Shown: positions 1 through 64,000 of the stretch, one piece after another | How positions within the stretch are numbered: position 1 is the first letter of the stretch | Layout: the number at the start of each line of letters is the position of its first letter | DNA from: Streptomyces gobiensis | GTDB lineage: Bacteria; Actinomycetota; Actinomycetes; Streptomycetales; Streptomycetaceae | Assembly (NCBI RefSeq): GCF_021216675.1 | Contig: NZ_CP086120.1 | Span: 4,958,501 to 5,022,500 of the forward strand | Length of the DNA stretch: 64,000 bases | Direction: 5' to 3' | The notes under the pieces: generated by a model | Database searches by the model: none | Told to the model about the DNA's origin: nothing | The model's input: only the letters and a program-made list of their open reading frames with translations | Program-made: the position numbers and the translations under genes

Positions 1-596
1 GCAGCGGCGATGCCGGGGCCGGTATACGCGCCGACGCACACATCAGCCCGACGCGCTTACGCCACGCGCTCGGCCGCTTCGCCAGCGGCGTTACCGTGGT
101 CACCACCTCAACCGGCGACCACGGTGATCCTGACGCACATGGGATGACCGCGAACTCGTTCACCTCGGTGTCGCTGCACCCTCCACTCGTGCTGGTATCG
201 GTCGCCACCGAGGCGGTCACGCACCAGCGGATAGCCGAGAGCGGCCGCTATGGGATTTCCATTCTGAGTGGAGATCAAAAGCCCCTGTCGGAGCACTTCG
301 CGGGTGGCGCACAGCGGCCTGAACTGGTCCGGTTCGTATGGCGCCAGGAGCTTCCGATGCTGGCGGGTGCTCTTGTACACCTCATGTGCACCGTACGACA
401 GGCCCATCTCGCGGGTGACCACACGGTGTACATCGGCGAGGTCGACGGGCTGTGGTCAGGCCCGGGGTCACCCCTGGTGAATTACCGCAAGCAATTTCAT
501 ACACTCGATGTTCTCTGCCAGGACGGATCTCCCGGCCCCGCCCGGCGTGGGGGTCTCCTGAGCAATGGCAAGACGGGACGGTCCACCCATGGATGA
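1..596 (+). CDS. Flavin reductase family protein (5' end outside window)
   Basis: This is an FMN-dependent flavin reductase-like domain protein, expected to supply reduced flavin to a partner monooxygenase or to act as a small flavin oxidoreductase. The reading frame (codons starting at position 3) is already open at base 1 and has no start codon before the conserved stretch GRFASGVTVVTT, which is the beginning of the flavin reductase fold (family knowledge). So the gene starts upstream of the window; the GTG at 96 falls inside the domain. The MTANSFTSVSLHPPL segment at about 148-190 is the flavin-binding loop typical of the family. The 3' end overlaps the start of the aminotransferase gene, pointing to one operon. 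No partner monooxygenase is visible inside the window. Confidence 0.85.
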   Translation, partial: SGDAGAGIRADAHISPTRLRHALGRFASGVTVVTTSTGDHGDPDAHGMTANSFTSVSLHPPLVLVSVATEAVTHQRIAESGRYGISILSGDQKPLSEHFAGGAQRPELVRFVWRQELPMLAGALVHLMCTVRQAHLAGDHTVYIGEVDGLWSGPGSPLVNYRKQFHTLDVLCQDGSPGPARRGGLLSNGKTGRSTHG

Positions 597-1812
597 CCTT
601 GGCAGCAGGTCATGGGAGCAGCTGTTCGCCCGACATGTCGCGGGCGACACCGGTGATGAGATCACCGCTATTCTCAATCAGTCCGGAAACACCGATGCCA
701 TCGCACTCTCCGGCGGATTCCCGCATCCGGCGACATTCCCCAGGAAGGCGCTGGCGGAAAGTTTCTCCCGGGTACTCCAGGACCCCAGTGCGCTGCAGTA
801 CGCGCCCACCGCCGGACTTCCCGGGCTGCGGGACTGGTTCGCTGACTGGCTTGACCGCCAAGAAGGCGTTCGGCCAGCGGAAAGCGAACTCGTGATCACC
901 AGCGGCGGGATGGAGGGGCTGGGACTCATCACCAAGAGCATGCTGGACGCCGGTGACCGGGTCATCGTGGAGGGACCCACCTTCTTCGGCGCACTCGTGG
1001 CGTTTCAGCGGGCCCTGGTGCGCGCGGAGGGCATTCCCATGGACGCCGACGGCCTCGATGTCGCCGCGCTGGAGAAGCTGTTGAGCGAATCATCCGGTGC
1101 CGCGCCCAAGCTGGTGTACGTCATTCCGGACTACCAGAATCCCACCGGGCTCAGTATGTCGGTGGAGCGACGGCACGCGCTGGTAGCGCTCGCCCGGCGG
1201 TACGGCATGCTGATCGTCGAGGATGTCGCTTACCGGGACTTGGGCTTCGACGGTGAGCGACGGCCGAGCCTGTGGGCGTTGGGGCCGGATGTGGTGGCCC
1301 AGGTGGGCACGTTCTCCAAGACGTTCACCCCCGGCATGCGGATGGGCTGGATCGCCGCGCCGAGTCAGCTCATCACACAGCTGGTGCGGGCGAAGCAGAA
1401 CACCGATCAGTGCGCCGGTGCGATGGGGCAGCTGCTGCTGGCGGACTACGGCCGCTCCGGACGGTTCGACCAGGGCATCTCCTTCGCGCGGGACTTCTAC
1501 CGTGAGCGGCGCGACATCATGATGGCCGCCCTCAGCGCTCATCTCCCCGAGGGCATGCGCTTCACCCGTCCACATGGCGGTTTCTTCAGCTGGGTCACGG
1601 TCCCGGACTGCCCGGACACGGTGGCCCTTCAGGAGCAGGCACTGGCCGCAGGAGTCACCTACGTGCCCGGGCGCGCCTTCTACCCGGACGCGCGGGGCGG
1701 CAGCGAACTGCGTCTGGCGTTCAGCCGAGTGCCCAATGAAGACATCACCCAGGGAGTGCGCAGGCTGGCGCAGGTGCTCGCGCGGGTCGGCGGCGAGCGC
1801 GCCGCGCGGTAA
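565..1812 (+). CDS. PLP-dependent class I/II aminotransferase
   Basis: A fold-type I PLP aminotransferase of about 415 aa, most like the 2-aminoadipate/aromatic aminotransferase group (LysN/MocR-tail type). NPTG is at residue 192 and the Schiff-base lysine is K252 in FSKTF, followed by the PGMRMGW phosphate-binding segment. It transfers an amino group between an amino acid and a 2-oxo acid; substrate not determinable here. Two starts are possible: ATG 565 or ATG 589, the latter with a GGGACGG purine run upstream; either overlaps the preceding gene. In the operon it sits directly before an RraA-like aldolase, a combination that could make and then transaminate a branched 2-oxo acid; this is inference. 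Confidence 0.85.
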   Translation: MARRDGPPMDDLGSRSWEQLFARHVAGDTGDEITAILNQSGNTDAIALSGGFPHPATFPRKALAESFSRVLQDPSALQYAPTAGLPGLRDWFADWLDRQEGVRPAESELVITSGGMEGLGLITKSMLDAGDRVIVEGPTFFGALVAFQRALVRAEGIPMDADGLDVAALEKLLSESSGAAPKLVYVIPDYQNPTGLSMSVERRHALVALARRYGMLIVEDVAYRDLGFDGERRPSLWALGPDVVAQVGTFSKTFTPGMRMGWIAAPSQLITQLVRAKQNTDQCAGAMGQLLLADYGRSGRFDQGISFARDFYRERRDIMMAALSAHLPEGMRFTRPHGGFFSWVTVPDCPDTVALQEQALAAGVTYVPGRAFYPDARGGSELRLAFSRVPNEDITQGVRRLAQVLARVGGERAAR

Positions 1813-1847
1813 GGACAGCAGCGGAAGGGAACGAGGGGAGACACCAG

Positions 1848-2528
1848 GTGCAGACCACGTACAACGAGCTTGTCCGGCCGCCCCAGGAGGTTGTTGACGC
1901 GTTATGCGGCATGTTGCTGCCGGAGTACAGCCCGAGCTGTCTGGTCGCCGACGCCCACCCGCGTGTCGGTGCGATCGGAGGTCTTCTGCCGGTCAAGCGG
2001 GAACACCGCGTCATCGGACCCGCGCTGACGGTCGACCTTCCGGAGGACGGCCTGGTCGACATCCTGCCCGTGCTGCCCACGGCACAGCCAGGTGACGTCA
2101 TCGTGCTGGCCTGCCACAGCAACACCCGGATGGCGATGTGGGGCGGCCTGATGGCGACACTGTCACAGATGGCGGGCATCGCCGGCGCCGTGGTGGACGG
2201 CGCCATCCGGGACGTTGACGAACTGCGGGACCTGGATTTCCCGGTCTGGTACCGCGCCACCATGCCGCGCCGCTGCCCGCCTGCGGCGCCGCCCGATACG
2301 GACACACCGGTGCAGGTCAATGTGCCCGTCCTGATCGACGGTGAGCTCGTCCAGCCCGGGGACATTGTGGTAGCTGAGGAGAACGGTGTCGGCGTTGTGC
2401 CACCCGCGCTCGCGGATGAAGTTCTGGCGGCGACACGGCAACTTCTGGCCAAGGAGAGTGTGATCCGCGACAAAATCAACAATAACGCCACGCTGGCGGA
2501 ACTGCTGGCTGAATTTGGTCATCTGTGA
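1848..2528 (+). CDS. RraA-like protein, putative 4-hydroxy-4-methyl-2-oxoglutarate aldolase/oxaloacetate decarboxylase type
   Basis: Member of the RraA/HMG-aldolase family (often labelled demethylmenaquinone methyltransferase-like). Family enzymes use a divalent metal and an Arg-Asp pair to cleave or form C-C bonds in 2-oxo acids, or decarboxylate oxaloacetate. The Arg-Asp pair is R121-D122 in GAIRDVDEL, preceded by the glycine-rich AGAVVDG strand; the length of 226 aa is normal. GTG start at 1848 has GAGGGGAG seven bases upstream. It follows the aminotransferase by 35 bp. Housekeeping members of the family usually stand alone or sit with protocatechuate genes, so its place in this operon suggests a role in building block synthesis. 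Exact reaction unknown. Confidence 0.75.
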
Positions 2529-2820
2529 CGGCACCTGTGACACCTGTGAGCAGGCTGACTCGCGGCGTACCGGTGGATTTCAGCCAGATTGTGTGCTGTC
2601 GTGTGCCTCTGGTTGTAAAGTGCTCGGCGGCAGAGGTATTGGCAACGGGGCTCCCCGACTTGGCTGGCGGCCCATCAGTTGGCTTACGGGGAACGGAAGC
2701 TGGGCAGGGAGAGCCACTGAGGTTCGCCCGGACGCGCGCGGCCGTCAGCTGGCCGAGGCGCAAGAAAACGCTCTCTCGGCGTTCCGCCGCCCATTTCAAC
2801 CGAACTCAAGGAGATTTGAC
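2529..2820 (+). other. Leader region upstream of ahcY, no recognised element
   Basis: A 292-base gap between the RraA-like gene and ahcY. It includes small potential stems such as GGGGCTCCCC near 2648-2657 but no riboswitch consensus I could match (see rejected items). A consensus-like ribosome site AAGGAG lies at 2809-2814, just before the GTG of ahcY. The size of the gap in an otherwise tight operon leaves room for an internal promoter. Confidence 0.4.
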
Positions 2821-4290
2821 GTGACGGTTAGCCTGACCACCGACAGTGCAGGTTCGGTGAGCGACTTCAAGGTCGCCGATCTCGCGCTCGCTTCTACCGG
2901 CCGCGAGGAGATCAGGCTCGCAGAGCTTGAGATGCCCGGACTGATGGCGCTGCGTGAGGAGTACGCCCCACAGCAGCCGCTGGCCGGCAAGAGGATCGCA
3001 GGCTCCTTGCACATGACCGTACAGACGGCGGTGCTCATCGAGACCCTCGCCGCGTTGGGCGCGGATGTCCGTTGGGCCAGCTGCAATATCTTCTCCACCC
3101 AGGACCAGGCCGCCGCCGCGGTGGTCGTCGGCCCGAACGGCACGCTCGACAATCCCCAGGGCAGCTCGGTTTTCGCGTGGAAGGGCGAAACCCTGGAGGA
3201 GTACTGGTGGTGCATGGAGCAGCTGCTCACCTGGCCGGATGGGTCGGGCCCGCACTCCATCGTCGATGACGGCGGTGACGCGACGCTGCTGGTGCATCTC
3301 GGGGCCGAGTACGAGGCGACGGGGGATGTGCCCCTCGCGGCCGAAAGCGACTCGGAAGAGTACCGGATCATCCTGGACACGCTGCGGCGTTCGCTGGCTG
3401 ACCACCCCACGAAGTACACCAGTATGGCCAAGGACGTTATCGGGGTCACCGAGGAGACCACGAATGGTGTCAACCGGCTGTACAAGCTGGCCCGTGAGGG
3501 GAAGCTCCTCTTCACCGGCATCAATGTCAATGACTCGGTGACCAAGAGCAAGTTTGACAATAAGTACGGCATCCGGCACTCGCTGGTTGACGGCATCAAC
3601 CGGGCCACTGATGTGATGATCGCTGGCAAGTTGGCAGTGATCTGTGGTTATGGCGATGTCGGTAAGGGGGCGGTCGAATCCCTGCGTGGCCAGGGCGCAC
3701 GTGTGGTCGTGACGGAGATCGACCCGATCTGCGCATTGCAGGCCGCGATGGACGGACTGCACGTCGTGGCACTGGACGAGGTGATCTCCTCCGGCGACAT
3801 CTTCATCACCACGACCGGAAACCGGGACATCATCATGGCCGACCAGATGGCCAGGATGAAGAACAATGCCATCGTCGGCAATGTTGGACACTTCGACAAC
3901 GAGATCGACATGGCCGGCCTCGCCAGGATTCCCGGTATCAAGAAGACGGAAATCAAGCCGCAGGTCCACAAGTGGACGTTCCAGGACGGAAAGTCCATCA
4001 TCGTCCTGAGCGAGGGCAGGCTGCTCAATCTGGGTAACGCCACCGGGCACCCGAGCTTTGTGATGTCGTGCTCGTTCGCCAACCAGACGATCGCCCAGGT
4101 CGAGTTGCACACCAGGCCCGGAGAGTACGAGGAAAAGGTCTACACGCTGTCCAAGCACCTCGACGAAAAGGTGGCGAGGATGCACCTCTCCGCTCTCGAC
4201 GCCACGCTCACGGTGCTCACCAAGGAGCAGGCCGACTACATCGGTGTCGATGTGGAAGGGCCGTTCAAACCAGATCACTACCGCTACTGA
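2821..4290 (+). CDS. ahcY: Adenosylhomocysteinase (S-adenosyl-L-homocysteine hydrolase)
   Basis: Cytosolic NAD-dependent enzyme that splits S-adenosylhomocysteine into adenosine and homocysteine, removing the inhibitory product of methyl transfer. At 489 aa it has the longer actinobacterial form with the extra segment after [11 protein letters not shown]. The NAD site is GYGDVGKG at residues 276-283, and the protein ends in the family hallmark KPDHYRY. The GTG start at 2821 has AAGGAG seven bases upstream; longer in-frame extension to 2515 has no matching homology feature and is rejected. Its position between an aldolase and an ATP-grasp ligase, upstream of a radical SAM enzyme and a methyltransferase, suggests a pathway copy that supports SAM-consuming steps. 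Whether this is the only copy in the genome cannot be seen. Confidence 0.97.
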
Positions 4291-4383
4291 GTTCTGACCG
4301 GATGCCCTGTCCCCGTGTGCCTGCGGCCTGTGTGCTGTGTGCCCCGGGGACGGGCCGTCCCGTCGTTGACCGAAGGAACGTCC

Positions 4384-5697
4384 ATGTTCAGCCTCGCCCG
4401 CGCGCACGCCAACGGCAACCGCTATCTGCTTCTGCTCGGCTCCGATATTCTGCTGCGTGAGCGCGGCATCGTCTCGGCGTTACGCACTTATCCAGGTCCG
4501 GTCATCGGGATGAGCGAGTCACCCGCGACAAGCAGCGCCAACCGGTTCTTCGACCATGTGCTTACCGCCGACTACTACGACGCCGGGCAGGCCCTCGCCG
4601 CGGTGGAGGCGTTTGAGCGCGAGACGGGGCTACGGCCGGACACGGTGGTGCCCATCATTGAGATGACCGTGCATGTGTCGGTCGCCATCGCCGGCCACTA
4701 TGGCCTGCCGACACTGTCGGATGCCTGCCTCGCCCGGGTCCGGGACAAGCACACCATGAAGGTGGCGTTCGAGGAAGCCGGGGTGCCGTGTGCCCGTCAC
4801 CGGCTGTTCAGCACTCTGCCGCAACTGCGCGCGGCCGCCGATGAGCTGACCTTCCCACTGGTGCTCAAACCGCGTGACTTCGCCGGAAACGTCGGCACCA
4901 TCAAGGTGAACGATCCCAGCGAACTGCCCGCCGCCTTCGACTACTGCCGCAATTCACTGCTGGAGATCGCGCCCACTTACAACTTCGCCGACGGCCGGTA
5001 TCAGGCGGAAGAGTTTGTCGCCGCTACTCATGAGGTCTCGGTGGAAGTGGCCAACCATGAGGGACAGCGCGCCGTGCTGGCGGTGACGAGTAAGTCCAAG
5101 GCCGGGGCCCCGTACTTCACCGAGAAAGGGCAGCTGATACCCAGCCCCGACTCGGACAACGAGGCGCTGCGCCAAGTAGCGCTGGATGCCTGCGCTGCCC
5201 TTCTCATCGACCGTGGTCTCGCGCATGTGGAGGTGCTGGTCAACGGGGACAAGCTGAGCGTGGTGGAAGTGGCGGCCCGTCCGGGCGGTGACGGGATCAT
5301 GGATCTTATCGACCGGGTCTATGGATACAGCCCGTACGACATCCACATCGCCTCCTACCGGGGTGTCATGGACAAGCTGCCGGACCTTCCCAGGCAGCCC
5401 AGGGGCATCGGCGCGACCGTGTTCCTCAAGGCGCCCGCGGGTACGGTCGCCGAAGTGCACACGGTGAATGAACTCACCAGCCAGGAAGTCGCGCTCTACA
5501 CCATCGCCAAGGTCGGGGACTGGTCCCGGCCGCAGACCTCATATCTGGCCCGGGACGGACTGCTGGAGTGCTTTGAGTACGGGCAGCCCGACGAACAGGA
5601 TCCCGTGGCCTTCCAGGCCAGGGTGGACGAGCTGGCCAAAATCCGCGCCGACCAGCTTTTCACCGTGACGGAGACGGCCCCCGAGGAGGGCCGGTGA
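4384..5697 (+). CDS. ATP-grasp domain protein, putative carboxylate-amine (peptide) ligase
   Basis: 437-aa ATP-grasp enzyme. Family members activate a carboxylate as acyl phosphate and join it to an amine. The N-terminal Rossmann-like pre-ATP-grasp part (about 1-105) is followed by the ATP-grasp fold: DKHTMKVAFEEAGVP at about 120-134, the ATP-binding FPLVLKPRDFAGNVGT, and the Mg-binding end VEVAARPGGDGIMDL near residue 300. This layout resembles L-amino acid ligases and BtrJ/carboxylate-amine ligases of natural product clusters. ATG 4384 has GAAGGA upstream; an earlier GTG at 4315 lacks one. The neighbouring exporter and tailoring genes make dipeptide or amide formation a reasonable guess; substrates are unknown. 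Confidence 0.85.
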   Translation: MFSLARAHANGNRYLLLLGSDILLRERGIVSALRTYPGPVIGMSESPATSSANRFFDHVLTADYYDAGQALAAVEAFERETGLRPDTVVPIIEMTVHVSVAIAGHYGLPTLSDACLARVRDKHTMKVAFEEAGVPCARHRLFSTLPQLRAAADELTFPLVLKPRDFAGNVGTIKVNDPSELPAAFDYCRNSLLEIAPTYNFADGRYQAEEFVAATHEVSVEVANHEGQRAVLAVTSKSKAGAPYFTEKGQLIPSPDSDNEALRQVALDACAALLIDRGLAHVEVLVNGDKLSVVEVAARPGGDGIMDLIDRVYGYSPYDIHIASYRGVMDKLPDLPRQPRGIGATVFLKAPAGTVAEVHTVNELTSQEVALYTIAKVGDWSRPQTSYLARDGLLECFEYGQPDEQDPVAFQARVDELAKIRADQLFTVTETAPEEGR

Positions 5698-5707
5698 CAG
5701 CTGGCCG

Positions 5708-5731
5708 CCGGCCCGTTTCGCGACGGGCCGG
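5708..5731 (+). promoter_or_regulatory. Hairpin abutting the ribosome site of the MFS gene
   Basis: A perfect 9-bp stem (5708-5716 with 5723-5731) with a six-base loop TTCGCG ends exactly where the GGAGGAG ribosome site of the following gene begins (5731-5737). It could act as a partial terminator, a processing site or a translational control element within the operon. There is no T-run. Confidence 0.45.
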
Positions 5732-5746
5732 GAGGAGCCACAGGAC

Positions 5747-7015
5747 ATGATCTTAGGCACTCTCCGGACGATCGCCGGGCTCAATCGTGATCTTCGCACG
5801 CTGTTCGTGACGACGCTGCTGTTCCGGTCGGGCACGATGGCCTTTCCGTTCCTCGCGGTGTATCTGCTGGGGCAAGACCGGTACCGGCCAGCTGAGATAG
5901 GTCTGATCGTTGGTGTCTTCGGGGTGGGCGCGCTGCTCGCCGATCTCTCGGCGAGCCTGTTTCTGGGCCGGGTCCGGCCGAGCCTGGTGATGGTGGCCGG
6001 TTCGGTTGTCTACGCGCTCGTCCTCGTCGTACTGCCGCTGCTGTCGGGGCTGGTGGTGCTGGTGGGCGCGACCCTGCTCTGGGGAATGGCGTACGAGGTC
6101 TATACGCCGGCGGCCTACGCACAGGTCGTCGCCAGCTCACCGCCCAGCGAACGGAAGGTCGCCTTCTCCTGCCATCGGCTGGCGATCAACCTGGGCATGG
6201 GCATCGGGCCGGCCATTGGCGGCCTGCTGTTCGCGGTGGCACCAGTGGCGCTCTTCTATATCAACGCGGCCTGTGTGCTGGCTGCGGCGGTCATCCTCTG
6301 GCTGTACGGCCCATCGGCCACCCCGCTCCAGCACAGCGCGGCGGAGCGGGTCCGTCTTGTTTCACCCACCCCCCGTGGCGAGCTTCAGTTCTGGACCATC
6401 TTCAGTCTGGCCATTCCGGTGCATGTGGCGTACGCCTTGCCGCCCATCCTGCTGAGCGCGTACATCATCGAAGGTCTGGGGCTGCCCGCTTACTGGGCGA
6501 GCGTGGTGTTCGTGGTCAACGCGGCCGCGATCGTGCTGTTCGAGGTGCCGCTGAACAAGGCCATGGCCAGCATGTCGCACGCGCGGTCACTACTGATCGG
6601 ATTCGGACTGGCGGGCGCGGGCTTCGCGCTGATGGGTGTCACGGCCCATGGCGTTCTGCTGGCCTTGATCACTTTGGTGTGGACTGCGGGCGAGATGATC
6701 GTGTTTCCCAGTCTGCTCAGCTACGTCAGCCACCTCTCCGACCGATCGGTGGCCAACCGCAACGTCGGCCTCTACTCAGCCGGGGCCAACATCGGTTTCA
6801 TCGCCGCACCGCAGATCGGCTTGGTGCTCACCTCCGACGACTCGCCAGGAACGCCATGGCTGGTCACCGGGCTGGCCGTGGGTGCCGCGTTCGCACTGAT
6901 GCTTGGCTCCCGGCTCAGCGAATGGACCTGGCACTCCGATGAGCGGCAGGAGACTGCCCCTGGCCAGCCGGCCCCTGCGGCCAGCCACCGTTCAAGCGAG
7001 AACAATCAGGTATGA
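5747..7015 (+). CDS. MFS transporter, putative product exporter
   Basis: 422-aa major facilitator superfamily protein in the cytoplasmic membrane with about twelve hydrophobic segments, starting at FVTTLLFRSGTMAFPFLAVYLL. The pattern and length fit drug/metabolite:H+ antiporters (DHA1 type). The motif between helices 2 and 3 is replaced by SLFLGRVRPS, a weak motif A. The C-terminus is short and polar. ATG 5747 has GGAGGAG nine bases upstream. It lies within the + strand operon between the ATP-grasp ligase and the radical SAM gene, so export of the pathway product and self-protection are the likely jobs. Substrate is inferred only from context. Confidence 0.85.
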   Translation: MILGTLRTIAGLNRDLRTLFVTTLLFRSGTMAFPFLAVYLLGQDRYRPAEIGLIVGVFGVGALLADLSASLFLGRVRPSLVMVAGSVVYALVLVVLPLLSGLVVLVGATLLWGMAYEVYTPAAYAQVVASSPPSERKVAFSCHRLAINLGMGIGPAIGGLLFAVAPVALFYINAACVLAAAVILWLYGPSATPLQHSAAERVRLVSPTPRGELQFWTIFSLAIPVHVAYALPPILLSAYIIEGLGLPAYWASVVFVVNAAAIVLFEVPLNKAMASMSHARSLLIGFGLAGAGFALMGVTAHGVLLALITLVWTAGEMIVFPSLLSYVSHLSDRSVANRNVGLYSAGANIGFIAAPQIGLVLTSDDSPGTPWLVTGLAVGAAFALMLGSRLSEWTWHSDERQETAPGQPAPAASHRSSENNQV

Positions 7016-7031
7016 GTTGAAGGAGCGAGAG

Positions 7032-8570
7032 ATGACGATCGCACAGGAAACCGCCCCGTCGATACCCCCCGACGTCCTGGACTTCTTCACGTCACGACGC
7101 GGCGCCTTCGGGGCGATGAACCTCCTTCCCAGCCATCTGCCGACCGAGGCACGCATCCGTCAGCTCGTCAAGAACGTTATGACGGTGGACTACGGCATCG
7201 GTATCGCCTATAACGCACCGCTGTATGAGGAGTATCTGCAAAGCTTCGCCGACGAAAGCGCGCGCAGCTGCGGAACGGTAGGGCTGGACAACACCCATGG
7301 GAGCGTTTACGCGGATCAGCTGGCCCGGCTGCGGTCGCTGGACGGGACACAGCTGGCGCACGAGGTGTCGAAGGCTTCCACTGACACCATGGAGACGGTC
7401 AACCTCTTCATACCCAAGCAGTGCAATATGAGCTGCCGGGGTTGCTATGCGGCGGCCGTTCCCGTCACCACCCGCCCCTACACGGACTCCCTGGTCGAAT
7501 CGTATTTCCAGGGCAGCCTTGCGATGGCACGCCAGGCCAAGCTGCTGGGCGCGCGCACCGTGTACACATCGGGGGATGGCGAGCCCACGCTCTTCCCCCG
7601 CTTCTTCGACCTCCTCGAAGAGTTCCAGAAGCAGGGCATGCAATGGCTGCTGTTCACCGCCGGACTGGCCTTCTCCAGCGAGTCCGCGGCCGAATCGGTG
7701 TGGGAGAGCGCCCGCCAGCATCTGCGGGGCGTCAGCCGGGAACGAATCGCCCGGCGTCTGCACGACTTCAGCCGTGATGGGCAGCCGGATCCCACGGTTC
7801 GCGCGCTGCTCGCGGAGCTGGCCGAGTACCGGGAACAGGTCCAGATCTACCATTCCCTGTGGAGCCCGGACGCGGCCCGCAACTCCGCGATACGACGCCC
7901 CCTGACGGGCGATTACCGGTATGTCACGGTGGACAGCCGCGGCACCGAACTCTCCCTGCCGTCCAGCCTTATCGCCATGATCGACCAGATCTTCACCGGC
8001 GATCTGCGGGAACGGCTCGGCATCGAAATGCCGGTGAGTGACATCAGCGTGTTCGATCTGCCCGCTGTCGCCGCCTACGTTGTCGATCGGGGCCTGCGTT
8101 CATATTTTGAGCCAACGATCCTTACCGGCCGCAACAAAGCGCGGGACTTGGGCGAGGCGCCGCCCGCCGCTCTCGCCGCGAGCGCCCCACTACTGGTGCG
8201 CACCCTGTGTGGATTCCGCAATGTCCATCAGCCCACCGTGAAATATGTGGAGCACCGGGCCGGCAACGGCTTCGCGGCCAGCCCGGGTATGGGGGTGGAC
8301 ACCTCGGATCTCTGGTCCATGGGAGTCCTCGGTCCCTTGATGATCGACGAAGGCGACGACGGACTCTTCTCGGCGGTGCACTCTCCGCTGATGGCCTATG
8401 CCAACTATGTGCATATCACCGGATGCAAGTGCAATGACTTCGCCGCTGAGCTGGCCCGTGACAGGGAAACCATCGCTGCCCGCTGGCGGGAGATCAGCGC
8501 GGTGATGCCGTCCGGTGGCATCCGGCGGGAGGAGCTGCGGACGAGGCTGCGCGGCGGCGGGATCGGGTGA
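7032..8570 (+). CDS. Radical SAM protein with extra C-terminal cysteines
   Basis: 512-aa radical SAM enzyme. The canonical CX3CX2C motif is C131-C135-C138 (CNMSCRGCYA), which binds the 4Fe-4S cluster that cleaves SAM to the 5'-deoxyadenosyl radical; SGDGEPT some 45 residues later resembles the GGE-type SAM-binding motif. Further cysteines C393 (TLCGF), C465 and C467 (GCKCNDF) may form or support an auxiliary cluster, but they do not match the SPASM pattern I know. A B12-binding domain is not seen. ATG 7032 has AAGGAG upstream. It overlaps the methyltransferase by 4 bp, implying translational coupling. I do not recognise the subfamily; the reaction is unknown, and no precursor peptide gene is nearby. 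Confidence 0.85.
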   Translation: MTIAQETAPSIPPDVLDFFTSRRGAFGAMNLLPSHLPTEARIRQLVKNVMTVDYGIGIAYNAPLYEEYLQSFADESARSCGTVGLDNTHGSVYADQLARLRSLDGTQLAHEVSKASTDTMETVNLFIPKQCNMSCRGCYAAAVPVTTRPYTDSLVESYFQGSLAMARQAKLLGARTVYTSGDGEPTLFPRFFDLLEEFQKQGMQWLLFTAGLAFSSESAAESVWESARQHLRGVSRERIARRLHDFSRDGQPDPTVRALLAELAEYREQVQIYHSLWSPDAARNSAIRRPLTGDYRYVTVDSRGTELSLPSSLIAMIDQIFTGDLRERLGIEMPVSDISVFDLPAVAAYVVDRGLRSYFEPTILTGRNKARDLGEAPPAALAASAPLLVRTLCGFRNVHQPTVKYVEHRAGNGFAASPGMGVDTSDLWSMGVLGPLMIDEGDDGLFSAVHSPLMAYANYVHITGCKCNDFAAELARDRETIAARWREISAVMPSGGIRREELRTRLRGGGIG

Positions 8571-9268
8571 CCGGGCGACGTACCGCCGCCTCCGCACAGC
8601 GGGTGACGGTGAGAGCGCGCGTCGTCGGCGGGATATACAACGACGACTGGCTGGAACGCTATGACAGTGTCGCCAACGAAGACGCGGCGATACTCCGGGC
8701 TGAGCTGGACGCTGTTGAGGCGTGGTTCAAGCGCCGGGTGGGTGGGATCGGTGAGCGTGTGGCCCAGCACCTCGATCTGGGCACCTGCACGGGTCGCTAC
8801 CTGCGCTGGGGTATCTCCCGGGGATTCACCTCGGCACACGGGATCGACAAGTCGCGGGCCGCCGTAGCCCGGTGCCGGGCGATGCTCGGCCACGGCCCCA
8901 TTCAGGTTCACCACGCGGACTTTCTCGACACCGCGGTCTTCAGCTCGCTGTTGCGCCGTCAGGGCCCTTTTGACCTGGTCACCATGATGATGGGAACCAT
9001 CAATCACCTGGCGGCTGAAGAGCAGCACCAGGTGGTACACGCCCTCGTACCGGCGTTGTCCAGCCAAGGCCATGTGGTGATCTCGTCATGGCGCCCGGGG
9101 GCTTGCGCCCTCTCGCTGTACTCCCGGGCGGATCAACGGAGTCTGGGACTGTCAGGGTTCGCCGTGCGGCTGGACGCCGACCGGGTGGGCGAGTTCGGGA
9201 TACGACTGGCAGAGCGGATGTTCACCCCCTGGCACGAGATACGGGTGTACGAGCCCTGCGGGGCGTAG
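8567..9268 (+). CDS. Class I SAM-dependent methyltransferase
   Basis: 233-aa Rossmann-fold methyltransferase. Motif I is LDLGTCTG at residues 69-76, the acidic residue ending strand 2 is in GIDKSRAAV, and the motif IV region is GPFDLVTMMMG, followed by a post-motif segment HVVISSW typical of small-molecule N/O-methyltransferases. GTG 8567 overlaps the radical SAM stop codon in GTGA, so the two are coupled. The S-adenosylhomocysteine formed would be handled by the ahcY gene of the same operon. It is the last gene of the block; a hairpin candidate follows at 9331. Methyl acceptor unknown. Confidence 0.85.
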   Translation: MTGRRTAASAQRVTVRARVVGGIYNDDWLERYDSVANEDAAILRAELDAVEAWFKRRVGGIGERVAQHLDLGTCTGRYLRWGISRGFTSAHGIDKSRAAVARCRAMLGHGPIQVHHADFLDTAVFSSLLRRQGPFDLVTMMMGTINHLAAEEQHQVVHALVPALSSQGHVVISSWRPGACALSLYSRADQRSLGLSGFAVRLDADRVGEFGIRLAERMFTPWHEIRVYEPCGA

Positions 9269-9598
9269 CGCCGGGATGCGGAACTGGCCAAGCTCCGTGC
9301 GGTACTCCCAGTCTTCGCCGTCCTTGAAAAGGCGGCGGTCAGCCGCCGTTCAGCCGCTGTTGATCTGTGGGGGGCGGGGCCAGGGTAGAAGTGGTGGCGG
9401 TATGATACGGAGGTGCTGCGGCGAGGAATCGATACAGCCGGAGGCATGTCGCCCGATCGAGGGAGGCGTACTGAAGGAGACACCGTCGCGTGCACCAGTC
9501 CGACGGCTGAATTTTGCCCTCCGTATGGACTGATGAGCGGAGCGTGGCGTTTACTGGCCCCCCATATCTCACGTCTGACCAACGGGAGAGGGGGTGAC
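9269..9598. other. Intergenic spacer after the biosynthetic operon
   Basis: 330 bases without a convincing gene. It holds a GGCGGC/GCCGCC hairpin at 9331-9347 that could end the upstream operon, and a TATGAT hexamer at 9402-9407 that could be a -10 box for the following gene, though no good -35 box is spaced correctly. Confidence 0.4.
9331..9347 (+). terminator. Candidate terminator hairpin of the biosynthetic operon
   Basis: A 6-bp GC stem with a five-base loop (GGTCA) lies 62 bases after the methyltransferase stop codon. There is no T-run, as is usual in high-GC actinomycetes, so the call rests on position and stem only. Confidence 0.35.
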
Positions 9599-10003
9599 AT
9601 GCCGGAGACGGCTCGACAACGGATGGCGGCCAGGGGCGAAGTGACTGTGTGGGGGAGTACCGCGTTGCGAGGCGAGCGTACGGAATGGATGGCGGTGCGG
9701 CAGCGTCAGCCGCCGCCAGCGGAGAGTGCCGCGGATCGGCCCGCGGCGCTGCGGGCCGCGGTGTCCCGGCTCCGCCGTGCGCTCGCTGGTTATCCGGTCG
9801 AGCTGCCGGACCGGGAGATCGCCGAAGAGCAGCTGGCCGCGCTGGACATCATGGCCGCATCGGGTGAGCTCGACCCCGCCCGGCTGCGTCACTCGCTGCT
9901 GCTGGTGGTCTCGGCCATGGGCTCCATCAGCGCCCTGGCCGACCCCCTGGCAGAGGTCCGAACCGCAGTAGGCCTCTTCAGCGGCCCCCCACACCAGCGC
10001 TAA
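9599..10003 (+). CDS. Small conserved actinomycete protein (DUF5955-like)
   Basis: 134-aa soluble protein of unknown function. The C-terminal 90 residues (ALRAAVSRLRRALAGYPVEL onward) are helical with a heptad-like pattern, and resemble DUF5955 family proteins as I recall them from Streptomyces. The N-terminal 45 residues are poorly conserved-looking and rich in Arg/Gln. ATG 9599 was chosen because GGGAGAGGGGG lies directly upstream; the frame stays open to a GTG at 9413 without a ribosome site. It stands alone, convergent with the allantoin regulator. No catalytic motif, signal peptide or membrane segment is visible. Confidence 0.7.
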   Translation: MPETARQRMAARGEVTVWGSTALRGERTEWMAVRQRQPPPAESAADRPAALRAAVSRLRRALAGYPVELPDREIAEEQLAALDIMAASGELDPARLRHSLLLVVSAMGSISALADPLAEVRTAVGLFSGPPHQR

Positions 10004-10055
10004 CCGTCCCACCGCGCCGGGGGCACCCACCCAAGCCGCACCGGCGAACCCGAGG

Positions 10056-10117
10056 CCTGGGGCGAAGCCCCGATATGCGGCGGAGCCGCATATCGGTACA
10101 GCCGGGAAGGGGCGGGT
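10056..10117 (+). repeat. Mosaic palindromic intergenic repeat, copy 1
   Basis: Short copy: hairpin GGGGCGAAGCCCC at 10059-10071, then the palindrome GCGGCGGAGCCGC inside ATATGCGG...CATATCGG, then ACAGCCGGGAAGGGGCGGG. It lies between convergent genes and could also serve as a two-way terminator. The same modules recur at five other sites in the window. Confidence 0.8.
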
Positions 10118-10135
10118 CCTGAGGACGAACCGTCC

Positions 10136-10933
10136 TCAGCCTCTGTCCGAGCCGGTGTTCGTGAGCGCCGTGGACAGCTCCTGGGCAACCTCCTGCAGCA
10201 CCGGCACAATCTTGTCCGTCGCCGCGTCCGTCACCCGGCCCGCCGGGCCGGAGATCGATACAGCCGCGTCGGTAGGGGAGTCAGGTACCGGCACGGCGAT
10301 GCAGCGCACGCCGACTTCCTGCTCATTGTCGTCGAACGCGTACCCCCGCTGCCGGGTGAGCTCAAGCGCTTCCAGGAAGCCCTCGGGAGTGGTGATGGTG
10401 CGCTCGGTGGCGGCAGGCATACCCGTACGGGCCAGCAGTGCCCGTACCTCATCGGCCGGGTGGTGGGCGAGCAGAGCCTTGCCGACGCCGGTGGAGTGCG
10501 GCAGCACCCGGCGCCCCACCTCGGTGAACATCCGCATGGAGTGACGTGAGGGCACCTGGGCGACGTAAACGATCTCATCGCCGTCGAGCAGCGCCATATT
10601 CGCTGTCTCGCCGGTCTCCTCGACCAGCCGGTTCAGATAGGGCCGGGCCCAGGTGCCCAGCAGCCGGGACGCGCTCTCGCCGAGCCGGATGAGCCGGGGC
10701 CCCAGCGCGTAGCGGCGGTTAGGCTGCTGGCGTACATAGCCGCAGGCGACGAGGGTGCGCATCAGCCGGTGGATGGTGGGCAGCGGCAGACCGCTGCTGC
10801 TGGAGAGCTCACTCAGCCCGACCTCACCGCCGGCGTCGGCCATCCGCTCCAGCAGGTCGAAGGCGCGTTCGAGGGACTGCACGCCTCCAGTCGCTGCGGG
10901 GGCGGTGCTGGTCTTGCGCTCGGACAGCGGCAC
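10136..10933 (-). CDS. allR: IclR-family regulator of allantoin catabolism
   Basis: 265-aa IclR-type transcription factor. The N-terminal winged helix-turn-helix (about residues 20-80) contains VGLSELSSSSGLPLPTIHRL, and the C-terminal effector domain includes PSRHSMRM and STGVGKALLA typical for the family. Streptomyces AllR represses allantoin genes and responds to purine breakdown intermediates (established for the family; residue-level identity not checked). GTG 10933 is preferred because GAAAGGAAG lies just upstream on this strand; an upstream ATG at 10966 lacks one. It is divergent from allantoinase, and two matching palindromes lie in the shared gap, which supports the assignment. Confidence 0.9.
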   Translation of the reverse strand: MPLSERKTSTAPAATGGVQSLERAFDLLERMADAGGEVGLSELSSSSGLPLPTIHRLMRTLVACGYVRQQPNRRYALGPRLIRLGESASRLLGTWARPYLNRLVEETGETANMALLDGDEIVYVAQVPSRHSMRMFTEVGRRVLPHSTGVGKALLAHHPADEVRALLARTGMPAATERTITTPEGFLEALELTRQRGYAFDDNEQEVGVRCIAVPVPDSPTDAAVSISGPAGRVTDAATDKIVPVLQEVAQELSTALTNTGSDRG

Positions 10934-11091
10934 GTGGCGTCTTCCTTTCGGGCGGGTGTGGCGCATGCTACCGGTCCGTCGGGGACTCCACAGCGCCTGT
11001 CACATGGGGTTCCGGTGGCTTGACCGGCTCCCGGCCGGATGGCGGGGGTGTGCTCTTGGTGATAGCTACCTTCTGTACTGCGAAATATTAC

Positions 11092-11106
11092 TTCCATTCT
11101 ATGGAA
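11092..11106. promoter_or_regulatory. Candidate AllR operator 1
   Basis: 15-bp palindrome TTCCATTCTATGGAA in the allR-allB gap. It shares the pattern TTCCA-N5-TGGAA and the same length with a second site whose centre is 108 bp away. Both sites lie in an AT-richer patch compared with the surroundings. Confidence 0.75.
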
Positions 11107-11199
11107 TCCTCCAAGTCGCGATCCCTGGCTTCCCGGGTGAGGCTGAAGGGTCTTGACGGGGATGGGTCGAAAGTGAAGACTCTTCAACAGAACGTTGAA

Positions 11200-11214
11200 T
11201 TCCACAGTGTGGAA
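11200..11214. promoter_or_regulatory. Candidate AllR operator 2
   Basis: 15-bp palindrome TTCCACAGTGTGGAA, 41 bp before the chosen allantoinase start and likely at or just downstream of its promoter, where binding would block transcription. A half site GTGGAATGC follows at once (11218-11226). Confidence 0.75.
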
Positions 11215-11255
11215 TGCGTGGAATGCAGAGGAACGTGGAGAAAAAGGAGGGCCGG

Positions 11256-12623
11256 TTGTCCGCCACCCAGACCGGTGCAGAGCAGCCCGGCGCAGAGCTC
11301 GTACTGCGCTCAACGTGTGTCATCACCCCCGAGGGGGCGCGCGCCGCGTCCGTCGTCGTCGCGGATGGCCGTATCACGGCCGTACTGCCGCATGACAGCG
11401 CGGTTCCCGACGGCGCACGGCTGGTGGACGTCGGCGACGACGCACTGCTCCCCGGGCTCGTCGATACGCACGTGCATGTCAATGACCCCGGGCGCACCGA
11501 GTGGGAGGGTTTCTGGACGGCCACCCAGGCCGCCGCGGCCGGAGGTATCACCACCCTCCTCGATATGCCGCTCAACAGCCTGCCGCCCACCACCACCGTC
11601 GAGCATCTCGCGACCAAGCGGGACGTCGCCCGGAGCAAGGCACATGTGGACACCGGCTTCTGGGGCGGCGCCATTCCGGGCAATGTGAAGGATCTGCGTC
11701 CGCTGCACGAGGCGGGGGTCTTCGGCTTCAAGTGCTTCCTCTCTCCCTCCGGCGTTGAGGAGTTCCCGGAGCTGGGACCGGCGGAGCTGGAAGCCGCCAT
11801 GACAGAGATCGCGGGCTTCGACGGGCTGCTCATCGTGCATGCCGAGGATCCGCACCAGTTGGAACGGGCCCCGCAGGCCGAGGGCCCGAAGTACGCCGAC
11901 TTTCTCGCCTCCCGGCCGCGCGACGCCGAGAACGACGCCATCGCCCGGCTGATCGCGCTCGCCAGGAAGCTGGACGCCCGGGTGCATGTGCTCCACCTCT
12001 CCTCCTGCGACGCGCTGCCGCTTATCGCGGAAGCCAGACAGGCGGGCGTCAAGCTGACCGTGGAGAGCTGTCCGCACTTCCTCACCCTCACCGCCGAGGA
12101 AGTCCCTGACGGCGCCACCGAGTTCAAGTGCTGTCCGCCCATCCGCGAGAAGGAGAACCAGGACGCGCTGTGGGCGGGCCTGGCCGATGGAACGATCGAC
12201 TGTGTCGTCTCCGACCACTCGCCCTGCACCACCGACCTCAAGGTTCCCGACTTCGGCCAGGCCTGGGGCGGAATCTCCTCCCTGCAGCTCGGTCTGCCCG
12301 CCATCTGGACCGAGGCCCGCCGCCGCGGCCACACCCTTCAGGACGTGGTCCGCTGGATGTCCACCGCCCCGGCCGAGCTGGCGGGACTGACCCGCAAGGG
12401 CGCCATCGAGGTCGGCCGGGACGCCGACTTCGCCGTCCTCGCCCCCGACGAGACCTTCACCGTGGACCCGGCCGAGCTGCACCACCGCAACCAGGTCACC
12501 GCCTACGCGGGCAAGACCCTGCACGGCGTCGTACGGTCCAGCTGGCTGGGCGGCAGACAGATCACCGACCACGGTCGTACGACCCAGAAAACCGGCCGAC
12601 TCATCGAGAGGACAACTGCATGA
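11256..12623 (+). CDS. allB: Allantoinase
   Basis: Cytosolic metal-dependent cyclic amidohydrolase that opens allantoin to allantoate. The HxH metal ligands are H72 and H74 (VDTHVHVND) and the lysine expected to be carbamylated is K159 ([10 protein letters not shown]); the later metal ligands are in VHAEDP, LHLSSC and VVSDHSP. The length of 455 aa is normal. The TTG start at 11256 is chosen because AAGGAGG ends five bases upstream; a GTG at 11235 and an ATG at 11214 are in frame but poorly placed, and the latter lies on the operator. It overlaps allantoicase by 4 bp (ATGA). Regulation by the divergent IclR protein is expected. Confidence 0.95.
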
Positions 12624-13759
12624 CCGCGGCGCAGAGCCAGCCCGAACTGGCCCGATTCACCGGTGACGCCCAACCGTACGGCGGCGGCGACCCGTACGCC
12701 GACTACCGCACCGCCGCTTTCCCGTTCACCCACCTTGCCGATCTGGCTGACCGTCGGCTGGGCGCCGGTGTCATCGCCGCGAACGATGAGTTCTTCGCCC
12801 AGCGCGAGAACATGCTCATCCCCGAGCCCGCCGAGTTCGACCCCGAGCACTTCGGTCACAAGGGGAAGATCATGGACGGCTGGGAAACCCGCCGTCGCCG
12901 GGGCGTCAGCGCCGAGCAGCCGCACCCGACGGATGAGGACCACGACTGGGCGCTGGTGCGGCTGGGAGCCCCGGGCGTCATCCGGGGCATCGTCGTCGAC
13001 ACGGCCCACTTCCGTGGCAACTATCCGCAGGCTGTCTCCATTGAGGCGACCGCCGCCCCCGGCTCCGCCTCGCCCGAGGACCTGCTGGCCGACGACAAGA
13101 AGTGGACGACCGTCGTCCCGCGGACCGCCATCGGCGGCCATGCCGCCAATGGCTTCGCCGTCGACGTCGAACAGCGCTTCACACATCTGCGCGTCAAGCA
13201 GCATCCGGACGGTGGTATCGCCCGGCTGCGGGTATACGGCGAAGTCGCCCCCGACCCGGCCTGGCTCGCCGCGCTCGGCACCTTCGACGTTGCCGCGCTC
13301 GAGAACGGTGGCGCCGTGCAGGACGCCTCCGACCGCTTCTACTCCCCGGCCACCAATACGATCCAGCCGGGCCGTTCCCGCAAGATGGACGACGGCTGGG
13401 AGACCCGCCGCCGCCGTGACAAGGGCAACGACTGGATCCGCTACTCGCTCACCGAGCAGGCCGTGATCCGTGCCGTCGAGATCGACACCGCCTATCTCAA
13501 GGGCAACTCGGCCGGCTGGGCCGCCCTGGTGGGCCGGGACGGCGAGGACGGCGAGTGGGTCGAACTGCTGCCGCGCACCCGGATGCAGCCCGACACCGTC
13601 CACCGCTTCCTGCTGACGGACGCGCCCGCGGTGACCCACGTCCGCATCGACATTTTCCCGGACGGCGGTATCTCCCGGCTGCGCCTCTTCGGCTCGCTGA
13701 CGCCGGACGGCGCCGCCCGCCTCAACGCCCGCCACCAGGAACTGGGCGGCGACCAGTAG
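12620..13759 (+). CDS. alc: Allantoicase
   Basis: 379-aa allantoate amidinohydrolase that yields ureidoglycolate and urea. The two-fold internal repeat typical for the family is visible: [12 protein letters not shown] near residue 89 and [12 protein letters not shown] near residue 254, each followed by an [12 protein letters not shown] strand and ending in [10 protein letters not shown] or [13 protein letters not shown] 12620 overlaps the allantoinase stop, so the pair is translationally coupled. No ureidoglycolate lyase or urease is in the window; glyoxylate made further on could feed the glycerate kinase or the ethylmalonyl-CoA locus. Confidence 0.96.
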
Positions 13760-13783
13760 GACCGCGGCCCCCCCGTTGTGGGC

Positions 13784-14030
13784 ACTCGCAGCCCCGCGAG
13801 GGGCTGTGGGTGGGCACAACACCGGCCACCGGCCCGCACCGGGCCACCCCCGGGGCCCCGGGGCGAAGCCCCGGTTTCCGGGAAGGGGCGGGCTTAGGGG
13901 AAACCCACCCGCCCGCCCCGGGGCGAAGCCCCGCCACGCGGCGGAGCCGCATATCGGCACAGCCGGGAAGGGGCGGGCTTAGGGGAACCCGCCCGCCCCG
14001 GGGGGAGGGGAGCCCCGCTACGCGGCGGCC
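13784..14030 (+). repeat. Mosaic palindromic intergenic repeat, copy 2 (long)
   Basis: Several modules in a row: GGGCACTCGCAGCCCCGCGA and its continuation to GTGGGCACAACACCGG, then two copies of GGGGCGAAGCCCC (13860-13872 and 13920-13932), CCGGGAAGGGGCGGG three bases into each tail, and the GCGGCGGAGCCGCATATCGG palindrome. It fills the gap between the convergent allantoicase and dehydrogenase genes. Confidence 0.85.
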
Positions 14031-14041
14031 GCGGGCCCGCG

Positions 14042-15034
14042 TTACGCGGGCACCGTGACCGGGCGCCCCTCCCGGCGGGACTGCTCACAGGCCTCCGCGA
14101 CCCGCAAAGCGTGCAGCGCCTCCCGCCCATCGCACGGATTGCCGATCTCACCCCGTACGACCTGGATGAAGGCCGCCAGCTCAGCCTCGTAGGCCGGAGC
14201 GAATCGCTCCAGGAAGCCCTGCCAGGGCTTGCCCTCGGCCGGGATCGCCGTTGGCTCCACGGAGGTCAGGGGCGTCCGGGCGTCGACGCCGACGGCGATC
14301 TGGTCGCGTTCTCCGGCCAGCTCCATCCGGACGTCGTAGCCCGCGCCGTTCACCCGGGTGGCCGTGGCGGTGGCCAGCGTGCCGTCGTCCAGGGTGAGCA
14401 CGGCGGCCGCGGTGTCGACATCCCCCGCTTCCTGGAACATCGCCGGGCCTGCGTCGGAGCCGACGGCGTAGACGGAGACCACCTCGCGGCCCGTCACCCA
14501 GCGCAGTATGTCGAAGTCATGGACCAGGCAGTCGCGGTAGAGCCCCCCGGAGAGCGGCAGATAGGCCGGGGGCGGCGGCGCCGGGTCGGAGGTGACGGCG
14601 CGAACGGTGTGCACCCGGCCCAGCCGGCCGGAGCGCACCGCTTCACGGGCGGCCGTGTAGCCCGCGTCAAAGCGTCGCATAAAGCCGATCTGCAGGACCG
14701 TACCGGCGGCTTCCACCTCCGCCAGGACCCTGAGGGTGCCCTCGAGATCGATGGCGATGGGCTTTTCGCAGAAGGTGGGCAGCCCGGCCTGGGCCGCCGC
14801 GCTGATCAGTTCGGCATGGGAGGCCGTGGCGGAGGCGATCACCACCGCGTCGGGCTCCTCGGCGAGCAGATCAGCGGGGGAGGGGAGGGCGGTGGCGTTC
14901 AGAGGCGCCGCGACCTCGGCGGCGCGGGCCGCGTCCGCGTCGGCGACGAGCAGTCCGGTCACCCCGGGGAGGGAGCGGAGCGTACGAGCGTGAAAGGAGC
15001 CGATGCGGCCCGTTCCGATGAGTCCAATTCGCAT
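14042..15034 (-). CDS. Gfo/Idh/MocA-family dehydrogenase (inositol 2-dehydrogenase-like)
   Basis: 330-aa NAD(P)-dependent sugar or cyclitol dehydrogenase. The Rossmann motif is LIGTGRIGSFHA at residues 4-15, and the family catalytic lysine is in CEKPIA near residue 95. HDFDILRW near residue 177 carries the histidine proposed to help catalysis in inositol dehydrogenases. ATG 15034 is supported by the Rossmann strand starting at residue 3. It is divergent from a GntR regulator and a sugar ABC transporter, so it probably oxidises the imported sugar or inositol. Exact substrate unknown. Confidence 0.88.
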   Translation of the reverse strand: MRIGLIGTGRIGSFHARTLRSLPGVTGLLVADADAARAAEVAAPLNATALPSPADLLAEEPDAVVIASATASHAELISAAAQAGLPTFCEKPIAIDLEGTLRVLAEVEAAGTVLQIGFMRRFDAGYTAAREAVRSGRLGRVHTVRAVTSDPAPPPPAYLPLSGGLYRDCLVHDFDILRWVTGREVVSVYAVGSDAGPAMFQEAGDVDTAAAVLTLDDGTLATATATRVNGAGYDVRMELAGERDQIAVGVDARTPLTSVEPTAIPAEGKPWQGFLERFAPAYEAELAAFIQVVRGEIGNPCDGREALHALRVAEACEQSRREGRPVTVPA

Positions 15035-15063
15035 GCCCCCACGCTGACCCCTGCGGACAGGTG

Positions 15064-15086
15064 ATGTCAACGTTTTGTCCTGACAT
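15064..15086. promoter_or_regulatory. Candidate GntR operator in the divergent gap
   Basis: Inverted repeat ATGTCA-N11-TGACAT, with an inner TGTCCTGACA element at 15077-15086. It lies 30 bp from the dehydrogenase start and 49 bp from the GntR start, well placed to control both. Confidence 0.5.
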
Positions 15087-15134
15087 TCAAACTTTCCACT
15101 TCCCGTGCCGGAGCCTGGGGGCTAGGCTCACCCT

Positions 15135-15890
15135 GTGGCGAAGAATGAAGTGGCTGACCTCCAATTCAGCGTGGACCGCAGTAGCCCGGTGCCGCTGTAC
15201 TTCCAGCTCTCTCAGCAGCTCGAAACCGCCATCGAGCAAGGCAAGCTCTCCCCTGGCAGTCTGCTCGGCAATGAGATCGACCTCGCCGGGCGGCTTGGTC
15301 TCTCCCGCCCCACCGTGCGGCAGGCGATACAGGCCCTGGTCGACAAGGGACTGCTGGTCCGCCGCCGGGGCATCGGCACCCAGGTGGTGCACAGCCAGGT
15401 CAAACGCCCCCTTGAGCTGAGCAGCCTCTACGACGACCTGGAGGCCGCCGGACAGCGTCCCGCCACCCAGGTGCTGCGGCTGGAGACCGAGGAGGCCACC
15501 GCCGAGGTCGCCGCGGCCCTCGGGGTCGCCGAGGGCACCGAGGTTCGCCTCATCGAGCGGCTCCGGCTGACCCATGGCGAGCCCATGGCCTATCTGCGCA
15601 ACCACATCCCCGTTGATCTGCTCAACCTGGACAGCGCCGAGCTGGAGACCACCGGGCTCTACCGGCTGATGCGGGGAGCCGGAATCACCCTGCACAGCGC
15701 CCGCCAGTCGGTTGGCGCCCGAGCCGCCAGCGCCACAGAGGGCGACCTGCTGGGCGAGGTGGAGGGCGCGCCGCTGCTCACCATGCAGCGCACCACCTAC
15801 GACGACACCGGCAAGGCGGTCGAGTACGGCTCGCATATGTACCGGGCCTCGCGCTACTCCTTCGACTTCCAACTGCTCGTACGCGGCTGA
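15135..15890 (+). CDS. GntR-family regulator with UTRA domain
   Basis: 251-aa regulator. The N-terminal winged helix (about 15-85) contains the GntR signature SPGSLLGNEIDLAGRLGLSR and RRRGIGTQV; the remainder is a UTRA ligand-binding domain ending in YGSHMYRASRYSFDFQL, a typical HutC-subfamily tail. It likely senses a sugar or sugar phosphate. GTG 15135 is the start with only a weak ribosome site. It begins the + strand run into the ABC transporter and is divergent from the dehydrogenase, with an inverted repeat in the gap. Confidence 0.9.
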   Translation: MAKNEVADLQFSVDRSSPVPLYFQLSQQLETAIEQGKLSPGSLLGNEIDLAGRLGLSRPTVRQAIQALVDKGLLVRRRGIGTQVVHSQVKRPLELSSLYDDLEAAGQRPATQVLRLETEEATAEVAAALGVAEGTEVRLIERLRLTHGEPMAYLRNHIPVDLLNLDSAELETTGLYRLMRGAGITLHSARQSVGARAASATEGDLLGEVEGAPLLTMQRTTYDDTGKAVEYGSHMYRASRYSFDFQLLVRG

Positions 15891-16039
15891 CCAACCGCTG
15901 ACCAACCCCCGCGCAGCGCCCGCGCAGCACCCGTGCGACCCCGCCGAGCAGCGGTAACGGATACTTGTGCGGCCGGGCCCGGCCATCACCCCCAGGTGCC
16001 CCGGCGAAAACCGGATCCGTATCGGGAGGGCAAGACCGA

Positions 16040-17065
16040 GTGGCCAGCGTGGAGAGATATCGCAGGAGCGCACGGACCAGGGCGGCCGTGATCGCGGCCA
16101 CGCTGGCACTGGCCGTACCCCTGGCGGGCTGCAGCAGCACCGGCGGCAAACGGGCCGAGGAGAAGCGGGCGCAGGCCGCTGGGGGACAGTCCGCGGTGGA
16201 CACGCCCCGGTGGAAGTTCGCCATGGTCACCCACTCCGGAGACGGCGACACCTTCTGGGACATCGTGCAGAACGGCGCCAAGCAGGCAGCCGTCAAGGAC
16301 AACATCGAGTTCCTCTACTCGCACGACAAGGAGGCGGGCAAGCAGGTCCAGCTCGTGCAGACCCGGATCGACCAGAAGGTCGACGGGCTGATCGTCACGC
16401 TCGCCAAGCCGGACGCGATGAAGGCGGTCGTGCAGAAGGCGGTCAGAGCGGGCATACCGGTGATCACCATCAACTCGGGCCAGGATCTGTCCAAGGACTT
16501 CGGCGCGCTCGCCCATATCGGCCAGGACGAGGTCACGGCGGGCGAAGCCGTTGGCGAGGAGCTGAATGAGCGCGGCCGTAAGAAGGCCGTCTGTGTCCTG
16601 CATGAGCAGGGCAACGTCGGCCATGAGGAACGCTGCGACGGGGTACGGAAGACCTTCGGCGGCACCGTGCAGAACCTCTATGTCGACGGCACCAATATGC
16701 CCGGCGTCGAGTCCTCCCTGGAGGCCAAGCTCCAGGCGGACAGTGTCATCGACAGCATCGTCACCCTCGGTGCCCCGTTCGCACCGACCGCTGTCAAAGC
16801 CGCCGAACAGGCGGGCAGTAAGGCGGAGGTGGCCACCTTTGACCTCAATGCCCAGGCAGTCAGGGGACTGCGGGACGGCAGCATCGGCTTCGCCGTGGAC
16901 CAGCAGCCGTATCTGCAGGGCTATGAGGCCATCGACCTGCTGTGGCTCTACAAGTACAACGCCGACATGCTCGGCGGCGGTCAGCCGGTCCTCACCGGCC
17001 CGCAGATTCTGACCCGGCAGGACGCCGCCGCCCTGGAGAAGTACACCTCCCGGGGGACCCGATGA
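16040..17065 (+). CDS. Sugar ABC transporter substrate-binding lipoprotein
   Basis: 341-aa periplasmic-binding-protein-fold lipoprotein (ribose/inositol type, peripla_BP_4). The signal peptide ends in a lipobox LAGC with lipidated C31, then the mature start TPRWKFAMVTHSGDGDTFWD. NVGHEERCDGVR and ATFDLNAQAVRGLRDG carry conserved ligand-side residues of the family. GTG 16040 has GGGAGGG nine bases upstream. It overlaps the permease gene by 4 bp. Found with dehydrogenase and ROK kinase genes, so the ligand is probably a monosaccharide or cyclitol. Confidence 0.92.
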   Translation: MASVERYRRSARTRAAVIAATLALAVPLAGCSSTGGKRAEEKRAQAAGGQSAVDTPRWKFAMVTHSGDGDTFWDIVQNGAKQAAVKDNIEFLYSHDKEAGKQVQLVQTRIDQKVDGLIVTLAKPDAMKAVVQKAVRAGIPVITINSGQDLSKDFGALAHIGQDEVTAGEAVGEELNERGRKKAVCVLHEQGNVGHEERCDGVRKTFGGTVQNLYVDGTNMPGVESSLEAKLQADSVIDSIVTLGAPFAPTAVKAAEQAGSKAEVATFDLNAQAVRGLRDGSIGFAVDQQPYLQGYEAIDLLWLYKYNADMLGGGQPVLTGPQILTRQDAAALEKYTSRGTR

Positions 17066-18114
17066 CGACGGACACCGCCGAAGCCCCGGCGCCAGCGGTG
17101 GACGAGCGGCTTGTCCACCGCTCACTGCCGCACAGACTGCTCGGCCGCCCCGAGCTGGGCGCGGTCGTCGGCGCCGTAGCGGTGTTCCTCTTCTTCGCGG
17201 TCACCGCCGACAGCTTTCTGCGGATGGCCAGCCTCTCCACCGTGCTGTACGCCTCCTCCACCATCGGCATCATGGCGGTGCCGGTGGCGCTGCTGATGAT
17301 CGGTGGGGAGTTCGACCTCTCCACGGGCGTCATGGTGACGACATCGGCGCTGGTCTCCTCGATGTTCAGCTACCGGATGACCGCCAACGTCTGGGTCGGC
17401 GTCGCGGTGTCGCTGCTGGCCACCCTGGCGATCGGCGTTTTCAACGGCTGGATGCTCACCCGCACCAAGCTGCCGAGCTTCATCATCACCCTCGGCACCT
17501 TTCTGATGCTGACCGGTCTCAATCTCGGTTTCACCAAGCTGATCAGCGGCACTGTCTCCACCAAGAGCATCGGCGATATGGACGGCTTTGCGTCGGCCCG
17601 CGCGCTGTTCGCCTCCCAGCTGAGCCTCGGCGGCGTCACGCTGCGGATCACCGTCGTCTGGTGGCTGGTGCTCATCATGGTGGCCACCTGGATTCTGCTG
17701 CGCACCCGCGCGGGCAACTGGATCTTCGCGGTCGGCGGCGGCGCGGACGCGGCTCGCGCGGTCGGTGTCCCCGTCGCCGGAACCAAGATCGGCCTCTATA
17801 TGGGGGTAGCCCTCTGCGCCTGGATCTCCGGCCAGCATCTGCTGTTCAGCTATGACGTCGTACAGTCCGGCGAGGGCGTCGGCAACGAGCTGATCTATAT
17901 CGCCGCGGCCGTCATCGGCGGCTGTCTGCTCACCGGCGGCTACGGCTCCGCGGTCGGCGCGGCCGTCGGCGCCCTGATCTTCGGCATGGCCAGCAAGGGC
18001 ATCGTGTACGCCCAGTGGGACCCGGACTGGTTCAAGTTCTTCCTGGGGGCGATGCTGCTGCTCGCCACCCTGCTCAACGCATGGATCCGTAAGCGGGCGG
18101 AGGCCAGCGCATGA
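17062..18114 (+). CDS. Sugar ABC transporter permease (RbsC/FrcC type)
   Basis: 350-aa integral membrane protein of the BPD_transp_2 family with about nine to ten hydrophobic stretches. The conserved GGEFDLSTG at about residues 88-96 and GTKIGLYMG region match ribose-type permeases. It pairs with the ATPase that follows and the lipoprotein before it, with 4-bp overlaps on both sides, so one transporter complex is encoded. Only one permease gene is present, so a homodimer is expected. Confidence 0.93.
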
Positions 18115-18935
18115 CCCACGAGAAGCTCACCGGGCCCACGCTGGTCTCGCTGGCGGACGTCAGCAAGTTCTACGGCAGCGTCCGCGCCCTGGAGGGGATC
18201 TCGCTGGACGTCCGGGCCGGTGACGTCACCTGTGTCCTGGGCGACAACGGAGCCGGTAAGTCCACGCTCATCAAGATCATCTCTGGGCTGCACCAGCAGA
18301 CTCGCGGCAGCTATCGCATCGCGGGCGAGGAAGTCTGTCTGGGTTCCCCGCGCGAGGCCCTGGACCGGGGTATCGCCACCGTCTACCAGGACCTCGCCGT
18401 GGTTCCGCTGATGCCCGTCTGGCGGAACTTCTTCCTCGGCTCCGAGCCGCGCAAGGGCTGGGGCCCGTTCCGCCGGATGGACACGGCGCGGATGCGCCGC
18501 ATCACCCGCGGCGAGCTGCTGCGGATGGGAATCGACCTGCGCGATGTGGACCAGCCGATCGGCACCCTCTCGGGTGGTGAGCGGCAGTGCGTCGCCATCG
18601 CCCGCGCGGTGTACTTCGGCGCCAAGGTGCTCGTCCTCGACGAACCCACCGCCGCCCTGGGCGTCAAGCAGTCCGGCGTCGTACTGAAGTATGTCGCCGC
18701 CGCCCGGGACGCCGGTCTCGGCGTCGTCCTGATCACCCACAACCCGCACCACGCCTACCTCGTCGGTGACCGCTTCATCCTGCTCAAGCGCGGCGCGATG
18801 GCGGGGAGCTACGCCAAGGACGAGATCGGTCTCGATGAGCTCACCCGTCAGATGGCGGGCGGCAGTGAACTGGAACAGCTCAGCCACGAGCTCGAGCGCG
18901 CCCCCGCTCCCGAGCACTTCGGCAGCGATACGTAA
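18111..18935 (+). CDS. Sugar ABC transporter ATP-binding protein (FrcA type)
   Basis: 274-aa single-domain ABC ATPase: Walker [10 protein letters not shown] near residue 44, signature LSGGERQ near 154, Walker [13 protein letters not shown] near 174 and the switch histidine in VLITHNPHH. Unlike RbsA-type transporters, it carries one nucleotide-binding domain rather than a tandem pair, so it would act as a dimer. Overlap with the permease is 4 bp; the kinase follows after 15 bp. Confidence 0.93.
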
Positions 18936-18950
18936 GGCACAATCGAGCTG

Positions 18951-20108
18951 ATGAGTACGTACCGTGACCGCACGCACCGAAGCTCCGCCAGAGCCACCGT
19001 GCTGCGTACCGTCGCCACCCGTGAGCGGCGCTCCTACCTGTCCGCGCCGCGCGTGCCCACCGTGGGCATCGACATCGGCGGTACGAAGGTGATGGCGGGA
19101 GTCGTCGACGCGGACGGCACCATCCTGGAGAAGGTCCGCACCGAGACCCCGGACAAGTCCAAGAGCCCCCAGGTCGTCGAGGACACCATCACCGAGCTCG
19201 TGCTCGACCTCTCCGACCGGCACGATGTCCACGCGGTGGGCATCGGAGCCGCCGGCTGGGTCGACGCCGACCGCTCCCGGGTGCTCTTCGCCCCGCATCT
19301 GTCCTGGCGCGACGAACCGCTGCGCGAAGCCCTCCAGGCACGGCTCGCGGTCCCGGTCATGGTCGACAACGATGCCAACACCGCCGCGTGGGGCGAGTGG
19401 CGCTTCGGCGCGGGCCGGGGCGAGGACCACCTCGTCATGATCACCCTGGGTACCGGCATCGGGGGCGCCATACTCGAGGACGGCAAGGTCAAGCGGGGCA
19501 AGTACGGGGTCGCGGGTGAGTTCGGCCATATGCAGGTCGTCCCCGGCGGCCACCGCTGCCCCTGCGGCAACCGCGGCTGCTGGGAGCAGTACAGCTCCGG
19601 CAACGCCCTGGTCCGGGAGGCCCGGGAACTGGCCGCCGCCGACTCCCCGGTCGCGTACAGCATCATCGAACGGGTCAAGGGCAATATCGCCGAGATCACC
19701 GGACCGCTCATCACCGAGCTGGCCCGCGAGGGCGACGCCATGTGCGTCGAGCTGCTGCAGGACATCGGCCAGTGGCTCGGCATCGGCATCGCCAATCTCG
19801 CCGCCGCCCTCGACCCCTCCTGCTTTGTCATCGGCGGCGGGGTCAGCGCCGCCGATGAGCTGCTGATCGACCCCGCCCGGGAAGCCTTCCGCCGCCATCT
19901 CACCGGCCGCGGCTACCGCCCCGAGGCCCGTATCGCCCAAGCCCAGCTCGGCCCGGAGGCGGGCATGGTCGGCGCCGCCGACCTCGCCCGGCTGGTGGCC
20001 CGCCGCTTCCGCCGGGCGAACCGCCGCCGTCTGGAGCGGTACGAGCGCTATGAACGCGCCGCCGCCAATCTGCGGCTGGCGCCGCGCGGCCGGACGGTGG
20101 ACCGTTGA
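18951..20108 (+). CDS. ROK-family sugar kinase
   Basis: 385-aa ROK kinase, glucokinase-like. The ATP/phosphate motif is GIDIGGTK at about residues 39-46, the sugar-binding segment is VDNDANTAAWGE with the catalytic Asp, and the ROK zinc site is C203, C205 and C210 (CPCGNRGC). An extra 35-residue N-terminal stretch and a basic C-terminal tail of about 35 residues, rich in Arg, extend beyond the usual 315-aa form. It is the last gene of the sugar operon and probably phosphorylates the imported sugar. ATG 18951 follows the ATPase by 15 bp. Confidence 0.9.
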   Translation: MSTYRDRTHRSSARATVLRTVATRERRSYLSAPRVPTVGIDIGGTKVMAGVVDADGTILEKVRTETPDKSKSPQVVEDTITELVLDLSDRHDVHAVGIGAAGWVDADRSRVLFAPHLSWRDEPLREALQARLAVPVMVDNDANTAAWGEWRFGAGRGEDHLVMITLGTGIGGAILEDGKVKRGKYGVAGEFGHMQVVPGGHRCPCGNRGCWEQYSSGNALVREARELAAADSPVAYSIIERVKGNIAEITGPLITELAREGDAMCVELLQDIGQWLGIGIANLAAALDPSCFVIGGGVSAADELLIDPAREAFRRHLTGRGYRPEARIAQAQLGPEAGMVGAADLARLVARRFRRANRRRLERYERYERAAANLRLAPRGRTVDR

Positions 20109-20122
20109 CCGCCGAGGACCCC

Positions 20123-20665
20123 GTGAACGTCTCGCCCCGCCCCCCGCGCAGCCTCCTCCTCCGCCGCTGGCTGACCGCGGTGATCGTCGTGCTGCTCATC
20201 GCCATCCCGGCCGGGTATCTGGTGCTCTCCGCGCACCAGAGCCGGGACAGCGGCAAGGACAAGGAACAGACCGCTTCCGCCACGGGTCTTGTCTGGCAGT
20301 GGCCCAGCCGGGCCACCCGCCGGATCTACGATGTGCCGATCCCGGGCGGGGCGACCTATGTGGCGTACTTCGAGACCAACTCCTGGAAGCGGAGCTCGCT
20401 CTACGTCCAGTTCCGCACCTCCCCGGAGCGGCTCGACAGCTTCCTCGAACAGGTCGGCACCAACCGCTCCGAGCTGGCCGGAGACCACACCACCATCCCC
20501 GTTCGGCAGGCCGACGTGGTGGGCTGGAATCTCCGCACCCCCGGCCACACCTATGCGGGCACCACCGTCGCACAGCCCGGGCACCGGCCCGATCTGGCGA
20601 TAACCGTTGACCTCACCAAGCCGGAGCGGCCCCATGTCTATGTGGTGTCCACGGCCGAGTTCTGA
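20123..20665 (+). CDS. Membrane-anchored protein of unknown function
   Basis: About 180 aa. A basic N-terminus (PRSLLLRRW) is followed by one hydrophobic segment VIVVLLIAIPAGYLVLSA, then an extracellular-looking domain with DVPIPGGATYVAYFETNS and many beta-type strands. I do not recognise the family. GTG 20123 has GAGGA four bases upstream; a TTG at 20105 overlapping the kinase stop is the alternative. It may be co-transcribed with the sugar operon. Confidence 0.7.
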   Translation: MNVSPRPPRSLLLRRWLTAVIVVLLIAIPAGYLVLSAHQSRDSGKDKEQTASATGLVWQWPSRATRRIYDVPIPGGATYVAYFETNSWKRSSLYVQFRTSPERLDSFLEQVGTNRSELAGDHTTIPVRQADVVGWNLRTPGHTYAGTTVAQPGHRPDLAITVDLTKPERPHVYVVSTAEF

Positions 20666-20695
20666 GCCGCGCTTAACAGTGGGTAGCGTGTCCGC

Positions 20696-21997
20696 GTGAG
20701 CGAGACTGATACGCAGACGGAGCAGACGGCGGCGTCCCCCAAGGCGCTGCAACACCGGATCGACGGCCCGGCCGACGCCCCCCTGCTCGTCCTCGGGCCC
20801 GCCCTGGGCACCACCTGGCACATGTGGGACCGGCAGATACCGGAGCTGACCCGCAACTGGCGGGTCCTGCGCTACGACCTGCCGGGCCACGGCGGCGCCC
20901 CGGCTCACCCGGCGTCCGCCGTCGCCGAGCTGACCGGTCGGCTGCTGGCCACCCTGGACTCCATCGGCGCCGACCGCTTCGGCTACGCGGGCTGCTCGAT
21001 CGGCGGCGCCATCGGTGCCCAGCTCGCCCTGACCCAGCCGCACCGGCTCACCTCCCTCGCGCTGATCTCCTCCTCGCCCCGGCAGGGCACCGCCGACGAG
21101 TGGCGGCAGCGAGGCGTCGTCATCCGTACGAACGGGCTGGACCCGATCGCCCGCACCACGCCCGAGCGCTGGTTCACCCCCGGCTTCACCGCCGTACAGA
21201 CGGCGATAGTCGAGTGGGCCGTACAGATGGTGCGCACCACCGACCCCGGCTGCTACATCGCCGCCTGCGAGGCACTGGCCGCCTTTGACATCCGGGACGC
21301 GCTGCCCCGGATCACCGTCCCGACGCTCGTCGTGGCCGGAGCCGAGGACCAGGCCGCCCCGCCCGCCGACGCCCGCGCCCTGGTCGCCGGGATACCCGAC
21401 GCCCGCCTCGCGATGGTGCCCGGTGCCGCCCACCTGACCCCCGTGGAGCGGCCCGGGGAGGTCACCGAGCTGCTGGTCAAGCACTTCTCCACGGTTTGGC
21501 AGGACGGCACGGCCGTCGGCGCCCACACCGCCGCGCCCGCCCCGGTACTGGACCCCACACCGCCGCACAGCACGGCCGTCGCCGAGCTGACCGCCGGTGA
21601 CCAGCCGGCGCGCCGCCCCGATCCCTATGACACCGGCATGCGCATCCGCCGCGAGGTGCTCGGCGACGCCCATGTCGACCGGGCGACCGAGGCCGCCGAC
21701 GACTTCACCGGCGATTTCCAGGACTTCCTCACCCGCTATGCCTGGGGTGAGGTCTGGTCCCGCCCCGGACTCGACCGCCGCACCCGCTCAGTGATCACAC
21801 TCACCGCGCTCGCTGCCCGTGGTCACCTCGATGAGCTCGCCTTCCACACCCGCGCCGCGCTGCGCAACGGCCTCACCCCGGTTGAGATCCGGGAGACGCT
21901 GCTGCACACCGCCGTCTACTGCGGAGTGCCCGCCGCCAACTCCGCCTTCGCCGTCGCCCAGCGCGTCGTACGGGAGGAAACCACGCCGGAGCGGTAG
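20696..21997 (+). CDS. pcaL: Bifunctional 3-oxoadipate enol-lactonase / 4-carboxymuconolactone decarboxylase
   Basis: 433-aa fusion of two enzymes of the protocatechuate branch of the beta-ketoadipate pathway. Residues 1-265 are an alpha/beta hydrolase with nucleophile S101 (GCSIGG) and catalytic His in GAAHLTP. After a Pro/Ala-rich linker of about 45 residues, residues 310-433 are a CMD domain (WGEVWSRPGLDRRTRS, AVYCGVPAANSAF). The same fusion, PcaL, is known from Streptomyces and Rhodococcus. No other pca genes are adjacent, so this copy is separated from a full pathway, or serves a related lactone. GTG start with a weak ribosome site. Confidence 0.88.
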   Translation: MSETDTQTEQTAASPKALQHRIDGPADAPLLVLGPALGTTWHMWDRQIPELTRNWRVLRYDLPGHGGAPAHPASAVAELTGRLLATLDSIGADRFGYAGCSIGGAIGAQLALTQPHRLTSLALISSSPRQGTADEWRQRGVVIRTNGLDPIARTTPERWFTPGFTAVQTAIVEWAVQMVRTTDPGCYIAACEALAAFDIRDALPRITVPTLVVAGAEDQAAPPADARALVAGIPDARLAMVPGAAHLTPVERPGEVTELLVKHFSTVWQDGTAVGAHTAAPAPVLDPTPPHSTAVAELTAGDQPARRPDPYDTGMRIRREVLGDAHVDRATEAADDFTGDFQDFLTRYAWGEVWSRPGLDRRTRSVITLTALAARGHLDELAFHTRAALRNGLTPVEIRETLLHTAVYCGVPAANSAFAVAQRVVREETTPER

Positions 21998-22001
21998 CAC
22001 A

Positions 22002-22655
22002 ATGGCGGCTATGCGGCTGACGAAGAAAGGCCATGCCTGCGTACGGCTGGAGAAGGGCGGGCGCACTCTCGCCATCGATCCCGGCGCCTTCAGCGAGGAG
22101 GACGCCGCGGTCGGCGCCGACGCGGTCCTGGTCACTCATGAGCACCCTGACCACTTCGACGAGGCACGGCTGCGCGCCGCCCTGGAGGCCAACCCGGCCG
22201 CCCAGATCTGGACCCTGCGCAGCGTGGCCGACCAGCTCTCGGCCGTGTTCCCCGGGCGGGTCCACACGGTCGGTCACGGCGACGCCTTCAGCACCATGGG
22301 CTTCGAGGTGGAGGTCCACGGTGAGCTGCACGCCGTGATCCACCCGGATATCCCCCGGATCACCAATATCGGCTTTGTCATCGACGGCTCGGTCTTCCAC
22401 CCGGGCGACGCGCTGACCGTGCCGGAACGCCCCATCGACACCCTGCTCCTGCCGTTGCAGGCGCCCTGGAGCAAGTTCGCCGAGATCGTCGACTACATCC
22501 GCGAGGTCAAGCCGCGCACGGCCTACGACGTCCATGACGGGCTGCTGTCGGACTTCGCCGACCCCGTCTACGGCCGGATGCTGGGCCCGCAGGGCCCAGG
22601 CATCGGCGACACCGAACACATCCGCCTATCCCCAGGCGAATCCACGACCCTCTAG
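22002..22655 (+). CDS. Metallo-beta-lactamase-fold hydrolase (UlaG-like)
   Basis: 217-aa metal-dependent hydrolase. THEHPDHFD near residue 45 is the HxHxDH metal motif; VFHPGDAL gives a further Asp ligand. The compact fold without other domains matches UlaG-like L-ascorbate-6-phosphate lactonase relatives that are widespread with uncertain substrates. It starts five bases after the stop of pcaL, so the two are likely co-transcribed. Two starts, ATG 22002 and ATG 22011, are equally possible. Confidence 0.85.
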   Translation: MAAMRLTKKGHACVRLEKGGRTLAIDPGAFSEEDAAVGADAVLVTHEHPDHFDEARLRAALEANPAAQIWTLRSVADQLSAVFPGRVHTVGHGDAFSTMGFEVEVHGELHAVIHPDIPRITNIGFVIDGSVFHPGDALTVPERPIDTLLLPLQAPWSKFAEIVDYIREVKPRTAYDVHDGLLSDFADPVYGRMLGPQGPGIGDTEHIRLSPGESTTL

Positions 22656-22667
22656 CCACCCACCGGA

Positions 22668-23040
22668 GGCTTGTCGCCCCCCACAGCCCCTTCCCGAAAC
22701 CGGGGGCTGCCGCCCCCAGACCCCCAGTGTTGTGGGCACTCGCAGCCCCGCGAGGGGCGTGGGCCCGCCCTGCTACGCAACCACCCACCCACACCAGCCA
22801 CAACGCTCCGGCCCACCCCGCAACAGAGCTTGCGACGCTTGGTGGGCACAACACCGGCCACCGGCCCGCACCCGGCCACACCCCCCTGGGGGCCCGGGGG
22901 GAAGCCCCGGTTTCCGGGAAGGGGCGGGATATGGGGACACCCCTCACGGCAACCCCGCAGCCGGGTAAAGCCCCGCCTCGCGGCGGGGTCGCAGATCGGT
23001 ACAGCCGGGAAGGGAGCCGGAGCAGGGGGAAACCCCGCCG
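22668..23040 (+). repeat. Mosaic palindromic intergenic repeat, copy 3 (longest)
   Basis: This fills most of the 442-base gap between the metallo-hydrolase and exonuclease III genes. It combines CTTCCCGAAACCGGGGGCTG, the GTTGTGGGCACTCGCAGCCC module, GTGGGCACAACACCGGCCAC, GGGGGGAAGCCCCGGTTTCC, and a degenerate CGGCGGGGTCGCAGATCGGT hairpin ending in ACAGCCGGGAAGGG. No gene is seen within it. Confidence 0.85.
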
Positions 23041-23097
23041 CGGCGGCCGGGTGCAGGCGCCGCACAGTCCGCGTCGGCGACCGGGTAAGTTGGCCCC

Positions 23098-23883
23098 ATG
23101 GCAACACGTATCGCCACGTGGAACATCAACGGCATCAACCCCCGCCTGGAGCGGCTCCTGGCCTGGCTGGAAGCCTCCGGCACGGACGTGCTCTGCCTCC
23201 AGGAGCTCAAGTGCACCCCGGAACAGTTCCCGGCCGAGCAGCTGCGCGAGCACGGCTACGAGGCGGCGTTCAGCGCCTCCGGCCGGTGGAACGGGGTGGC
23301 CGTCCTCTCCCGTATCGGCATCGACGAGCCGGTGAGCGGCCTGACCGGCGGGCCCGACTTCAACGGTGTCCAGGAGCCGCGCGCGGTGAGCGCCGTCTGT
23401 GGCGGGGTGAAAGTCTGGTCCGTATACGTCCCCAACGGCCGCGAAGTGGGCCACCCGCACTACGCCTACAAGCTGGAGTGGCTGGCGGCGCTGCGGAAGC
23501 TGGCCGAGGAGGAGGCCCCCGGCGAACGGCCCTTCGCGATCCTCGGCGACTTCAATATCGCGCCCAGGGACGAAGACGTCTGGGACATCGCGGAGTTCGA
23601 TGGCGCCACCCATGTCACCGATGCCGAGCGTGCCGCCCTGAGCGCCCTGCAGGAGGCGGGCCTGGCGGATATCTACCCGCGTGCGCTGAAGTACGACGTC
23701 CCTTTCACCTACTGGGACTACCGCCAGCTCTGCTTCCCCAAGAACAGGGGCATGCGCATCGATCTCGTCTACGGGAACGGCCCCTTCCAGGAAGCGGTCA
23801 AGGACGCCTACGTCGACCGTGAGGCACGCAAGGGCAAGGGTCCCTCGGACCACGCCCCGGTCGTCGTCGATCTGGAGCTTTAG
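23098..23883 (+). CDS. xthA: Exodeoxyribonuclease III (AP endonuclease family)
   Basis: 261-aa Mg-dependent exonuclease III/AP endonuclease for base-excision repair. Family signatures: TWNINGINPRLERLLAWL at residues 6-23, CLQELKC with the metal-binding Glu near 40, GDFNIAPRDEDVWD near 150, RIDLVYG and SDHAPVVVDLE at the end with the catalytic Asp-His. Length and all active-site blocks are intact. It converges on the SGNH hydrolase gene with a 4-bp overlap of the stop codons. Confidence 0.96.
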   Translation: MATRIATWNINGINPRLERLLAWLEASGTDVLCLQELKCTPEQFPAEQLREHGYEAAFSASGRWNGVAVLSRIGIDEPVSGLTGGPDFNGVQEPRAVSAVCGGVKVWSVYVPNGREVGHPHYAYKLEWLAALRKLAEEEAPGERPFAILGDFNIAPRDEDVWDIAEFDGATHVTDAERAALSALQEAGLADIYPRALKYDVPFTYWDYRQLCFPKNRGMRIDLVYGNGPFQEAVKDAYVDREARKGKGPSDHAPVVVDLEL

Positions 23884-25730
23884 CCCGGCACCAGCGCATT
23901 CAGTTCTACCGACTCGGCCAGCGCCCGCAGTCCGGCATCTCCCGGGTGCAGATGATCCCCGCTGTCGTACCTGGGCAGGAGCCGGTCCGGGCGCTGCGGG
24001 TCGCGCAGCGCCGCGTCGAAGTCCAGCACGGCATCGAAGACTCCGTCGTGCTCCCGGATGAAGGCGTTGACCGCCATCCGCCGCCGCTCCACCTCCGCGG
24101 TGCAGTCAGCCCACCCGCCGCACGGAGTGAGGGTGGCCGCCACCACCCGTACCCCCCGCTCCCGGGACCGCTCGGCGATGGCCCTCATCCCGGCGGTCAC
24201 CTGATCCGTCGGGACGTCCCAGCGGATGTCGTTGATGCCTTCGAAGAGCACCACGGTACGTACCCGCGGCTGGGCCAGTACATCGCGCTCCAGCCGGTGC
24301 TGGGCGCTGACCCCGCCGGTGTCCTTGCTGATCCCGTCGCCGTCATAGCGGTCGGTGACGATGCGGTTGGCGGAGATGCCGTGGTTGAGAACCCCGTAGC
24401 GGGGCGCCTCGCCGTCATCCGGGTCTTGGTCCAGCAGCCTGCGTGCCAGCACATTGGGCCAGCGCCGGTTCGCGCCCTCCGTCGACCGCACTCCATCGGT
24501 GATCGAGTCGCCCAGCGTCACCACCGAGCCGGGTCCACCGCTGACCTCCACGCCGGTCAGAAAGGGCCAGAAGGTGAGCTCGGCGCGGTAGCCCTCACCG
24601 CCGCGCTGACCGGTCCGGTCGCCGCTGCCGTCCGCGCTGGCATACGAGCGCTGGATGGCCCTGCCGTGGACCGGCGCCGCCGTCACCGTGCCCGGCAGAT
24701 GCAGGCTGACCAGCAGGTCCGTATCGGCCGGGACGGCGCCGTGCCCGGGCAGGGCAACCGGGTCGCTGAGCGTCTGTGCCCCCGCCGGAATCCGGGTGCC
24801 GTCGCGCCCGCCGAAGGTCAGCGGTACGGGTTGCCCGGCGGCGGCCGCGCCCTCGCCCCGTACCGCGACCGAGGCGTGGCCGATCTCCAGCGGGATGTCC
24901 GCGAAGGTGTTCCCCAGCCGGATCCGTGCCCGCGTACCGCCCACGCTGGTACGCACCACCAGCCGCAGTGTCCGGTCGGTCCACGGCCCGACCTCCGTAT
25001 AGCCGCCGGTGCTCGCCGCCCAGCTGCCCGTCCAGCCCGCCGCGCCCGCCCGCACGGAGGCGGCGAAGACATGCAGATCGGCCCGCGGCCCCGGATCCGG
25101 TGGCAGCACCACCGAGTCGATCATCCGGTCGCGCTTCACGGGGACCGTCACCGCGTAGAGCCGGACCTTCTCACTACGCTGACCGGTCCCCGTGTTGAGG
25201 TGCGGCAAGGCGACCGCCTTGGTGCTCAGCAGTCCCCCGCGCCAGTCCCCGGCGGTCAGTGTGTACGGGCTCTGTGATCCATCGGAGTAGCGCACCGTCC
25301 CCCGGCCGCTGACCTCCTTCATGGCACCATCGGGTGAACTTCCCGCCGCCAGGAAGGAGATCGCGTTCCCCCGCCCGCGCAGCCGCACCCGCTGGCCGTC
25401 GGAGCGCACATTGTCGGGCTCTCCCGGTCTGGCCGCGGGCCAGCGCAGTCTCGCCGCGTCGATCCGGAGTGCCCTCCCGGGTCTCCACCCCGCGGCGGCC
25501 AGATCCTGGGCCGACAGCGAGTTCCCGGCCCCGTCGAAATCGGCCTCGTCCGGGCGGGGGTCATCGCTGACCGCCCGGTTGTTGAAGAGCTGCTCCAGCG
25601 GAAGCGGCTCCTTGTGTCCGCTCTCAGCGCCAGGGCCAGCCACGGCGACCGTGGGCGCGGTGGGAGCGCTCATGGCGATGATGGACAGCGCGGCGGTGCT
25701 CCACAGGGTGGTCCACAGCGGGTTACGCAC
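23880..25730 (-). CDS. Secreted SGNH/GDSL-type hydrolase
   Basis: 616-aa secreted protein. A Sec-type signal peptide (WTTLWSTAALSIIAMSAPTA) precedes about 360 residues of beta-rich region, and then the SGNH esterase domain: block I TLGDSITDG with nucleophile S409, block III GIND, and DHLHPG with the catalytic Asp/His close to the C-terminus. Such proteins deacylate polysaccharides or lipids outside the cell. GTG 25730 is preferred over the longer frame because the signal peptide then starts at residue 5 and GAAGGGG lies upstream. It is monocistronic. Confidence 0.87.
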   Translation of the reverse strand: MRNPLWTTLWSTAALSIIAMSAPTAPTVAVAGPGAESGHKEPLPLEQLFNNRAVSDDPRPDEADFDGAGNSLSAQDLAAAGWRPGRALRIDAARLRWPAARPGEPDNVRSDGQRVRLRGRGNAISFLAAGSSPDGAMKEVSGRGTVRYSDGSQSPYTLTAGDWRGGLLSTKAVALPHLNTGTGQRSEKVRLYAVTVPVKRDRMIDSVVLPPDPGPRADLHVFAASVRAGAAGWTGSWAASTGGYTEVGPWTDRTLRLVVRTSVGGTRARIRLGNTFADIPLEIGHASVAVRGEGAAAAGQPVPLTFGGRDGTRIPAGAQTLSDPVALPGHGAVPADTDLLVSLHLPGTVTAAPVHGRAIQRSYASADGSGDRTGQRGGEGYRAELTFWPFLTGVEVSGGPGSVVTLGDSITDGVRSTEGANRRWPNVLARRLLDQDPDDGEAPRYGVLNHGISANRIVTDRYDGDGISKDTGGVSAQHRLERDVLAQPRVRTVVLFEGINDIRWDVPTDQVTAGMRAIAERSRERGVRVVAATLTPCGGWADCTAEVERRRMAVNAFIREHDGVFDAVLDFDAALRDPQRPDRLLPRYDSGDHLHPGDAGLRALAESVELNALVPG

Positions 25731-25833
25731 GTTGTGTGCCCCTTCGTACGACGCCAACTGCCCGTACATCAGGCCAAGCGGTGTACCGCGCGCCTGTGGT
25801 GCTCTGCCCAGGCAGGGTGCGACCCTGAACGGT

Positions 25834-26274
25834 ATGAACATCTCCTTCCTGGACAACTGGCGCAAGCGTTATGGTCCGGCGCGCGGCGTGGCGCTCTATG
25901 GCTCGGGTGAGGATGACGCCGATGGAGTGGCGCAGCTGCTGTCCGAGTGCGAGCTGCTGCGGGCGCAGGCGGGGACGAGAGGTGTCGAACTCGATGACAC
26001 CGCGGCCTCTTTGGAGGCGCTTGACCAGATGCTGCCCCGCTGGCGCGATGACCCCGAGGTGCTGCCGTGGCTGGGCAATGACGCGGGGCTGTATCTGGGC
26101 ACCGTCATCGTACGTACGGTCGAGGGCGCGCGGTGGCAGGTGTGGCCGAACGGCCAGCCGTCGGTGCGGCTGGCCTCCGGCCGGGAGATCGATGTCGTCG
26201 ACGCCGGCCACGCCTGGGCGGCCAGCGGTACTCCCGAACTCTCCCAGATCTATGCTGAGGCCTCCGAGTCCTGA
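25834..26274 (+). CDS. Conserved hypothetical protein (DUF6278-like)
   Basis: 146-aa soluble protein, no signal peptide or membrane segment. FLDNWRKRYGPARGVALYGS and WPNGQPSVRLASGREIDVVDAG look like conserved blocks; I recall similar proteins annotated as DUF6278 in Streptomyces. The 3' end overlaps the convergent GntR gene by 25 bp. Function unknown. Confidence 0.65.
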   Translation: MNISFLDNWRKRYGPARGVALYGSGEDDADGVAQLLSECELLRAQAGTRGVELDDTAASLEALDQMLPRWRDDPEVLPWLGNDAGLYLGTVIVRTVEGARWQVWPNGQPSVRLASGREIDVVDAGHAWAASGTPELSQIYAEASES

Positions 26275-27023
26275 CCGAAGAAGGTGATCCCGTACTCCAG
26301 CCGCCAGCGGTCGGCACGTACGACAATGTCCGAGGTCTCCACCGGCCGGTCCAACGAGTCGAAGTGGGTGCGCTCGATGACCGTCACACACTGTCCCGGT
26401 GAGCAGCCCAGGGCCTCCGACTCCGGGCTGGTGGCCGGACGGGACCCCACCAGCTCCGCGGCGCGCACCACCTGGATGCCGATCGCCGCGAACCGCCCGC
26501 GCACCCCGCGCCGGGCATAGGGTCCGCGCTCGGGGAAGACCACATCGGTGCCGTCGGTGATGGCCAGCGGCTCCCAGCTGGTGGCCAGCTGAAGCGGCCG
26601 CCGGTCGGCAAGATACTCGTACTGCGTGCACATCACCGGGTCACCCGGTTCGATGGCCAGCCGCTCGGCGATCCGTGGCGGGGCCACCGTATTGGCCGAG
26701 TTCGCCTCCCACAGCAGCGCCGCCGGCGACGCACCGGCGCTGATCCGTGCCGCGAAGGGGGAGTCGACGGCGTTGGTGGTACGCAGCAGCGTCCCGATCG
26801 GCGCCCGGTCGGTGACAAAGACCCCACGCCCGAACTGGCCCTCGGCGTATCCGGCCGCCTTGAGCACCCGCACCGCCCGGTCCACGGTCTGATCGCTGGC
26901 CTCATATGCGCGCTTCAGCTCCGACCGGGACGGGATACGTGCGCCCACGGTGAGCGTGCCTTCGTCGATCTGCTGGCGCAGATCATCGGCGATCCGTTGG
27001 TAGACCGGCCTGGTGTCGCCCAT
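26250..27023 (-). CDS. GntR-family regulator with UTRA domain
   Basis: 257-aa regulator of the HutC subfamily: winged helix with IPSRSELKRAYEASDQTVDRAV (about residues 30-52), a short linker RGVFVTDRAP and a UTRA domain with QYEYLADRRPLQLATSWEP and the closing DIVVRADRWRLEYGI. Related proteins include KorSA-type regulators of integrative plasmids, but no plasmid genes are near. It stands alone, and a long perfect palindrome 33-63 bp upstream of the start suggests autoregulation. Confidence 0.88.
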   Translation of the reverse strand: MGDTRPVYQRIADDLRQQIDEGTLTVGARIPSRSELKRAYEASDQTVDRAVRVLKAAGYAEGQFGRGVFVTDRAPIGTLLRTTNAVDSPFAARISAGASPAALLWEANSANTVAPPRIAERLAIEPGDPVMCTQYEYLADRRPLQLATSWEPLAITDGTDVVFPERGPYARRGVRGRFAAIGIQVVRAAELVGSRPATSPESEALGCSPGQCVTVIERTHFDSLDRPVETSDIVVRADRWRLEYGITFFGQDSEASA

Positions 27024-27055
27024 ACGGGGCCCCTTTCCACGTTTCGTCGGTAACG

Positions 27056-27086
27056 CTAGGTACGCAGGAACATTCTGCGTACCTAG
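27056..27086. promoter_or_regulatory. Long palindrome upstream of the GntR gene, candidate operator
   Basis: Perfect 12-bp arms CTAGGTACGCAG and CTGCGTACCTAG separated by GAACATT. GntR operators commonly have GT...AC within the arms, present here as GGTAC and GTACC. The spot is 33 bp before the start codon, in the likely promoter. Confidence 0.7.
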
Positions 27087-27428
27087 GCCAGTAGGCAGGC
27101 TGTGTCAGGCGGGATGGGCGGAGAACGGCCCTAACTGGCGCGGTGTGCTCCCCGGCCGCCGCTGCCGTTGCCGTTCGTCGCGGGCGGTGGGGAAGAGGCC
27201 GTACGGGTGACATCGGCGACCAGCTCCACCACATTCGGGCCGTACGCCTGAGAGTCGATCCGGTTTTCTTGGGCGCGGACCCCCGGCTTCAGCCGTGGGG
27301 CTACCGCGCAGGGTGTCGTTCATGGGGCGGGAGCCTAACCGCCGGAAGTGCCCCGTAGGAGCCCTTGGAAAAGGCACTGTTGCTTCGATGTAACCGCTGC
27401 CGTAACACGAGTGGTGTGAGATGCGCCC
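27087..27428. other. Intergenic spacer with no firm gene
   Basis: 342 bases. On the - strand a short frame between about 27130 and 27310 reads GPNVVELVADVTRTASSPPP with good third-position GC but lacks a clear start, so it may be a remnant or a start-less small gene. Near 27374-27405 a TTGCTT hexamer could be a promoter element for the following gene, without a good -10. Confidence 0.3.
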
Positions 27429-28868
27429 ATGACGGATGGGCCCACCGCACGCCAACTTCCCCACGCCATTGCCGCCTTCGCGGCCGAGCTGCGCGCACTC
27501 GTCGGGGCGCTCGATCCCGGTTCAGGCTGGTACGGGGTGTTCGCGCAGCGGGATCCTGAGGGGATACGGGCCTGTCTGGACGGCAGAGAGGTCCCACCCT
27601 GGGATGTGGTCGACGCCCTGCTCCAGGACCTCGCCGGCCGGCATGGCATGGACGCCGCCGAGCGCATGGCACAGCGGCTGCGGTGGCGTTACGGGCCCTC
27701 GGTCACCGCCCATGACACCGAGCTCGGCGGCCCGTCCGCGCTCAGGGAACGGCTGGACAGCATGGTGCGCGCCCGAGACCACGCCAGCCGCCGGGTCGGC
27801 GAGCTGAACGCGGCCATGGCGGACGCCGAGGCAGCGCGCGACCCGGCCGAGCGCGACCGGCTCGCCGCCGATCTCGCCTGGACCCGCGATGACCTCGAGC
27901 GCGCCACCGCCCGCTGCGCGGAGCTGCGGGAACGCCTCGCGGCGCGGTCCGCACAACCGGCGCCCAGCCCGATCCAACCCAGCCCGATCCAACCCAGCGC
28001 GGCCCACCCTGGCGCGGGCGCCCCCGGGAATCCGGCCGGGGAGGCGGGTGAGCCCGCCGCCGTGGCCGACAGCCGTCAGCCCACGGCGGACCCCGGCCGC
28101 CCCGCCGGACGGCCGCGCCGCCCGGCTCGGCCGCGCGGCTCGCGATTCGCCGGGCTGGCCACCGACGACCCCGCGCCGGAGGCGTCAGCCCCGGCCGCGA
28201 CCGCGGTGCCGCCGGGCGCCGGCCCGGGGGCCGTGGAGCGGTCCGCTCCGGCGCCGCGCGGCGCCCGGTTCGCGGGCGTGCAGGACGATGGGGAGACGAC
28301 CGCACGGCACCCCGCCCCGCGAACCCCGGCCGATCCCGCCCGGATGGCCGCGATACGCCGCACCGTCGACGAAGCCGTTGACCGGCTCACCCAACTGCGT
28401 GCCGCCGGGCGCGGTGGTGAGGCCTACGGACTGCTCTGTGCGGCGGCGCGCTGGCCCGCCGAGCAACTCCCGGTGCTGGCCGCCGCGCTGGAACGGGCCG
28501 GGCTGGCCGCCGATGTGACCACCCTGCTGTGGGAGGCGGCCTGTCTGCCGCCTGAGCCGCTTGCCGCTGCCGCTGACGCCCTGGCCTCCGCCGGCCATCA
28601 GCGCGACTGCGGTCAGCTGCTGCGCCAGAGTGTTTCCCGGCCCGTCCACGAGGTAGCCGCCACCGCGCTGAGCCTCAGTCGTACCGGTCGGGATCCGGAG
28701 GCCACCGAGCTGCTGGCCGCGCTGCTGCGGGCCCGTACCCCCGAGGAAGCGGTCACCGCCGTCACCGTCGATCCGGCGGGGCTGCGTCCGCTGCTGGTGG
28801 CTGCCGCCGAGTCCATCTCACCGGGTCACCGCCGGGACATCGAGGGGGTGCTCGCACGCGAAGTATGA
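27429..28868 (+). CDS. Conserved hypothetical protein with coiled-coil and low-complexity middle
   Basis: 479 aa. Residues 1-100 are helical and look like a folded domain; residues 105-175 are a charged coiled coil (ARDPAERDRLAADLAWTRDD); residues 175-300 are Pro/Ala-rich with a duplicated SPIQPSPIQPS and two copies of PRGSRFAG/PRGARFAG about 40 residues apart; residues 300-479 are a second helical domain of hairpin repeats (AALERAGLAADVTTLLWEA). Proteins of this kind are annotated in Streptomyces under misleading viral tegument names. No enzyme motif, signal or membrane segment is seen. Function unknown. Confidence 0.7.
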   Translation: MTDGPTARQLPHAIAAFAAELRALVGALDPGSGWYGVFAQRDPEGIRACLDGREVPPWDVVDALLQDLAGRHGMDAAERMAQRLRWRYGPSVTAHDTELGGPSALRERLDSMVRARDHASRRVGELNAAMADAEAARDPAERDRLAADLAWTRDDLERATARCAELRERLAARSAQPAPSPIQPSPIQPSAAHPGAGAPGNPAGEAGEPAAVADSRQPTADPGRPAGRPRRPARPRGSRFAGLATDDPAPEASAPAATAVPPGAGPGAVERSAPAPRGARFAGVQDDGETTARHPAPRTPADPARMAAIRRTVDEAVDRLTQLRAAGRGGEAYGLLCAAARWPAEQLPVLAAALERAGLAADVTTLLWEAACLPPEPLAAAADALASAGHQRDCGQLLRQSVSRPVHEVAATALSLSRTGRDPEATELLAALLRARTPEEAVTAVTVDPAGLRPLLVAAAESISPGHRRDIEGVLAREV

Positions 28869-28908
28869 CCGACTCGTGATCAACTCGGTGACGTTTCGGC
28901 GATGGTCT

Positions 28909-28936
28909 TGCCACCGAGGGTGACGGGGATTACGGT
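28909..28936 (+). promoter_or_regulatory. Candidate promoter of the hydantoinase operon
   Basis: TTGCCA at 28909-28914 and TACGGT at 28931-28936 with 16 bases between fit the main vegetative sigma factor pattern TTGNNN/TANNNT. The predicted start of transcription is near 28943, directly at the palindrome described next. Confidence 0.45.
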
Positions 28937-28944
28937 CGCACTCT

Positions 28945-28962
28945 CGCGTGGATCTACACGCG
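28945..28962. promoter_or_regulatory. Palindrome at the start of the hydantoinase transcript
   Basis: CGCGTG-GATCTA-CACGCG, perfect 6-bp arms around a GATC-containing centre. Just downstream of the predicted -10 box, so a repressor bound here would block transcription. The regulator is unknown; the PucR protein at 39417 is a distant candidate. Confidence 0.5.
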
Positions 28963-29010
28963 TCGAGCGTGGGACAGCCCTCAGCTGACGCCCCGACAAA
29001 GGAGCAGCTC

Positions 29011-29853
29011 ATGGCCGATGTTGTGCGCGCCGCACTGGTGCAGGCGAGCTGGACCGGCGATACCGGATCAATGATCGCGAAGCATGAGGAGCACGCCCGG
29101 GAGGCGGCCCGGCGGGGCGCTCAAGTGATCGGCTTCCAAGAGGTCTTCAACGCCCCCTACTTCTGCCAGGTGCAGGACCCGGAGCACTACCGCTGGGCCG
29201 AGCCGGTCCCGGACGGCCCCACCATCGTGCGGATGCGGGCGCTCGCCCGGGAGACCGGCATGGTGATCGTGGCCCCGGTCTTCGAGATCGAGCAGCCCGG
29301 TTTCTACTACAACACCGCCGCCGTCATCGACGCCGACGGCACCCTGCTCGGCACCTATCGCAAGCACCACCTCCCGCAGGTCAAGGGCTTCTGGGAGAAG
29401 TACTACTTCAAGCCGGGCAATCTAGGCTGGCCGGTCTTTGACACCGCCGTCGGCCGGATCGGCGTCTATATCTGCTACGACCGGCATTTCCCCGAAGGCT
29501 GGCGTGCCCTGGGCCTGGCCGGAGCTCAGCTCGTATACAACCCGTCGGCCACCTCCCGAAGCCTGTCCGCCCATCTGTGGCAGCTGGAGCAGCCCGCCGC
29601 CGCGGTGGCCAATGAGTACTTCATCGCCGCCATCAACCGTGTCGGCGTCGAAGAGTACGGCGACAACGACTTCTACGGCACGAGCTACTTCGTCGATCCA
29701 CGCGGGCAGTTCGTGGGGGAGGTCGCCAGCGACAAGCAGGATGAGCTGGTGGTCCGGGATCTCGACTTCGCCCTGATTGACGAAGTCCGGCAGCAGTGGG
29801 CCTTCTACCGGGACCGGCGGCCGGACGCCTACGGAGAGCTGGTGCAGCCATGA
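29011..29853 (+). CDS. Nitrilase-superfamily amidohydrolase, beta-ureidopropionase / N-carbamoyl type
   Basis: 280-aa carbon-nitrogen hydrolase, expected to remove the carbamoyl group from N-carbamoyl-beta-alanine or a related N-carbamoyl amino acid, releasing CO2 and ammonia. The Glu-Lys-Cys triad is E44 (FQEVF), K118 (RKHHLP) and C155 (ICYDRHFPE). Length is typical of bacterial N-carbamoylputrescine/N-carbamoyl-amino acid amidases. ATG 29011 has AAGGAG upstream. It is the first gene of a tight operon with an aminotransferase and a dihydropyrimidinase, which favours the third step of the reductive pyrimidine pathway. Confidence 0.9.
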   Translation: MADVVRAALVQASWTGDTGSMIAKHEEHAREAARRGAQVIGFQEVFNAPYFCQVQDPEHYRWAEPVPDGPTIVRMRALARETGMVIVAPVFEIEQPGFYYNTAAVIDADGTLLGTYRKHHLPQVKGFWEKYYFKPGNLGWPVFDTAVGRIGVYICYDRHFPEGWRALGLAGAQLVYNPSATSRSLSAHLWQLEQPAAAVANEYFIAAINRVGVEEYGDNDFYGTSYFVDPRGQFVGEVASDKQDELVVRDLDFALIDEVRQQWAFYRDRRPDAYGELVQP

Positions 29854-31157
29854 GCGACCCCCTGTCCCCCACCCACCCGTCCCTGCACGAACGTCACCAA
29901 GCCGTCCTGCCCGACTGGCTCGCGCTCTACTACGAGCAGCCCCTGGAGATCACCCATGGCGAGGGCCGCCATGTCTGGGACGTGGACGGCCGCCGCTATC
30001 TGGACTTCTTCGGCGGCATCCTCACCACCATGACCGCCCACGCCCTGCCCGAGGTCACCAAGGCGGTGAGCGAGCAGGCCGGCCGCATCATCCACAGCTC
30101 CACGCTCTATCTCAACCGGCCGATGGTCGAGCTCGCCGAGCGGATCGCCGTGCTCTCCGGCATTCCGGACGCCCGGGTCTTCTTCACCACGTCCGGCACC
30201 GAGGCCAATGACGCCGCGCTGCTGCTGGCCACCACCTATCGCCGCTCCAACCAGATCCTGGCGATGCGCAACAGCTACCACGGCCGGTCCTTCTCGACCG
30301 TCGGCATCACCGGCAACCGCGCCTGGTCCCCGACCAGCCTCTCCCCGCTGCAGACCCTCTATGTGCACGGCGGCGTACGGGGCAGCGGACCCTTCGCCGA
30401 GCTCAGTGACGCCGACTACATCGCGGCCTGTGTCGAGGACCTGAGAGACATGCTCGGCCAGACGGCGCGCGGTGTCGCCGCGCTGATCGCCGAACCCATC
30501 CAGGGCGTCGGCGGCTTCACCGCACCGCCCGACGGCCTGTACGCGGCCTTCCGGGAAGTCCTCCAGGAGCACGGCATCCTGTGGATCAGCGACGAGGTGC
30601 AGACCGGCTGGGGGCGGACCGGCGATCACTTCTGGGGCTGGCAGGCCCATGGTCAGCATGGCGCACCCGACATGCTGACCTTTGCCAAGGGCATCGGCAA
30701 CGGTATGTCGATTGGCGGTGTCGTCGCCCGCGCCGAGGTCATGAACTGCCTTGACGCCAACTCCATTTCCACCTTTGGCGGCAGCCCCATCACCATGGCC
30801 GCGGGCAACGCCAATCTCGCCTACCTGCTGGAGCATGACCTCCAGGGCAATGCCCGCCGAGTCGGCGGACTGCTTACCGAACGGCTGCGGGCGGCGGCCG
30901 CCGGGCTCGATGTCGTACGCGAGGTACGTGGCCGGGGTCTGATGATCGGCGTTGAGCTGACCGATGCCCGGGCCGCCTCACGCGTCCTTGAAACGGCTCG
31001 CGAAGGCGGCCTGCTCATCGGCAAGGGTGGGCTCGATGGAGCGGTGCTCCGTATCGCGCCACCGCTGTCGCTGTCCGTCGCCGAAGCCGAGGAGGGGGCC
31101 GCGGTCCTCGAAGCCGCCCTGAAGCAGGCACAGACCGAGCTCGGAGGGAGGCCGTAG
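29850..31157 (+). CDS. Class III aminotransferase, probable beta-alanine:oxo-acid aminotransferase
   Basis: 435-aa PLP enzyme of the omega-aminotransferase/AGXT2 type. GTEAND near residue 115 binds the PLP phosphate, the catalytic lysine is K280 (FAKGIGNG), and DEVQTGWGRTG near 250 is the family signature. Following the carbamoyl-amidase with a 4-bp overlap, it most likely converts beta-alanine (or 3-aminoisobutyrate) to malonate semialdehyde (or its methyl form). The activity toward alanine-glyoxylate is another possibility, and glyoxylate would tie in with allantoin breakdown. Confidence 0.88.
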   Translation: MSDPLSPTHPSLHERHQAVLPDWLALYYEQPLEITHGEGRHVWDVDGRRYLDFFGGILTTMTAHALPEVTKAVSEQAGRIIHSSTLYLNRPMVELAERIAVLSGIPDARVFFTTSGTEANDAALLLATTYRRSNQILAMRNSYHGRSFSTVGITGNRAWSPTSLSPLQTLYVHGGVRGSGPFAELSDADYIAACVEDLRDMLGQTARGVAALIAEPIQGVGGFTAPPDGLYAAFREVLQEHGILWISDEVQTGWGRTGDHFWGWQAHGQHGAPDMLTFAKGIGNGMSIGGVVARAEVMNCLDANSISTFGGSPITMAAGNANLAYLLEHDLQGNARRVGGLLTERLRAAAAGLDVVREVRGRGLMIGVELTDARAASRVLETAREGGLLIGKGGLDGAVLRIAPPLSLSVAEAEEGAAVLEAALKQAQTELGGRP

Positions 31158-31159
31158 CC

Positions 31160-32560
31160 ATGTCCCGCACTGTCATCCGTGGCGGGCTCGTCATCACCGC
31201 CGCCGAAGAGATCCACGCCGATGTCCTCATAGAGGGCGGCCGGATCGCCGCACTGGCCGCCCACGGCAGCAGCTACGCCGACGGCTGGAGCGCCGACCGG
31301 ACCATCGACGCCGGCGGAAAGTACGTCATCCCCGGGGGAGTCGACGCCCACACCCATATGGACTTCCCCTTCGGCGGAACCTTCTCCTCCGACACCTTCG
31401 AGACCGGCACCCGGGCCGCCGCCTGGGGCGGCACCACCACCATCGTCGACTTCGCGGTGCAGAGCCGGGGCCACACCCTGCGCGAGGGGCTGGACGCCTG
31501 GCACGCCAAGGCAGAATCCCAGTGCGCCATTGACTACGCCTTCCACATGATCCTCTCCGAGGTGACCGAGGGAACCCTCAAGGAGATGGACCTCCTGACC
31601 GGCGAGGGGGTCACCTCCTTCAAGCTGTTCATGGCCTACCCCGGGGTCTTCTACAGCGACGACGGCCAGATCCTGCGGGCCATGCAGCGCGGTGCCGACA
31701 ACGGCGGGCTGATCATGATGCACGCCGAGAACGGCATCGCCATCGATGTCCTGGTCGAACAGGCCCTGGCCCAGGGCAAGACCGACCCCCGCTACCACGG
31801 CGAGGTCCGTAAGGCGCTGCTGGAGGCCGAGGCCACCCACCGCGCCATCCAGCTCGCCCGGGTCGCCGGAGCACCGCTCTATGTGGTGCATGTGTCCGCA
31901 GCGGAGGCCGTGGCCGAGCTGGCCCAGGCCCGGGACAAGGGACTGCCCGTCTTCGGCGAGACCTGTCCGCAGTATCTCTTCCTCTCCACCGACAACCTCG
32001 CCGAGCCGGACTTCGAGGGCGCCAAGTACGTCTGCTCCACACCGCTGCGGCCCAAGGAGCACCAAGCCGCCCTCTGGCGAGGGCTGCGCACGGGTGACCT
32101 TCAGGTGGTCTCCACCGACCACTGCCCGTTCTGCTTCACCGGCCAGAAGGAGCTGGGACGCGGCGACTTCTCCAAGATCCCCAACGGGATGCCGGGCGTC
32201 GAGCACCGGATGGACCTGCTCCACCAGGCGGTCGTCGACGGACATATCTCCCGCCGCCGCTGGATCGACATCGCCTGCGCCACCCCGGCCCGGATGTTCG
32301 GGCTCGCCGGGCGCAAGGGCACGCTCGCGCCCGGCGCGGACGCCGATGTCGTCATCTACGATCCGCGAGCCGAACAGACCCTCTCCGCCGCGACCCATCA
32401 CATGAACGTCGACTACTCGGCGTATGAGGGCAAACGCATCACCGGCCAGGTCGAGACCGTGCTGTCACGCGGCGAGACCATCATTGACCACCGCACCTAC
32501 ACCGGGCGCGCGGGCCATGGCCGGTATGTGCCGCGCGCCAGCTGCCAGAACCTGAACTAG
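31160..32560 (+). CDS. hydA: Dihydropyrimidinase / D-hydantoinase
   Basis: 466-aa cyclic amidohydrolase that opens dihydrouracil, dihydrothymine or 5-substituted hydantoins. Metal ligands H64 and H66 (DAHTHMD), carbamylated lysine K155 (TSFKLFMAYPG), and later ligands in MHAENG, VVHVSA and STDHCPF. It follows the aminotransferase by 2 bp. Its product is the substrate of the first enzyme of the operon, so gene order does not follow pathway order. The stop codon lies within the first of three 16-bp direct repeats. Confidence 0.95.
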   Translation: MSRTVIRGGLVITAAEEIHADVLIEGGRIAALAAHGSSYADGWSADRTIDAGGKYVIPGGVDAHTHMDFPFGGTFSSDTFETGTRAAAWGGTTTIVDFAVQSRGHTLREGLDAWHAKAESQCAIDYAFHMILSEVTEGTLKEMDLLTGEGVTSFKLFMAYPGVFYSDDGQILRAMQRGADNGGLIMMHAENGIAIDVLVEQALAQGKTDPRYHGEVRKALLEAEATHRAIQLARVAGAPLYVVHVSAAEAVAELAQARDKGLPVFGETCPQYLFLSTDNLAEPDFEGAKYVCSTPLRPKEHQAALWRGLRTGDLQVVSTDHCPFCFTGQKELGRGDFSKIPNGMPGVEHRMDLLHQAVVDGHISRRRWIDIACATPARMFGLAGRKGTLAPGADADVVIYDPRAEQTLSAATHHMNVDYSAYEGKRITGQVETVLSRGETIIDHRTYTGRAGHGRYVPRASCQNLN

Positions 32561-32592
32561 CCAGTACCTGAACTAGCCAGAACCCGAACCAG
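32545..32592 (+). repeat. Three tandem 16-bp repeats spanning the hydA stop codon
   Basis: CCAGAACCTGAACTAG (32545-32560), CCAGTACCTGAACTAG (32561-32576) and CCAGAACCCGAACCAG (32577-32592). The hydA TAG is the end of copy 1 and copy 2 repeats it out of frame. Since 16 is not a multiple of three, copy-number change would not extend the protein in the same frame. Confidence 0.9.
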
Positions 32593-32603
32593 GGAGCCCG
32601 GCC

Positions 32604-33605
32604 ATGGATTTCGGACTAGTCCTGCAGACCGACCCACCCGGCGCCGCCACGGTCGACCTGATGCGCCGCGCCGAGCGCAATGGCTTCCACTACGGCTGGA
32701 CCTTCGACTCCGCCGTGCTGTGGCAGGAGCCGTATGTCCTCCACAGCCGCATCCTGGACCACACGGAACGGCTGATCGTCGGCCCGATGGTGACCAACCC
32801 CGGCACCCGCACCTGGGAGGTGACCGCCTCGACCTTCGCCACCCTCAATGAGATGTACGGCAACCGCACCGTGTGCGGCATCGGGCGTGGCGACTCCGCG
32901 ATGCGGGTGGCGGGCCGAAAGCCCCATACCCTGGCCCGGCTCGGCGAGGCGATGACCGTCATCCGCGATCTCGCCGAGGGCCGCGAGGCGACGGTGGACG
33001 GACATCGCCTCCGTCTGCCCTGGGTGCGGAACGGCAAGCTGCCCGTCTGGATGGCCGCATACGGCCCCAAGGCGCTGGCCATGGCAGGCCGGCAGGCCGA
33101 TGGATTCATCCTGCAGCTCGCCGATCCCTATCTGACCGAGTGGATGGTCAAAACGGTCCGCGAGGCCGCCGCCGGGGCGGGCCGTGACCCGGCCGATGTC
33201 ACCGTCTGCGTCGCCGCCCCCGCCTATGTGGGAGGCGACCTGGCGCATGCCCGGGAACAGTGCCGCTGGTTCGGCGGCATGGTCGGCAACCATGTCGCTG
33301 ATCTCGTCGAGCGCTACGGCGAGCACTCCGGCATGGTGCCCGAGGAGCTGACGGCGTACATCAAGCAGCGCGAGGGGTATGACTACGCCCACCACGGCCG
33401 GGCCGGGAACCCGGACACCGCCTTCGTGCCCGACGAGATCGTGGACCGCTTCTGTCTGCTGGGGCCGCCCGACGCACACATCCAGAAGCTGCGCTCCCTG
33501 CGCGACCTCGGCGTGGACCAGTTCGCCGTCTACGCCATGCATGACGCCAAGGAACACACCATTGACACCTATGGGACGAGCGTCATCCCCGCCCTGAACC
33601 CCTGA
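32604..33605 (+). CDS. LLM-class F420-dependent oxidoreductase (TIGR03842 type)
   Basis: 333-aa luciferase-like TIM-barrel oxidoreductase of the F420-using branch. Typical blocks: FGLVLQTDPPG at the N-terminus, GPMVTNPGTR, GIGRGDSAMR and VWMAAYGPKALAMAGRQADG. I recall this subfamily (TIGR03842) as frequently neighbouring dihydropyrimidinase genes. It is the last gene of the operon, 43 bp after hydA. A role in reducing the pyrimidine ring, replacing a flavin-iron-sulphur dihydropyrimidine dehydrogenase, is an inference; oxidation of the semialdehyde product is another option. Confidence 0.85.
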   Translation: MDFGLVLQTDPPGAATVDLMRRAERNGFHYGWTFDSAVLWQEPYVLHSRILDHTERLIVGPMVTNPGTRTWEVTASTFATLNEMYGNRTVCGIGRGDSAMRVAGRKPHTLARLGEAMTVIRDLAEGREATVDGHRLRLPWVRNGKLPVWMAAYGPKALAMAGRQADGFILQLADPYLTEWMVKTVREAAAGAGRDPADVTVCVAAPAYVGGDLAHAREQCRWFGGMVGNHVADLVERYGEHSGMVPEELTAYIKQREGYDYAHHGRAGNPDTAFVPDEIVDRFCLLGPPDAHIQKLRSLRDLGVDQFAVYAMHDAKEHTIDTYGTSVIPALNP

Positions 33606-33670
33606 GCGAGCGGGCGGCGCCGACTACGGCAGGGCAGTCCGCGTGAGCCACCCCGGTACCGGAAGGACAG

Positions 33671-35455
33671 ATGTTCACCACGCGCCCAACCCTCCACGGC
33701 ACCTTCGGTATGGCCTCCTCAACACACTGGCTCGCCTCCAGCACGGCCATGGCCGTGCTGGAGGACGACGGCAACGCCTACGACGCGGCCGTCGCGGCGG
33801 CCTTCGTGCTGCACGTCGTCGAGCCGCATCTCAACGGACCGGCGGGCGAAGTGCCGGTCATCCTGGCACCCGTCGGCAAGCCGGTGCGGGTGCTGTGCGG
33901 GCAGGGCACCGCACCGGCCGGGGCGAGCATCGGGCACTACACCGGGCTCGGGCTGAAGCTGGTGCCGGGCACCGGCCCACTGGCCGCCGCCGTGCCGGGC
34001 GCCTTCGACGCGTGGCTGGTGCTGCTGCGCGACTACGGCACCAAGCCCCTCGAACAGTTGCTGGGTTACGCCATCGGCTACGCCGAGAACGGCCACTCGC
34101 CGGTGGAGCGGCTGACGGAGACCGTCCAGACCGTACGGGAGCTGTTCAAAACCGAGTGGACCAGCTCCGCCGAGCTCTACCTGCCGTCCGGTCAGCCTCC
34201 TGTCCCCGGCCGCCTCTTCACCAACCCGGCACTGGCCGGGACCTGGCGGCGGCTCCTCGCCGAGGCCAAGACCGCCGGACCCGGCCGCGAGACCCGGATA
34301 GAGGCGGCCCGAAGTATATGGCGGGAGGGCTTTATCGCCGAAGCGCTCATACGCGCCGCCGCCCGCCCCACCCTGGACACCTCCGGCGGACGCCACAGCG
34401 GCACCCTCAGCGGCGACGACCTCGCCCGGTGGTCGGCGACCTACGAGGAGCCCCGCACCTACGACTGGCAGGGCTGGACCGTCTGCAAGGCGGGCCCCTG
34501 GTCACAGGGGCCGAGCCTGCTCCAGCAACTCGCCCTGCTCCCGGCGGATCTGGAGTACGGCACACCGGACTACGCACACACCCTCATCGAAGGCAGCAAG
34601 CTCGCCATGGCCGACCGCGAGGTCTGGTACGGCGATGCGCGGGGCGCCGAGTCGGTGCCCGTCGGCACCCTGCTCTCCGCCGCGTACAACACCGGGCGCC
34701 GGACGCTCATCGGGGAGAGCGCCTCGTATGAGCTACGCCCCGGCAGCCCCGACGGCCGCACCCCGAGGCTCAGTGAGCACGCGAGCAGCCCTGTCGACGC
34801 CACTCCCGCCCCGGGCACCGGCGAGCCAACCGTCGCCGGGGACGGCGGAACGCGCGGCGACACCTGCCACCTCGATGTCGTGGACCGTTGGGGCAATATG
34901 GTCAGCGCCACACCGAGCGGCGGCTGGCTGCAGTCCAACCCCGTCATCCCGGAGCTCGGCTTCCCGCTCGGCTCCCGGCTCCAGATGGCCTGGCTGGAGC
35001 CCGGACTGCCGAACTCCCTCACCCCGGGCCGCCGCCCCCGCACCACCCTCAGCCCCTCTCTGGCGCTCCGGAACGGGGAGCCCGTACTGGCCTTCGGCAC
35101 GCCCGGCGGCGACAGCCAGGACCAGTGGCAGACCCACTTCTTCCTCGCGGCCGCGCTGCGCGCACCGGTGCGCGGCGGGCTCGATCTACAGGGCGCGATC
35201 GACGCCCCGAACTGGCACAACGACAGCTTCCCGAGCTCCTTCCACCCACGCGGGACGCGACCCGGCAGCGTCACCGTCGAATCGCGGATCGGCCAGGACA
35301 CCATCGACGAGCTGCGGCGGCGCGGGCACGCGGTGACCGTCGGCGCGCCCTGGTCGGAGGGGCGGCTGTGCGCGGTGGCCCGTGACCCGGAGAGCGGGAT
35401 GCTCAGCGCGGGGGCCAATCCACGCGGGATGCAGGGCTACGCGGTGGGGCGCTGA
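33671..35455 (+). CDS. ggt: Gamma-glutamyltransferase family protein (YwrD-like)
   Basis: 594-aa N-terminal-nucleophile hydrolase precursor. The expected self-cleavage threonine is T398 in GDTCHLDVVD, giving large and small subunits in the usual ratio. There is no signal peptide, and the segment after VVEP reads LNGPAGE rather than the glycine-rich stretch of secreted glutathione-type enzymes, matching intracellular YwrD-like members. The likely role is hydrolysis or transfer of gamma-glutamyl groups; the substrate is unknown. GGAAGGA precedes the ATG. It may be transcribed with the hydantoinase operon (65-bp gap). Confidence 0.88.
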   Translation: MFTTRPTLHGTFGMASSTHWLASSTAMAVLEDDGNAYDAAVAAAFVLHVVEPHLNGPAGEVPVILAPVGKPVRVLCGQGTAPAGASIGHYTGLGLKLVPGTGPLAAAVPGAFDAWLVLLRDYGTKPLEQLLGYAIGYAENGHSPVERLTETVQTVRELFKTEWTSSAELYLPSGQPPVPGRLFTNPALAGTWRRLLAEAKTAGPGRETRIEAARSIWREGFIAEALIRAAARPTLDTSGGRHSGTLSGDDLARWSATYEEPRTYDWQGWTVCKAGPWSQGPSLLQQLALLPADLEYGTPDYAHTLIEGSKLAMADREVWYGDARGAESVPVGTLLSAAYNTGRRTLIGESASYELRPGSPDGRTPRLSEHASSPVDATPAPGTGEPTVAGDGGTRGDTCHLDVVDRWGNMVSATPSGGWLQSNPVIPELGFPLGSRLQMAWLEPGLPNSLTPGRRPRTTLSPSLALRNGEPVLAFGTPGGDSQDQWQTHFFLAAALRAPVRGGLDLQGAIDAPNWHNDSFPSSFHPRGTRPGSVTVESRIGQDTIDELRRRGHAVTVGAPWSEGRLCAVARDPESGMLSAGANPRGMQGYAVGR

Positions 35456-35500
35456 CGGCCGCTGAGAGGTTCCGTCGCCCCGGCGTGCTTCCATGGACGA

Positions 35501-36319
35501 ATGATCGATGATGAGCTTGTCGCAGGAGTCGAGGAAGCGATCCGTAAGGCCGTGGCTGGGGAGATCATGCCGCGCTGGCGGCAGCTCGCCAAGCACGAGG
35601 TCGTGGAGAAGGCCGGACCGCACGATCTGGTGACCGTGGCTGACCAGCGGGCCGAGGAGCAGCTGACCGTCTCGCTCTCCGCGTTGCTGCCCGGCTCGGT
35701 GGTGGTCGGTGAGGAGACGGTGCACGACGATCCCGGCTCCTACGAGGCGCTGCTCGGCGACGCGCCGGTGTGGATCGTGGACCCGGTCGACGGCACCCGG
35801 CAGTTCGTACGGGGTGAGGACGGCTTCTGCACTCTGGTCACGCTCGCCCGCCACGGCGAGCTGCTGGCCTCCTGGACCTTCGCCCCGGCGCGCGAGCTGC
35901 TGGCCACCGCCCGGCTCGGTGGGGGAGCGGAGCTGAACGGTGTGCCGATCCACTCCGGTTCCCCGGAGCCGGGCAAGACGCTTGAAGTGGCCTGCTCACA
36001 CCCGGACTTCACCGATGAGGACCAGAAGCGGGCGCTGCTTGGCCTGCGTACCGAGGGCGTCGCTCCACGTCCGTGCGGCTCGGCCGGGCTGGAGTATCTG
36101 GCCGTCGCCACGGGCGCCGTGGACGCGACGGCCTTCTCCTGGGAGAAGGCCTGGGACCATGCCGCCGGGCTGCTGCTGGTCACCGAGGCGGGCGGCGCGC
36201 AGGGGACGGTGGCGGGGAAGCCGTTCAGTATCGCGGGCGGCAACGCCCTGCCCTTCTCCGCTGCCCGGGATGAGGCCACTTTGCGGCGTATCCTGGGCCT
36301 GCTTGCGGGCGGTCACTGA
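35501..36319 (+). CDS. Inositol monophosphatase-family phosphatase
   Basis: 272-aa Mg-dependent phosphatase. GEE near residue 70 and DPVDGTRQF near residue 90 hold metal ligands, and WEKAWDHAAG near residue 210 the third Asp; these are the defining IMPase motifs. Members act on inositol phosphate, histidinol phosphate, fructose 1,6-bisphosphate or PAP, which cannot be separated by eye. Transcribed in the same direction as its neighbours with 45-bp and 72-bp gaps; not clearly part of an operon. Confidence 0.88.
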   Translation: MIDDELVAGVEEAIRKAVAGEIMPRWRQLAKHEVVEKAGPHDLVTVADQRAEEQLTVSLSALLPGSVVVGEETVHDDPGSYEALLGDAPVWIVDPVDGTRQFVRGEDGFCTLVTLARHGELLASWTFAPARELLATARLGGGAELNGVPIHSGSPEPGKTLEVACSHPDFTDEDQKRALLGLRTEGVAPRPCGSAGLEYLAVATGAVDATAFSWEKAWDHAAGLLLVTEAGGAQGTVAGKPFSIAGGNALPFSAARDEATLRRILGLLAGGH

Positions 36320-36391
36320 GTCGGCCGCGCGATGAGGCAGCGGTTGCTGGCAGGCGCTGCCAGCTGATCCTCAAGGGCGAGGGGAGCCAAC

Positions 36392-37813
36392 GTGCCCTGG
36401 ATGCGTGACGCGGTCGTGGTGGGAGCCGGGCCGAATGGGCTGACGGCCGCCGTCGAACTGGCGCGCCGTGGCTTCGCCGTGGAGCTCTTCGAGGCGCTCG
36501 ACACGGTCGGCGGCGGTGCCCGCACGGAGGAGCTGACGCTTCCCGGCTTCCGGCACGACCCCTGCTCAGCGGTGCATCCGCTGGGCGCGGGCTCGCCCGC
36601 CTTCAACGCCATGCCGCTGCACCGCTACGGCCTCCAGTGGCTGCACCACGAGCTGCCGCTGGCCCACCCCTTCCCGGACGGTACGGCGGTCACGCTGGCC
36701 CGCTCGGTGGGCGAGACCGCGATGTCGCTGGGACCGCGCGACGCGGGCGCCTACCGCCGGCTGATGGCGCCCTATCTGGGCAAATGGGAAACGCTCGCCG
36801 CGGACTTCCTCAAGGTGCCCTGGGACGGGCCGCCCAGGGATCCGGTCACCCTGGCCCGCTTCGGCCTGAACGGCATTCAGCCCGTCGCCTGGCTGAACCG
36901 CCGCTTCCGCGATGACAAGGCCCGGGCGCTGCTGGACGGGCTGGCCGCGCATGTCATCTCACCGCCCACCACCAACGCCACCGCTGCCATCGCCATGGTC
37001 TTCGCGCTCGCGGCGCATGAACACGGCTGGCCGGTGGCGCGCGGCGGCTCGCAGGCCATCTCCGACGCGCTGGCGGGGTATCTGCGCGACCTCGGCGGTG
37101 TCATCCATACCGGCGTCGAGGTCAGACGGCTGGATGAACTCCCGCCCGCCCGCGCGTATATCTTCGATACGTCACCGACCGCGCTGGCCCGGATCGCCGG
37201 ACTGGGGCGGGCCTACCGTAACTTCCGGTACGGCTCCGCCGTCTTCAAGATTGACTACGCGCTGGACGGGCCGGTGCCCTGGTCCGCCAAGGAGGCCCGC
37301 CGGGCCGGGACCGTCCATATCGGGCCGACCAGCGGTGAGATCAGGGCCGCACTGCGTGCCGCCGCCGTCCAGGGCCGGGCCCCCGAGACCCCCTTTCTGA
37401 TCACGGCTCAGCCCACCCTGGTCGACCCGGACCGTGCCCCCGAGGGAAAGCACACCTACTGGGCGTATGGCCATGTGCCGCGGGGCTGGGACGGCGACCT
37501 CACCGACGCCATCGAGCGGCAGATCGAGCGCTTCGCCCCCGGCTTCCGTGACCTTGTGCTCGCCCGTGCCACCGCGGCCCCCGCCGAGCTGGCCGCCCGC
37601 AACGCCAACTATGTCGGCGGCGATATCGCCTGCGGGGCCTTCTCCGGCCTCCAGACGCTGCTCCGCCCCAAGCTCGCCCTGGTCCCTTACGCCACCTCGC
37701 ACCCGGCCGTCTTCCTGTGCTCCTCAGCCAGCTGGCCCGGCCCCGGGGTGCACGGCATGTCCGGCCACAACGCGGCAAAGGCGGTCTGGCGCCGTCTGCG
37801 CCAAGCCAGGTGA
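36392..37813 (+). CDS. FAD-dependent oxidoreductase, phytoene desaturase-like
   Basis: 473-aa flavoprotein with the dinucleotide-binding motif [20 protein letters not shown] at residues 8-27 and the phytoene-dehydrogenase-type second motif [14 protein letters not shown]. The C-terminal FAD-contact region is [20 protein letters not shown]. This subgroup (PYROXD2-like) is not involved in carotenoid synthesis as far as known; there are no crt genes nearby. GTG 36392 is preferred (GAGGGGAG upstream); ATG 36401 is possible. Function uncertain. Confidence 0.82.
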
Positions 37814-37994
37814 CGGGGCCCAGGGAGCCGGTTTCGGCTGACTCGGGCGGCTATGGGGCCGTATAACCGGATTCATTCGAGTGGCGTGACGTGCGTATCC
37901 GCCATGCCAGACCGTGCGGCGTGGTCGCCGGACCCATCCGCCGGATAGGCTCACAGAGGCGCGACTACCTGTTCGAAAGCAAGGGACGACCCAC

Positions 37995-39137
37995 ATGACG
38001 CAAACAGGGCGCGTGCTGATCGCCGCGGATAAGTTCAAGGGATCGCTCACGGCCGTCCAGGTCGCCGAGCATGTGACGGCTGGACTCCACCGCGCCCGGC
38101 CGGGTGTGGAGATCGAGGCACTGCCCGTCGCGGACGGCGGCGACGGCACCGTCGCGGCGGCGGTCGCAAGCGGCTTTGAACGGCGTGAGGCCGTGGTGAC
38201 CGGGCCACTCGGGGATTCCGTGACCGCCGCGTACGCGCTGCGCGGCACCACCGCCGTGGTCGAGATGGCTGAGGCCTCCGGCCTCCAGCTGCTGCCTGAG
38301 GGTGTCTTCGCACCGCTCACGGCGACCACCTACGGCAGCGGTGAGCTGCTGCTGGCCGCCGTGGAGGCGGGAGCCCGGACGATTGTCTTCGGTGTCGGCG
38401 GCTCGGCGACCACGGATGGCGGCGCGGGCATGCTCGCCGCGCTGGGTGCCCGCTTCCACGACACGGACGGCCAGCTGGTCGCGCCCGGCGGCGGATCGCT
38501 GCGGAATCTGGCAAGCGCGGATCTGTCCGGCCTGGATCCCCGGCTCGCGGACGTCGAGATCATCCTCGCCAGCGATGTGGACAACCCGTTGACCGGTCCG
38601 AAGGGTGCTCCGGCGGTCTATGGTCCGCAGAAGGGTGCCACCGAGGATGATGTCGCCGCGCTGGACGCGGGCCTCAGCCGGTACGCGCGTGTGCTGGAGC
38701 AGGCCGTCGGGACGCGGGCCGCGGAGTGCGCACTGGCGCCGGGCGCGGGCGCGGCGGGCGGTATCGGCTATGGGGCGCTGGTCGGTCTGAACGCGACGTT
38801 CCGTCCCGGCATCGAGGTGCTCCTCGATGTGCTGGGCTTCGCCCCGGCGCTTGACCGTGCTGACCTCGTCATCACGGGCGAGGGCTCCATGGACCTCCAG
38901 ACCCTCCATGGCAAAGCTCCGGCGGGGGTGGCGGCGGCGGCCCGTAAGGCGGGCAAGCGGGTGGTGGCGGTCTGCGGCCGTCTGGCGATCGACGAGCAGT
39001 CGATCGCTGCGGCGGGGATCGAGGCGGTCTATCCGCTGACCGACATCGAGCCCGATCCCGAGAAGTGCATGGCCAACGCGGGTCCTCTGCTGGAACGGAC
39101 CGCCGAGCGCCTGGCCGGCCACTGGCTCAGCTCGTAG
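37995..39137 (+). CDS. glxK: Glycerate kinase
   Basis: 380-aa GK-I-family kinase that phosphorylates D-glycerate (to 2- or 3-phosphoglycerate). Family marks: ADKFKGSLTA at residues 11-20, PVADGGDGT near 46, GVGGSATTDGGAGM near 134, and TGEGSMDLQTLHGKAPAGVA near 298. ATG 37995 has AAGGGA upstream; a longer frame to 37914 lacks one. In bacteria using allantoin, the enzyme completes the glyoxylate-tartronate semialdehyde-glycerate path; no carboligase or reductase gene is in view. A 180-base gap precedes it, likely with its own promoter. Confidence 0.94.
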   Translation: MTQTGRVLIAADKFKGSLTAVQVAEHVTAGLHRARPGVEIEALPVADGGDGTVAAAVASGFERREAVVTGPLGDSVTAAYALRGTTAVVEMAEASGLQLLPEGVFAPLTATTYGSGELLLAAVEAGARTIVFGVGGSATTDGGAGMLAALGARFHDTDGQLVAPGGGSLRNLASADLSGLDPRLADVEIILASDVDNPLTGPKGAPAVYGPQKGATEDDVAALDAGLSRYARVLEQAVGTRAAECALAPGAGAAGGIGYGALVGLNATFRPGIEVLLDVLGFAPALDRADLVITGEGSMDLQTLHGKAPAGVAAAARKAGKRVVAVCGRLAIDEQSIAAAGIEAVYPLTDIEPDPEKCMANAGPLLERTAERLAGHWLSS

Positions 39138-39159
39138 CTCCGCAGGGCGGCCGCGTTGG

Positions 39160-39412
39160 GGGTTTCCCCGGTTCCCGCCCCTTCCCGGCTGTGCCGATGT
39201 GCGGCTCCGCCGCGTGGCGGGGCTTTATCCGGCTGCGGGGTGCCGGGGGCGGGTTTCCCCGTATCCCGCCCCTTCCCGGAAACCGGGGCTTCGCCCCGGG
39301 GCCCCGGGGGTTGGCCGGTGCGGGCCGGTGGCCGGGTTGTGCCCATCCACAGCCCCTCGCGGGGCTGCGAGTGCCCCCAGTTTCGGGAAGGGGCGGGAAT
39401 TGGGGGAGCCCC
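39160..39412 (-). repeat. Mosaic palindromic intergenic repeat, copy 4 (reverse orientation)
   Basis: Reverse-complement copy between the convergent glycerate kinase and pucR genes: CCCGCCCCTTCCCGGCTGTG, the GCGGCTCCGCCGC hairpin, CCCGCCCCTTCCCGGAAACC, GGGGCTTCGCCCC, and GGTTGTGCCCATCCACAGCC with CTCGCGGGGCTGCGAGTGCC. Modules are in the opposite order to copy 2. Confidence 0.85.
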
Positions 39413-39416
39413 ACCG

Positions 39417-40619
39417 CTACGCCGCGGCGTCCGTGAGGCGGAAGGCGTCCAGGGCGAGGGTCATTTCCGTGAGGTCGCGAGGGTGGGACAGCGACCGCGA
39501 GGTCAGCTGCTCCAGGCGCCGCAAGCGGTTGAAGACCGTATTGCGGTGGCAGTAGAGCCGGGTCGCCGCCCGCCCCGCGGAGGCCCGGCACTCCAGCCAG
39601 GCGTCCAGCGTCTCCAGCAGCACCGCACGGTCGGCGGCCTCCAGCTCAAGCAGCGGGCCGAAGACATCCGAGATCAGCAGCCCGGCCAGCTCCGGCTGGC
39701 TGACCACCAGCGCGGTCGGCAGCCTCTCGTCCAGCCGTACGCAACGGTCGGCCTCAGGCGCACAGGTCCGCAGCGCGACCTCGGCCAGCCGACGGGCCCG
39801 GCCGAGCTCGCCCAGGCTCTCCACCACCGGGGAGATGCCGCCCGGCCCCGGGCAGCGGGCGCTGAGCACCGCCGCCAGCGCGGCGAGCCCGGACTCGCCC
39901 AGGGCCACCACCGCCACCTCGTAGTCGGTGCGCATCCGCCAGGTGAAGCCCATCCCCTCGGCGGCGGAGATGCGGTGGAAGGGGGCCTGCCCCGGACGCC
40001 GCTCGGCGCGCAGCGCCACCACCGCGTACCGGCCCTGCTCCGGCAGGTCGAGCGCGGCCGAGGCGCGCTGTACCAGGCCCGGCGCGTTCTGTCCCTCCAG
40101 GAGCGCGTCCAGCAGCGCCTGTACCCGTTCATCGGTGCGCCGCAGCATCTCCTGCTCCGTGGCCCGGTAGGCGTCCGCGGCCGTGGCCGCCTGCCGGTCG
40201 ACGGTCGCCCACATCGCCGTGGCCGCGTGCATCACGGCCGACAGCGCCTCCGGACCCTGCTCGTCCGCCGTCTCCAGCAGCGCGTCCCAGGTGATATACC
40301 CCGCATGCCGGTAGGCGTGCACCAGCAGATCGAGCGGCAGGCCCTGCTCGGCCCGGCGGCGGCCGGTGCGCTCCGCCAGCTCCAGGTCACGGCGCTCGGT
40401 GGTGGTGGGGGCCGCCATCACCTCGATGCCCAGGCGCATCGCCGTACAGACCGAATGCCACTGCTCATCGGACGACAGCGCCCGGCTGTACAGCGGTGAG
40501 TAGTCATTGAGGTCGGTGACCAGCTGCTCGGTGAGCTGCGGCACCTGCTCCAGCAGCTTCCGGGCAGCACAGGTCACCAAAGTGCGCTCTTGCTCGGTGC
40601 GGGGCTTGCGGACGGTCAC
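39417..40619 (-). CDS. PucR-family transcriptional regulator
   Basis: 400-aa regulator with a PucR/CdaR-type C-terminal helix-turn-helix: LYCHRNTVFNRLRRLEQLTSR near residue 360 followed by LTLALDAFRL. The central part is a GGDEF-like/CdaR sensor region. PucR of Bacillus activates purine-catabolic genes (family knowledge). GTG 40619 has GGGAGGT just upstream on this strand. It is divergent from a Liv-type ABC operon and shares a 183-base gap holding a 9-bp-arm palindrome, so it is the likely regulator of the transporter. Confidence 0.88.
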   Translation of the reverse strand: MTVRKPRTEQERTLVTCAARKLLEQVPQLTEQLVTDLNDYSPLYSRALSSDEQWHSVCTAMRLGIEVMAAPTTTERRDLELAERTGRRRAEQGLPLDLLVHAYRHAGYITWDALLETADEQGPEALSAVMHAATAMWATVDRQAATAADAYRATEQEMLRRTDERVQALLDALLEGQNAPGLVQRASAALDLPEQGRYAVVALRAERRPGQAPFHRISAAEGMGFTWRMRTDYEVAVVALGESGLAALAAVLSARCPGPGGISPVVESLGELGRARRLAEVALRTCAPEADRCVRLDERLPTALVVSQPELAGLLISDVFGPLLELEAADRAVLLETLDAWLECRASAGRAATRLYCHRNTVFNRLRRLEQLTSRSLSHPRDLTEMTLALDAFRLTDAAA

Positions 40620-40674
40620 GTCACCTCCCGGCGGCACGGGCGGCCAGGATGCCACCTCCACGGGCGCCTGGACA

Positions 40675-40696
40675 GAGCTGTGCCCGTGCACAGCTC
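40675..40696. promoter_or_regulatory. Palindrome in the pucR-livF divergent gap
   Basis: GAGCTGTGC-CCGT-GCACAGCTC, perfect 9-bp arms with a four-base centre, 56 bp from the PucR start and 107 bp from the livF start. A candidate PucR operator or a hairpin at the 5' end of one transcript; a smaller GGCGGCTCCGCCGC hairpin follows. Confidence 0.6.
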
Positions 40697-40802
40697 GGCG
40701 GCTCCGCCGCTGGTCACCGGTAGCGATTCCGCCATGGCGCGTGGACGCCGCACCCACACCGGTGCTGTGGTGAGCGCCTTATCCGGTTGGAAGGAGGAGC
40801 CG

Positions 40803-41609
40803 ATGACGGCTGCGGCTCTGGAGCTGCGGGGGGTGTCCGTCGGCTACGGCCCGGTGCGGGCACTGAACGCGGTCTCCGTGGAGGTGCCCGAAGGGGCGGT
40901 GGTCACCGTGCTCGGTGGCAATGGCGCGGGCAAGTCAACACTGCTGCGGGCGGTCTCCCGCACGCTGCCCTTTCACGGCGGGGCGATCGGCTCGGGCTCG
41001 GTCAGCTTCGCCGGACAGCGGTTGGACGGGCTCTCCCCGGCCCAGGTAGTGGCGACCGGCGTGGTGCAGGTGCCGGAGGGCCGCCAGGTGTTCGCCCGGA
41101 TGACCGTGGCCGACAACCTCAGGGCGGGCGCACTGGGCTCCCGGGGCGGTCGTAAGGCCGCCGCGGCGGCGCTGGAGCGGGTGCATGACCTCTTTCCGGT
41201 GCTGGCCGAGCGGGCCCAGCAGCGGGCCGGGCTGCTCTCCGGCGGCGAGCAGCAGATGCTCGCCATGGGCCGGGCCCTGATGGCCCGCCCCCGGCTGCTG
41301 TTGCTGGATGAACCCTCCCTGGGCCTGGCGCCGATGATGGCCGCCCGGATCGCCGATACGGTGCGGGACATCAACGCCCAGGGCACCTCGGTCCTGCTGG
41401 TGGAACAGAACGCGGCCCTCGCCCTGACGCTCGCCTCCTCGGCGTATGTGCTCGAAGTCGGCGAGATCACTCTCGAAGGACCGGCCGGAGAGCTCGCCGC
41501 CTCGGATGAGGTACGCCGTCGGTATCTGGGCGTGGTCGACGAGGACGCCGCCGCTGACGCTTCCCGTGCCGAGCAGGCGGTTCCGGCACTGGGCAGGTGG
41601 TCGCAGTGA
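40803..41609 (+). CDS. livF: ABC transporter ATP-binding protein, LivF type
   Basis: 268-aa ATPase of the hydrophobic amino acid/urea uptake family. Walker A GGNGAGKST at residues 38-46, signature LSGGEQQ near 138, Walker B LLLLDEPSLGLAP near 158, and the Q-loop region VPEGRQVF typical of LivF. AAGGAGGAG precedes the ATG 40803. It heads the five-gene transporter operon, in contrast to the common order with the binding protein first. The C-terminal tail is about 20 residues longer than usual. Confidence 0.92.
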   Translation: MTAAALELRGVSVGYGPVRALNAVSVEVPEGAVVTVLGGNGAGKSTLLRAVSRTLPFHGGAIGSGSVSFAGQRLDGLSPAQVVATGVVQVPEGRQVFARMTVADNLRAGALGSRGGRKAAAAALERVHDLFPVLAERAQQRAGLLSGGEQQMLAMGRALMARPRLLLLDEPSLGLAPMMAARIADTVRDINAQGTSVLLVEQNAALALTLASSAYVLEVGEITLEGPAGELAASDEVRRRYLGVVDEDAAADASRAEQAVPALGRWSQ

Positions 41610-42415
41610 ACGCCCCGGCCAGAGTCCCGGCCACAGCCCCGGACATACCGGCGCTCGCAGTCCGGGAGGTGACCGTGCGCTTCGCTGGGCTGACCGCCCT
41701 GGACGCCGTCTCCTTCACCGTCGAGCCCGGCAGCGTGCACGCCGTCATCGGCCCGAACGGCGCCGGCAAGTCGACCTGCTTCAATGTGCTCTCCGGGGTC
41801 TACCGGGCGGCATCCGGCAGCGTCCGCTTCGGCGATGACGAGCTGACCGCCCTGGCTCCCCACCAGATCGCGGAGCTCGGTGTCGCCCGTACGTTCCAGA
41901 ACATCGCACTCCCCGCACATCTCACCGTCGCCGATGCCCTGATGCTGGGCCGTCACCGGCTGACCCGGGCGGGCTTCCTCGCTGCGGGACTGCGACTGCC
42001 CTTCGCCACCAGGGAGTCTGCCCGGCACCGCGAACGGATCCGGGAGATCGCCGCGTTCGTCGGCCTGGAAGGCCAGCTGGACCAGCCGACCGGTGCGCTG
42101 CCTTACGGCTCGCAGAAGCTGGTCGAGCTCGGCCGTGCGCTGGCCATGGAGCCCCGGCTGCTGCTGCTGGATGAGCCGGTGGCCGGTATGACCGCCGATG
42201 AACGGCGCCGCACCGCGGCCGTCATCGCGGGAGTACGCGAAAGCCTCGGCATCTCCATCGTCCTGGTCGAACACGACATGGGGGTGGTGATGCGGCTCGC
42301 GGACGCGGTGACCGTACTCGACTTCGGGCGCCGCATCGCGGATGGCGCGCCCGCACAGGTACAGAGCGAACCCGCGGTCGTGCGTGCCTACCTGGGCGAG
42401 GAGGCAACCCAGTGA
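41606..42415 (+). CDS. livG: ABC transporter ATP-binding protein, LivG type
   Basis: 269-aa ATPase. Walker A GPNGAGKST at residues 49-57, LivG-type VARTFQNIALP, the altered signature LPYGSQKLVELG and Walker B LLLLDEPVAGM. LPYG in place of LSGG is normal for LivG. GTG 41606 overlaps the livF stop as GTGA and has AGGTGG at 41595-41600; GTG 41597 is a second option. It forms a heterodimer with LivF. Confidence 0.92.
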   Translation: MNAPARVPATAPDIPALAVREVTVRFAGLTALDAVSFTVEPGSVHAVIGPNGAGKSTCFNVLSGVYRAASGSVRFGDDELTALAPHQIAELGVARTFQNIALPAHLTVADALMLGRHRLTRAGFLAAGLRLPFATRESARHRERIREIAAFVGLEGQLDQPTGALPYGSQKLVELGRALAMEPRLLLLDEPVAGMTADERRRTAAVIAGVRESLGISIVLVEHDMGVVMRLADAVTVLDFGRRIADGAPAQVQSEPAVVRAYLGEEATQ

Positions 42416-43302
42416 CGACCTTCACCGAACTGCTGCTGAACGGGCTCTCGCTCGGCTCGGTCTATGCGCTGATCGCCCTCGGTTTTGTGGTGATCTTCAA
42501 GGCGACCGAGGTGGTGAACTTCGCCCACGCCTCACTGCTGCTGGCCGGCGGCTATGTCGCTGCCGTGCTCCAGGAGGACATCGGCTTCTGGGCCGCGCTG
42601 GTCGCGGGGATCGCGAGCGCCGCCACCCTTGGTGCCCTGGTCGAGTTTCTGGTGATCCGCCGCTACCGGGGGCGGGACCACAGCGTGCTGGCCATTGCCA
42701 CCATTGGCGTCGATATCCTCCTCATCACGGAGCTGACCCGGCGGATCGGCTCCCGGGTCTACGGCCTGAACGACCCCTGGGGCGACCGGCTGCTGACGAT
42801 CGGGACCATCACCATCCCGCAGACCCGGGTCGCCGCGCTGGTCGTCGCGGCCCTGCTCATCACCGCCTTTCTGCTCGCCTTCCGCTACACCTACTGGGGT
42901 GTGGCGATGCGCGCGGCGGCCGAGCACCCTGAGACCGCGGCGCTGATGGGCGTGCGGCTCGGCCGGGTATCGATGTCCGCCTGGGCGGTGGCCGGGGGAC
43001 TGGCCGCTGTCGCCGCGCTGTTCCTCTCCGTCTTTCCCACTCCCGGCCTGGAGCGCGGCACCTCGCTGGCCGCGTTCAAGGCGTTTCCGGCGGCCATCCT
43101 CGGCGGTCTCGATTCCACCACCGGAGCGCTGGTGGGCGGACTGATCGTCGGCGTGACCGAGGCGCTGGCCACCGGCTATCAGGGCGAGCTGTCGTTCCTG
43201 GGCCGCGGCATCGGAGAGCTGGCGCCGTATCTGGTGATGATCATGGTCTTGCTGGTGCGACCGGCTGGGCTCTTCGGAACGAGGGAGCTGACCCGTGTCT
43301 GA
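42412..43302 (+). CDS. livH: Branched-chain amino acid-type ABC permease, LivH type
   Basis: 296-aa integral membrane permease with about eight hydrophobic helices. LLNGLSLGSVYALIALGFVVI at the N-terminus and EVVNFAHASLLLAGGYVAA are the LivH hallmarks; GGLDSTTGALVGGLIVG near the C-terminus is the loop contacting the ATPase. GTG overlaps livG by 4 bp and the gene overlaps livM by 8 bp. Imports an amino acid or ureide together with its partners. Confidence 0.92.
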   Translation: MTTFTELLLNGLSLGSVYALIALGFVVIFKATEVVNFAHASLLLAGGYVAAVLQEDIGFWAALVAGIASAATLGALVEFLVIRRYRGRDHSVLAIATIGVDILLITELTRRIGSRVYGLNDPWGDRLLTIGTITIPQTRVAALVVAALLITAFLLAFRYTYWGVAMRAAAEHPETAALMGVRLGRVSMSAWAVAGGLAAVAALFLSVFPTPGLERGTSLAAFKAFPAAILGGLDSTTGALVGGLIVGVTEALATGYQGELSFLGRGIGELAPYLVMIMVLLVRPAGLFGTRELTRV

Positions 43303-44419
43303 GCGTCCCACTGGATACACCTGGGCCGTACGCGGTGCGCTCGGTGTTCTGCTCCTCGCCCTGCCGTTCTATCTGGACCGTTTCTGGCTGCAGGCCGGGC
43401 TCTTCGCGATGGCCGCCGCCATCGGGGCGATCGGCCTCAATATGCTGACCGGATCGACTGGCCAGCTCTCCTTGGGCCATGCCTTCTTCCTCGCCGTCGG
43501 CGCCTATGGCTACTGCGTCCTCGCCGGGGACGGCGGCGGCAAGGGGGAGCTGATCGGTTTCGGCCTGCCGCCCTGGCTGGCGATGCTGCTGGCGGTGCTC
43601 ATAGCGGGGGCCGCGGGCGGGCTGTTCAGCCCGATCGCCGGGCGGCTGCGCGGTGCGTATCTCGGCATCGCCACGCTGGCGCTGATCTTCGTCGGTCAGC
43701 ATGTACTGTTCAACGCCCATGATCTGACCGGTGGTTACAACGGCCGCGATGTGCCACCGCTGTCGCTGTTCGGCTTCGCCTTCGACGACACCGAGGTGAT
43801 CGTCGCCGCGGTGCCCTTCCAGTCCGCCGAGAAGCTCTGGTACGCCGGTCTGGTCCTGCTCACCCTGTCCGCGCTGTTCGCCCGCGGCGTCCTGCGCGGA
43901 CGTCCGGGCCGGGCGATGAACGCCATCCGCGATCACCGGATCGCCGCCGGGGTGATGGGGGTCCCGGTGGCCCGCTACCGTGCCGGCGCCTTTGTCCTCT
44001 CCTCGATGTACGCGGGCCTGGCCGGGGTGCTGCTCGCGCTGGCCTTCCAGCGCACGGTGCCGGAGTACTTCGGGTTCATTCTCTCCCTCGAATATCTGGC
44101 CATGATCGTCATCGGTGGCCTGGGGTCAGTGGCGGGAGCGGTCCTCGGCGCCGCCCTCGTCTCACTCCTGCCGCAGGTTCTCAGCCGTTACGGCGACGCT
44201 CTGCCGCTGGTCTCCGCACCCGGTACGGGCGGCGTCTCCCCGGGCGAGATGGCCCGCTATCTGTACGGCGCCACCGTGGTCGCGGTGGTGCTGTTCCTGC
44301 CGGGCGGCCTGGTCCAGCTTGCCGCCCGTCGCATCCCCGGCAAGCGCGTCTCACTCAAGAAGGCCCTCAAGGAAAAGGCCCTTAAGAAAGAGGCCCCTGA
44401 GAAAGAGGTACAACCATGA
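43295..44419 (+). CDS. livM: Branched-chain amino acid-type ABC permease, LivM type
   Basis: 374-aa integral membrane permease. AIGAIGLNMLTGSTGQLSLGHAFFLAVGAY near residue 40 is the LivM signature, and MNAIRDHRIAAGVMGVPVARYR is the cytoplasmic loop that docks the ATPase. The C-terminus ends in a lysine/glutamate-rich tail of about 30 residues (KKALKEKALKKEAPEKE), where the DNA carries small repeats. It overlaps the binding-protein gene by 4 bp. Confidence 0.92.
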   Translation: MSERPTGYTWAVRGALGVLLLALPFYLDRFWLQAGLFAMAAAIGAIGLNMLTGSTGQLSLGHAFFLAVGAYGYCVLAGDGGGKGELIGFGLPPWLAMLLAVLIAGAAGGLFSPIAGRLRGAYLGIATLALIFVGQHVLFNAHDLTGGYNGRDVPPLSLFGFAFDDTEVIVAAVPFQSAEKLWYAGLVLLTLSALFARGVLRGRPGRAMNAIRDHRIAAGVMGVPVARYRAGAFVLSSMYAGLAGVLLALAFQRTVPEYFGFILSLEYLAMIVIGGLGSVAGAVLGAALVSLLPQVLSRYGDALPLVSAPGTGGVSPGEMARYLYGATVVAVVLFLPGGLVQLAARRIPGKRVSLKKALKEKALKKEAPEKEVQP

Positions 44420-45678
44420 GGAAAACCCGTGTGCCACGCACGGCCATCGCCGCGTTCACGGTTCTGGCGGCCCTCTCCGCAGGGTGCAGCAGCAAGGCCG
44501 TCAACGAGGACAAGGGCGGTACGGACGCCGACGGTGTGAAGACCGGCAACGGTGTCACCGACAAGGTCATCCCGCTGGGGGTGCTCACGGATATGACCGG
44601 CCCCTACGCCTCGCTGGGCAAGAGCGTCACCCAGGCGCAGCAGCTCTACGTCAAGAAGATCAACGCGGACGGCGGGATCTGCGGCCGCAAGCTGAAGCTG
44701 ACCGTGCGCGATCACGGCTATGACGCGGGGAAGGCGATCCCCGCGTACACCGAGCTGCAGCCCGAGGTGCTGGGCTTTGTCCAGTTCATCGGATCCCCGT
44801 ATGTGAGTGCGACCAAGGGGCGTATCGGCAAGGACAAGGCGCTGGTGGTGCCGCAGGCCTGGGCGGCCTCGCTGCTGGGCAGCGAGTACATCCGCACGAT
44901 TGGAGCGACCTACGACATTGAGACGATCAACGCCGTGAACTTCCTGGTCGAGGAGAAGGGGATCAAGAACGGCGACAAGATCGGCCATGTCTACTTCGAG
45001 GGCGACTACGGGGAGAACGCCCTGGAGGGATCCAAGTACGCCGCGAAGAAGGCCGGGCTGACCATCGTCGGGCAGAAGATCAAGCCGACTGATGAGGATA
45101 TGTCGGCCCAGGTCGCGGCGTTGAAGCGGGCCGGAGTCAAGGCGATACTGATCAGCGCCGGGCCGCGCCAGGCGGCCTCTCTGGCGGGTGTCGCGGCGGG
45201 CGGCGGGCTCAATGTGCCCGTGGTCGGCAACAACTCCGCGTTCGCCCCGCAGCTGCTGAAGACCCAGGCGGCTCCGGCGCTGATGAACGACTTCTATATC
45301 GCCGCTTCCACGCTGCCGATCGGTGCGGAGGACCCGGCGCCCGCGAAACTCGCCAAGGAGTACAAGGCCGCGTACCCGAAGGACTCCCTGGACAACGGCG
45401 TGGTCGCGGGCTGGACTGCGGCCGGTGCCTTCGGCACGATCCTGAAGAAGGCATGCGAGGACAAGGACCTCACCCGGGAGGGAGTCGCCAGGGCACTGTC
45501 CAAGGTCAAGAACTTTGACGACGGCTTTGGCATCGCCCATGACTTCTCGGACCCGGCCACCCCGTCGACCCGCAAAAGCCTCATCCTCAAGCCCGACGAC
45601 AAGGTTCCGGGCGGCCTGAAGGTCCACAAGGAGGCCGCGGCGTCGGACGTGGCCGAGGGCTTCACCTTCGGCGACTGA
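44416..45678 (+). CDS. livK: ABC transporter substrate-binding lipoprotein, LivK type
   Basis: 420-aa type I periplasmic binding protein, lipid-anchored. The signal peptide has lipobox SAGC with C24. The mature domain starts IPLGVLTDMTGPYASLGK and includes FEGDYGEN and NGVVAGWTAAGAF, typical for the branched-chain amino acid/aliphatic amide group. The ligand cannot be read from sequence; the divergent PucR regulator and nearby ureide genes suggest a nitrogen-rich ligand such as a ureide or an amide (inference). Last gene of the operon, followed by a strong palindromic terminator. Confidence 0.9.
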   Translation: MRKTRVPRTAIAAFTVLAALSAGCSSKAVNEDKGGTDADGVKTGNGVTDKVIPLGVLTDMTGPYASLGKSVTQAQQLYVKKINADGGICGRKLKLTVRDHGYDAGKAIPAYTELQPEVLGFVQFIGSPYVSATKGRIGKDKALVVPQAWAASLLGSEYIRTIGATYDIETINAVNFLVEEKGIKNGDKIGHVYFEGDYGENALEGSKYAAKKAGLTIVGQKIKPTDEDMSAQVAALKRAGVKAILISAGPRQAASLAGVAAGGGLNVPVVGNNSAFAPQLLKTQAAPALMNDFYIAASTLPIGAEDPAPAKLAKEYKAAYPKDSLDNGVVAGWTAAGAFGTILKKACEDKDLTREGVARALSKVKNFDDGFGIAHDFSDPATPSTRKSLILKPDDKVPGGLKVHKEAAASDVAEGFTFGD

Positions 45679-45699
45679 CCCCCGCACCCGCGAACGACG

Positions 45700-45741
45700 C
45701 CGCGCGCATCGCCGGGCACATGTGCCCGGCGACGCGCGCGG
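45700..45741. terminator. Bidirectional terminator between livK and pssA
   Basis: A 42-base, nearly perfect palindrome: 12-bp inner arms 45709-45720 and 45721-45732 with no loop bases, one A-C mismatch, then a further 8 bp of GC pairing. It lies 22 bp after livK and 14 bp after the end of the convergent pssA gene, so it would stop both transcripts. Confidence 0.85.
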
Positions 45742-45754
45742 AAGTGGTGACGGC

Positions 45755-46606
45755 TCAGCCCTGCGCGGCGGCGCGGGCCTCCCGCCGGTTGTCGCGGAAC
45801 GTATTGACGCGCCGTGCGGTGGCGAAGAGCGGGATCACCGCACCCAGCACCACCTGGAGCGCGCAGCCGGTCTGGAGCAGCAGCTCACCGCCAGGTGCGT
45901 CGAGGGCCCAGGCGGCCAGCATGCCCATCGCCAGCACGATCCAGCTCAGCATCGCCACCGCGAGCAGCCCCCGCGGCTTCGGGTACTCGACCCGGCTCAC
46001 CATCAGCCAGGCCACCCCGATGATCGCCAGCAGCGTGGGGATGAACGGCAGCTCCAGCAGCACGATCGATACGAGCGTGAGCGCCCCGAAGGGGCTCGGC
46101 ATGCCCTGGAAGATCCCGTCCCGCAGGGTCACGCAGGAGAATCTCGCAAGCCGCAGCACCACCGCCAGCAGCACCACGATGGCGGCGAGCGCCGAGACAT
46201 GCTGGTGCGCGTCATTGGCGACCATGCCCCAGACCAGCACAAAGTACGCAGGCGCCAGCCCAAAGCTGATCAGGTCGGAGAGGTTGTCCAGCTCCGCGCC
46301 CATCGCCGAGCTGCGCAGCTTGCGCGCCACGATCCCGTCGAAGAGGTCGAAGATCGAGGCGAGCAGCATCAGCATCACCGCGGTGGCCGCGCTGTGCCGT
46401 GCCATGCCGCCGTCCTCGCTGCCCGTCAGATGCGGGATGAGGACACCGGTCGTGGTGAAGTACACGGCCATAAAGCCGCAGGTGGCGTTACCGAGCGTGA
46501 GGGTGTCTGCTATAGAGAGCCGCGTCGACAGCGGCATTTCCTCGTCGTCCGCCTCGGCGTCGAGTGTCCAGGCGGCCGGTGGAGTATCAGGATCAATCAC
46601 GGTCAA
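45755..46606 (-). CDS. pssA: CDP-diacylglycerol-serine O-phosphatidyltransferase
   Basis: 283-aa membrane enzyme that makes phosphatidylserine from CDP-diacylglycerol and serine. The CDP-alcohol phosphatidyltransferase motif is present as SIFDLFDGIVARKLRSSAMGAELDNLSD near residue 84 (pattern DGxxAR...GxxxDxxxD), followed by several hydrophobic helices. A TTG (46606) or GTG (46600) start overlaps the psd gene, so the two are translationally coupled. The product is passed to the decarboxylase to give phosphatidylethanolamine. Confidence 0.95.
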   Translation of the reverse strand: MTVIDPDTPPAAWTLDAEADDEEMPLSTRLSIADTLTLGNATCGFMAVYFTTTGVLIPHLTGSEDGGMARHSAATAVMLMLLASIFDLFDGIVARKLRSSAMGAELDNLSDLISFGLAPAYFVLVWGMVANDAHQHVSALAAIVVLLAVVLRLARFSCVTLRDGIFQGMPSPFGALTLVSIVLLELPFIPTLLAIIGVAWLMVSRVEYPKPRGLLAVAMLSWIVLAMGMLAAWALDAPGGELLLQTGCALQVVLGAVIPLFATARRVNTFRDNRREARAAAQG

Positions 46607-47240
46607 GACGTGTCACCCCCGCGGTGGTGGCCTGACCCACCTCAAGGGCGGTCTCGACACCCTCCGGGAGGTAGATGTCGACGCGTGAACCGAAGCGGAT
46701 CAACCCGATCCGTTCCCCCTGCTCCACCTTGGCGCCCTGCGGCACATAGGGAACGATGCGCCGCGCCACGGCTCCGGCGATCTGCACCATCTCGATGTCG
46801 CCCAGCTCGGTGTCGAAGTGCCAGACAACGCGCTCGTTGTTCTCGCTCTCCTTGTTGAACGCCGGAACGAATCCACCGGGGATGTGCTCGACGGAGCTCA
46901 CCGTGCCCGCGAGCGGGGCGCGGTTCACATGGACGTTCAGCGGGCTCATGAAGATCGCGACGCGGGTCCGTCCGTCCTTCCACGGCATGATGCTCTGCAC
47001 CACACCGTCGGCCGGGGAGATCACCCTGCCCTGGGCGATCTCCCGCTCGGGGTCGCGGAAGAACCACAGCATGCCAGCGGCGAGCGCGGTGGCGGGCACA
47101 GCGACAGCGGCCGCCTTGCCGGAGCGCCGCGCGCGGGCGAGGCTGATGGCGGCGGTGGCCACCGTCGGCAGGAGCCACGGCGACGCTCCGCGCGCGAGAC
47201 GCACGCGACCGCCTGGTGCAGAAGAGGGGCTGTGGGGCAT
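46593..47240 (-). CDS. psd: Phosphatidylserine decarboxylase
   Basis: 215-aa pro-enzyme of the short (type II-like) class. The serine that becomes the pyruvoyl group is in RFGSRVDIYLP near residue 180, with cleavage expected between Gly and Ser. The N-terminal hydrophobic helix pair (WLLPTVATAAISLA and VAVPATALAAGMLWFF) anchors it in the membrane. MSPLNVHVNRAP and VVWHFDTELGDIEMVQIAG are conserved blocks. ATG 47240 has GAAGG upstream. First gene of the psd-pssA operon, with a 168-base upstream gap holding a terminator from the next operon. Confidence 0.93.
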   Translation of the reverse strand: MPHSPSSAPGGRVRLARGASPWLLPTVATAAISLARARRSGKAAAVAVPATALAAGMLWFFRDPEREIAQGRVISPADGVVQSIMPWKDGRTRVAIFMSPLNVHVNRAPLAGTVSSVEHIPGGFVPAFNKESENNERVVWHFDTELGDIEMVQIAGAVARRIVPYVPQGAKVEQGERIGLIRFGSRVDIYLPEGVETALEVGQATTAGVTRLDRD

Positions 47241-47360
47241 GGATGACCTTCGTAGCGGAGGGTGCCGCGCAGATACGGGGGGCCACGGCTTTACCGAATG
47301 GTATCGGTTTCTGGCGGCAACTGGGCAAGCCAGAACCGGAGCCAGGGCCCAGAGACCCAG

Positions 47361-47399
47361 TTCGGGGTGTGATCCTCTTCTCGAAGAAAACACCCCGAA
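47361..47399 (-). terminator. Terminator at the end of the ethylmalonyl-CoA operon
   Basis: 10-bp stem TTCGGGGTGT with ACACCCCGAA (47361-47370 and 47390-47399), 19-base loop region with an inner TCTTC/GAAGA pairing, and TTTTT on the - strand just before the stem. It lies 10 bases after the acyl-CoA dehydrogenase stop. Confidence 0.8.
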
Positions 47400-47408
47400 A
47401 AAGGACAT

Positions 47409-48614
47409 TCAGCCCTGGAAGCGGTACTCCTCAAGGAGCCTGCGACCAATGATCATTTTCTGGATCTCAGCAGTTCCTTCACCGATCAGCAGCATCGGAG
47501 CCTCCCGGTAGAGCCGCTCGATCTCGTACTCCTTGGAGAATCCGTAACCGCCATGGATACGGAAGGCGTCCTCCACGACCTCCTTGCAGTACTCCGAGGC
47601 CAGATATTTGGCCATGCCCGCTTCGAGGTCATTGCGTTGACCGGAGTCCTTCTTTCGGGCGGCGCCGACCATCATCGCGTGTGCTGCCTCCACCTTGGTG
47701 GCCATTTCAGCCAGCTTGAACTGGATGGCCTGGTGCTGGGCGATCGGCTTGCCGAAGGTGTGCCGCTGCTGCGCGTAGGAAACACCCAACTCAAAAGCAC
47801 GCTGGGCGACTCCGCAGCCACGGGCGGCCACATTGACCCGGCCGACCTCGACGCCGTCCATCATCTGGTAGAAGCCGCGCCCCGTGCCGCCGCCGAGTAC
47901 CCGATTGGCCGGGATGCGCAGCCCATCCATGATCAACTCAGTGGTGTCGACACCCTTGTAGCCCATCTTGTCGATCTTGCCGGGGATGGTCAGACCTGGC
48001 CTGACCTCGCCGAATCCCGGCTCCTTCTCCACCAGGAAGGTGGTCATCGACTTATGCGGGGCCGTCCCCTCCGGGTGGCCCTCGTCGGTGCGGCAGAGCA
48101 CCGCGACCAGCGTGGACGAACCACCGTTGGTCAGCCACATCTTCTGGCCGTTCAGGAGAAAGTCATCGCCGTCCCGGGTGCCCTTGGAGGTGATGGCGGA
48201 GACGTCCGAGCCAAGCCCCGGCTCCGACATGGAGAAGGCGCCGCGGATGTCACCGGCCGCCATCTTCGGCAGAAAGTAGTCCTTCTGCTCCTGGGTGCCG
48301 TGCTGCTTGAGCATGTAGGCGACGATGAAGTGCGTATTGATGATTCCCGACACGCTCATCCAGCCGCGGGCGATCTCCTCGACGCACAGCGCGTAAGTGA
48401 GCAGCGACTCACCGAGACCGCCGTACTCCTCCGGGATCATCAGCCCGAAGATGCCGAGTTCCTTGAGTCCTTCGACGATCTCGGCCGGATACTCGTCCTT
48501 GTGCTCAAGCTCGGTGGCGACCGGCAGGATCTCTTTGTCGACGAATCCGCGGACTGTGGAGATGATCTCCTGCTGAATATCCGTCAGTCCATCGGTCTGC
48601 GCGAGACGTCCCAT
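47409..48614 (-). CDS. mcd: Acyl-CoA dehydrogenase, probable methylsuccinyl-CoA dehydrogenase
   Basis: 401-aa FAD-dependent acyl-CoA dehydrogenase. FSMSEPGLGSDVSAI near residue 128 and WLTNGGSS are flavin/substrate blocks; the catalytic Glu is in LIGEGTAEIQ near residue 383, as in short-chain dehydrogenases. It ends the operon that has ccr, ecm, mcl and mch, so oxidation of methylsuccinyl-CoA to mesaconyl-CoA is the job that fits. Sequence alone cannot rule out another short branched acyl-CoA. It is 1 bp from the mch stop codon. Confidence 0.85.
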   Translation of the reverse strand: MGRLAQTDGLTDIQQEIISTVRGFVDKEILPVATELEHKDEYPAEIVEGLKELGIFGLMIPEEYGGLGESLLTYALCVEEIARGWMSVSGIINTHFIVAYMLKQHGTQEQKDYFLPKMAAGDIRGAFSMSEPGLGSDVSAITSKGTRDGDDFLLNGQKMWLTNGGSSTLVAVLCRTDEGHPEGTAPHKSMTTFLVEKEPGFGEVRPGLTIPGKIDKMGYKGVDTTELIMDGLRIPANRVLGGGTGRGFYQMMDGVEVGRVNVAARGCGVAQRAFELGVSYAQQRHTFGKPIAQHQAIQFKLAEMATKVEAAHAMMVGAARKKDSGQRNDLEAGMAKYLASEYCKEVVEDAFRIHGGYGFSKEYEIERLYREAPMLLIGEGTAEIQKMIIGRRLLEEYRFQG

Positions 48615-48615
48615 C

Positions 48616-49143
48616 TCACTTCTCTCCGTTCTGCCGCTGGCGTGCCTGAAGCTCGGGGCGGCCCGGCTGCTCTCCGCCGCGTTCCTTGATGTAGGTGGCT
48701 GTAGGCACCATCACCTTGCGGCGGAAGACACAGACGAGGGTGCCGTCCTGCTTGTAACCCTTGGTCTCGACATAGACGATCCCCCGGTCCGACTTGGACT
48801 TGGACGGGGTCTTGTCCAGCACGGTCGTCTCGCCGTAGATGGTGTCGCCGTGGAAGGTCGGCGCCACATGCTTGAGCGACTCGATCTCCAGGTTGGCGAT
48901 CGCCTTGCCGGACACATCCGGCACGGACATGCCCAGCAGCAGCGAGTAGATGTAGTTACCGACCACCACGTTCTTGCCGAAGTCCGTCGTCTTCTCGGCG
49001 TAGTTGACGTCCATATGGAGCGGGTGGTGGTTCATGGTGAGCAGACAGAAGAGATGGTCGTCGTACTCGGTGACGGTCTTTCCCGGCCAGTGCTTGTAGA
49101 CGGCGCCGACCTCGAACTCCTCGTATGTGCGGCCGAACTGCAT
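48616..49143 (-). CDS. mch: MaoC-family dehydratase, probable mesaconyl-CoA hydratase
   Basis: 175-aa hot-dog-fold hydratase. The MaoC-type core is DFGKNVVVGNYIYSLLLGMSV, and MNHHPLHMDVNYAE carries the Asp/His pair of R-hydratases. In the ethylmalonyl-CoA pathway, mesaconyl-CoA is hydrated to beta-methylmalyl-CoA, which the next enzyme (mcl) splits. Shorter than the roughly 340-aa double-hot-dog mesaconyl-CoA hydratase of Rhodobacter, so this is the single-domain actinomycete form and would act as a dimer. ATG 49143; the frame upstream runs into the repeat. Confidence 0.85.
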   Translation of the reverse strand: MQFGRTYEEFEVGAVYKHWPGKTVTEYDDHLFCLLTMNHHPLHMDVNYAEKTTDFGKNVVVGNYIYSLLLGMSVPDVSGKAIANLEIESLKHVAPTFHGDTIYGETTVLDKTPSKSKSDRGIVYVETKGYKQDGTLVCVFRRKVMVPTATYIKERGGEQPGRPELQARQRQNGEK

Positions 49144-49200
49144 GGTGTGGGTCTCCGGTGGGGTGTGGTGGTGAGCGGTCGGTGCGGGGCGCCGGGCGGG

Positions 49201-49333
49201 GTTCCCCGTATCCCGCCCCTTCCCGGAAACCGGGGCTTCGCCCCGGGGCCCCGGGGTTTGCCGGTGCGGGCCGGTGGGCGGTGTTGTGCCCACCCGTTCC
49301 GCCCTGCGGAACGACTGCCCACAACACCCTGGG
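49201..49333 (-). repeat. Mosaic palindromic intergenic repeat, copy 5 (reverse orientation)
   Basis: Modules GTATCCCGCCCCTTCCCGGA, the GGGGCTTCGCCCC hairpin and CCGGTGGGCGGTGTTGTGCC, in the 197-base gap between mcl and mch inside one operon. Here the repeat would be transcribed as part of the mRNA and could fold into hairpins that set relative levels of the flanking genes. Confidence 0.85.
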
Positions 49334-49340
49334 GTCTGGG

Positions 49341-50300
49341 TTACGCCTGCGGGGGTTCGAACTTGGAGGTGCGGTGCAGGCCTGCCGCGCGGCCCTTCCC
49401 GGCGATGACGAGCGCCATCTTGCGGCTGGCCTCGTCGATCATCTCGTCACCGATCATCGCTGAACCCTTCTTGCCGCCCTCCTCGGAGGTGAAGTACTCA
49501 TACGCGTCGAGAATCAGCTCGGCGTGGTCGTAGTCCTCCTGCGAGGGGGAGAAGATCTCATTGGATGCCTCCACCTGCCCCGGGTGCAGCACCCACTTGC
49601 CGTCGAAGCCAAGGGCCGCGGCGCGCTGCGCCACCTCGCGGTAGCCCTCCACATTGCGGATCTGCAGATACGGGCCGTCGATCGCCTGGAGGTCGTGCGT
49701 ACGGGCGGCCATCAGAATCCGCATCAGGATGTAGTGGTACGCGTCGGCCGGGTAGCCCGGCGGCTGCTCGCCGACGACCAGGGACTTCATATTGATCGAG
49801 GCCATAAAGTCGGCCGGGCCGAAGATGATGGTCTCCAGCCGCGGCGAGGCGGCCGCGATCTCGTCGACGTTCACCAGGCCCTTGGCGTTCTCGATCTGCG
49901 CCTCGATACCGATCCGTCCGACCTCGAAGCCCATCGTCTTCTCGATCTGGGTGAGCAGCAGATCGAGCGCGACGACCTGCTGCGCGTCCTGCACCTTCGG
50001 CAGCATGATGCAGTCGAGGTTGGGGCCCGCGCCCTCCACAACCGTGATCACATCGCGGTACGTCCAGTGCGTCGTCCAGTCGTTGACCCGCACGACCCGG
50101 GTCTTGCCGGTCCAGTCACCCTCGTTCAGCGCCTTCACAATGGTGTGCCGGGCGTCCGGCTTGGCGAGCGGGGCGCAGGCATCTTCCAGGTCCAGGAAGA
50201 CCTGGTCCGCGGGCAGGCCCTGGGCCTTCTCCAGAAAGCGCGGGTTACTGCCGGGTACAGCCAGGCAGGAACGGCGCGGACGGAGCCGGTTGACGGTCAT
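49341..50300 (-). CDS. mcl1: Beta-methylmalyl-CoA / L-malyl-CoA lyase (HpcH/HpaI-CitE family)
   Basis: 319-aa Mg-dependent lyase that splits beta-methylmalyl-CoA into glyoxylate and propionyl-CoA, and may join glyoxylate with acetyl-CoA. CitE-family marks: RRSCLAVPGSNPRFLEKA at the start, DLEDACAP with metal ligand near residue 40, IEAQIENAKGL near residue 130 and GKWVLHPGQVEASN near residue 233. ATG 50300 overlaps the mutase gene by 4 bp. Context with ccr and ecm fixes the pathway. Confidence 0.92.
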   Translation of the reverse strand: MTVNRLRPRRSCLAVPGSNPRFLEKAQGLPADQVFLDLEDACAPLAKPDARHTIVKALNEGDWTGKTRVVRVNDWTTHWTYRDVITVVEGAGPNLDCIMLPKVQDAQQVVALDLLLTQIEKTMGFEVGRIGIEAQIENAKGLVNVDEIAAASPRLETIIFGPADFMASINMKSLVVGEQPPGYPADAYHYILMRILMAARTHDLQAIDGPYLQIRNVEGYREVAQRAAALGFDGKWVLHPGQVEASNEIFSPSQEDYDHAELILDAYEYFTSEEGGKKGSAMIGDEMIDEASRKMALVIAGKGRAAGLHRTSKFEPPQA

Positions 50301-52309
50301 GCGGGGACCTCCAGAGGGTCGAGCTGGTTCGCTGTGCGGATCTCATCGACGATACGGCCGATGATCTCCGTAATGCCGAAGTCCTTCGGGGTGAAGACCG
50401 CCGCGACTCCGGCGGCGCGCAGCGCCTCGGCATCCGCGGCGGGGATGATGCCGCCGACGATCACGGGCATGTCGTCCACGCCCGTACGGCGGAGCCGGGC
50501 CAGTACGTCCGGCACCAGCTCGGCGTGCGAGCCGGAGAGGATGGACAGTCCGACGCAGTGCACATCCTCGGCGACGGCCGCCGAGACGATCTGCTCCGGG
50601 GTGAGCCGGATGCCCTGGTAGACCACCTCGAACCCGGCGTCCCGGGCCCGTACGGCGATCTGCTCGGCGCCATTGCTGTGCCCGTCCAGGCCCGGCTTGC
50701 CGACCAGTAGCCGCAGCTTGCCGGAGCCCAGCTCGGCTGCCGTGGCCTCGACCTTGCGGCGGACCTCGGCCAGTACGGAACCCTGCTCAGCGGAGACCGC
50801 GACCGGTGCGCCGCCCACTCCCGTTGGTGCCCGGAACTCCCCGAAGACATCGCGCAGCGCCCAGGCCCACTCCCCGGTGGTGACCCCGGCACGCGCGCAC
50901 TCCACGGTGGCGGCCATCAGATTGGTGTCCCCGGCCGCCGCCTTCTTCAGCGCGGCCAGCGCCTCTTGGGCGCGCGGCTCATCACGCTGATCACGCCAGG
51001 TGTGCAGGGCCTCCACCACCCGCGCCTCATTGGCCGGGTCGACGGTCATGATGGCCGTGTCGAGGTCGGCGGTGAGCGGGTTGGGCTCGGTGGACTCGTA
51101 GCAGTTGACCCCGACGATCTTCTCCTCGCCGGATTCGATCCGGGCCCGTCGCTCGGCGTGCGAGGAGACGAGCTGGGACTTCAGGTAGCCGGACTCCACG
51201 GCCGCCATAGCCCCGCCCATCTCCTGGATCCGGTCGATCTCGGCCAGGCACTCGGTGACCAGCGAATCCACCTTTTCCTCGATGACATGGGAGCCCGCGA
51301 AGATGTCCTCGTACTCCAGCAGATCGCTCTCATGGGCGAGTACCTGCTGGATACGCAGCGACCACTGCTGGTCCCAGGGCCGGGGAAGGCCCAGCGCCTC
51401 GTTCCACGCGGGCAGCTGCACGGCGCGGGCGCGGGCGTCCTTGGAGAGAGTGACGGCCAGCATCTCCAGCACGATGCGCTGGACGTTGTTCTCCGGCTGC
51501 GCCTCGGTCAGGCCGAGGGAGTTGACCTGGACGCCATAGCGGAAGCGGCGCTGCTTGGGGTTCTCGATGCCGTAGCGCTCGCGGGTGACCTTGTCCCAGA
51601 TACGGGTGAACGCCCGCATCTTGCACATCTCCTCGACGAAGCGGACGCCCGCGTTCACAAAGAAGGAGATACGGGCCACCACATCGCCCATCCGCTCCTG
51701 CGGCACCTGCCCCGAATCCCGGACCGCGTCCAGCACGGCGATCGCGGTGGACATCGCGTAGGCGATCTCCTGGACGGGGGTGGCTCCGGCCTCCTGCAGG
51801 TGGTAGCTGCAGATATTGATCGGGTTCCACTTGGGGATGTGGTTCACCGTGTAGGTGATCATGTCCGTCGTCAGCCGCAGCGACGGAACGGGCGGGAAGA
51901 CATGCGTCCCGCGCGACAGGTACTCCTTCACGATGTCGTTCTGCGTCGTCCCCTGGAGCCTGGCGGGGTCCGCGCCCTGCTCCTCGGCGACCACCTGATA
52001 GAGCGCCAGCAGCCACATGGCGGTGGCGTTGATGGTCATCGAGGTGTTCATCTGCTCCAGCGGAATGTCCTGGAACAGCCGCCGCATATCGCCGAGATGG
52101 GAGACGGGGACCCCGACCCGGCCGACCTCGCCACGGGCGAGGACATGGTCGGGGTCATAGCCGGTCTGCGTCGGGAGGTCGAACGCGACCGACAAGCCGG
52201 TCTGGCCCTTGGCGAGATTGCGCCGGTACAGCTCATTGGACGCCTCGGCGGTGGAGTGCCCGGCGTAGGTCCGCATCAGCCACGGACGATCCTTCTGACG
52301 CTTGGTCAT
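50297..52309 (-). CDS. ecm: Ethylmalonyl-CoA mutase, B12-dependent
   Basis: 670-aa adenosylcobalamin enzyme (MeaA) that rearranges ethylmalonyl-CoA to methylsuccinyl-CoA. The TIM-barrel substrate domain (residues 1-510) includes AFDLPTQTGYDPDH and the C-terminal B12 domain has the base-off motif GLDGHSNG with D542 and H544. The residue set of the active site cannot be assigned by eye, so methylmalonyl-CoA mutase is excluded on gene context (between ccr and mcl) and single-chain length near 670 aa. ATG 52309 sits 14 bp after the ccr stop. Confidence 0.93.
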   Translation of the reverse strand: MTKRQKDRPWLMRTYAGHSTAEASNELYRRNLAKGQTGLSVAFDLPTQTGYDPDHVLARGEVGRVGVPVSHLGDMRRLFQDIPLEQMNTSMTINATAMWLLALYQVVAEEQGADPARLQGTTQNDIVKEYLSRGTHVFPPVPSLRLTTDMITYTVNHIPKWNPINICSYHLQEAGATPVQEIAYAMSTAIAVLDAVRDSGQVPQERMGDVVARISFFVNAGVRFVEEMCKMRAFTRIWDKVTRERYGIENPKQRRFRYGVQVNSLGLTEAQPENNVQRIVLEMLAVTLSKDARARAVQLPAWNEALGLPRPWDQQWSLRIQQVLAHESDLLEYEDIFAGSHVIEEKVDSLVTECLAEIDRIQEMGGAMAAVESGYLKSQLVSSHAERRARIESGEEKIVGVNCYESTEPNPLTADLDTAIMTVDPANEARVVEALHTWRDQRDEPRAQEALAALKKAAAGDTNLMAATVECARAGVTTGEWAWALRDVFGEFRAPTGVGGAPVAVSAEQGSVLAEVRRKVEATAAELGSGKLRLLVGKPGLDGHSNGAEQIAVRARDAGFEVVYQGIRLTPEQIVSAAVAEDVHCVGLSILSGSHAELVPDVLARLRRTGVDDMPVIVGGIIPAADAEALRAAGVAAVFTPKDFGITEIIGRIVDEIRTANQLDPLEVPA

Positions 52310-52323
52310 TGAGCCCGCTCTTC

Positions 52324-53697
52324 TCAGACGTTCCGGCTGGGCTTGCTCGTCTGCTCCGCTGGCGCGTCGCGGAACAGGTTGATGGCGTCGATGTGCTTGG
52401 CGCGCATCTCCTCGTCGCGCACGCCCATGCCCTCCTGCGGGGCGAGCGCGAGCACGGCGACCTTGCCCTGGTGGAGGTTGCGGTGCACGTCGTACGTGGC
52501 CTGACCGGTCTCCTCCAGGCTGTACGTCTTGGACACGGTGGGGTGGATCTTGCCCTTGGCGATCAGACGGTTGGCCTCCCACGCCTCCCGGTAGTTGGCG
52601 AAGTGCGAGCCCACGATGCGCTTGAGCGACATCCACAGATAGCGGTTGTCGTACTCGTGGTTGTAGCCGGAGGTCGAGGCACAGGTGACGATGGTGCCGC
52701 CCTTGCGGGTGACGTACACCGAGGCGCCGAAGGTCTCCCGGCCGGGGTGCTCAAAGACGATGTCGACGTCCTCGCCCCCGGTGAGCTCGCGGATGCGCTT
52801 GCCGAAGCGCTTCCACTCCCGGGGGTCCTGGTTGTGCTCGTCCTTCCAGAACTTGTAGCCCTCGGCCTTGCGGTCGATGATCGCCTCGGCGCCCATCTTC
52901 CGGCAGATCTCCGCCTTGTCCTCGCTGGAGACGACACAGATCGGGTTGGCGCCGCCGGCCAGCGCGAACTGGGTGGCGTAGCTGCCGAGACCGCCGCTGG
53001 CGCCCCAGATGAGGACATTGTCGCCCTGCTTCATGCCCGCGCCGTTACGGGAGACCAGCTGCCGGTAGGCGGTGGAGTTGACCAGACCGGGGGCGGCTGC
53101 CTCCTCCCAGGTGAGGTGTCCGGGCTTGGGCATCAGCTGGTTGGACTTGACCAGCGCGATCTCGGCGAGGCCGCCGAAGTTGGTCTCAAAGCCCCAGATG
53201 CGCTGCTCGGGGTCGAGCATGGTGTCGTTGTGCCCGTCGGCGGACTCCAGCTCCACGGAGAGGCAGTGCGCCACGACCTCGTCGCCCGGCCGCCAGGCGT
53301 TGACGCCCGGGCCGGTGCGCAGCACGACCCCCGACAGGTCGGAGCCGATGATGTGGTACGGCAGATCGTGCCGCTTGGCCAGCGGCGACGTGCGTCCGTA
53401 GCGCTCCAGGAAGCCGAAGGTCGACAGTGGCTCAAAGATCGAGGTCCACACCGAGTTGTAGTTCACGGAGCTGGCCATCACGGCGACCAGGGCCTCGCCC
53501 GGGCCCAGTTCGGGCACCGGGACGTCGTCCAGGTGAAGGGACTTACGGGGGTCCTTCTCCCAGGTGGCCAGCCCCTGGAACATCTCGGCGTCGTCCTTGT
53601 GCACGGTCACCGCGCGGTAGGACTCCGGGAGCTGGAGCTGGGCGAAGTCTTCTGAGGTGCTGTCTGGCGCGAGAATCGCGTCAAGGATGCTGTTCAC
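52324..53697 (-). CDS. ccr: Crotonyl-CoA carboxylase/reductase
   Basis: 457-aa NADPH-dependent medium-chain dehydrogenase-fold enzyme that reduces and carboxylates crotonyl-CoA to ethylmalonyl-CoA. The NADPH site is IWGASGGLGSYATQFA near residue 205. WGFETNFGGLAE near residue 168 holds the Phe-Glu pair reported to take part in CO2 binding in this family, and SSVNYNSVW near 78 the Asn. GTG 53697 has GGAGG seven bases upstream. It is the first gene of the ethylmalonyl-CoA operon; the enzyme also provides extender units for polyketides. Confidence 0.96.
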   Translation of the reverse strand: MNSILDAILAPDSTSEDFAQLQLPESYRAVTVHKDDAEMFQGLATWEKDPRKSLHLDDVPVPELGPGEALVAVMASSVNYNSVWTSIFEPLSTFGFLERYGRTSPLAKRHDLPYHIIGSDLSGVVLRTGPGVNAWRPGDEVVAHCLSVELESADGHNDTMLDPEQRIWGFETNFGGLAEIALVKSNQLMPKPGHLTWEEAAAPGLVNSTAYRQLVSRNGAGMKQGDNVLIWGASGGLGSYATQFALAGGANPICVVSSEDKAEICRKMGAEAIIDRKAEGYKFWKDEHNQDPREWKRFGKRIRELTGGEDVDIVFEHPGRETFGASVYVTRKGGTIVTCASTSGYNHEYDNRYLWMSLKRIVGSHFANYREAWEANRLIAKGKIHPTVSKTYSLEETGQATYDVHRNLHQGKVAVLALAPQEGMGVRDEEMRAKHIDAINLFRDAPAEQTSKPSRNV

Positions 53698-53872
53698 GGT
53701 ATGCCTCCGGCGAAGCGTGTTACGGGGACGCTTGAGGGACGTCGGGATGAGGCAGTGCCGTCGGTTCGGCGAGGTGTTGCTGTTGGCAGCGCTGGTGAGC
53801 GCGGGAGGTGCCTGTGACGCAGGCATCCGGACGCACGGTCGAGCCGTGGGGACAGTGCCCGGACTGGGGCTT

Positions 53873-53901
53873 ACGCTATGACACCCAGTGCCAGTGCACA
53901 A
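53873..53901 (-). promoter_or_regulatory. Candidate promoter of the ccr operon
   Basis: On the - strand, TTGTGC (53896-53901) and TAGCGT (53873-53878) are 17 bases apart. The predicted start of transcription near 53866 leaves a leader of about 170 bases. The palindrome 53882-53912 covers the -35 box and spacer. Confidence 0.5.
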
Positions 53902-53912
53902 GACACTGGGTG
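53882..53912. promoter_or_regulatory. Palindrome over the ccr promoter, candidate TetR operator
   Basis: CACCCAGTG (53882-53890) and CACTGGGTG (53904-53912), perfect 9-bp arms, 13-base spacer; an extra CCAGTG lies at 53891-53896. The adjoining TetR gene is the obvious candidate regulator. Confidence 0.6.
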
Positions 53913-53970
53913 CCAAGAATTTCCCTCAATTGTCATCCCCACCGCCCGCATGGGCAACGGGTGGGGTGTC

Positions 53971-54076
53971 CCCGGTCCCGCCCCTTCCCGAAACTGGGGG
54001 TTTGCGCCCCCAGACCCCCACGGTGTTGTGGGCAGTCTCTGCCAGGGGCGGAGGGTGGGCACAACACGGCCGCACC
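53971..54076 (-). repeat. Mosaic palindromic intergenic repeat, copy 6
   Basis: Contains CCGGTCCCGCCCCTTCCCGA, then CCCCCAGACCCCCACGGTGT, TTGTGGGCAGTCTCTGCC and GGGTGGGCACAACACGG. The CTCGCAGCCCCGCGAGG module of other copies is replaced by a TCTCTGCCAGGGGC variant. It lies just downstream of the TetR gene's stop... on the - strand this is after that gene and before the ccr promoter. Confidence 0.75.
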
Positions 54077-54123
54077 CTGGGACCGGGGACCCCCGGAGCG
54101 GGGTCGCCCCATGGGGCAGCGCG

Positions 54124-54897
54124 CTAGCTCTGGCGCAGGGCGCGTTCGATGGTCTGCATGACCTCATCCAGCGGAGCATCCGTGCGGGCCACCGTCACCA
54201 GCACCTTGCCCTGCGCCGAGGCCCGCGCGGCGGGCCCGCCCCGCCCAGTGGTCTCCCCCCGGCTGGCGCCGAACCCGGTGCCGAAGGTCTGCCGCACAAT
54301 CCCGAACGCGTGATCCAGCTGCGCCTCCACATCGCCCACCCCGCCGCCGCGCAGCCAGCGCCGCAGCACATGGTTGTGCGCGGTGACCACCGCCGACGCG
54401 GCGACCTCGGCGAGCAGCGGGTCGTCGTCACCGTCGTGGTGCGCGGCCTCATCGAAGTGGCCCAGCAGATAACGGGTGAACAGCCGCTCATAGCGGGCCA
54501 CCGAGGCGATCTCCCGCTCGCGCAGCGCGGGCACCTCCCGGGTCAGCTTGTAACGCTCCACGCTCCCGGCCGGTGAGGCCGCGTACATCTTCATGACTTC
54601 CTTGATGCCTCGGCACACGGTGTCGAGTGGATGCTCATGCGCGGGCGCGGCATCCAGCACGGCCCGGGCGCGCTCCAGAGTGTCATCGTGGTCCGGGAAG
54701 ATCGCCTCTTCCTTGGAGCGGAAGTGGCGGAAGAAGGTACGGCGGGCCACACCCGCCGTGGCGGCGATCTCGTCGACCGTGGTCGCCTCGTAACCCTTGG
54801 TGGCGAAGAGCTCCATCGCGGCCGCCGCCAAGTCACGCCGCATCTTCAGGCGCTGGGACGATGCGGGCGTACGGGCGGTCTTTGTGGGCTGCGACAT
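54124..54897 (-). CDS. TetR-family regulator next to the ccr operon
   Basis: 257-aa TetR regulator. The N-terminal helix-turn-helix is TKGYEATTVDEIAATAGVARRTFFRHF (about residues 32-58), followed by a helical ligand domain. The C-terminus has 50 residues (GRGGPAARASAQGK onward) beyond the usual 200-aa form. ATG 54897 is followed by a basic start; no strong ribosome site. Flanked by hbd and ccr in the same direction, so it probably controls acyl-CoA genes; the palindrome at 53882 is a candidate target. Confidence 0.88.
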   Translation of the reverse strand: MSQPTKTARTPASSQRLKMRRDLAAAAMELFATKGYEATTVDEIAATAGVARRTFFRHFRSKEEAIFPDHDDTLERARAVLDAAPAHEHPLDTVCRGIKEVMKMYAASPAGSVERYKLTREVPALREREIASVARYERLFTRYLLGHFDEAAHHDGDDDPLLAEVAASAVVTAHNHVLRRWLRGGGVGDVEAQLDHAFGIVRQTFGTGFGASRGETTGRGGPAARASAQGKVLVTVARTDAPLDEVMQTIERALRQS

Positions 54898-54983
54898 GTG
54901 TTGAACGTTACACGGGGATATGCGCTCGGGAGGCGGGCTGCCCAGAGGTGGCTCCAGCAGCCCGCCCCACCCGGGGGCCTCGC

Positions 54984-56768
54984 TCACCGACGGGCGTACT
55001 CACGGAAGCCGCGCCCCGACTTACGGCCCAGGCAGCCCGCCGCGACCAGATGCTCCAGCAGTGGCGCCGGGGCCAGGCCCGGGTCGCGGAACTCCTTGTG
55101 CAGGACCTGCTCGATGGCCAGTGACACATCGAGCCCGACGACGTCCAGCAGCTCGAAGGGGCCCATGGGGTAGCCGCCGCCGAGCTTCATGGCCGTGTCG
55201 ATGTCGTCGAGGGTGGCGTAGTGCTCCTCGACCATCTTGATCGCGTTGTTGAGGTAGGGGAACAGCAGCGCGTTCACGATGAAGCCCGCACGGTCGCCGC
55301 AGTCCACCGGGTGCTTGCGGATCTTGCCGCACACCTCGCGCACGGTGGCGTGCACATCGTCGCCGGTGAGGACCGTACGCACCACCTCGACCAGCTTCAT
55401 CGCGGGCGCCGGGTTGAAGAAGTGCATCCCGATGACGTCCTGCGGCCGCGAGGTGGCTCTGGCGCAGGCGACGACCGGTAGCGAAGAGGTGGTCGTCGCC
55501 AGCACCGCGCCGGGCTTGCACACCTTGTCCAGGGTGGCGAAGAGCTGCTGCTTGACCGTCAGGTCCTCGGCGACCGCCTCCACCGCCAGATCCACCTCGG
55601 CCAGCGCGTCCAGCGAGCCCGCCGGGGTGATCCGGGCGAGCGTCGCGTCGCGGTCCTCCTGGCTCAGCCGCCCCTTCTTCACCGAGCGGTCCAGGGACTT
55701 GGCGATCCGGGCCTTGGCCGTTTCGGCCTTCTCCTCGCTGCGGGCGGTGAGCACCACCGCGTAGCCCGCCTTGGCGAAGACCTCGGCGATACCGCTGGCC
55801 ATGGTGCCCGAGCCCGCCACCCCCACCGCGTTCACCGAGCGGGGAGCACCGCTCTGCGCGCCCTCGGCCGGGGTCTCGGCGTCCGGGACGACGGTCGGGC
55901 TCCCCAGCGACTCATAGGAGTAGAAGCCACGGCCCGCCTTACGTCCGGTGAGCCCCGCCTGGGTGAGCTGACCCAGGATCGGGGCGGGAGCGTGCAGCCG
56001 GTCCCGGGACTCGGCGTACATGGCGTCCAGGACGGTACGGGCGGTGTCGATGCCGATCAGATCGAGCAGGGCGAGCGGCCCCATCGGCAGCCCGCAGCCC
56101 AGCTTCATCGCGGCGTCGATGTCCTCCCGGGTGGCGTACTTGGCCTCGTACATCGCGGCGGCCTGGTTCAGGTAGCCGAAGAGCAGCCCGTCGGCGACAA
56201 AGCCCGGCCGGTCGCCGACCGCGATCGGCTCCTTGTCCAGTTCCTCGGCGAGCTGGGTCACCGCGTCAACCGCGTCCGGCGAGGTCAGCACGCAGGAGAC
56301 CACCTCGACGAGCTTCATCGCCGGAGCCGGGTTGAAGAAGTGCAGGCCCACGACGCGTTCGGGGTGCGCGGAGTCGGCGGCGAGCCGGGTGACCGAGAGC
56401 GCGTTGGTGCCGGTGGCGAGGATCGCGGTCGGCTTGACGATGTCGTCCAGCGCGTGGAAGACCTGATGCTTGAGCTCGTAACTCTCGGGCACGACCTCAA
56501 TCACCAGCTCGGCGTCGGCGGCGGCCTGGAGGTCCGGGTAGGTGCGGAAGCGGGCCAGGATGTCCTGCCGTTCCTGCTCGGTGATCCGCTCACGCTCGAC
56601 GGCGCGGGCGGTGGCGGCCTCCAGGCTGAGGACGGCCTGCCGGGCCGCCTCGCCGCTGGTGTCGATGCCGATCACCTCGCGCCCTGCGCGGGCCAGGACT
56701 TCGGCGATACCGGTGCCCATCGTGCCGAGGCCGACGATGGCAACTGTGGTCAGGGAGGGACGGTCCAT
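54984..56768 (-). CDS. hbd: 3-hydroxyacyl-CoA dehydrogenase, tandem two-copy form
   Basis: 594-aa protein made of two 3-hydroxybutyryl-CoA dehydrogenase units in tandem. Each has a Rossmann motif (IVGLGTMGTGIAEVLARAG at residues 9-27 and GVAGSGTMASGIAEVFAKAG near 321), the catalytic HFFNPAPAMKLVEVV block and a C-terminal GRKAGRGFYSYE or GRKSGRGFREYA. Single-unit enzymes are about 285 aa. It oxidises or forms 3-hydroxybutyryl-CoA, feeding crotonyl-CoA to ccr. ATG 56768; GTG 56771 is adjacent. Confidence 0.93.
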   Translation of the reverse strand: MDRPSLTTVAIVGLGTMGTGIAEVLARAGREVIGIDTSGEAARQAVLSLEAATARAVERERITEQERQDILARFRTYPDLQAAADAELVIEVVPESYELKHQVFHALDDIVKPTAILATGTNALSVTRLAADSAHPERVVGLHFFNPAPAMKLVEVVSCVLTSPDAVDAVTQLAEELDKEPIAVGDRPGFVADGLLFGYLNQAAAMYEAKYATREDIDAAMKLGCGLPMGPLALLDLIGIDTARTVLDAMYAESRDRLHAPAPILGQLTQAGLTGRKAGRGFYSYESLGSPTVVPDAETPAEGAQSGAPRSVNAVGVAGSGTMASGIAEVFAKAGYAVVLTARSEEKAETAKARIAKSLDRSVKKGRLSQEDRDATLARITPAGSLDALAEVDLAVEAVAEDLTVKQQLFATLDKVCKPGAVLATTTSSLPVVACARATSRPQDVIGMHFFNPAPAMKLVEVVRTVLTGDDVHATVREVCGKIRKHPVDCGDRAGFIVNALLFPYLNNAIKMVEEHYATLDDIDTAMKLGGGYPMGPFELLDVVGLDVSLAIEQVLHKEFRDPGLAPAPLLEHLVAAGCLGRKSGRGFREYARR

Positions 56769-57120
56769 CACGGGACTCCAGGAGGGGTGACGACTGACTG
56801 AGCAGATGAGGGTGCTGGTGCGCCACACGGAAGGGCGCGCACCGAAAGCGCAGGCATGGACCGCGGCTACGCGGACATACGCGTGGCTGTGTGGAGTTGC
56901 CGGGCCGACCCTGTCCCGGGGGCCGGACCGTACTGGAACGTACTGGAACGTACGTGGCGTACTCGTGCTGAACCGACTGACACTCTCGGCGGCTGCGTCA
57001 CCAGGCCGCCTGAGCGGGGGTGCCGCTCTGATGAGCACGCTAACTCACGAGTAACAAGAACACCAGAGGGCAGAACACGCCATGATGTGTGGTGCGGGTC
57101 ACTCGGAAGGCGGGGCAGGG
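56769..57120. other. Divergent gap between hbd and HEAT-repeat gene
   Basis: 352 bases. It carries the 10-bp tandem repeat at 56929-56954 and otherwise nothing firm. Divergent promoters for hbd and the HEAT-repeat gene are expected here. Confidence 0.5.
56929..56954. repeat. 10-bp tandem repeat in the hbd upstream region
   Basis: CGTACTGGAA repeated twice and followed by CGTACG, then a looser GTGGCGTACTC. Three GTAC words spaced 10 bp apart would lie on one face of the helix, as for a regulator binding in series. Confidence 0.55.
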
Positions 57121-57699
57121 ATGGATGATCAGCTCCAGACGCTGGCGCGGCGGGTGCGGGGTGAGGCGGAGCGGGCGGAGTGTGAGCGGCTGCTGGCCCT
57201 CGTACGGAGGGGCGACCGCGCGGCGCACGATGAGCTGGCACTGGTGCTCACCGAGCCCGGACGGCCGCTGTGGATGCGGGAGATCGCCGCGTACGCACTC
57301 GGCTGTGCGGGCGACCGGCGGGCCTTTGAGACGCTGGTCTTCCTGCTCAACTACCGCGATCCCGCGCGGGGTGCCACCGCCGCGGCCGCACTGGCCCGGC
57401 TCGGTGATCCGCGTACCGCCCGCGCCGCCGCGACCCTGGCGACCAACGAGCTGCGCACCGCCTATGCCCTGCACCCCATCCGGCTGCTGGCCCAGCTCGG
57501 CGCTCCCGAGTCCGTACCGGTGCTCATCACCACGCTGCGGCGGCTGCTGGCCGGACCTGACCACTACTGGCCCATCGCACGGGCCTGCGCGGAAGGGCTC
57601 GGGCAGCTCGGCGACCCCCGGGCCCGGACGGTGCTGACCGCGGCCAGGGAATTCGATCAGCTGCGCGCCGTCGCCGACAAAGCACTGCGCTGTCTGTGA
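57121..57699 (+). CDS. HEAT-repeat domain protein
   Basis: 192-aa soluble alpha-solenoid protein. At least three HEAT-like hairpins are visible: EIAAYALGCAGDRRAFETLV, AAAALARLGDPRTARAAATL and ACAEGLGQLGDPRARTVLTAA, each with the LGD turn. Such repeats mediate protein binding; no enzyme is implied. ATG 57121 has GGGGCAGG upstream; the earlier ATG at 57082 lacks one. Divergent from hbd. Confidence 0.8.
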   Translation: MDDQLQTLARRVRGEAERAECERLLALVRRGDRAAHDELALVLTEPGRPLWMREIAAYALGCAGDRRAFETLVFLLNYRDPARGATAAAALARLGDPRTARAAATLATNELRTAYALHPIRLLAQLGAPESVPVLITTLRRLLAGPDHYWPIARACAEGLGQLGDPRARTVLTAAREFDQLRAVADKALRCL

Positions 57700-57805
57700 C
57701 ACGGTCTGTGACTCATATGCGCTCTTGCCCCGAATGCGGCGGCGGCATCTACTGGGCGCTGCGGCTACAACTGGCTGCAACTGGCGGGTGAGCAACGGAG
57801 GTGGA

Positions 57806-58852
57806 GTGAGCGTGCGGCCCCTGACCTTTGTCGTCGGCACCGGGCGCAGCGGCTCGACCGCGCTGTCGAGCATCGTGAACCTGCACCCCGATGTGCTCAG
57901 CCTCAATGAGCTCCTCGCTTCGGTCGGCGCCGACCCCCGCCGTGACCCGCTGCCCGACAAGCCGCTGTCCGGGGTGGAGTTCTGGAGTCTGCTCGCCGAC
58001 CCGAACCGGGTCTTCGACCGGATGATCCGCAGCGGTGCCCCGTTGCCGGAGTTTCTCTACAACCGGTCCCCTGGCCGCTTCTCGGCCGAGACCACCGGCA
58101 TCCCCGCGCTCTGCCTGATGGTCCTGCCGCATCTCACCGACGACCCGGACACACTGCTCGATGAGCTCGCTCCCCGGGTCACCGCCTGGCCCAGCCGTCC
58201 GGTCGCCGCGCACTACGCGGCGCTGTTCGATCTGCTCTGCGCCCGCTTCGGCCGCCGGGCGGTCATCGAGCGCTCGGGCTACTCCCTGGGCTGGGTGCCC
58301 CGGCTGCGCGAGACGTTCCCGGAGGCGCGCTTTGTCCATCTGTTCAGGAACGGGCCGGACTGCGCGCTGTCCATGAGCCGTCACTCCGGCTACCGGATGA
58401 TTACGCAACTGCGGGAGATCGAGGAGTCGGCCGGGGTCAGCTCGCTGGCCGACCTCACCGAGGAACACATCCGGTCTCTGCCCCCCGAGCTGGCCGGACT
58501 GCTGGCCGACCGGTTCGATCCCGCCCTGGTCCTGGAACGGCCGCTGCCGGTTACCCGGTTCGGCTCATTGTGGTCGCGCATCATCACCGATGGGGTGGCC
58601 ATGCTGAACAAGATCCCGGCCCGGCAGCGTACGACCCTGGCGTACGAGGACCTGCTGGCCGCACCGGAGCGGGAGCTGGCGCGGCTGGCCGAGTTCGCCG
58701 GTGTGGAGCCGCTGCGGGACTGGCTGGACACCGGGCAGGCCATGCTCGACAGCGGACGGCGCGGCGCCGCCCTGCGGCTGCCGCCGGAAGAGCTCTCGGC
58801 GCTCCGCGAGAGCTGCGCCCCGGGTATGGCGGCCTTGCGCGGAGCGCGCTGA
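57806..58852 (+). CDS. Sulfotransferase family protein
   Basis: 348-aa PAPS-dependent sulfotransferase-like protein. The 5'-phosphosulfate loop is VVGTGRSGSTALSSIV at about residues 9-24; the 3'-phosphate region is FVHLFRNGPDCALSMSRHSG near 190. The substrate is unknown; the actinomycete family includes sulfotransferases for lipids and trehalose. GTG 57806 has GGAGGTGGA just upstream; GTG 57812 is also possible. Two genes away from a SulP anion transporter, which may or may not be a coincidence. Confidence 0.82.
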   Translation: MSVRPLTFVVGTGRSGSTALSSIVNLHPDVLSLNELLASVGADPRRDPLPDKPLSGVEFWSLLADPNRVFDRMIRSGAPLPEFLYNRSPGRFSAETTGIPALCLMVLPHLTDDPDTLLDELAPRVTAWPSRPVAAHYAALFDLLCARFGRRAVIERSGYSLGWVPRLRETFPEARFVHLFRNGPDCALSMSRHSGYRMITQLREIEESAGVSSLADLTEEHIRSLPPELAGLLADRFDPALVLERPLPVTRFGSLWSRIITDGVAMLNKIPARQRTTLAYEDLLAAPERELARLAEFAGVEPLRDWLDTGQAMLDSGRRGAALRLPPEELSALRESCAPGMAALRGAR

Positions 58853-58927
58853 TCCGCCTGTTCCTCAGGCGCCCGGCAGCGTGAGGCTCTCCGGGATCGC
58901 GTCGAAAGCCTCTGCCGCCTGGCGGGA

Positions 58928-58955
58928 AACTCTACCCTCACGAGAGGGTAGAGTT
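58928..58955. promoter_or_regulatory. MerR-type operator upstream of the first MerR gene
   Basis: Perfect palindrome: AACTCTACCCTC and GAGGGTAGAGTT around ACGA. The right arm contains TAGAGT (58949-58954), a plausible -10 box, so the dyad sits in the -35/-10 spacer as is usual for MerR control. A degenerate copy sits before the SulP gene at 62370-62397. Confidence 0.85.
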
Positions 58956-58974
58956 CTGGTGGAGAGGCGGTGCG

Positions 58975-59415
58975 ATGGTGCGGCAGCTGATGCGGATCGG
59001 CGAGGTGTCCGAGCGTACGGGCTTGTCCCTGCGCACCATCCGGCACTACGAGGAGGTCGGCATCATCGGCCCCACCTCCCGCAGCGAGGGGGGCTTCCGG
59101 CTCTATACGGAGGCGGAGGTGCGGCGGCTCGCTGTGGTGCGCCGGATGCGGCCGCTCGGTTTCTGCCTGGAGGACGTACGGTCGTTGTTGGGAGTGCTGG
59201 AGCGGCTGCCCTCTACGGACCGGGCGGCGTCCGGGACTGATATCCAAGCGCACGATGAACTGGTGGCGACATTGCGGAAATTCTGGCAGGAAACGGACGC
59301 GAGGTGCGAGGGCCTGCGCCAGGAGCTGGCGAAGGCGGAGGACTTCGCCAGCTCGCTGCATGGTCATCTGGCACGCCTCGCGGAGGCGTCGGCGGCTCCG
59401 GGCGGGAAGCGATGA
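58975..59415 (+). CDS. MerR-family regulator (operon with prfC)
   Basis: 146-aa MerR protein: winged helix MRIGEVSERTGLSLRTIRHY at residues 6-25, YEEVGIIGPTSRSEGGFRLY, then a dimerisation coiled coil and a short C-terminal region with C111 (DARCE). It is a clear paralogue of the MerR protein encoded at 61850-62248, with the same cysteine in the same DARCE context. A perfect dyad covers its promoter, implying autoregulation. It overlaps the prfC start by 4 bp. Confidence 0.92.
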   Translation: MVRQLMRIGEVSERTGLSLRTIRHYEEVGIIGPTSRSEGGFRLYTEAEVRRLAVVRRMRPLGFCLEDVRSLLGVLERLPSTDRAASGTDIQAHDELVATLRKFWQETDARCEGLRQELAKAEDFASSLHGHLARLAEASAAPGGKR

Positions 59416-61001
59416 GCGGGCCCGCTGAAGAGGCCGCGCGCCGTCGTACGTTCGCTGTGATCAGCCACCCCGACGCGGGTAAGTCGACGCTGACCGAAGC
59501 CCTGGCCCTGCACGCCCATGCGATCACCTCGGCGGGCGCGGTGCACGGCAAGGGCAGCCGGAAGGGCGTCTCGTCCGACTGGATGGAGATGGAGAAGGCG
59601 CGCGGCATCTCCGTTACCTCCGCGGTGCTGCAGTTCGGTCACCGGGGGCAGGTGCTCAATCTGCTGGACACCCCGGGCCACGCCGACTTCTCCGAGGACA
59701 CCTACCGGGTGCTGGCCGCCGTCGACTGCGCGATCATGCTCATTGACGCGGCCAAGGGCCTGGAGGAGCAGACCCGCAAGCTCTTCGATGTCTGCCGCCA
59801 CCGTGGCATCCCTGTCATCACCTTCGTCAATAAGTGGGACCGGCCGGGCCGGGACGCCCTGGAACTGCTGGATGAGATCGAGCGGGAGTTCCGGCTGCGG
59901 CCTACGCCGGTCACCTGGCCGGTCGGTATCGCGGGCCATCTGCGCGGCCTCGTCGATGTCCGGGACCCGGACCGCATGCTGCGCTACACCCGTGCCCCCG
60001 GCGGTGCGAAGGAGGCCCTCGAGGAGACGGTCGAGGCCGACCGCGCCGCCGCCGAGGAGGGTGAGGACTGGGTACAGGCCACAGAGGAGCTGCACCTGCT
60101 GGCCGAGACCGGCGCCGAACACGACCAGGAGTCGTTCGAGGCCGGCAAGTCAACCCCGGTCTTCTTCGGTGCGGCCCTGAGCAATATCGGGGTACGGCTC
60201 CTGCTGGACGCGGTCGTCGATCTCGCTCCGGCACCGGCTGGGCGCCCGCTGGAAGGCGGGGGAGAGCGTCCGGTCGACGCCCCCTTCTCCGGGCTGGTTT
60301 TCAAAGTGCAGGCCAATATGGACCCTTCGCACCGCGACCGGATCGCCTTTATGCGGGTCTGTTCCGGGATCTTCGAGCGTGGCATGACCGTCACCCGGGC
60401 GGCGACCGGGCGGCCCTTCGCCACCAAGTACGCACACAGCGTCTTCGGCCAGGACCGCTCCTCCGTCGAAACCGCCTACCCCGGTGATGTGGTCGGCCTG
60501 GTCAACGCCGCCGCGCTACGCGTCGGGGACACTCTCTACACGGACAAGAGAGCCGTCTTCCCGCCGATGCCCACCTTCGCGCCCGAACACTTCGCGGTGG
60601 TACGCCCGGTGGACATCGGCCGCTCCAAACAATTCCGGCGCGGCATCGCGCAGCTGGACGAGGAGGGCGTCGTCCAGGTGCTGGTCTCCGAGCGGCGCGG
60701 GGAGCAGGCACCGGTGCTGGCGGCCGTAGGACCCATGCAGTTCGATGTGGTTCGGCACCGGATGGAGAACGAGTTCGGCGCCGCGGTCCGGCTGGAACCG
60801 CTGCAGTACGGCCATGCCCGCGCCACCGACAAGGCCGGAGCCGAGGCGCTCAACCGCTCCCGGCTGGTCCATGGTGAGGCGATGGTCCGCACCCGCGACG
60901 GTGCGTATCTGGGGCTCTTCCCCAACCGCTGGCACATCAGTTCCTTTGAGCGGGAGTTCCCGGACACCCCCCTGGAACCCCTTATCGCGGCTCACGAGTA
61001 G
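59412..61001 (+). CDS. prfC: Peptide chain release factor 3
   Basis: 529-aa translational GTPase that recycles class I release factors after termination; the same length as the E. coli protein. G1 SHPDAGKST at residues 18-26, the effector loop region around KARGISVTSAV, G3 DTPGHADF and G4 NKWDRPG are intact; later segments match EF-G-like domains II and III. ATG overlaps the MerR stop (ATGA), so synthesis is coupled to the regulator. It is followed by the zinc-ribbon gene at 12 bp. Confidence 0.96.
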   Translation: MSGPAEEAARRRTFAVISHPDAGKSTLTEALALHAHAITSAGAVHGKGSRKGVSSDWMEMEKARGISVTSAVLQFGHRGQVLNLLDTPGHADFSEDTYRVLAAVDCAIMLIDAAKGLEEQTRKLFDVCRHRGIPVITFVNKWDRPGRDALELLDEIEREFRLRPTPVTWPVGIAGHLRGLVDVRDPDRMLRYTRAPGGAKEALEETVEADRAAAEEGEDWVQATEELHLLAETGAEHDQESFEAGKSTPVFFGAALSNIGVRLLLDAVVDLAPAPAGRPLEGGGERPVDAPFSGLVFKVQANMDPSHRDRIAFMRVCSGIFERGMTVTRAATGRPFATKYAHSVFGQDRSSVETAYPGDVVGLVNAAALRVGDTLYTDKRAVFPPMPTFAPEHFAVVRPVDIGRSKQFRRGIAQLDEEGVVQVLVSERRGEQAPVLAAVGPMQFDVVRHRMENEFGAAVRLEPLQYGHARATDKAGAEALNRSRLVHGEAMVRTRDGAYLGLFPNRWHISSFEREFPDTPLEPLIAAHE

Positions 61002-61012
61002 GGAGGCGAGCC

Positions 61013-61798
61013 ATGGCGCACGACCTGACCTGTCCCTCCTGCGGTGAGTCCGACGCACTGCACGGAGAGCCGTTCGAGGGCGATATCCGGGTGACCTGCC
61101 GGGCCTGCGGCGCGGTGTGGCTGCGGGGCGGTGCGCGCTGTGCGAGCTGCGGCGGTACCGACATCGTGGCGCGTCCGCAGGCGATGACCCGGCACTCGCG
61201 CGGCACGCAGCTCTCGATCATCGGCTGGCGGCAGCTCCCGCTGTGCCGGTTCTGCGACTCCGAGGCGCTGGAGCGGTCCATTGCGGAGAACGTCCCGGTG
61301 CCGGACACCTATGTCTCCGCGGCGCTGCACGCCCCCGGTGACGCCAAGGCGCCAGTACGGCCAGTACGGTCCGTGCGCCCCGCACTGGCCCGGGTGGCAG
61401 CACCCGAGCCGGACGCGCAGCCGCGGGCGGCGAAGCCCGCCACTGAGCCTGCCGCCAAGCCCGCCTCCCGCCCGGCCCCGCAGCGGCCGAAGGCCAAGCC
61501 CGCCAACACTCAGGTGCCCACCGTCCGGCAGGCGATCCAGGCCTTCCTCACCGAGGCGTCCGGCGAGGTGGACAACACCGCGATGCTGCTGCTCGGCACC
61601 CACCTCGGCTCGTACAACCGGCTCAGCACGCTCGATGAGCCAGGCGCCGCCCATGCCCTCGCTGAGTGGTTCGACGGCCGTTGGGAGGACCGGAACAGCC
61701 CGGCCGGTCAGCGGGCACTGAGCACGGTCTGCCGGGCCATCGACTTCTGGGGCGCCCGCGGCTGGCTCGCCTCGGATCCGGCGGCGGAACTGCGCTGA
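61013..61798 (+). CDS. Zinc-ribbon protein with integrase-like helical C-terminus
   Basis: 261 aa. Four CxxC pairs lie in the first 81 residues (C7/C10, C29/C32, C43/C46, C78/C81), enough for two zinc ribbons. A Pro/Ala/Lys linker of about 60 residues follows, and residues 170-258 resemble the N-terminal SAM-like core-binding domain of tyrosine recombinases (VRQAIQAFLTEASGEVDN, RALSTVCRAIDFWGARGW, ending SDPAAEL). There is no catalytic recombinase domain. It may be a nucleic-acid-binding adaptor co-transcribed with prfC. I do not recognise a named family. Confidence 0.65.
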   Translation: MAHDLTCPSCGESDALHGEPFEGDIRVTCRACGAVWLRGGARCASCGGTDIVARPQAMTRHSRGTQLSIIGWRQLPLCRFCDSEALERSIAENVPVPDTYVSAALHAPGDAKAPVRPVRSVRPALARVAAPEPDAQPRAAKPATEPAAKPASRPAPQRPKAKPANTQVPTVRQAIQAFLTEASGEVDNTAMLLLGTHLGSYNRLSTLDEPGAAHALAEWFDGRWEDRNSPAGQRALSTVCRAIDFWGARGWLASDPAAELR

Positions 61799-61849
61799 CC
61801 GTGGCCTCGGCGCGTAACATCTTCCGCAGGTACCTGTCGGCCTCTGAGC

Positions 61850-62248
61850 TCAGCCTTGTCTGTCCAGCTGGCGCCGCAGTGTCGCGGCGAAGTCCTCGGC
61901 GGCAATGAGCTGGGCGCGCAGCTTCTCACAGCGGGCGTCCGCCACCTTGCGGTAGGCGTCCAGTCGCTCGCGCAGCCGTTCCCGGTCCGCCGCCGGAGGC
62001 GGCTCGGTCGCGGAGAGCCGGTCGGTGATCTCCAGCAGGTCCCGCGTCTCCTCCAGTGAGAAGTCCAGCGGCTTCATCCGCCGGATCACCATCAGTCGCT
62101 CCACATCGGACTCCGTGTAGAGCCGGAAGCCGCCCTTGCTGCGGGCGGAGGGGGTAACGAGCCCCACTTCCTCGTAGTGCCGGATCGTGCGCAGCGACAA
62201 ACCCGTTCGCTCGGCCACCTCGCCGATCTGCATCTGCCGCTGAGTCAT
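61850..62248 (-). CDS. MerR-family regulator (divergent from SulP transporter)
   Basis: 132-aa MerR protein: MQIGEVAERTGLSLRTIRHY at residues 6-25, then GGFRLYTESDVERLMVIRRM and a coiled coil ending RQLDRQG, with a single cysteine C107 (DARCE). Its DNA-binding half is nearly the same as that of the first MerR. It is divergent from the SulP gene, whose promoter region carries a related dyad, which makes it (or its paralogue) the likely regulator. ATG 62248 with no strong ribosome site. Confidence 0.92.
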   Translation of the reverse strand: MTQRQMQIGEVAERTGLSLRTIRHYEEVGLVTPSARSKGGFRLYTESDVERLMVIRRMKPLDFSLEETRDLLEITDRLSATEPPPAADRERLRERLDAYRKVADARCEKLRAQLIAAEDFAATLRRQLDRQG

Positions 62249-62315
62249 CGCCGCGCATTCTCCTCTTGGTTGCCGTCACTTTTCGGATGCGCTAAGCACA
62301 GCCCCGCCCAGTGAG

Positions 62316-62356
62316 ATGAATCACAGGGTCGGAAGCATTGTTCACCTGTGATTCAT
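62316..62356. promoter_or_regulatory. Long inverted repeat upstream of the SulP promoter
   Basis: ATGAATCACAGG (62316-62327) and CCTGTGATTCAT (62345-62356), perfect 12-bp arms with a 17-base spacer; outer GTGAG/CTCAC arms (62311-62315, 62359-62363) extend it with a two-base bulge. AT-richer than the surroundings. It may be an operator for a second regulator, or a site used by the divergent MerR gene. Confidence 0.65.
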
Positions 62357-62369
62357 AGCTCACCGGTCG

Positions 62370-62397
62370 CATCCATCCCTCACGTCAGGGTAGAGTC
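62370..62397 (+). promoter_or_regulatory. MerR-type operator and -10 box of the SulP gene
   Basis: Matches 20 of 28 positions of the dyad at 58928-58955, including CCCTCACG and AGGGTAGAGT. Left arm is degenerate. TAGAGT at 62391-62396 is the proposed -10 box, giving a transcript start near 62404. Confidence 0.7.
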
Positions 62398-62405
62398 TGT
62401 TTCAC

Positions 62406-62603
62406 GGGCGGAACACCGCCCAGCCGCAACGAAGGCCCGACGGGGCCCGGCGGCACCCGCAGACCTCTCGGGCAATGATGCCCGACCGGTAGCCCACGGC
62501 GGCTACCGACTCCCGGTCCCGCACTGTCCTGGACGACGGCCGCGATGTGACCGGACTCCCGTCCCGGAGTCGCGCACGATGCGCGCGCAGCCGCTCTGCG
62601 CGC
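62406..62603 (+). ncRNA. Multi-hairpin 5' leader of the SulP transporter mRNA
   Basis: Consecutive perfect stems: 62406-62421 (6 bp, AACA loop), 62434-62447 (5 bp, GACG loop), 62468-62485 (6 bp, AATGAT loop), 62487-62508 (8 bp, loop CACGGC), 62554-62571 (6 bp) and 62583-62603 (8 bp, CCGCT loop); the last stem ends 18 bases before the ATG. A tiny frame ATGATGCCCGACCGGTAG (62475-62492) lies in the third and fourth stems. I know no matching RNA family with confidence. Confidence 0.55.
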
Positions 62604-62621
62604 CCGAACAGAAACGGATGC

Positions 62622-64000
62622 ATGTCCGCTCTAGCAACAGCCTCCCGGCTGCGTATGTCCCGCCCGGACTTTCTGTCGTCCCCGAAGGTGTTCCGCACCG
62701 AGGTACTGGCCGGTCTCGTGGTCGCCCTCGCGCTGATTCCCGAGGCGATCTCGTTCTCGATCATCGCCGGGGTCGACCCCAGCGTCGGCCTGTTCGCCTC
62801 CTTCACCATGGCCGTGGTGATCTCGGTCATCGGTGGCCGCAAGGCAATGATCTCCGCCGCGACCGGGGCGATCGCGCTGGTCATCGCCCCGCTCAACCAT
62901 CAGTACGGGCTGGGCTATCTCATCGGCGCCGTCATCCTCGGCGGCCTGATGCAGGTCGCGCTGGGCGCGGTGGGTGTGGCCAAGCTGATGCGCTTTGTGC
63001 CGCGTTCGGTGATGGTGGGCTTCGTCAACGCCCTGGCCATCCTGATCTTCCTGGCCCAGGTGCCGGAGATGACCCATGTGCCATGGCCGGTCTACCCGCT
63101 GGTTGTCGGCGGACTGGCGCTGATGGTCCTCTTCCCGAAGATCACCAAGACGGTCCCCGCGCCGCTGGTCTCCATCGTCATCCTGACCGTGATCACCATC
63201 GCGGCCGGCATCGCCGTGCCGACCGTCGGCGACAAGGGCGAGCTGCCCTCCGCGCTGCCGGTGCCCGGCCTGCCCGACATCCCCTTCACCCTGGACGCGC
63301 TGGCCACCATCGCCCCCTACGCTTTCGCATTCGCGCTGGTGGGTCTGATGGAGTCGCTGATGACCGCCAAGCTCGTCGATGACATCACCGACGAGCACTC
63401 CAACAAGACCCGGGAGTCCATCGGTCAGGGCATCGCCAATGTCATCACCGGCTTCTTCGGCGGCATGGGCGGCTGCGCGATGATCGGCCAGACCATGATC
63501 AACGTGAAGACCGCGGGCGCCCGCACGAGGCTGTCCACCTTCCTGGCCGGTGTCTTCCTGATGGTCCTGGTGGTCGTCTTCGGGCCCGTCGTCTCCAACA
63601 TCCCGATGGCGGCGCTGGTCGCCGTGATGATCCTGGTCTCCTTCGCCACCTTCGACTGGCACTCGGTCGCCCCCAGGACGCTGCAGCGTATGCCGGTCAG
63701 TGAGACCGTGGTGATGGTCGTGACGGTGATCGCGGTCGTGGCCACCCACAATCTCGCCATCGGCGTGATCGTCGGTGTTATCACCGCCATGGTGGCCTTC
63801 GCCCGACGGGTGGCCCACCTGGCCCAGGTCTCCGGGGTCGTTGACCCCGACGGCGGGCAGGTCGTCTACTCGGTCACCGGCGAGCTCTTCTTCGCCTCGT
63901 CCAATGACCTCGTCTACCAGTTCGACTACAAGAACGACCCGGACGATGTGGTGATCGACCTGTCCAGCGCCCACATCTGGGACGCCTCCTCGGTGGCCGC
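62622..64000 (+). CDS. SulP-family anion transporter (3' end outside window)
   Basis: At least 459 codons of a sulfate/bicarbonate-type SulP permease in the cytoplasmic membrane. EVLAGLVVALALIPEAISFSIIAGVDPSVGLFAS at the N-terminus is the sulfate transporter family signature, followed by about ten further hydrophobic helices; the C-terminal STAS domain has begun (VVYSVTGELFFASSNDLV) when the window ends. Ion specificity (sulfate, bicarbonate, dicarboxylate) cannot be told. ATG 62622 is the start with GAAACGGA upstream; another ATG at 62618 is out of frame and overlaps. Probably MerR-controlled with a long structured leader. Confidence 0.93.
   Translation, partial: MSALATASRLRMSRPDFLSSPKVFRTEVLAGLVVALALIPEAISFSIIAGVDPSVGLFASFTMAVVISVIGGRKAMISAATGAIALVIAPLNHQYGLGYLIGAVILGGLMQVALGAVGVAKLMRFVPRSVMVGFVNALAILIFLAQVPEMTHVPWPVYPLVVGGLALMVLFPKITKTVPAPLVSIVILTVITIAAGIAVPTVGDKGELPSALPVPGLPDIPFTLDALATIAPYAFAFALVGLMESLMTAKLVDDITDEHSNKTRESIGQGIANVITGFFGGMGGCAMIGQTMINVKTAGARTRLSTFLAGVFLMVLVVVFGPVVSNIPMAALVAVMILVSFATFDWHSVAPRTLQRMPVSETVVMVVTVIAVVATHNLAIGVIVGVITAMVAFARRVAHLAQVSGVVDPDGGQVVYSVTGELFFASSNDLVYQFDYKNDPDDVVIDLSSAHIWDASSVA

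Follow-up and report, generated by a model that had tools for sequence, protein, structure and literature searches.

A pairing-conserved leader RNA that probably controls a SulP-family transporter gene in Streptomyces

The locus described here lies in a 64-kb stretch of DNA, hereafter the window, which is part of the 5.69-Mb genome of Streptomyces gobiensis. At one end of the window, the gene sulP encodes a transporter of the SulP/SLC26 family, and a gene for a MerR-family regulator is divergent from it; the same arrangement, with merR divergent and no more than 700 bases away, was found in 74 of the 82 contexts examined. The closest solved relative of the transporter is 5DA0 (SLC26Dg, E 9e-151), which we take to be a fumarate symporter. 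SulP scores under the NCBIfam thresholds for sulfate permease (TIGR00815), DauA and BicA, so sulfate should not be assumed to be its substrate. Another MerR-family gene in the window (58975-59415) is 52% identical to the sulP-linked MerR and adjoins an ORF (57725-58852) that is sulfotransferase-like judging by sequence. The features of the sulP leader locus are as follows.

61850-62248, reverse strand: gene for a MerR-family regulator (PF13411, 4e-19), divergent from sulP
62316-62327 and 62345-62356: perfect inverted repeat of 12 bp, ATGAATCACAGG/CCTGTGATTCAT, whose arms are 17 nt apart, upstream of the sulP promoter
62376-62389, forward strand: putative MerR-type operator palindrome CCCTCACGTCAGGG, running into TAGAGT
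62391-62396, forward strand: -10-like TAGAGT, kept in homologous leaders
62406-62411 with 62416-62421, forward strand: hairpin H1, GGGCGG-AACA-CCGCCC, 6 bp, in the variable 5' domain; variable or absent in relatives
62423-62454 (inner stem 62434-62438 with 62443-62447), forward strand: hairpin H2, in the variable 5' domain; variable or absent in relatives
62468-62474 with 62479-62485, forward strand: hairpin H3, TCGGGC-AAUGAU-GCCCGA, 7 bp; the most conserved element
62475-62492, forward strand: frame MMPDR-stop in the H3 loop, judged to be a non-functional uORF
62487-62494 with 62501-62508, forward strand: hairpin H4, 8 bp; strongest covariation
62513-62518 with 62549-62554, forward strand: hairpin H5, 6 bp, with one base common to H6; pairing kept
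62554-62559 with 62566-62571, forward strand: hairpin H6, 6 bp; weakly supported
62583-62590 with 62596-62603, forward strand: hairpin H7, 8 bp; pairing kept
62604-62621, forward strand: conserved initiation tail CCGAACAGAAACGGATGC, without GGAGG
62622-64000, forward strand: sulP (499 aa; PF00916, 3e-47), whose end lies 121 bases past the window

A consensus scan found no sigma-70 promoter at sulP. From the sequence, we infer that the transcript starts near 62403, from the TAGAGT that follows the MerR-type palindrome, and that the palindrome CCCTCACGTCAGGG is the operator of MerR. The motif CCTNACGTNAGG was found in 51 of the 63 leaders with a recognised -10, which suggests that initiation is already under control and that the leader would add control after initiation. 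Further upstream, a repeat resembling ATGAATCACAGG/CCTGTGATTCAT is present in 42 of the 63 type A leaders (those at loci with a close relative of the window's MerR) that have a recognised -10; it may be an operator, either for a second regulator or for merR.

The interval between 62406 and 62603 is filled with short stems, as the initial annotation had claimed; at least six of them have 5-8 bp, and seven are counted here against its six. Its two accompanying details also hold, since the stem that ends 18 bases 5' of the ATG (62622) is H7 and the five-codon frame inside the leader is MMPDR-stop. The hairpins follow one another in a linear array that has no junction core, and no terminator was found in the leader. 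Folding of the leader gives an MFE of -111.5, compared with -95.3 +/- 4.6 for shuffled sequences (z -3.53), and 1 of 200 shuffles was as low. A background for the window was obtained from 285 stretches of 220 nt (one random strand each, 20 shuffles), among which an equal or lower z was found in 3 and an equal or lower raw MFE in 45. The folding of the leader, whose stem density had been set well above that of other leaders in the window, is hence unusual but not unique. More extreme z values than that of the sulP leader occur in the 220-nt stretches at 47301 (reverse strand, -5.1), 58741 (reverse strand, -4.0) and 13861 (forward strand, -3.6).

A DNA search of 295 genomes of the genus gave matches in 189, and most of the matches listed cover the coding part only. 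From fetched loci, 22 leaders were aligned, and a covariance model (R1) that spans H3 to the ATG with 40 pairs was built from 18 of them. A pattern scan of genome contigs yielded 67 stretches, 52 from Streptomyces, some of which were identical to loci already in the set. R1 was run against 92 loci and matched 87 places at E<=1; after dropping duplicates, chance matches and loci without the leader or sulP, 70 distinct leaders remained. In 69 of these 70, the match ends at an ATG from which SulP homology runs in frame, that is, the leader holds a constant position upstream of one gene; in the remaining one (L123), the sequence stops 7 bases past the ATG. The leader was not found at any gene other than sulP in the genomes scanned. 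The window's own genome has a single copy, the next-best R1 matches having E values of 4.6 and 7.1, and an R1 scan of 41 genomes of the genus under strict filters found the leader in 4, once each, with three strong matches and one at E 0.02. The H3 pattern was present in 28 of 392 genomes, and the reversed control was present in none among the matches listed. A stretch of about 5 kb in Streptomyces sp. MNU76 contains the leader and sulP twice (L076, 1451-1614 and 6105-6267), and a divergent merR lies within 700 bases at one copy only.

The relatives with a name that share this leader belong to Streptomyces. The pattern scan also gave 15 stretches from outside the genus: among the 11 run first, 8 matched R1 at E 0.011-0.91 and 3 did not match at E<=1; among the other 4, 3 matched at E 0.025-0.21 and 1 gave no match. 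The 15 stretches were judged to be chance matches, and a spread beyond Streptomyces was rejected. Among 147 genomes from the order, 56 carry a relative of MerR at E<=1e-20, within one of five genera, and the R1 leader was found at E<=1e-5 in 9 of 12 type A loci. Within the genus, several natural losses are apparent: L018 lacks H4-H5, L028 lacks H5, L011 lacks the leader altogether, and H1 and H2 vary from clade to clade and are missing in part. L041 and L043 retain H3 beside a merR that is intact in the former and partial in the latter; sulP is absent from the neighbouring 700 bases in both, and these two copies are likely leader remnants.

The conservation of pairing was evaluated on 65 leaders against a tree-aware null, in which the change counts of each column of a structure-free MAFFT alignment were kept and placed randomly on the tree in 400 simulations. 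With a structure hand-drawn from the same sequences, which favours the pairing percentages, H4 is paired at 94% compared with 76% in the null, the outer stem of H5 at 91% compared with 67%, and H7 at 89% compared with 68%, and 0 of 400 simulations were as high in any of the three. Double-changed pair types number 9 in H4 (3.0 in the null, 0 of 400 simulations) and 14 in H7 (8.8 in the null, p 0.02), and p is 0.115 for those of the outer H5 stem. For the inner stem of H5, the p values are 0.01 for pairing and 0.078 for double-changed types, and for H6 they are 0.05 and 0.85, respectively. Covariation above phylogeny is thus present in H4 and H7, and H5 exceeds the null in pairing percentage only. 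H3 showed no covariation in this test of the 65 leaders because it hardly varies. A scan of 13,530 column pairs that ignored the structure ranked two H4 pairs first, with E values of 1.9 and 2.5, and is therefore not significant on its own. On the model-fitted alignment, which leans toward its own structure, 89.7% of cells are paired, the double-changed count is 174 compared with 52 in shuffles, and both sides have changed in 32 of 40 pairs, and 0 of 500 shuffles reach either value; slid structures are 33-44% paired. Double changes on the fitted alignment affect 7 of 7 pairs in H4 and 9 of 11 in H7, and the main part of H6 is 65% paired.

An absence of covariation in homologous leaders had been set beforehand as a refuting outcome; compensatory changes are present instead, most clearly in H4 and H7. 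Based on these comparisons, we regard the leader fold as real and as firmest for these two hairpins. Across the 65 leaders, the mean identity is 0.989 in the H3 stem, 0.936 in the H3 loop and 0.943 in the tail, and it is 0.845 in H4, 0.754 in the H7 stem and 0.609 in H6. H3 is thus conserved in its very letters, and in the rest of the leader it is the fold that is kept; we therefore favour a trans-acting factor that recognises H3.

The region around the start codon has its own pattern. The GAAAC of the tail is mostly unpaired, with a predicted mean pairing of 0.28, and the tail CCGAACAGAAACGGATGC is retained in L011, whose leader is gone; the tail is thus most simply a ribosome-binding site. 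We presume that its AGAAA could pair with the 3' end of the 16S rRNA. The AUG of sulP is predicted to be paired at 0.60 on average; its pairing with the H5-H7 region amounts to 0.40, exceeds 0.8 in 25 of 65 leaders and involves mainly the 3' strand of H7. Pairing of the AUG with this strand is above 0.5 in 26 of 65 leaders and anticorrelated with H7 itself (-0.79). When the H7 strand was shuffled, the mean z of the H7-AUG pairing was -0.58, with p<=0.05 in 10 and p>0.5 in 20 of the 65 leaders, and among the 65 predictions the pairing is absent in the window's own leader and its clade. Since the pairing is weak against shuffles and absent in this clade, opening and closing of the start by H7 is a candidate in a subgroup only. 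A switch pairing between the 5' strand of H4 and the start tail, hinted at by L030 (GGUCGCC/GGUCGC), is not supported, the predicted average being 0.008. An N-terminal extension of SulP through the leader, from the in-frame GTG at 62547, was rejected, because the indels between leaders are not multiples of three and because the ATG is conserved together with the tail.

The AUGAUG in the loop of H3 raises another reading, namely that the leader acts through a short peptide. AUGAUG is kept in 61 of 65 leaders, an SD-like AAGG precedes it in 9, and sister leaders do carry a uORF (see below). On the other hand, 4 of 65 leaders lack AUGAUG, and the ORF that begins there, where a stop is reached, ranges from 5 to more than 200 codons in all three frames relative to sulP. 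A direct check on all 65 leaders found no SD-like sequence in 52, and the bases downstream track pairing rather than codons. A conserved uORF was rejected on account of this varying length and frame and of the rarity of AAGG; a conserved short ORF with a ribosome-binding site, as expected of a leader-peptide attenuator, is absent from type A leaders. We consider control by a uORF in H3 to be hardly credible. H3 or another palindrome might also serve as an operator within the transcribed region and be read as double-stranded DNA. Its inverted repeat shows no stem covariation, and further operator-like repeats lie at the locus, which would fit this idea; the asymmetry of the conserved loop NAUGAU, an A-U pair in the H3-like stem of the sister leader L031 (GGAGC/GCCUC) and the covariation of H4 and H7 as RNA argue against it, and we regard it as improbable.

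The sister leaders belong to Streptomyces loci that we call type B, whose MerR (63-69% in the 19 examined) and sulP are both more distant. Their operators are of the same kind and their leaders mostly of similar length, and the R1 leader was found in 0 of 17 loci with a distant MerR. An H3-like hairpin is present in 9 of 19 type B leaders under a strict pattern. A short ORF led by an SD-like sequence, typically VREPMTPIAAACPP-stop or close to it, was found in 15 of 19 with a pattern that demands Cys (L029, L032, L146, L148-L156, L158, L160 and L162), and an SD-based scan without this demand found the same ORF in 13 of 19. The ORF ends in Cys-Pro-Pro-stop in 13 of the 15 leaders, in Cys-Pro-stop in one and in Cys-Ser-Pro-stop in one. 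A conserved short ORF with a ribosome-binding site is thus a feature of type B leaders only. This ORF possibly encodes a cysteine-sensing leader peptide, and its fixed Cys codon points to sulfur or cysteine status as the signal, by way of a sister gene; that sulfur status would also be the signal for the type A leader is a guess by analogy.

Taken together, these observations suggest that a pairing-conserved leader RNA probably controls sulP. The mechanism we favour is as follows. Transcription of sulP would start at the MerR-type promoter and, presumably, continue through the leader of about 220 nt, which would fold into the linear array of hairpins. The array would then control the output of sulP at a step later than transcription initiation, most likely when translation begins on a start that is poor in SD sequence. 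The near-invariant stem and loop of H3 would be the probable recognition site for a trans-acting factor, and in H4, H5 and H7 the fold would be what is retained, not the sequence. For a subgroup outside the window's clade, the predictions place the 3' strand of H7 on the AUG region instead, and H7 may open and close the start there. In our judgement, this reading of the type A leader as a structured, cis-acting 5' UTR that acts after initiation through a factor bound to H3 is about evenly poised between right and wrong.

Its two main rivals are a riboswitch and an insulating leader. A riboswitch for a small molecule or ion (sulfate, bicarbonate, a sulfur metabolite or a dicarboxylate) would gate sulP, perhaps by means of H7 against masking of the AUG. 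The long structured leader on a transporter gene, the unpaired bases that are conserved in the loop of H3, in the GUACGA link and in the tail, and the placement of the H7 3' strand on the AUG in place of H7 in 26 of 65 leaders would all suit such a device. The linear hairpins have no junction core, the search for a terminator was empty, no Rfam class was matched, and the H7-AUG pairing is missing in the window's clade and barely exceeds what composition gives, all of which weigh against it. The confinement to one genus and one gene in what was scanned points the same way, and the natural loss of H4-H5 in L018 and of H5 in L028 argues against a tightly knit aptamer. We keep the part of the initial annotation that proposed a structured, cis-acting RNA, since pairing is conserved and the RNA sits at sulP, and treat its sensing of an ion or metabolite as a conjecture; a riboswitch is rather unlikely in our view. 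We rate as similarly unlikely a constitutive leader whose hairpins stabilise or insulate, protecting the mRNA or shaping the start without any sensing. It would account for hairpins that are gained and lost as modules, for H4 and H7 keeping their fold as their sequence drifts and for the mostly unpaired GAAAC, but it leaves the near-invariance of H3 and its loop unexplained.

A wider and speculative proposal, which we hold to be doubtful, is that the leaders form a new class of RNA in Streptomyces, through which an anion transporter under MerR control would be informed of sulfur status. The two sister lineages would have found different solutions to one task. In type A, the hairpin array would be read at H3 by a factor or a metabolite, and in part of the group H7 would open and close the AUG; in type B, an H3-like hairpin would be combined with a ribosome-stalling peptide that ends mostly in Cys-Pro-Pro-stop. 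The leader is of interest as a large RNA that is linked to a single transporter gene and absent from Rfam. It also offers a natural experiment: the sister genes, under an operator of like kind, have a leader peptide instead, and hairpins or even the complete leader have disappeared from some species. If the leader is regulatory, it would provide a tractable case of leader RNA control arising, being rebuilt and being lost within one genus.

The leader corresponds to no family known to us. The comparison with Rfam, one of the checks that had been proposed at the outset, gave 0 matches at the gathering threshold in the window (Rfam 15), and a search of six leader loci at E<=5 gave 8 matches, none of them inside the leader. 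A description of a Streptomyces sulP leader was not found in the literature searched, which covered few subscription journals, and passages in PMC8079986, PMC8269248 and PMC2864571 do not mention a sulP leader RNA. Within Rfam and this literature, the sulP leader is apparently an undescribed family of structured leader RNA, whose function we infer and which we do not file as a riboswitch. It resembles the translational and transcriptional riboswitches among the cis-regulatory families of Rfam in that a transporter gene is preceded by a conserved, structured 5' leader whose helices covary, with a possible H7/AUG alternative in a subgroup. It differs from them in having no Rfam match, no junction core and no terminator, in being found at one gene in the scanned genomes, and in the natural absence of some of its hairpins. 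Leader hairpins that are read by proteins, such as those of ribosomal-protein genes, are similar in that a near-invariant hairpin lies near the start of one gene and the other helices are kept by pairing; however, sulP encodes a transporter and not an RNA-binding protein, and a protein that binds H3 is hypothetical. Compared with the leader peptides of cysteine attenuation in mycobacteria, the type A leader of the window has no such ORF, and the type B peptide contains a single Cys, in most cases with Pro-Pro-stop after it, and not several Cys in a row; the likeness is that a short SD-led ORF in the type B sulP leader has its Cys codon close to the stop.
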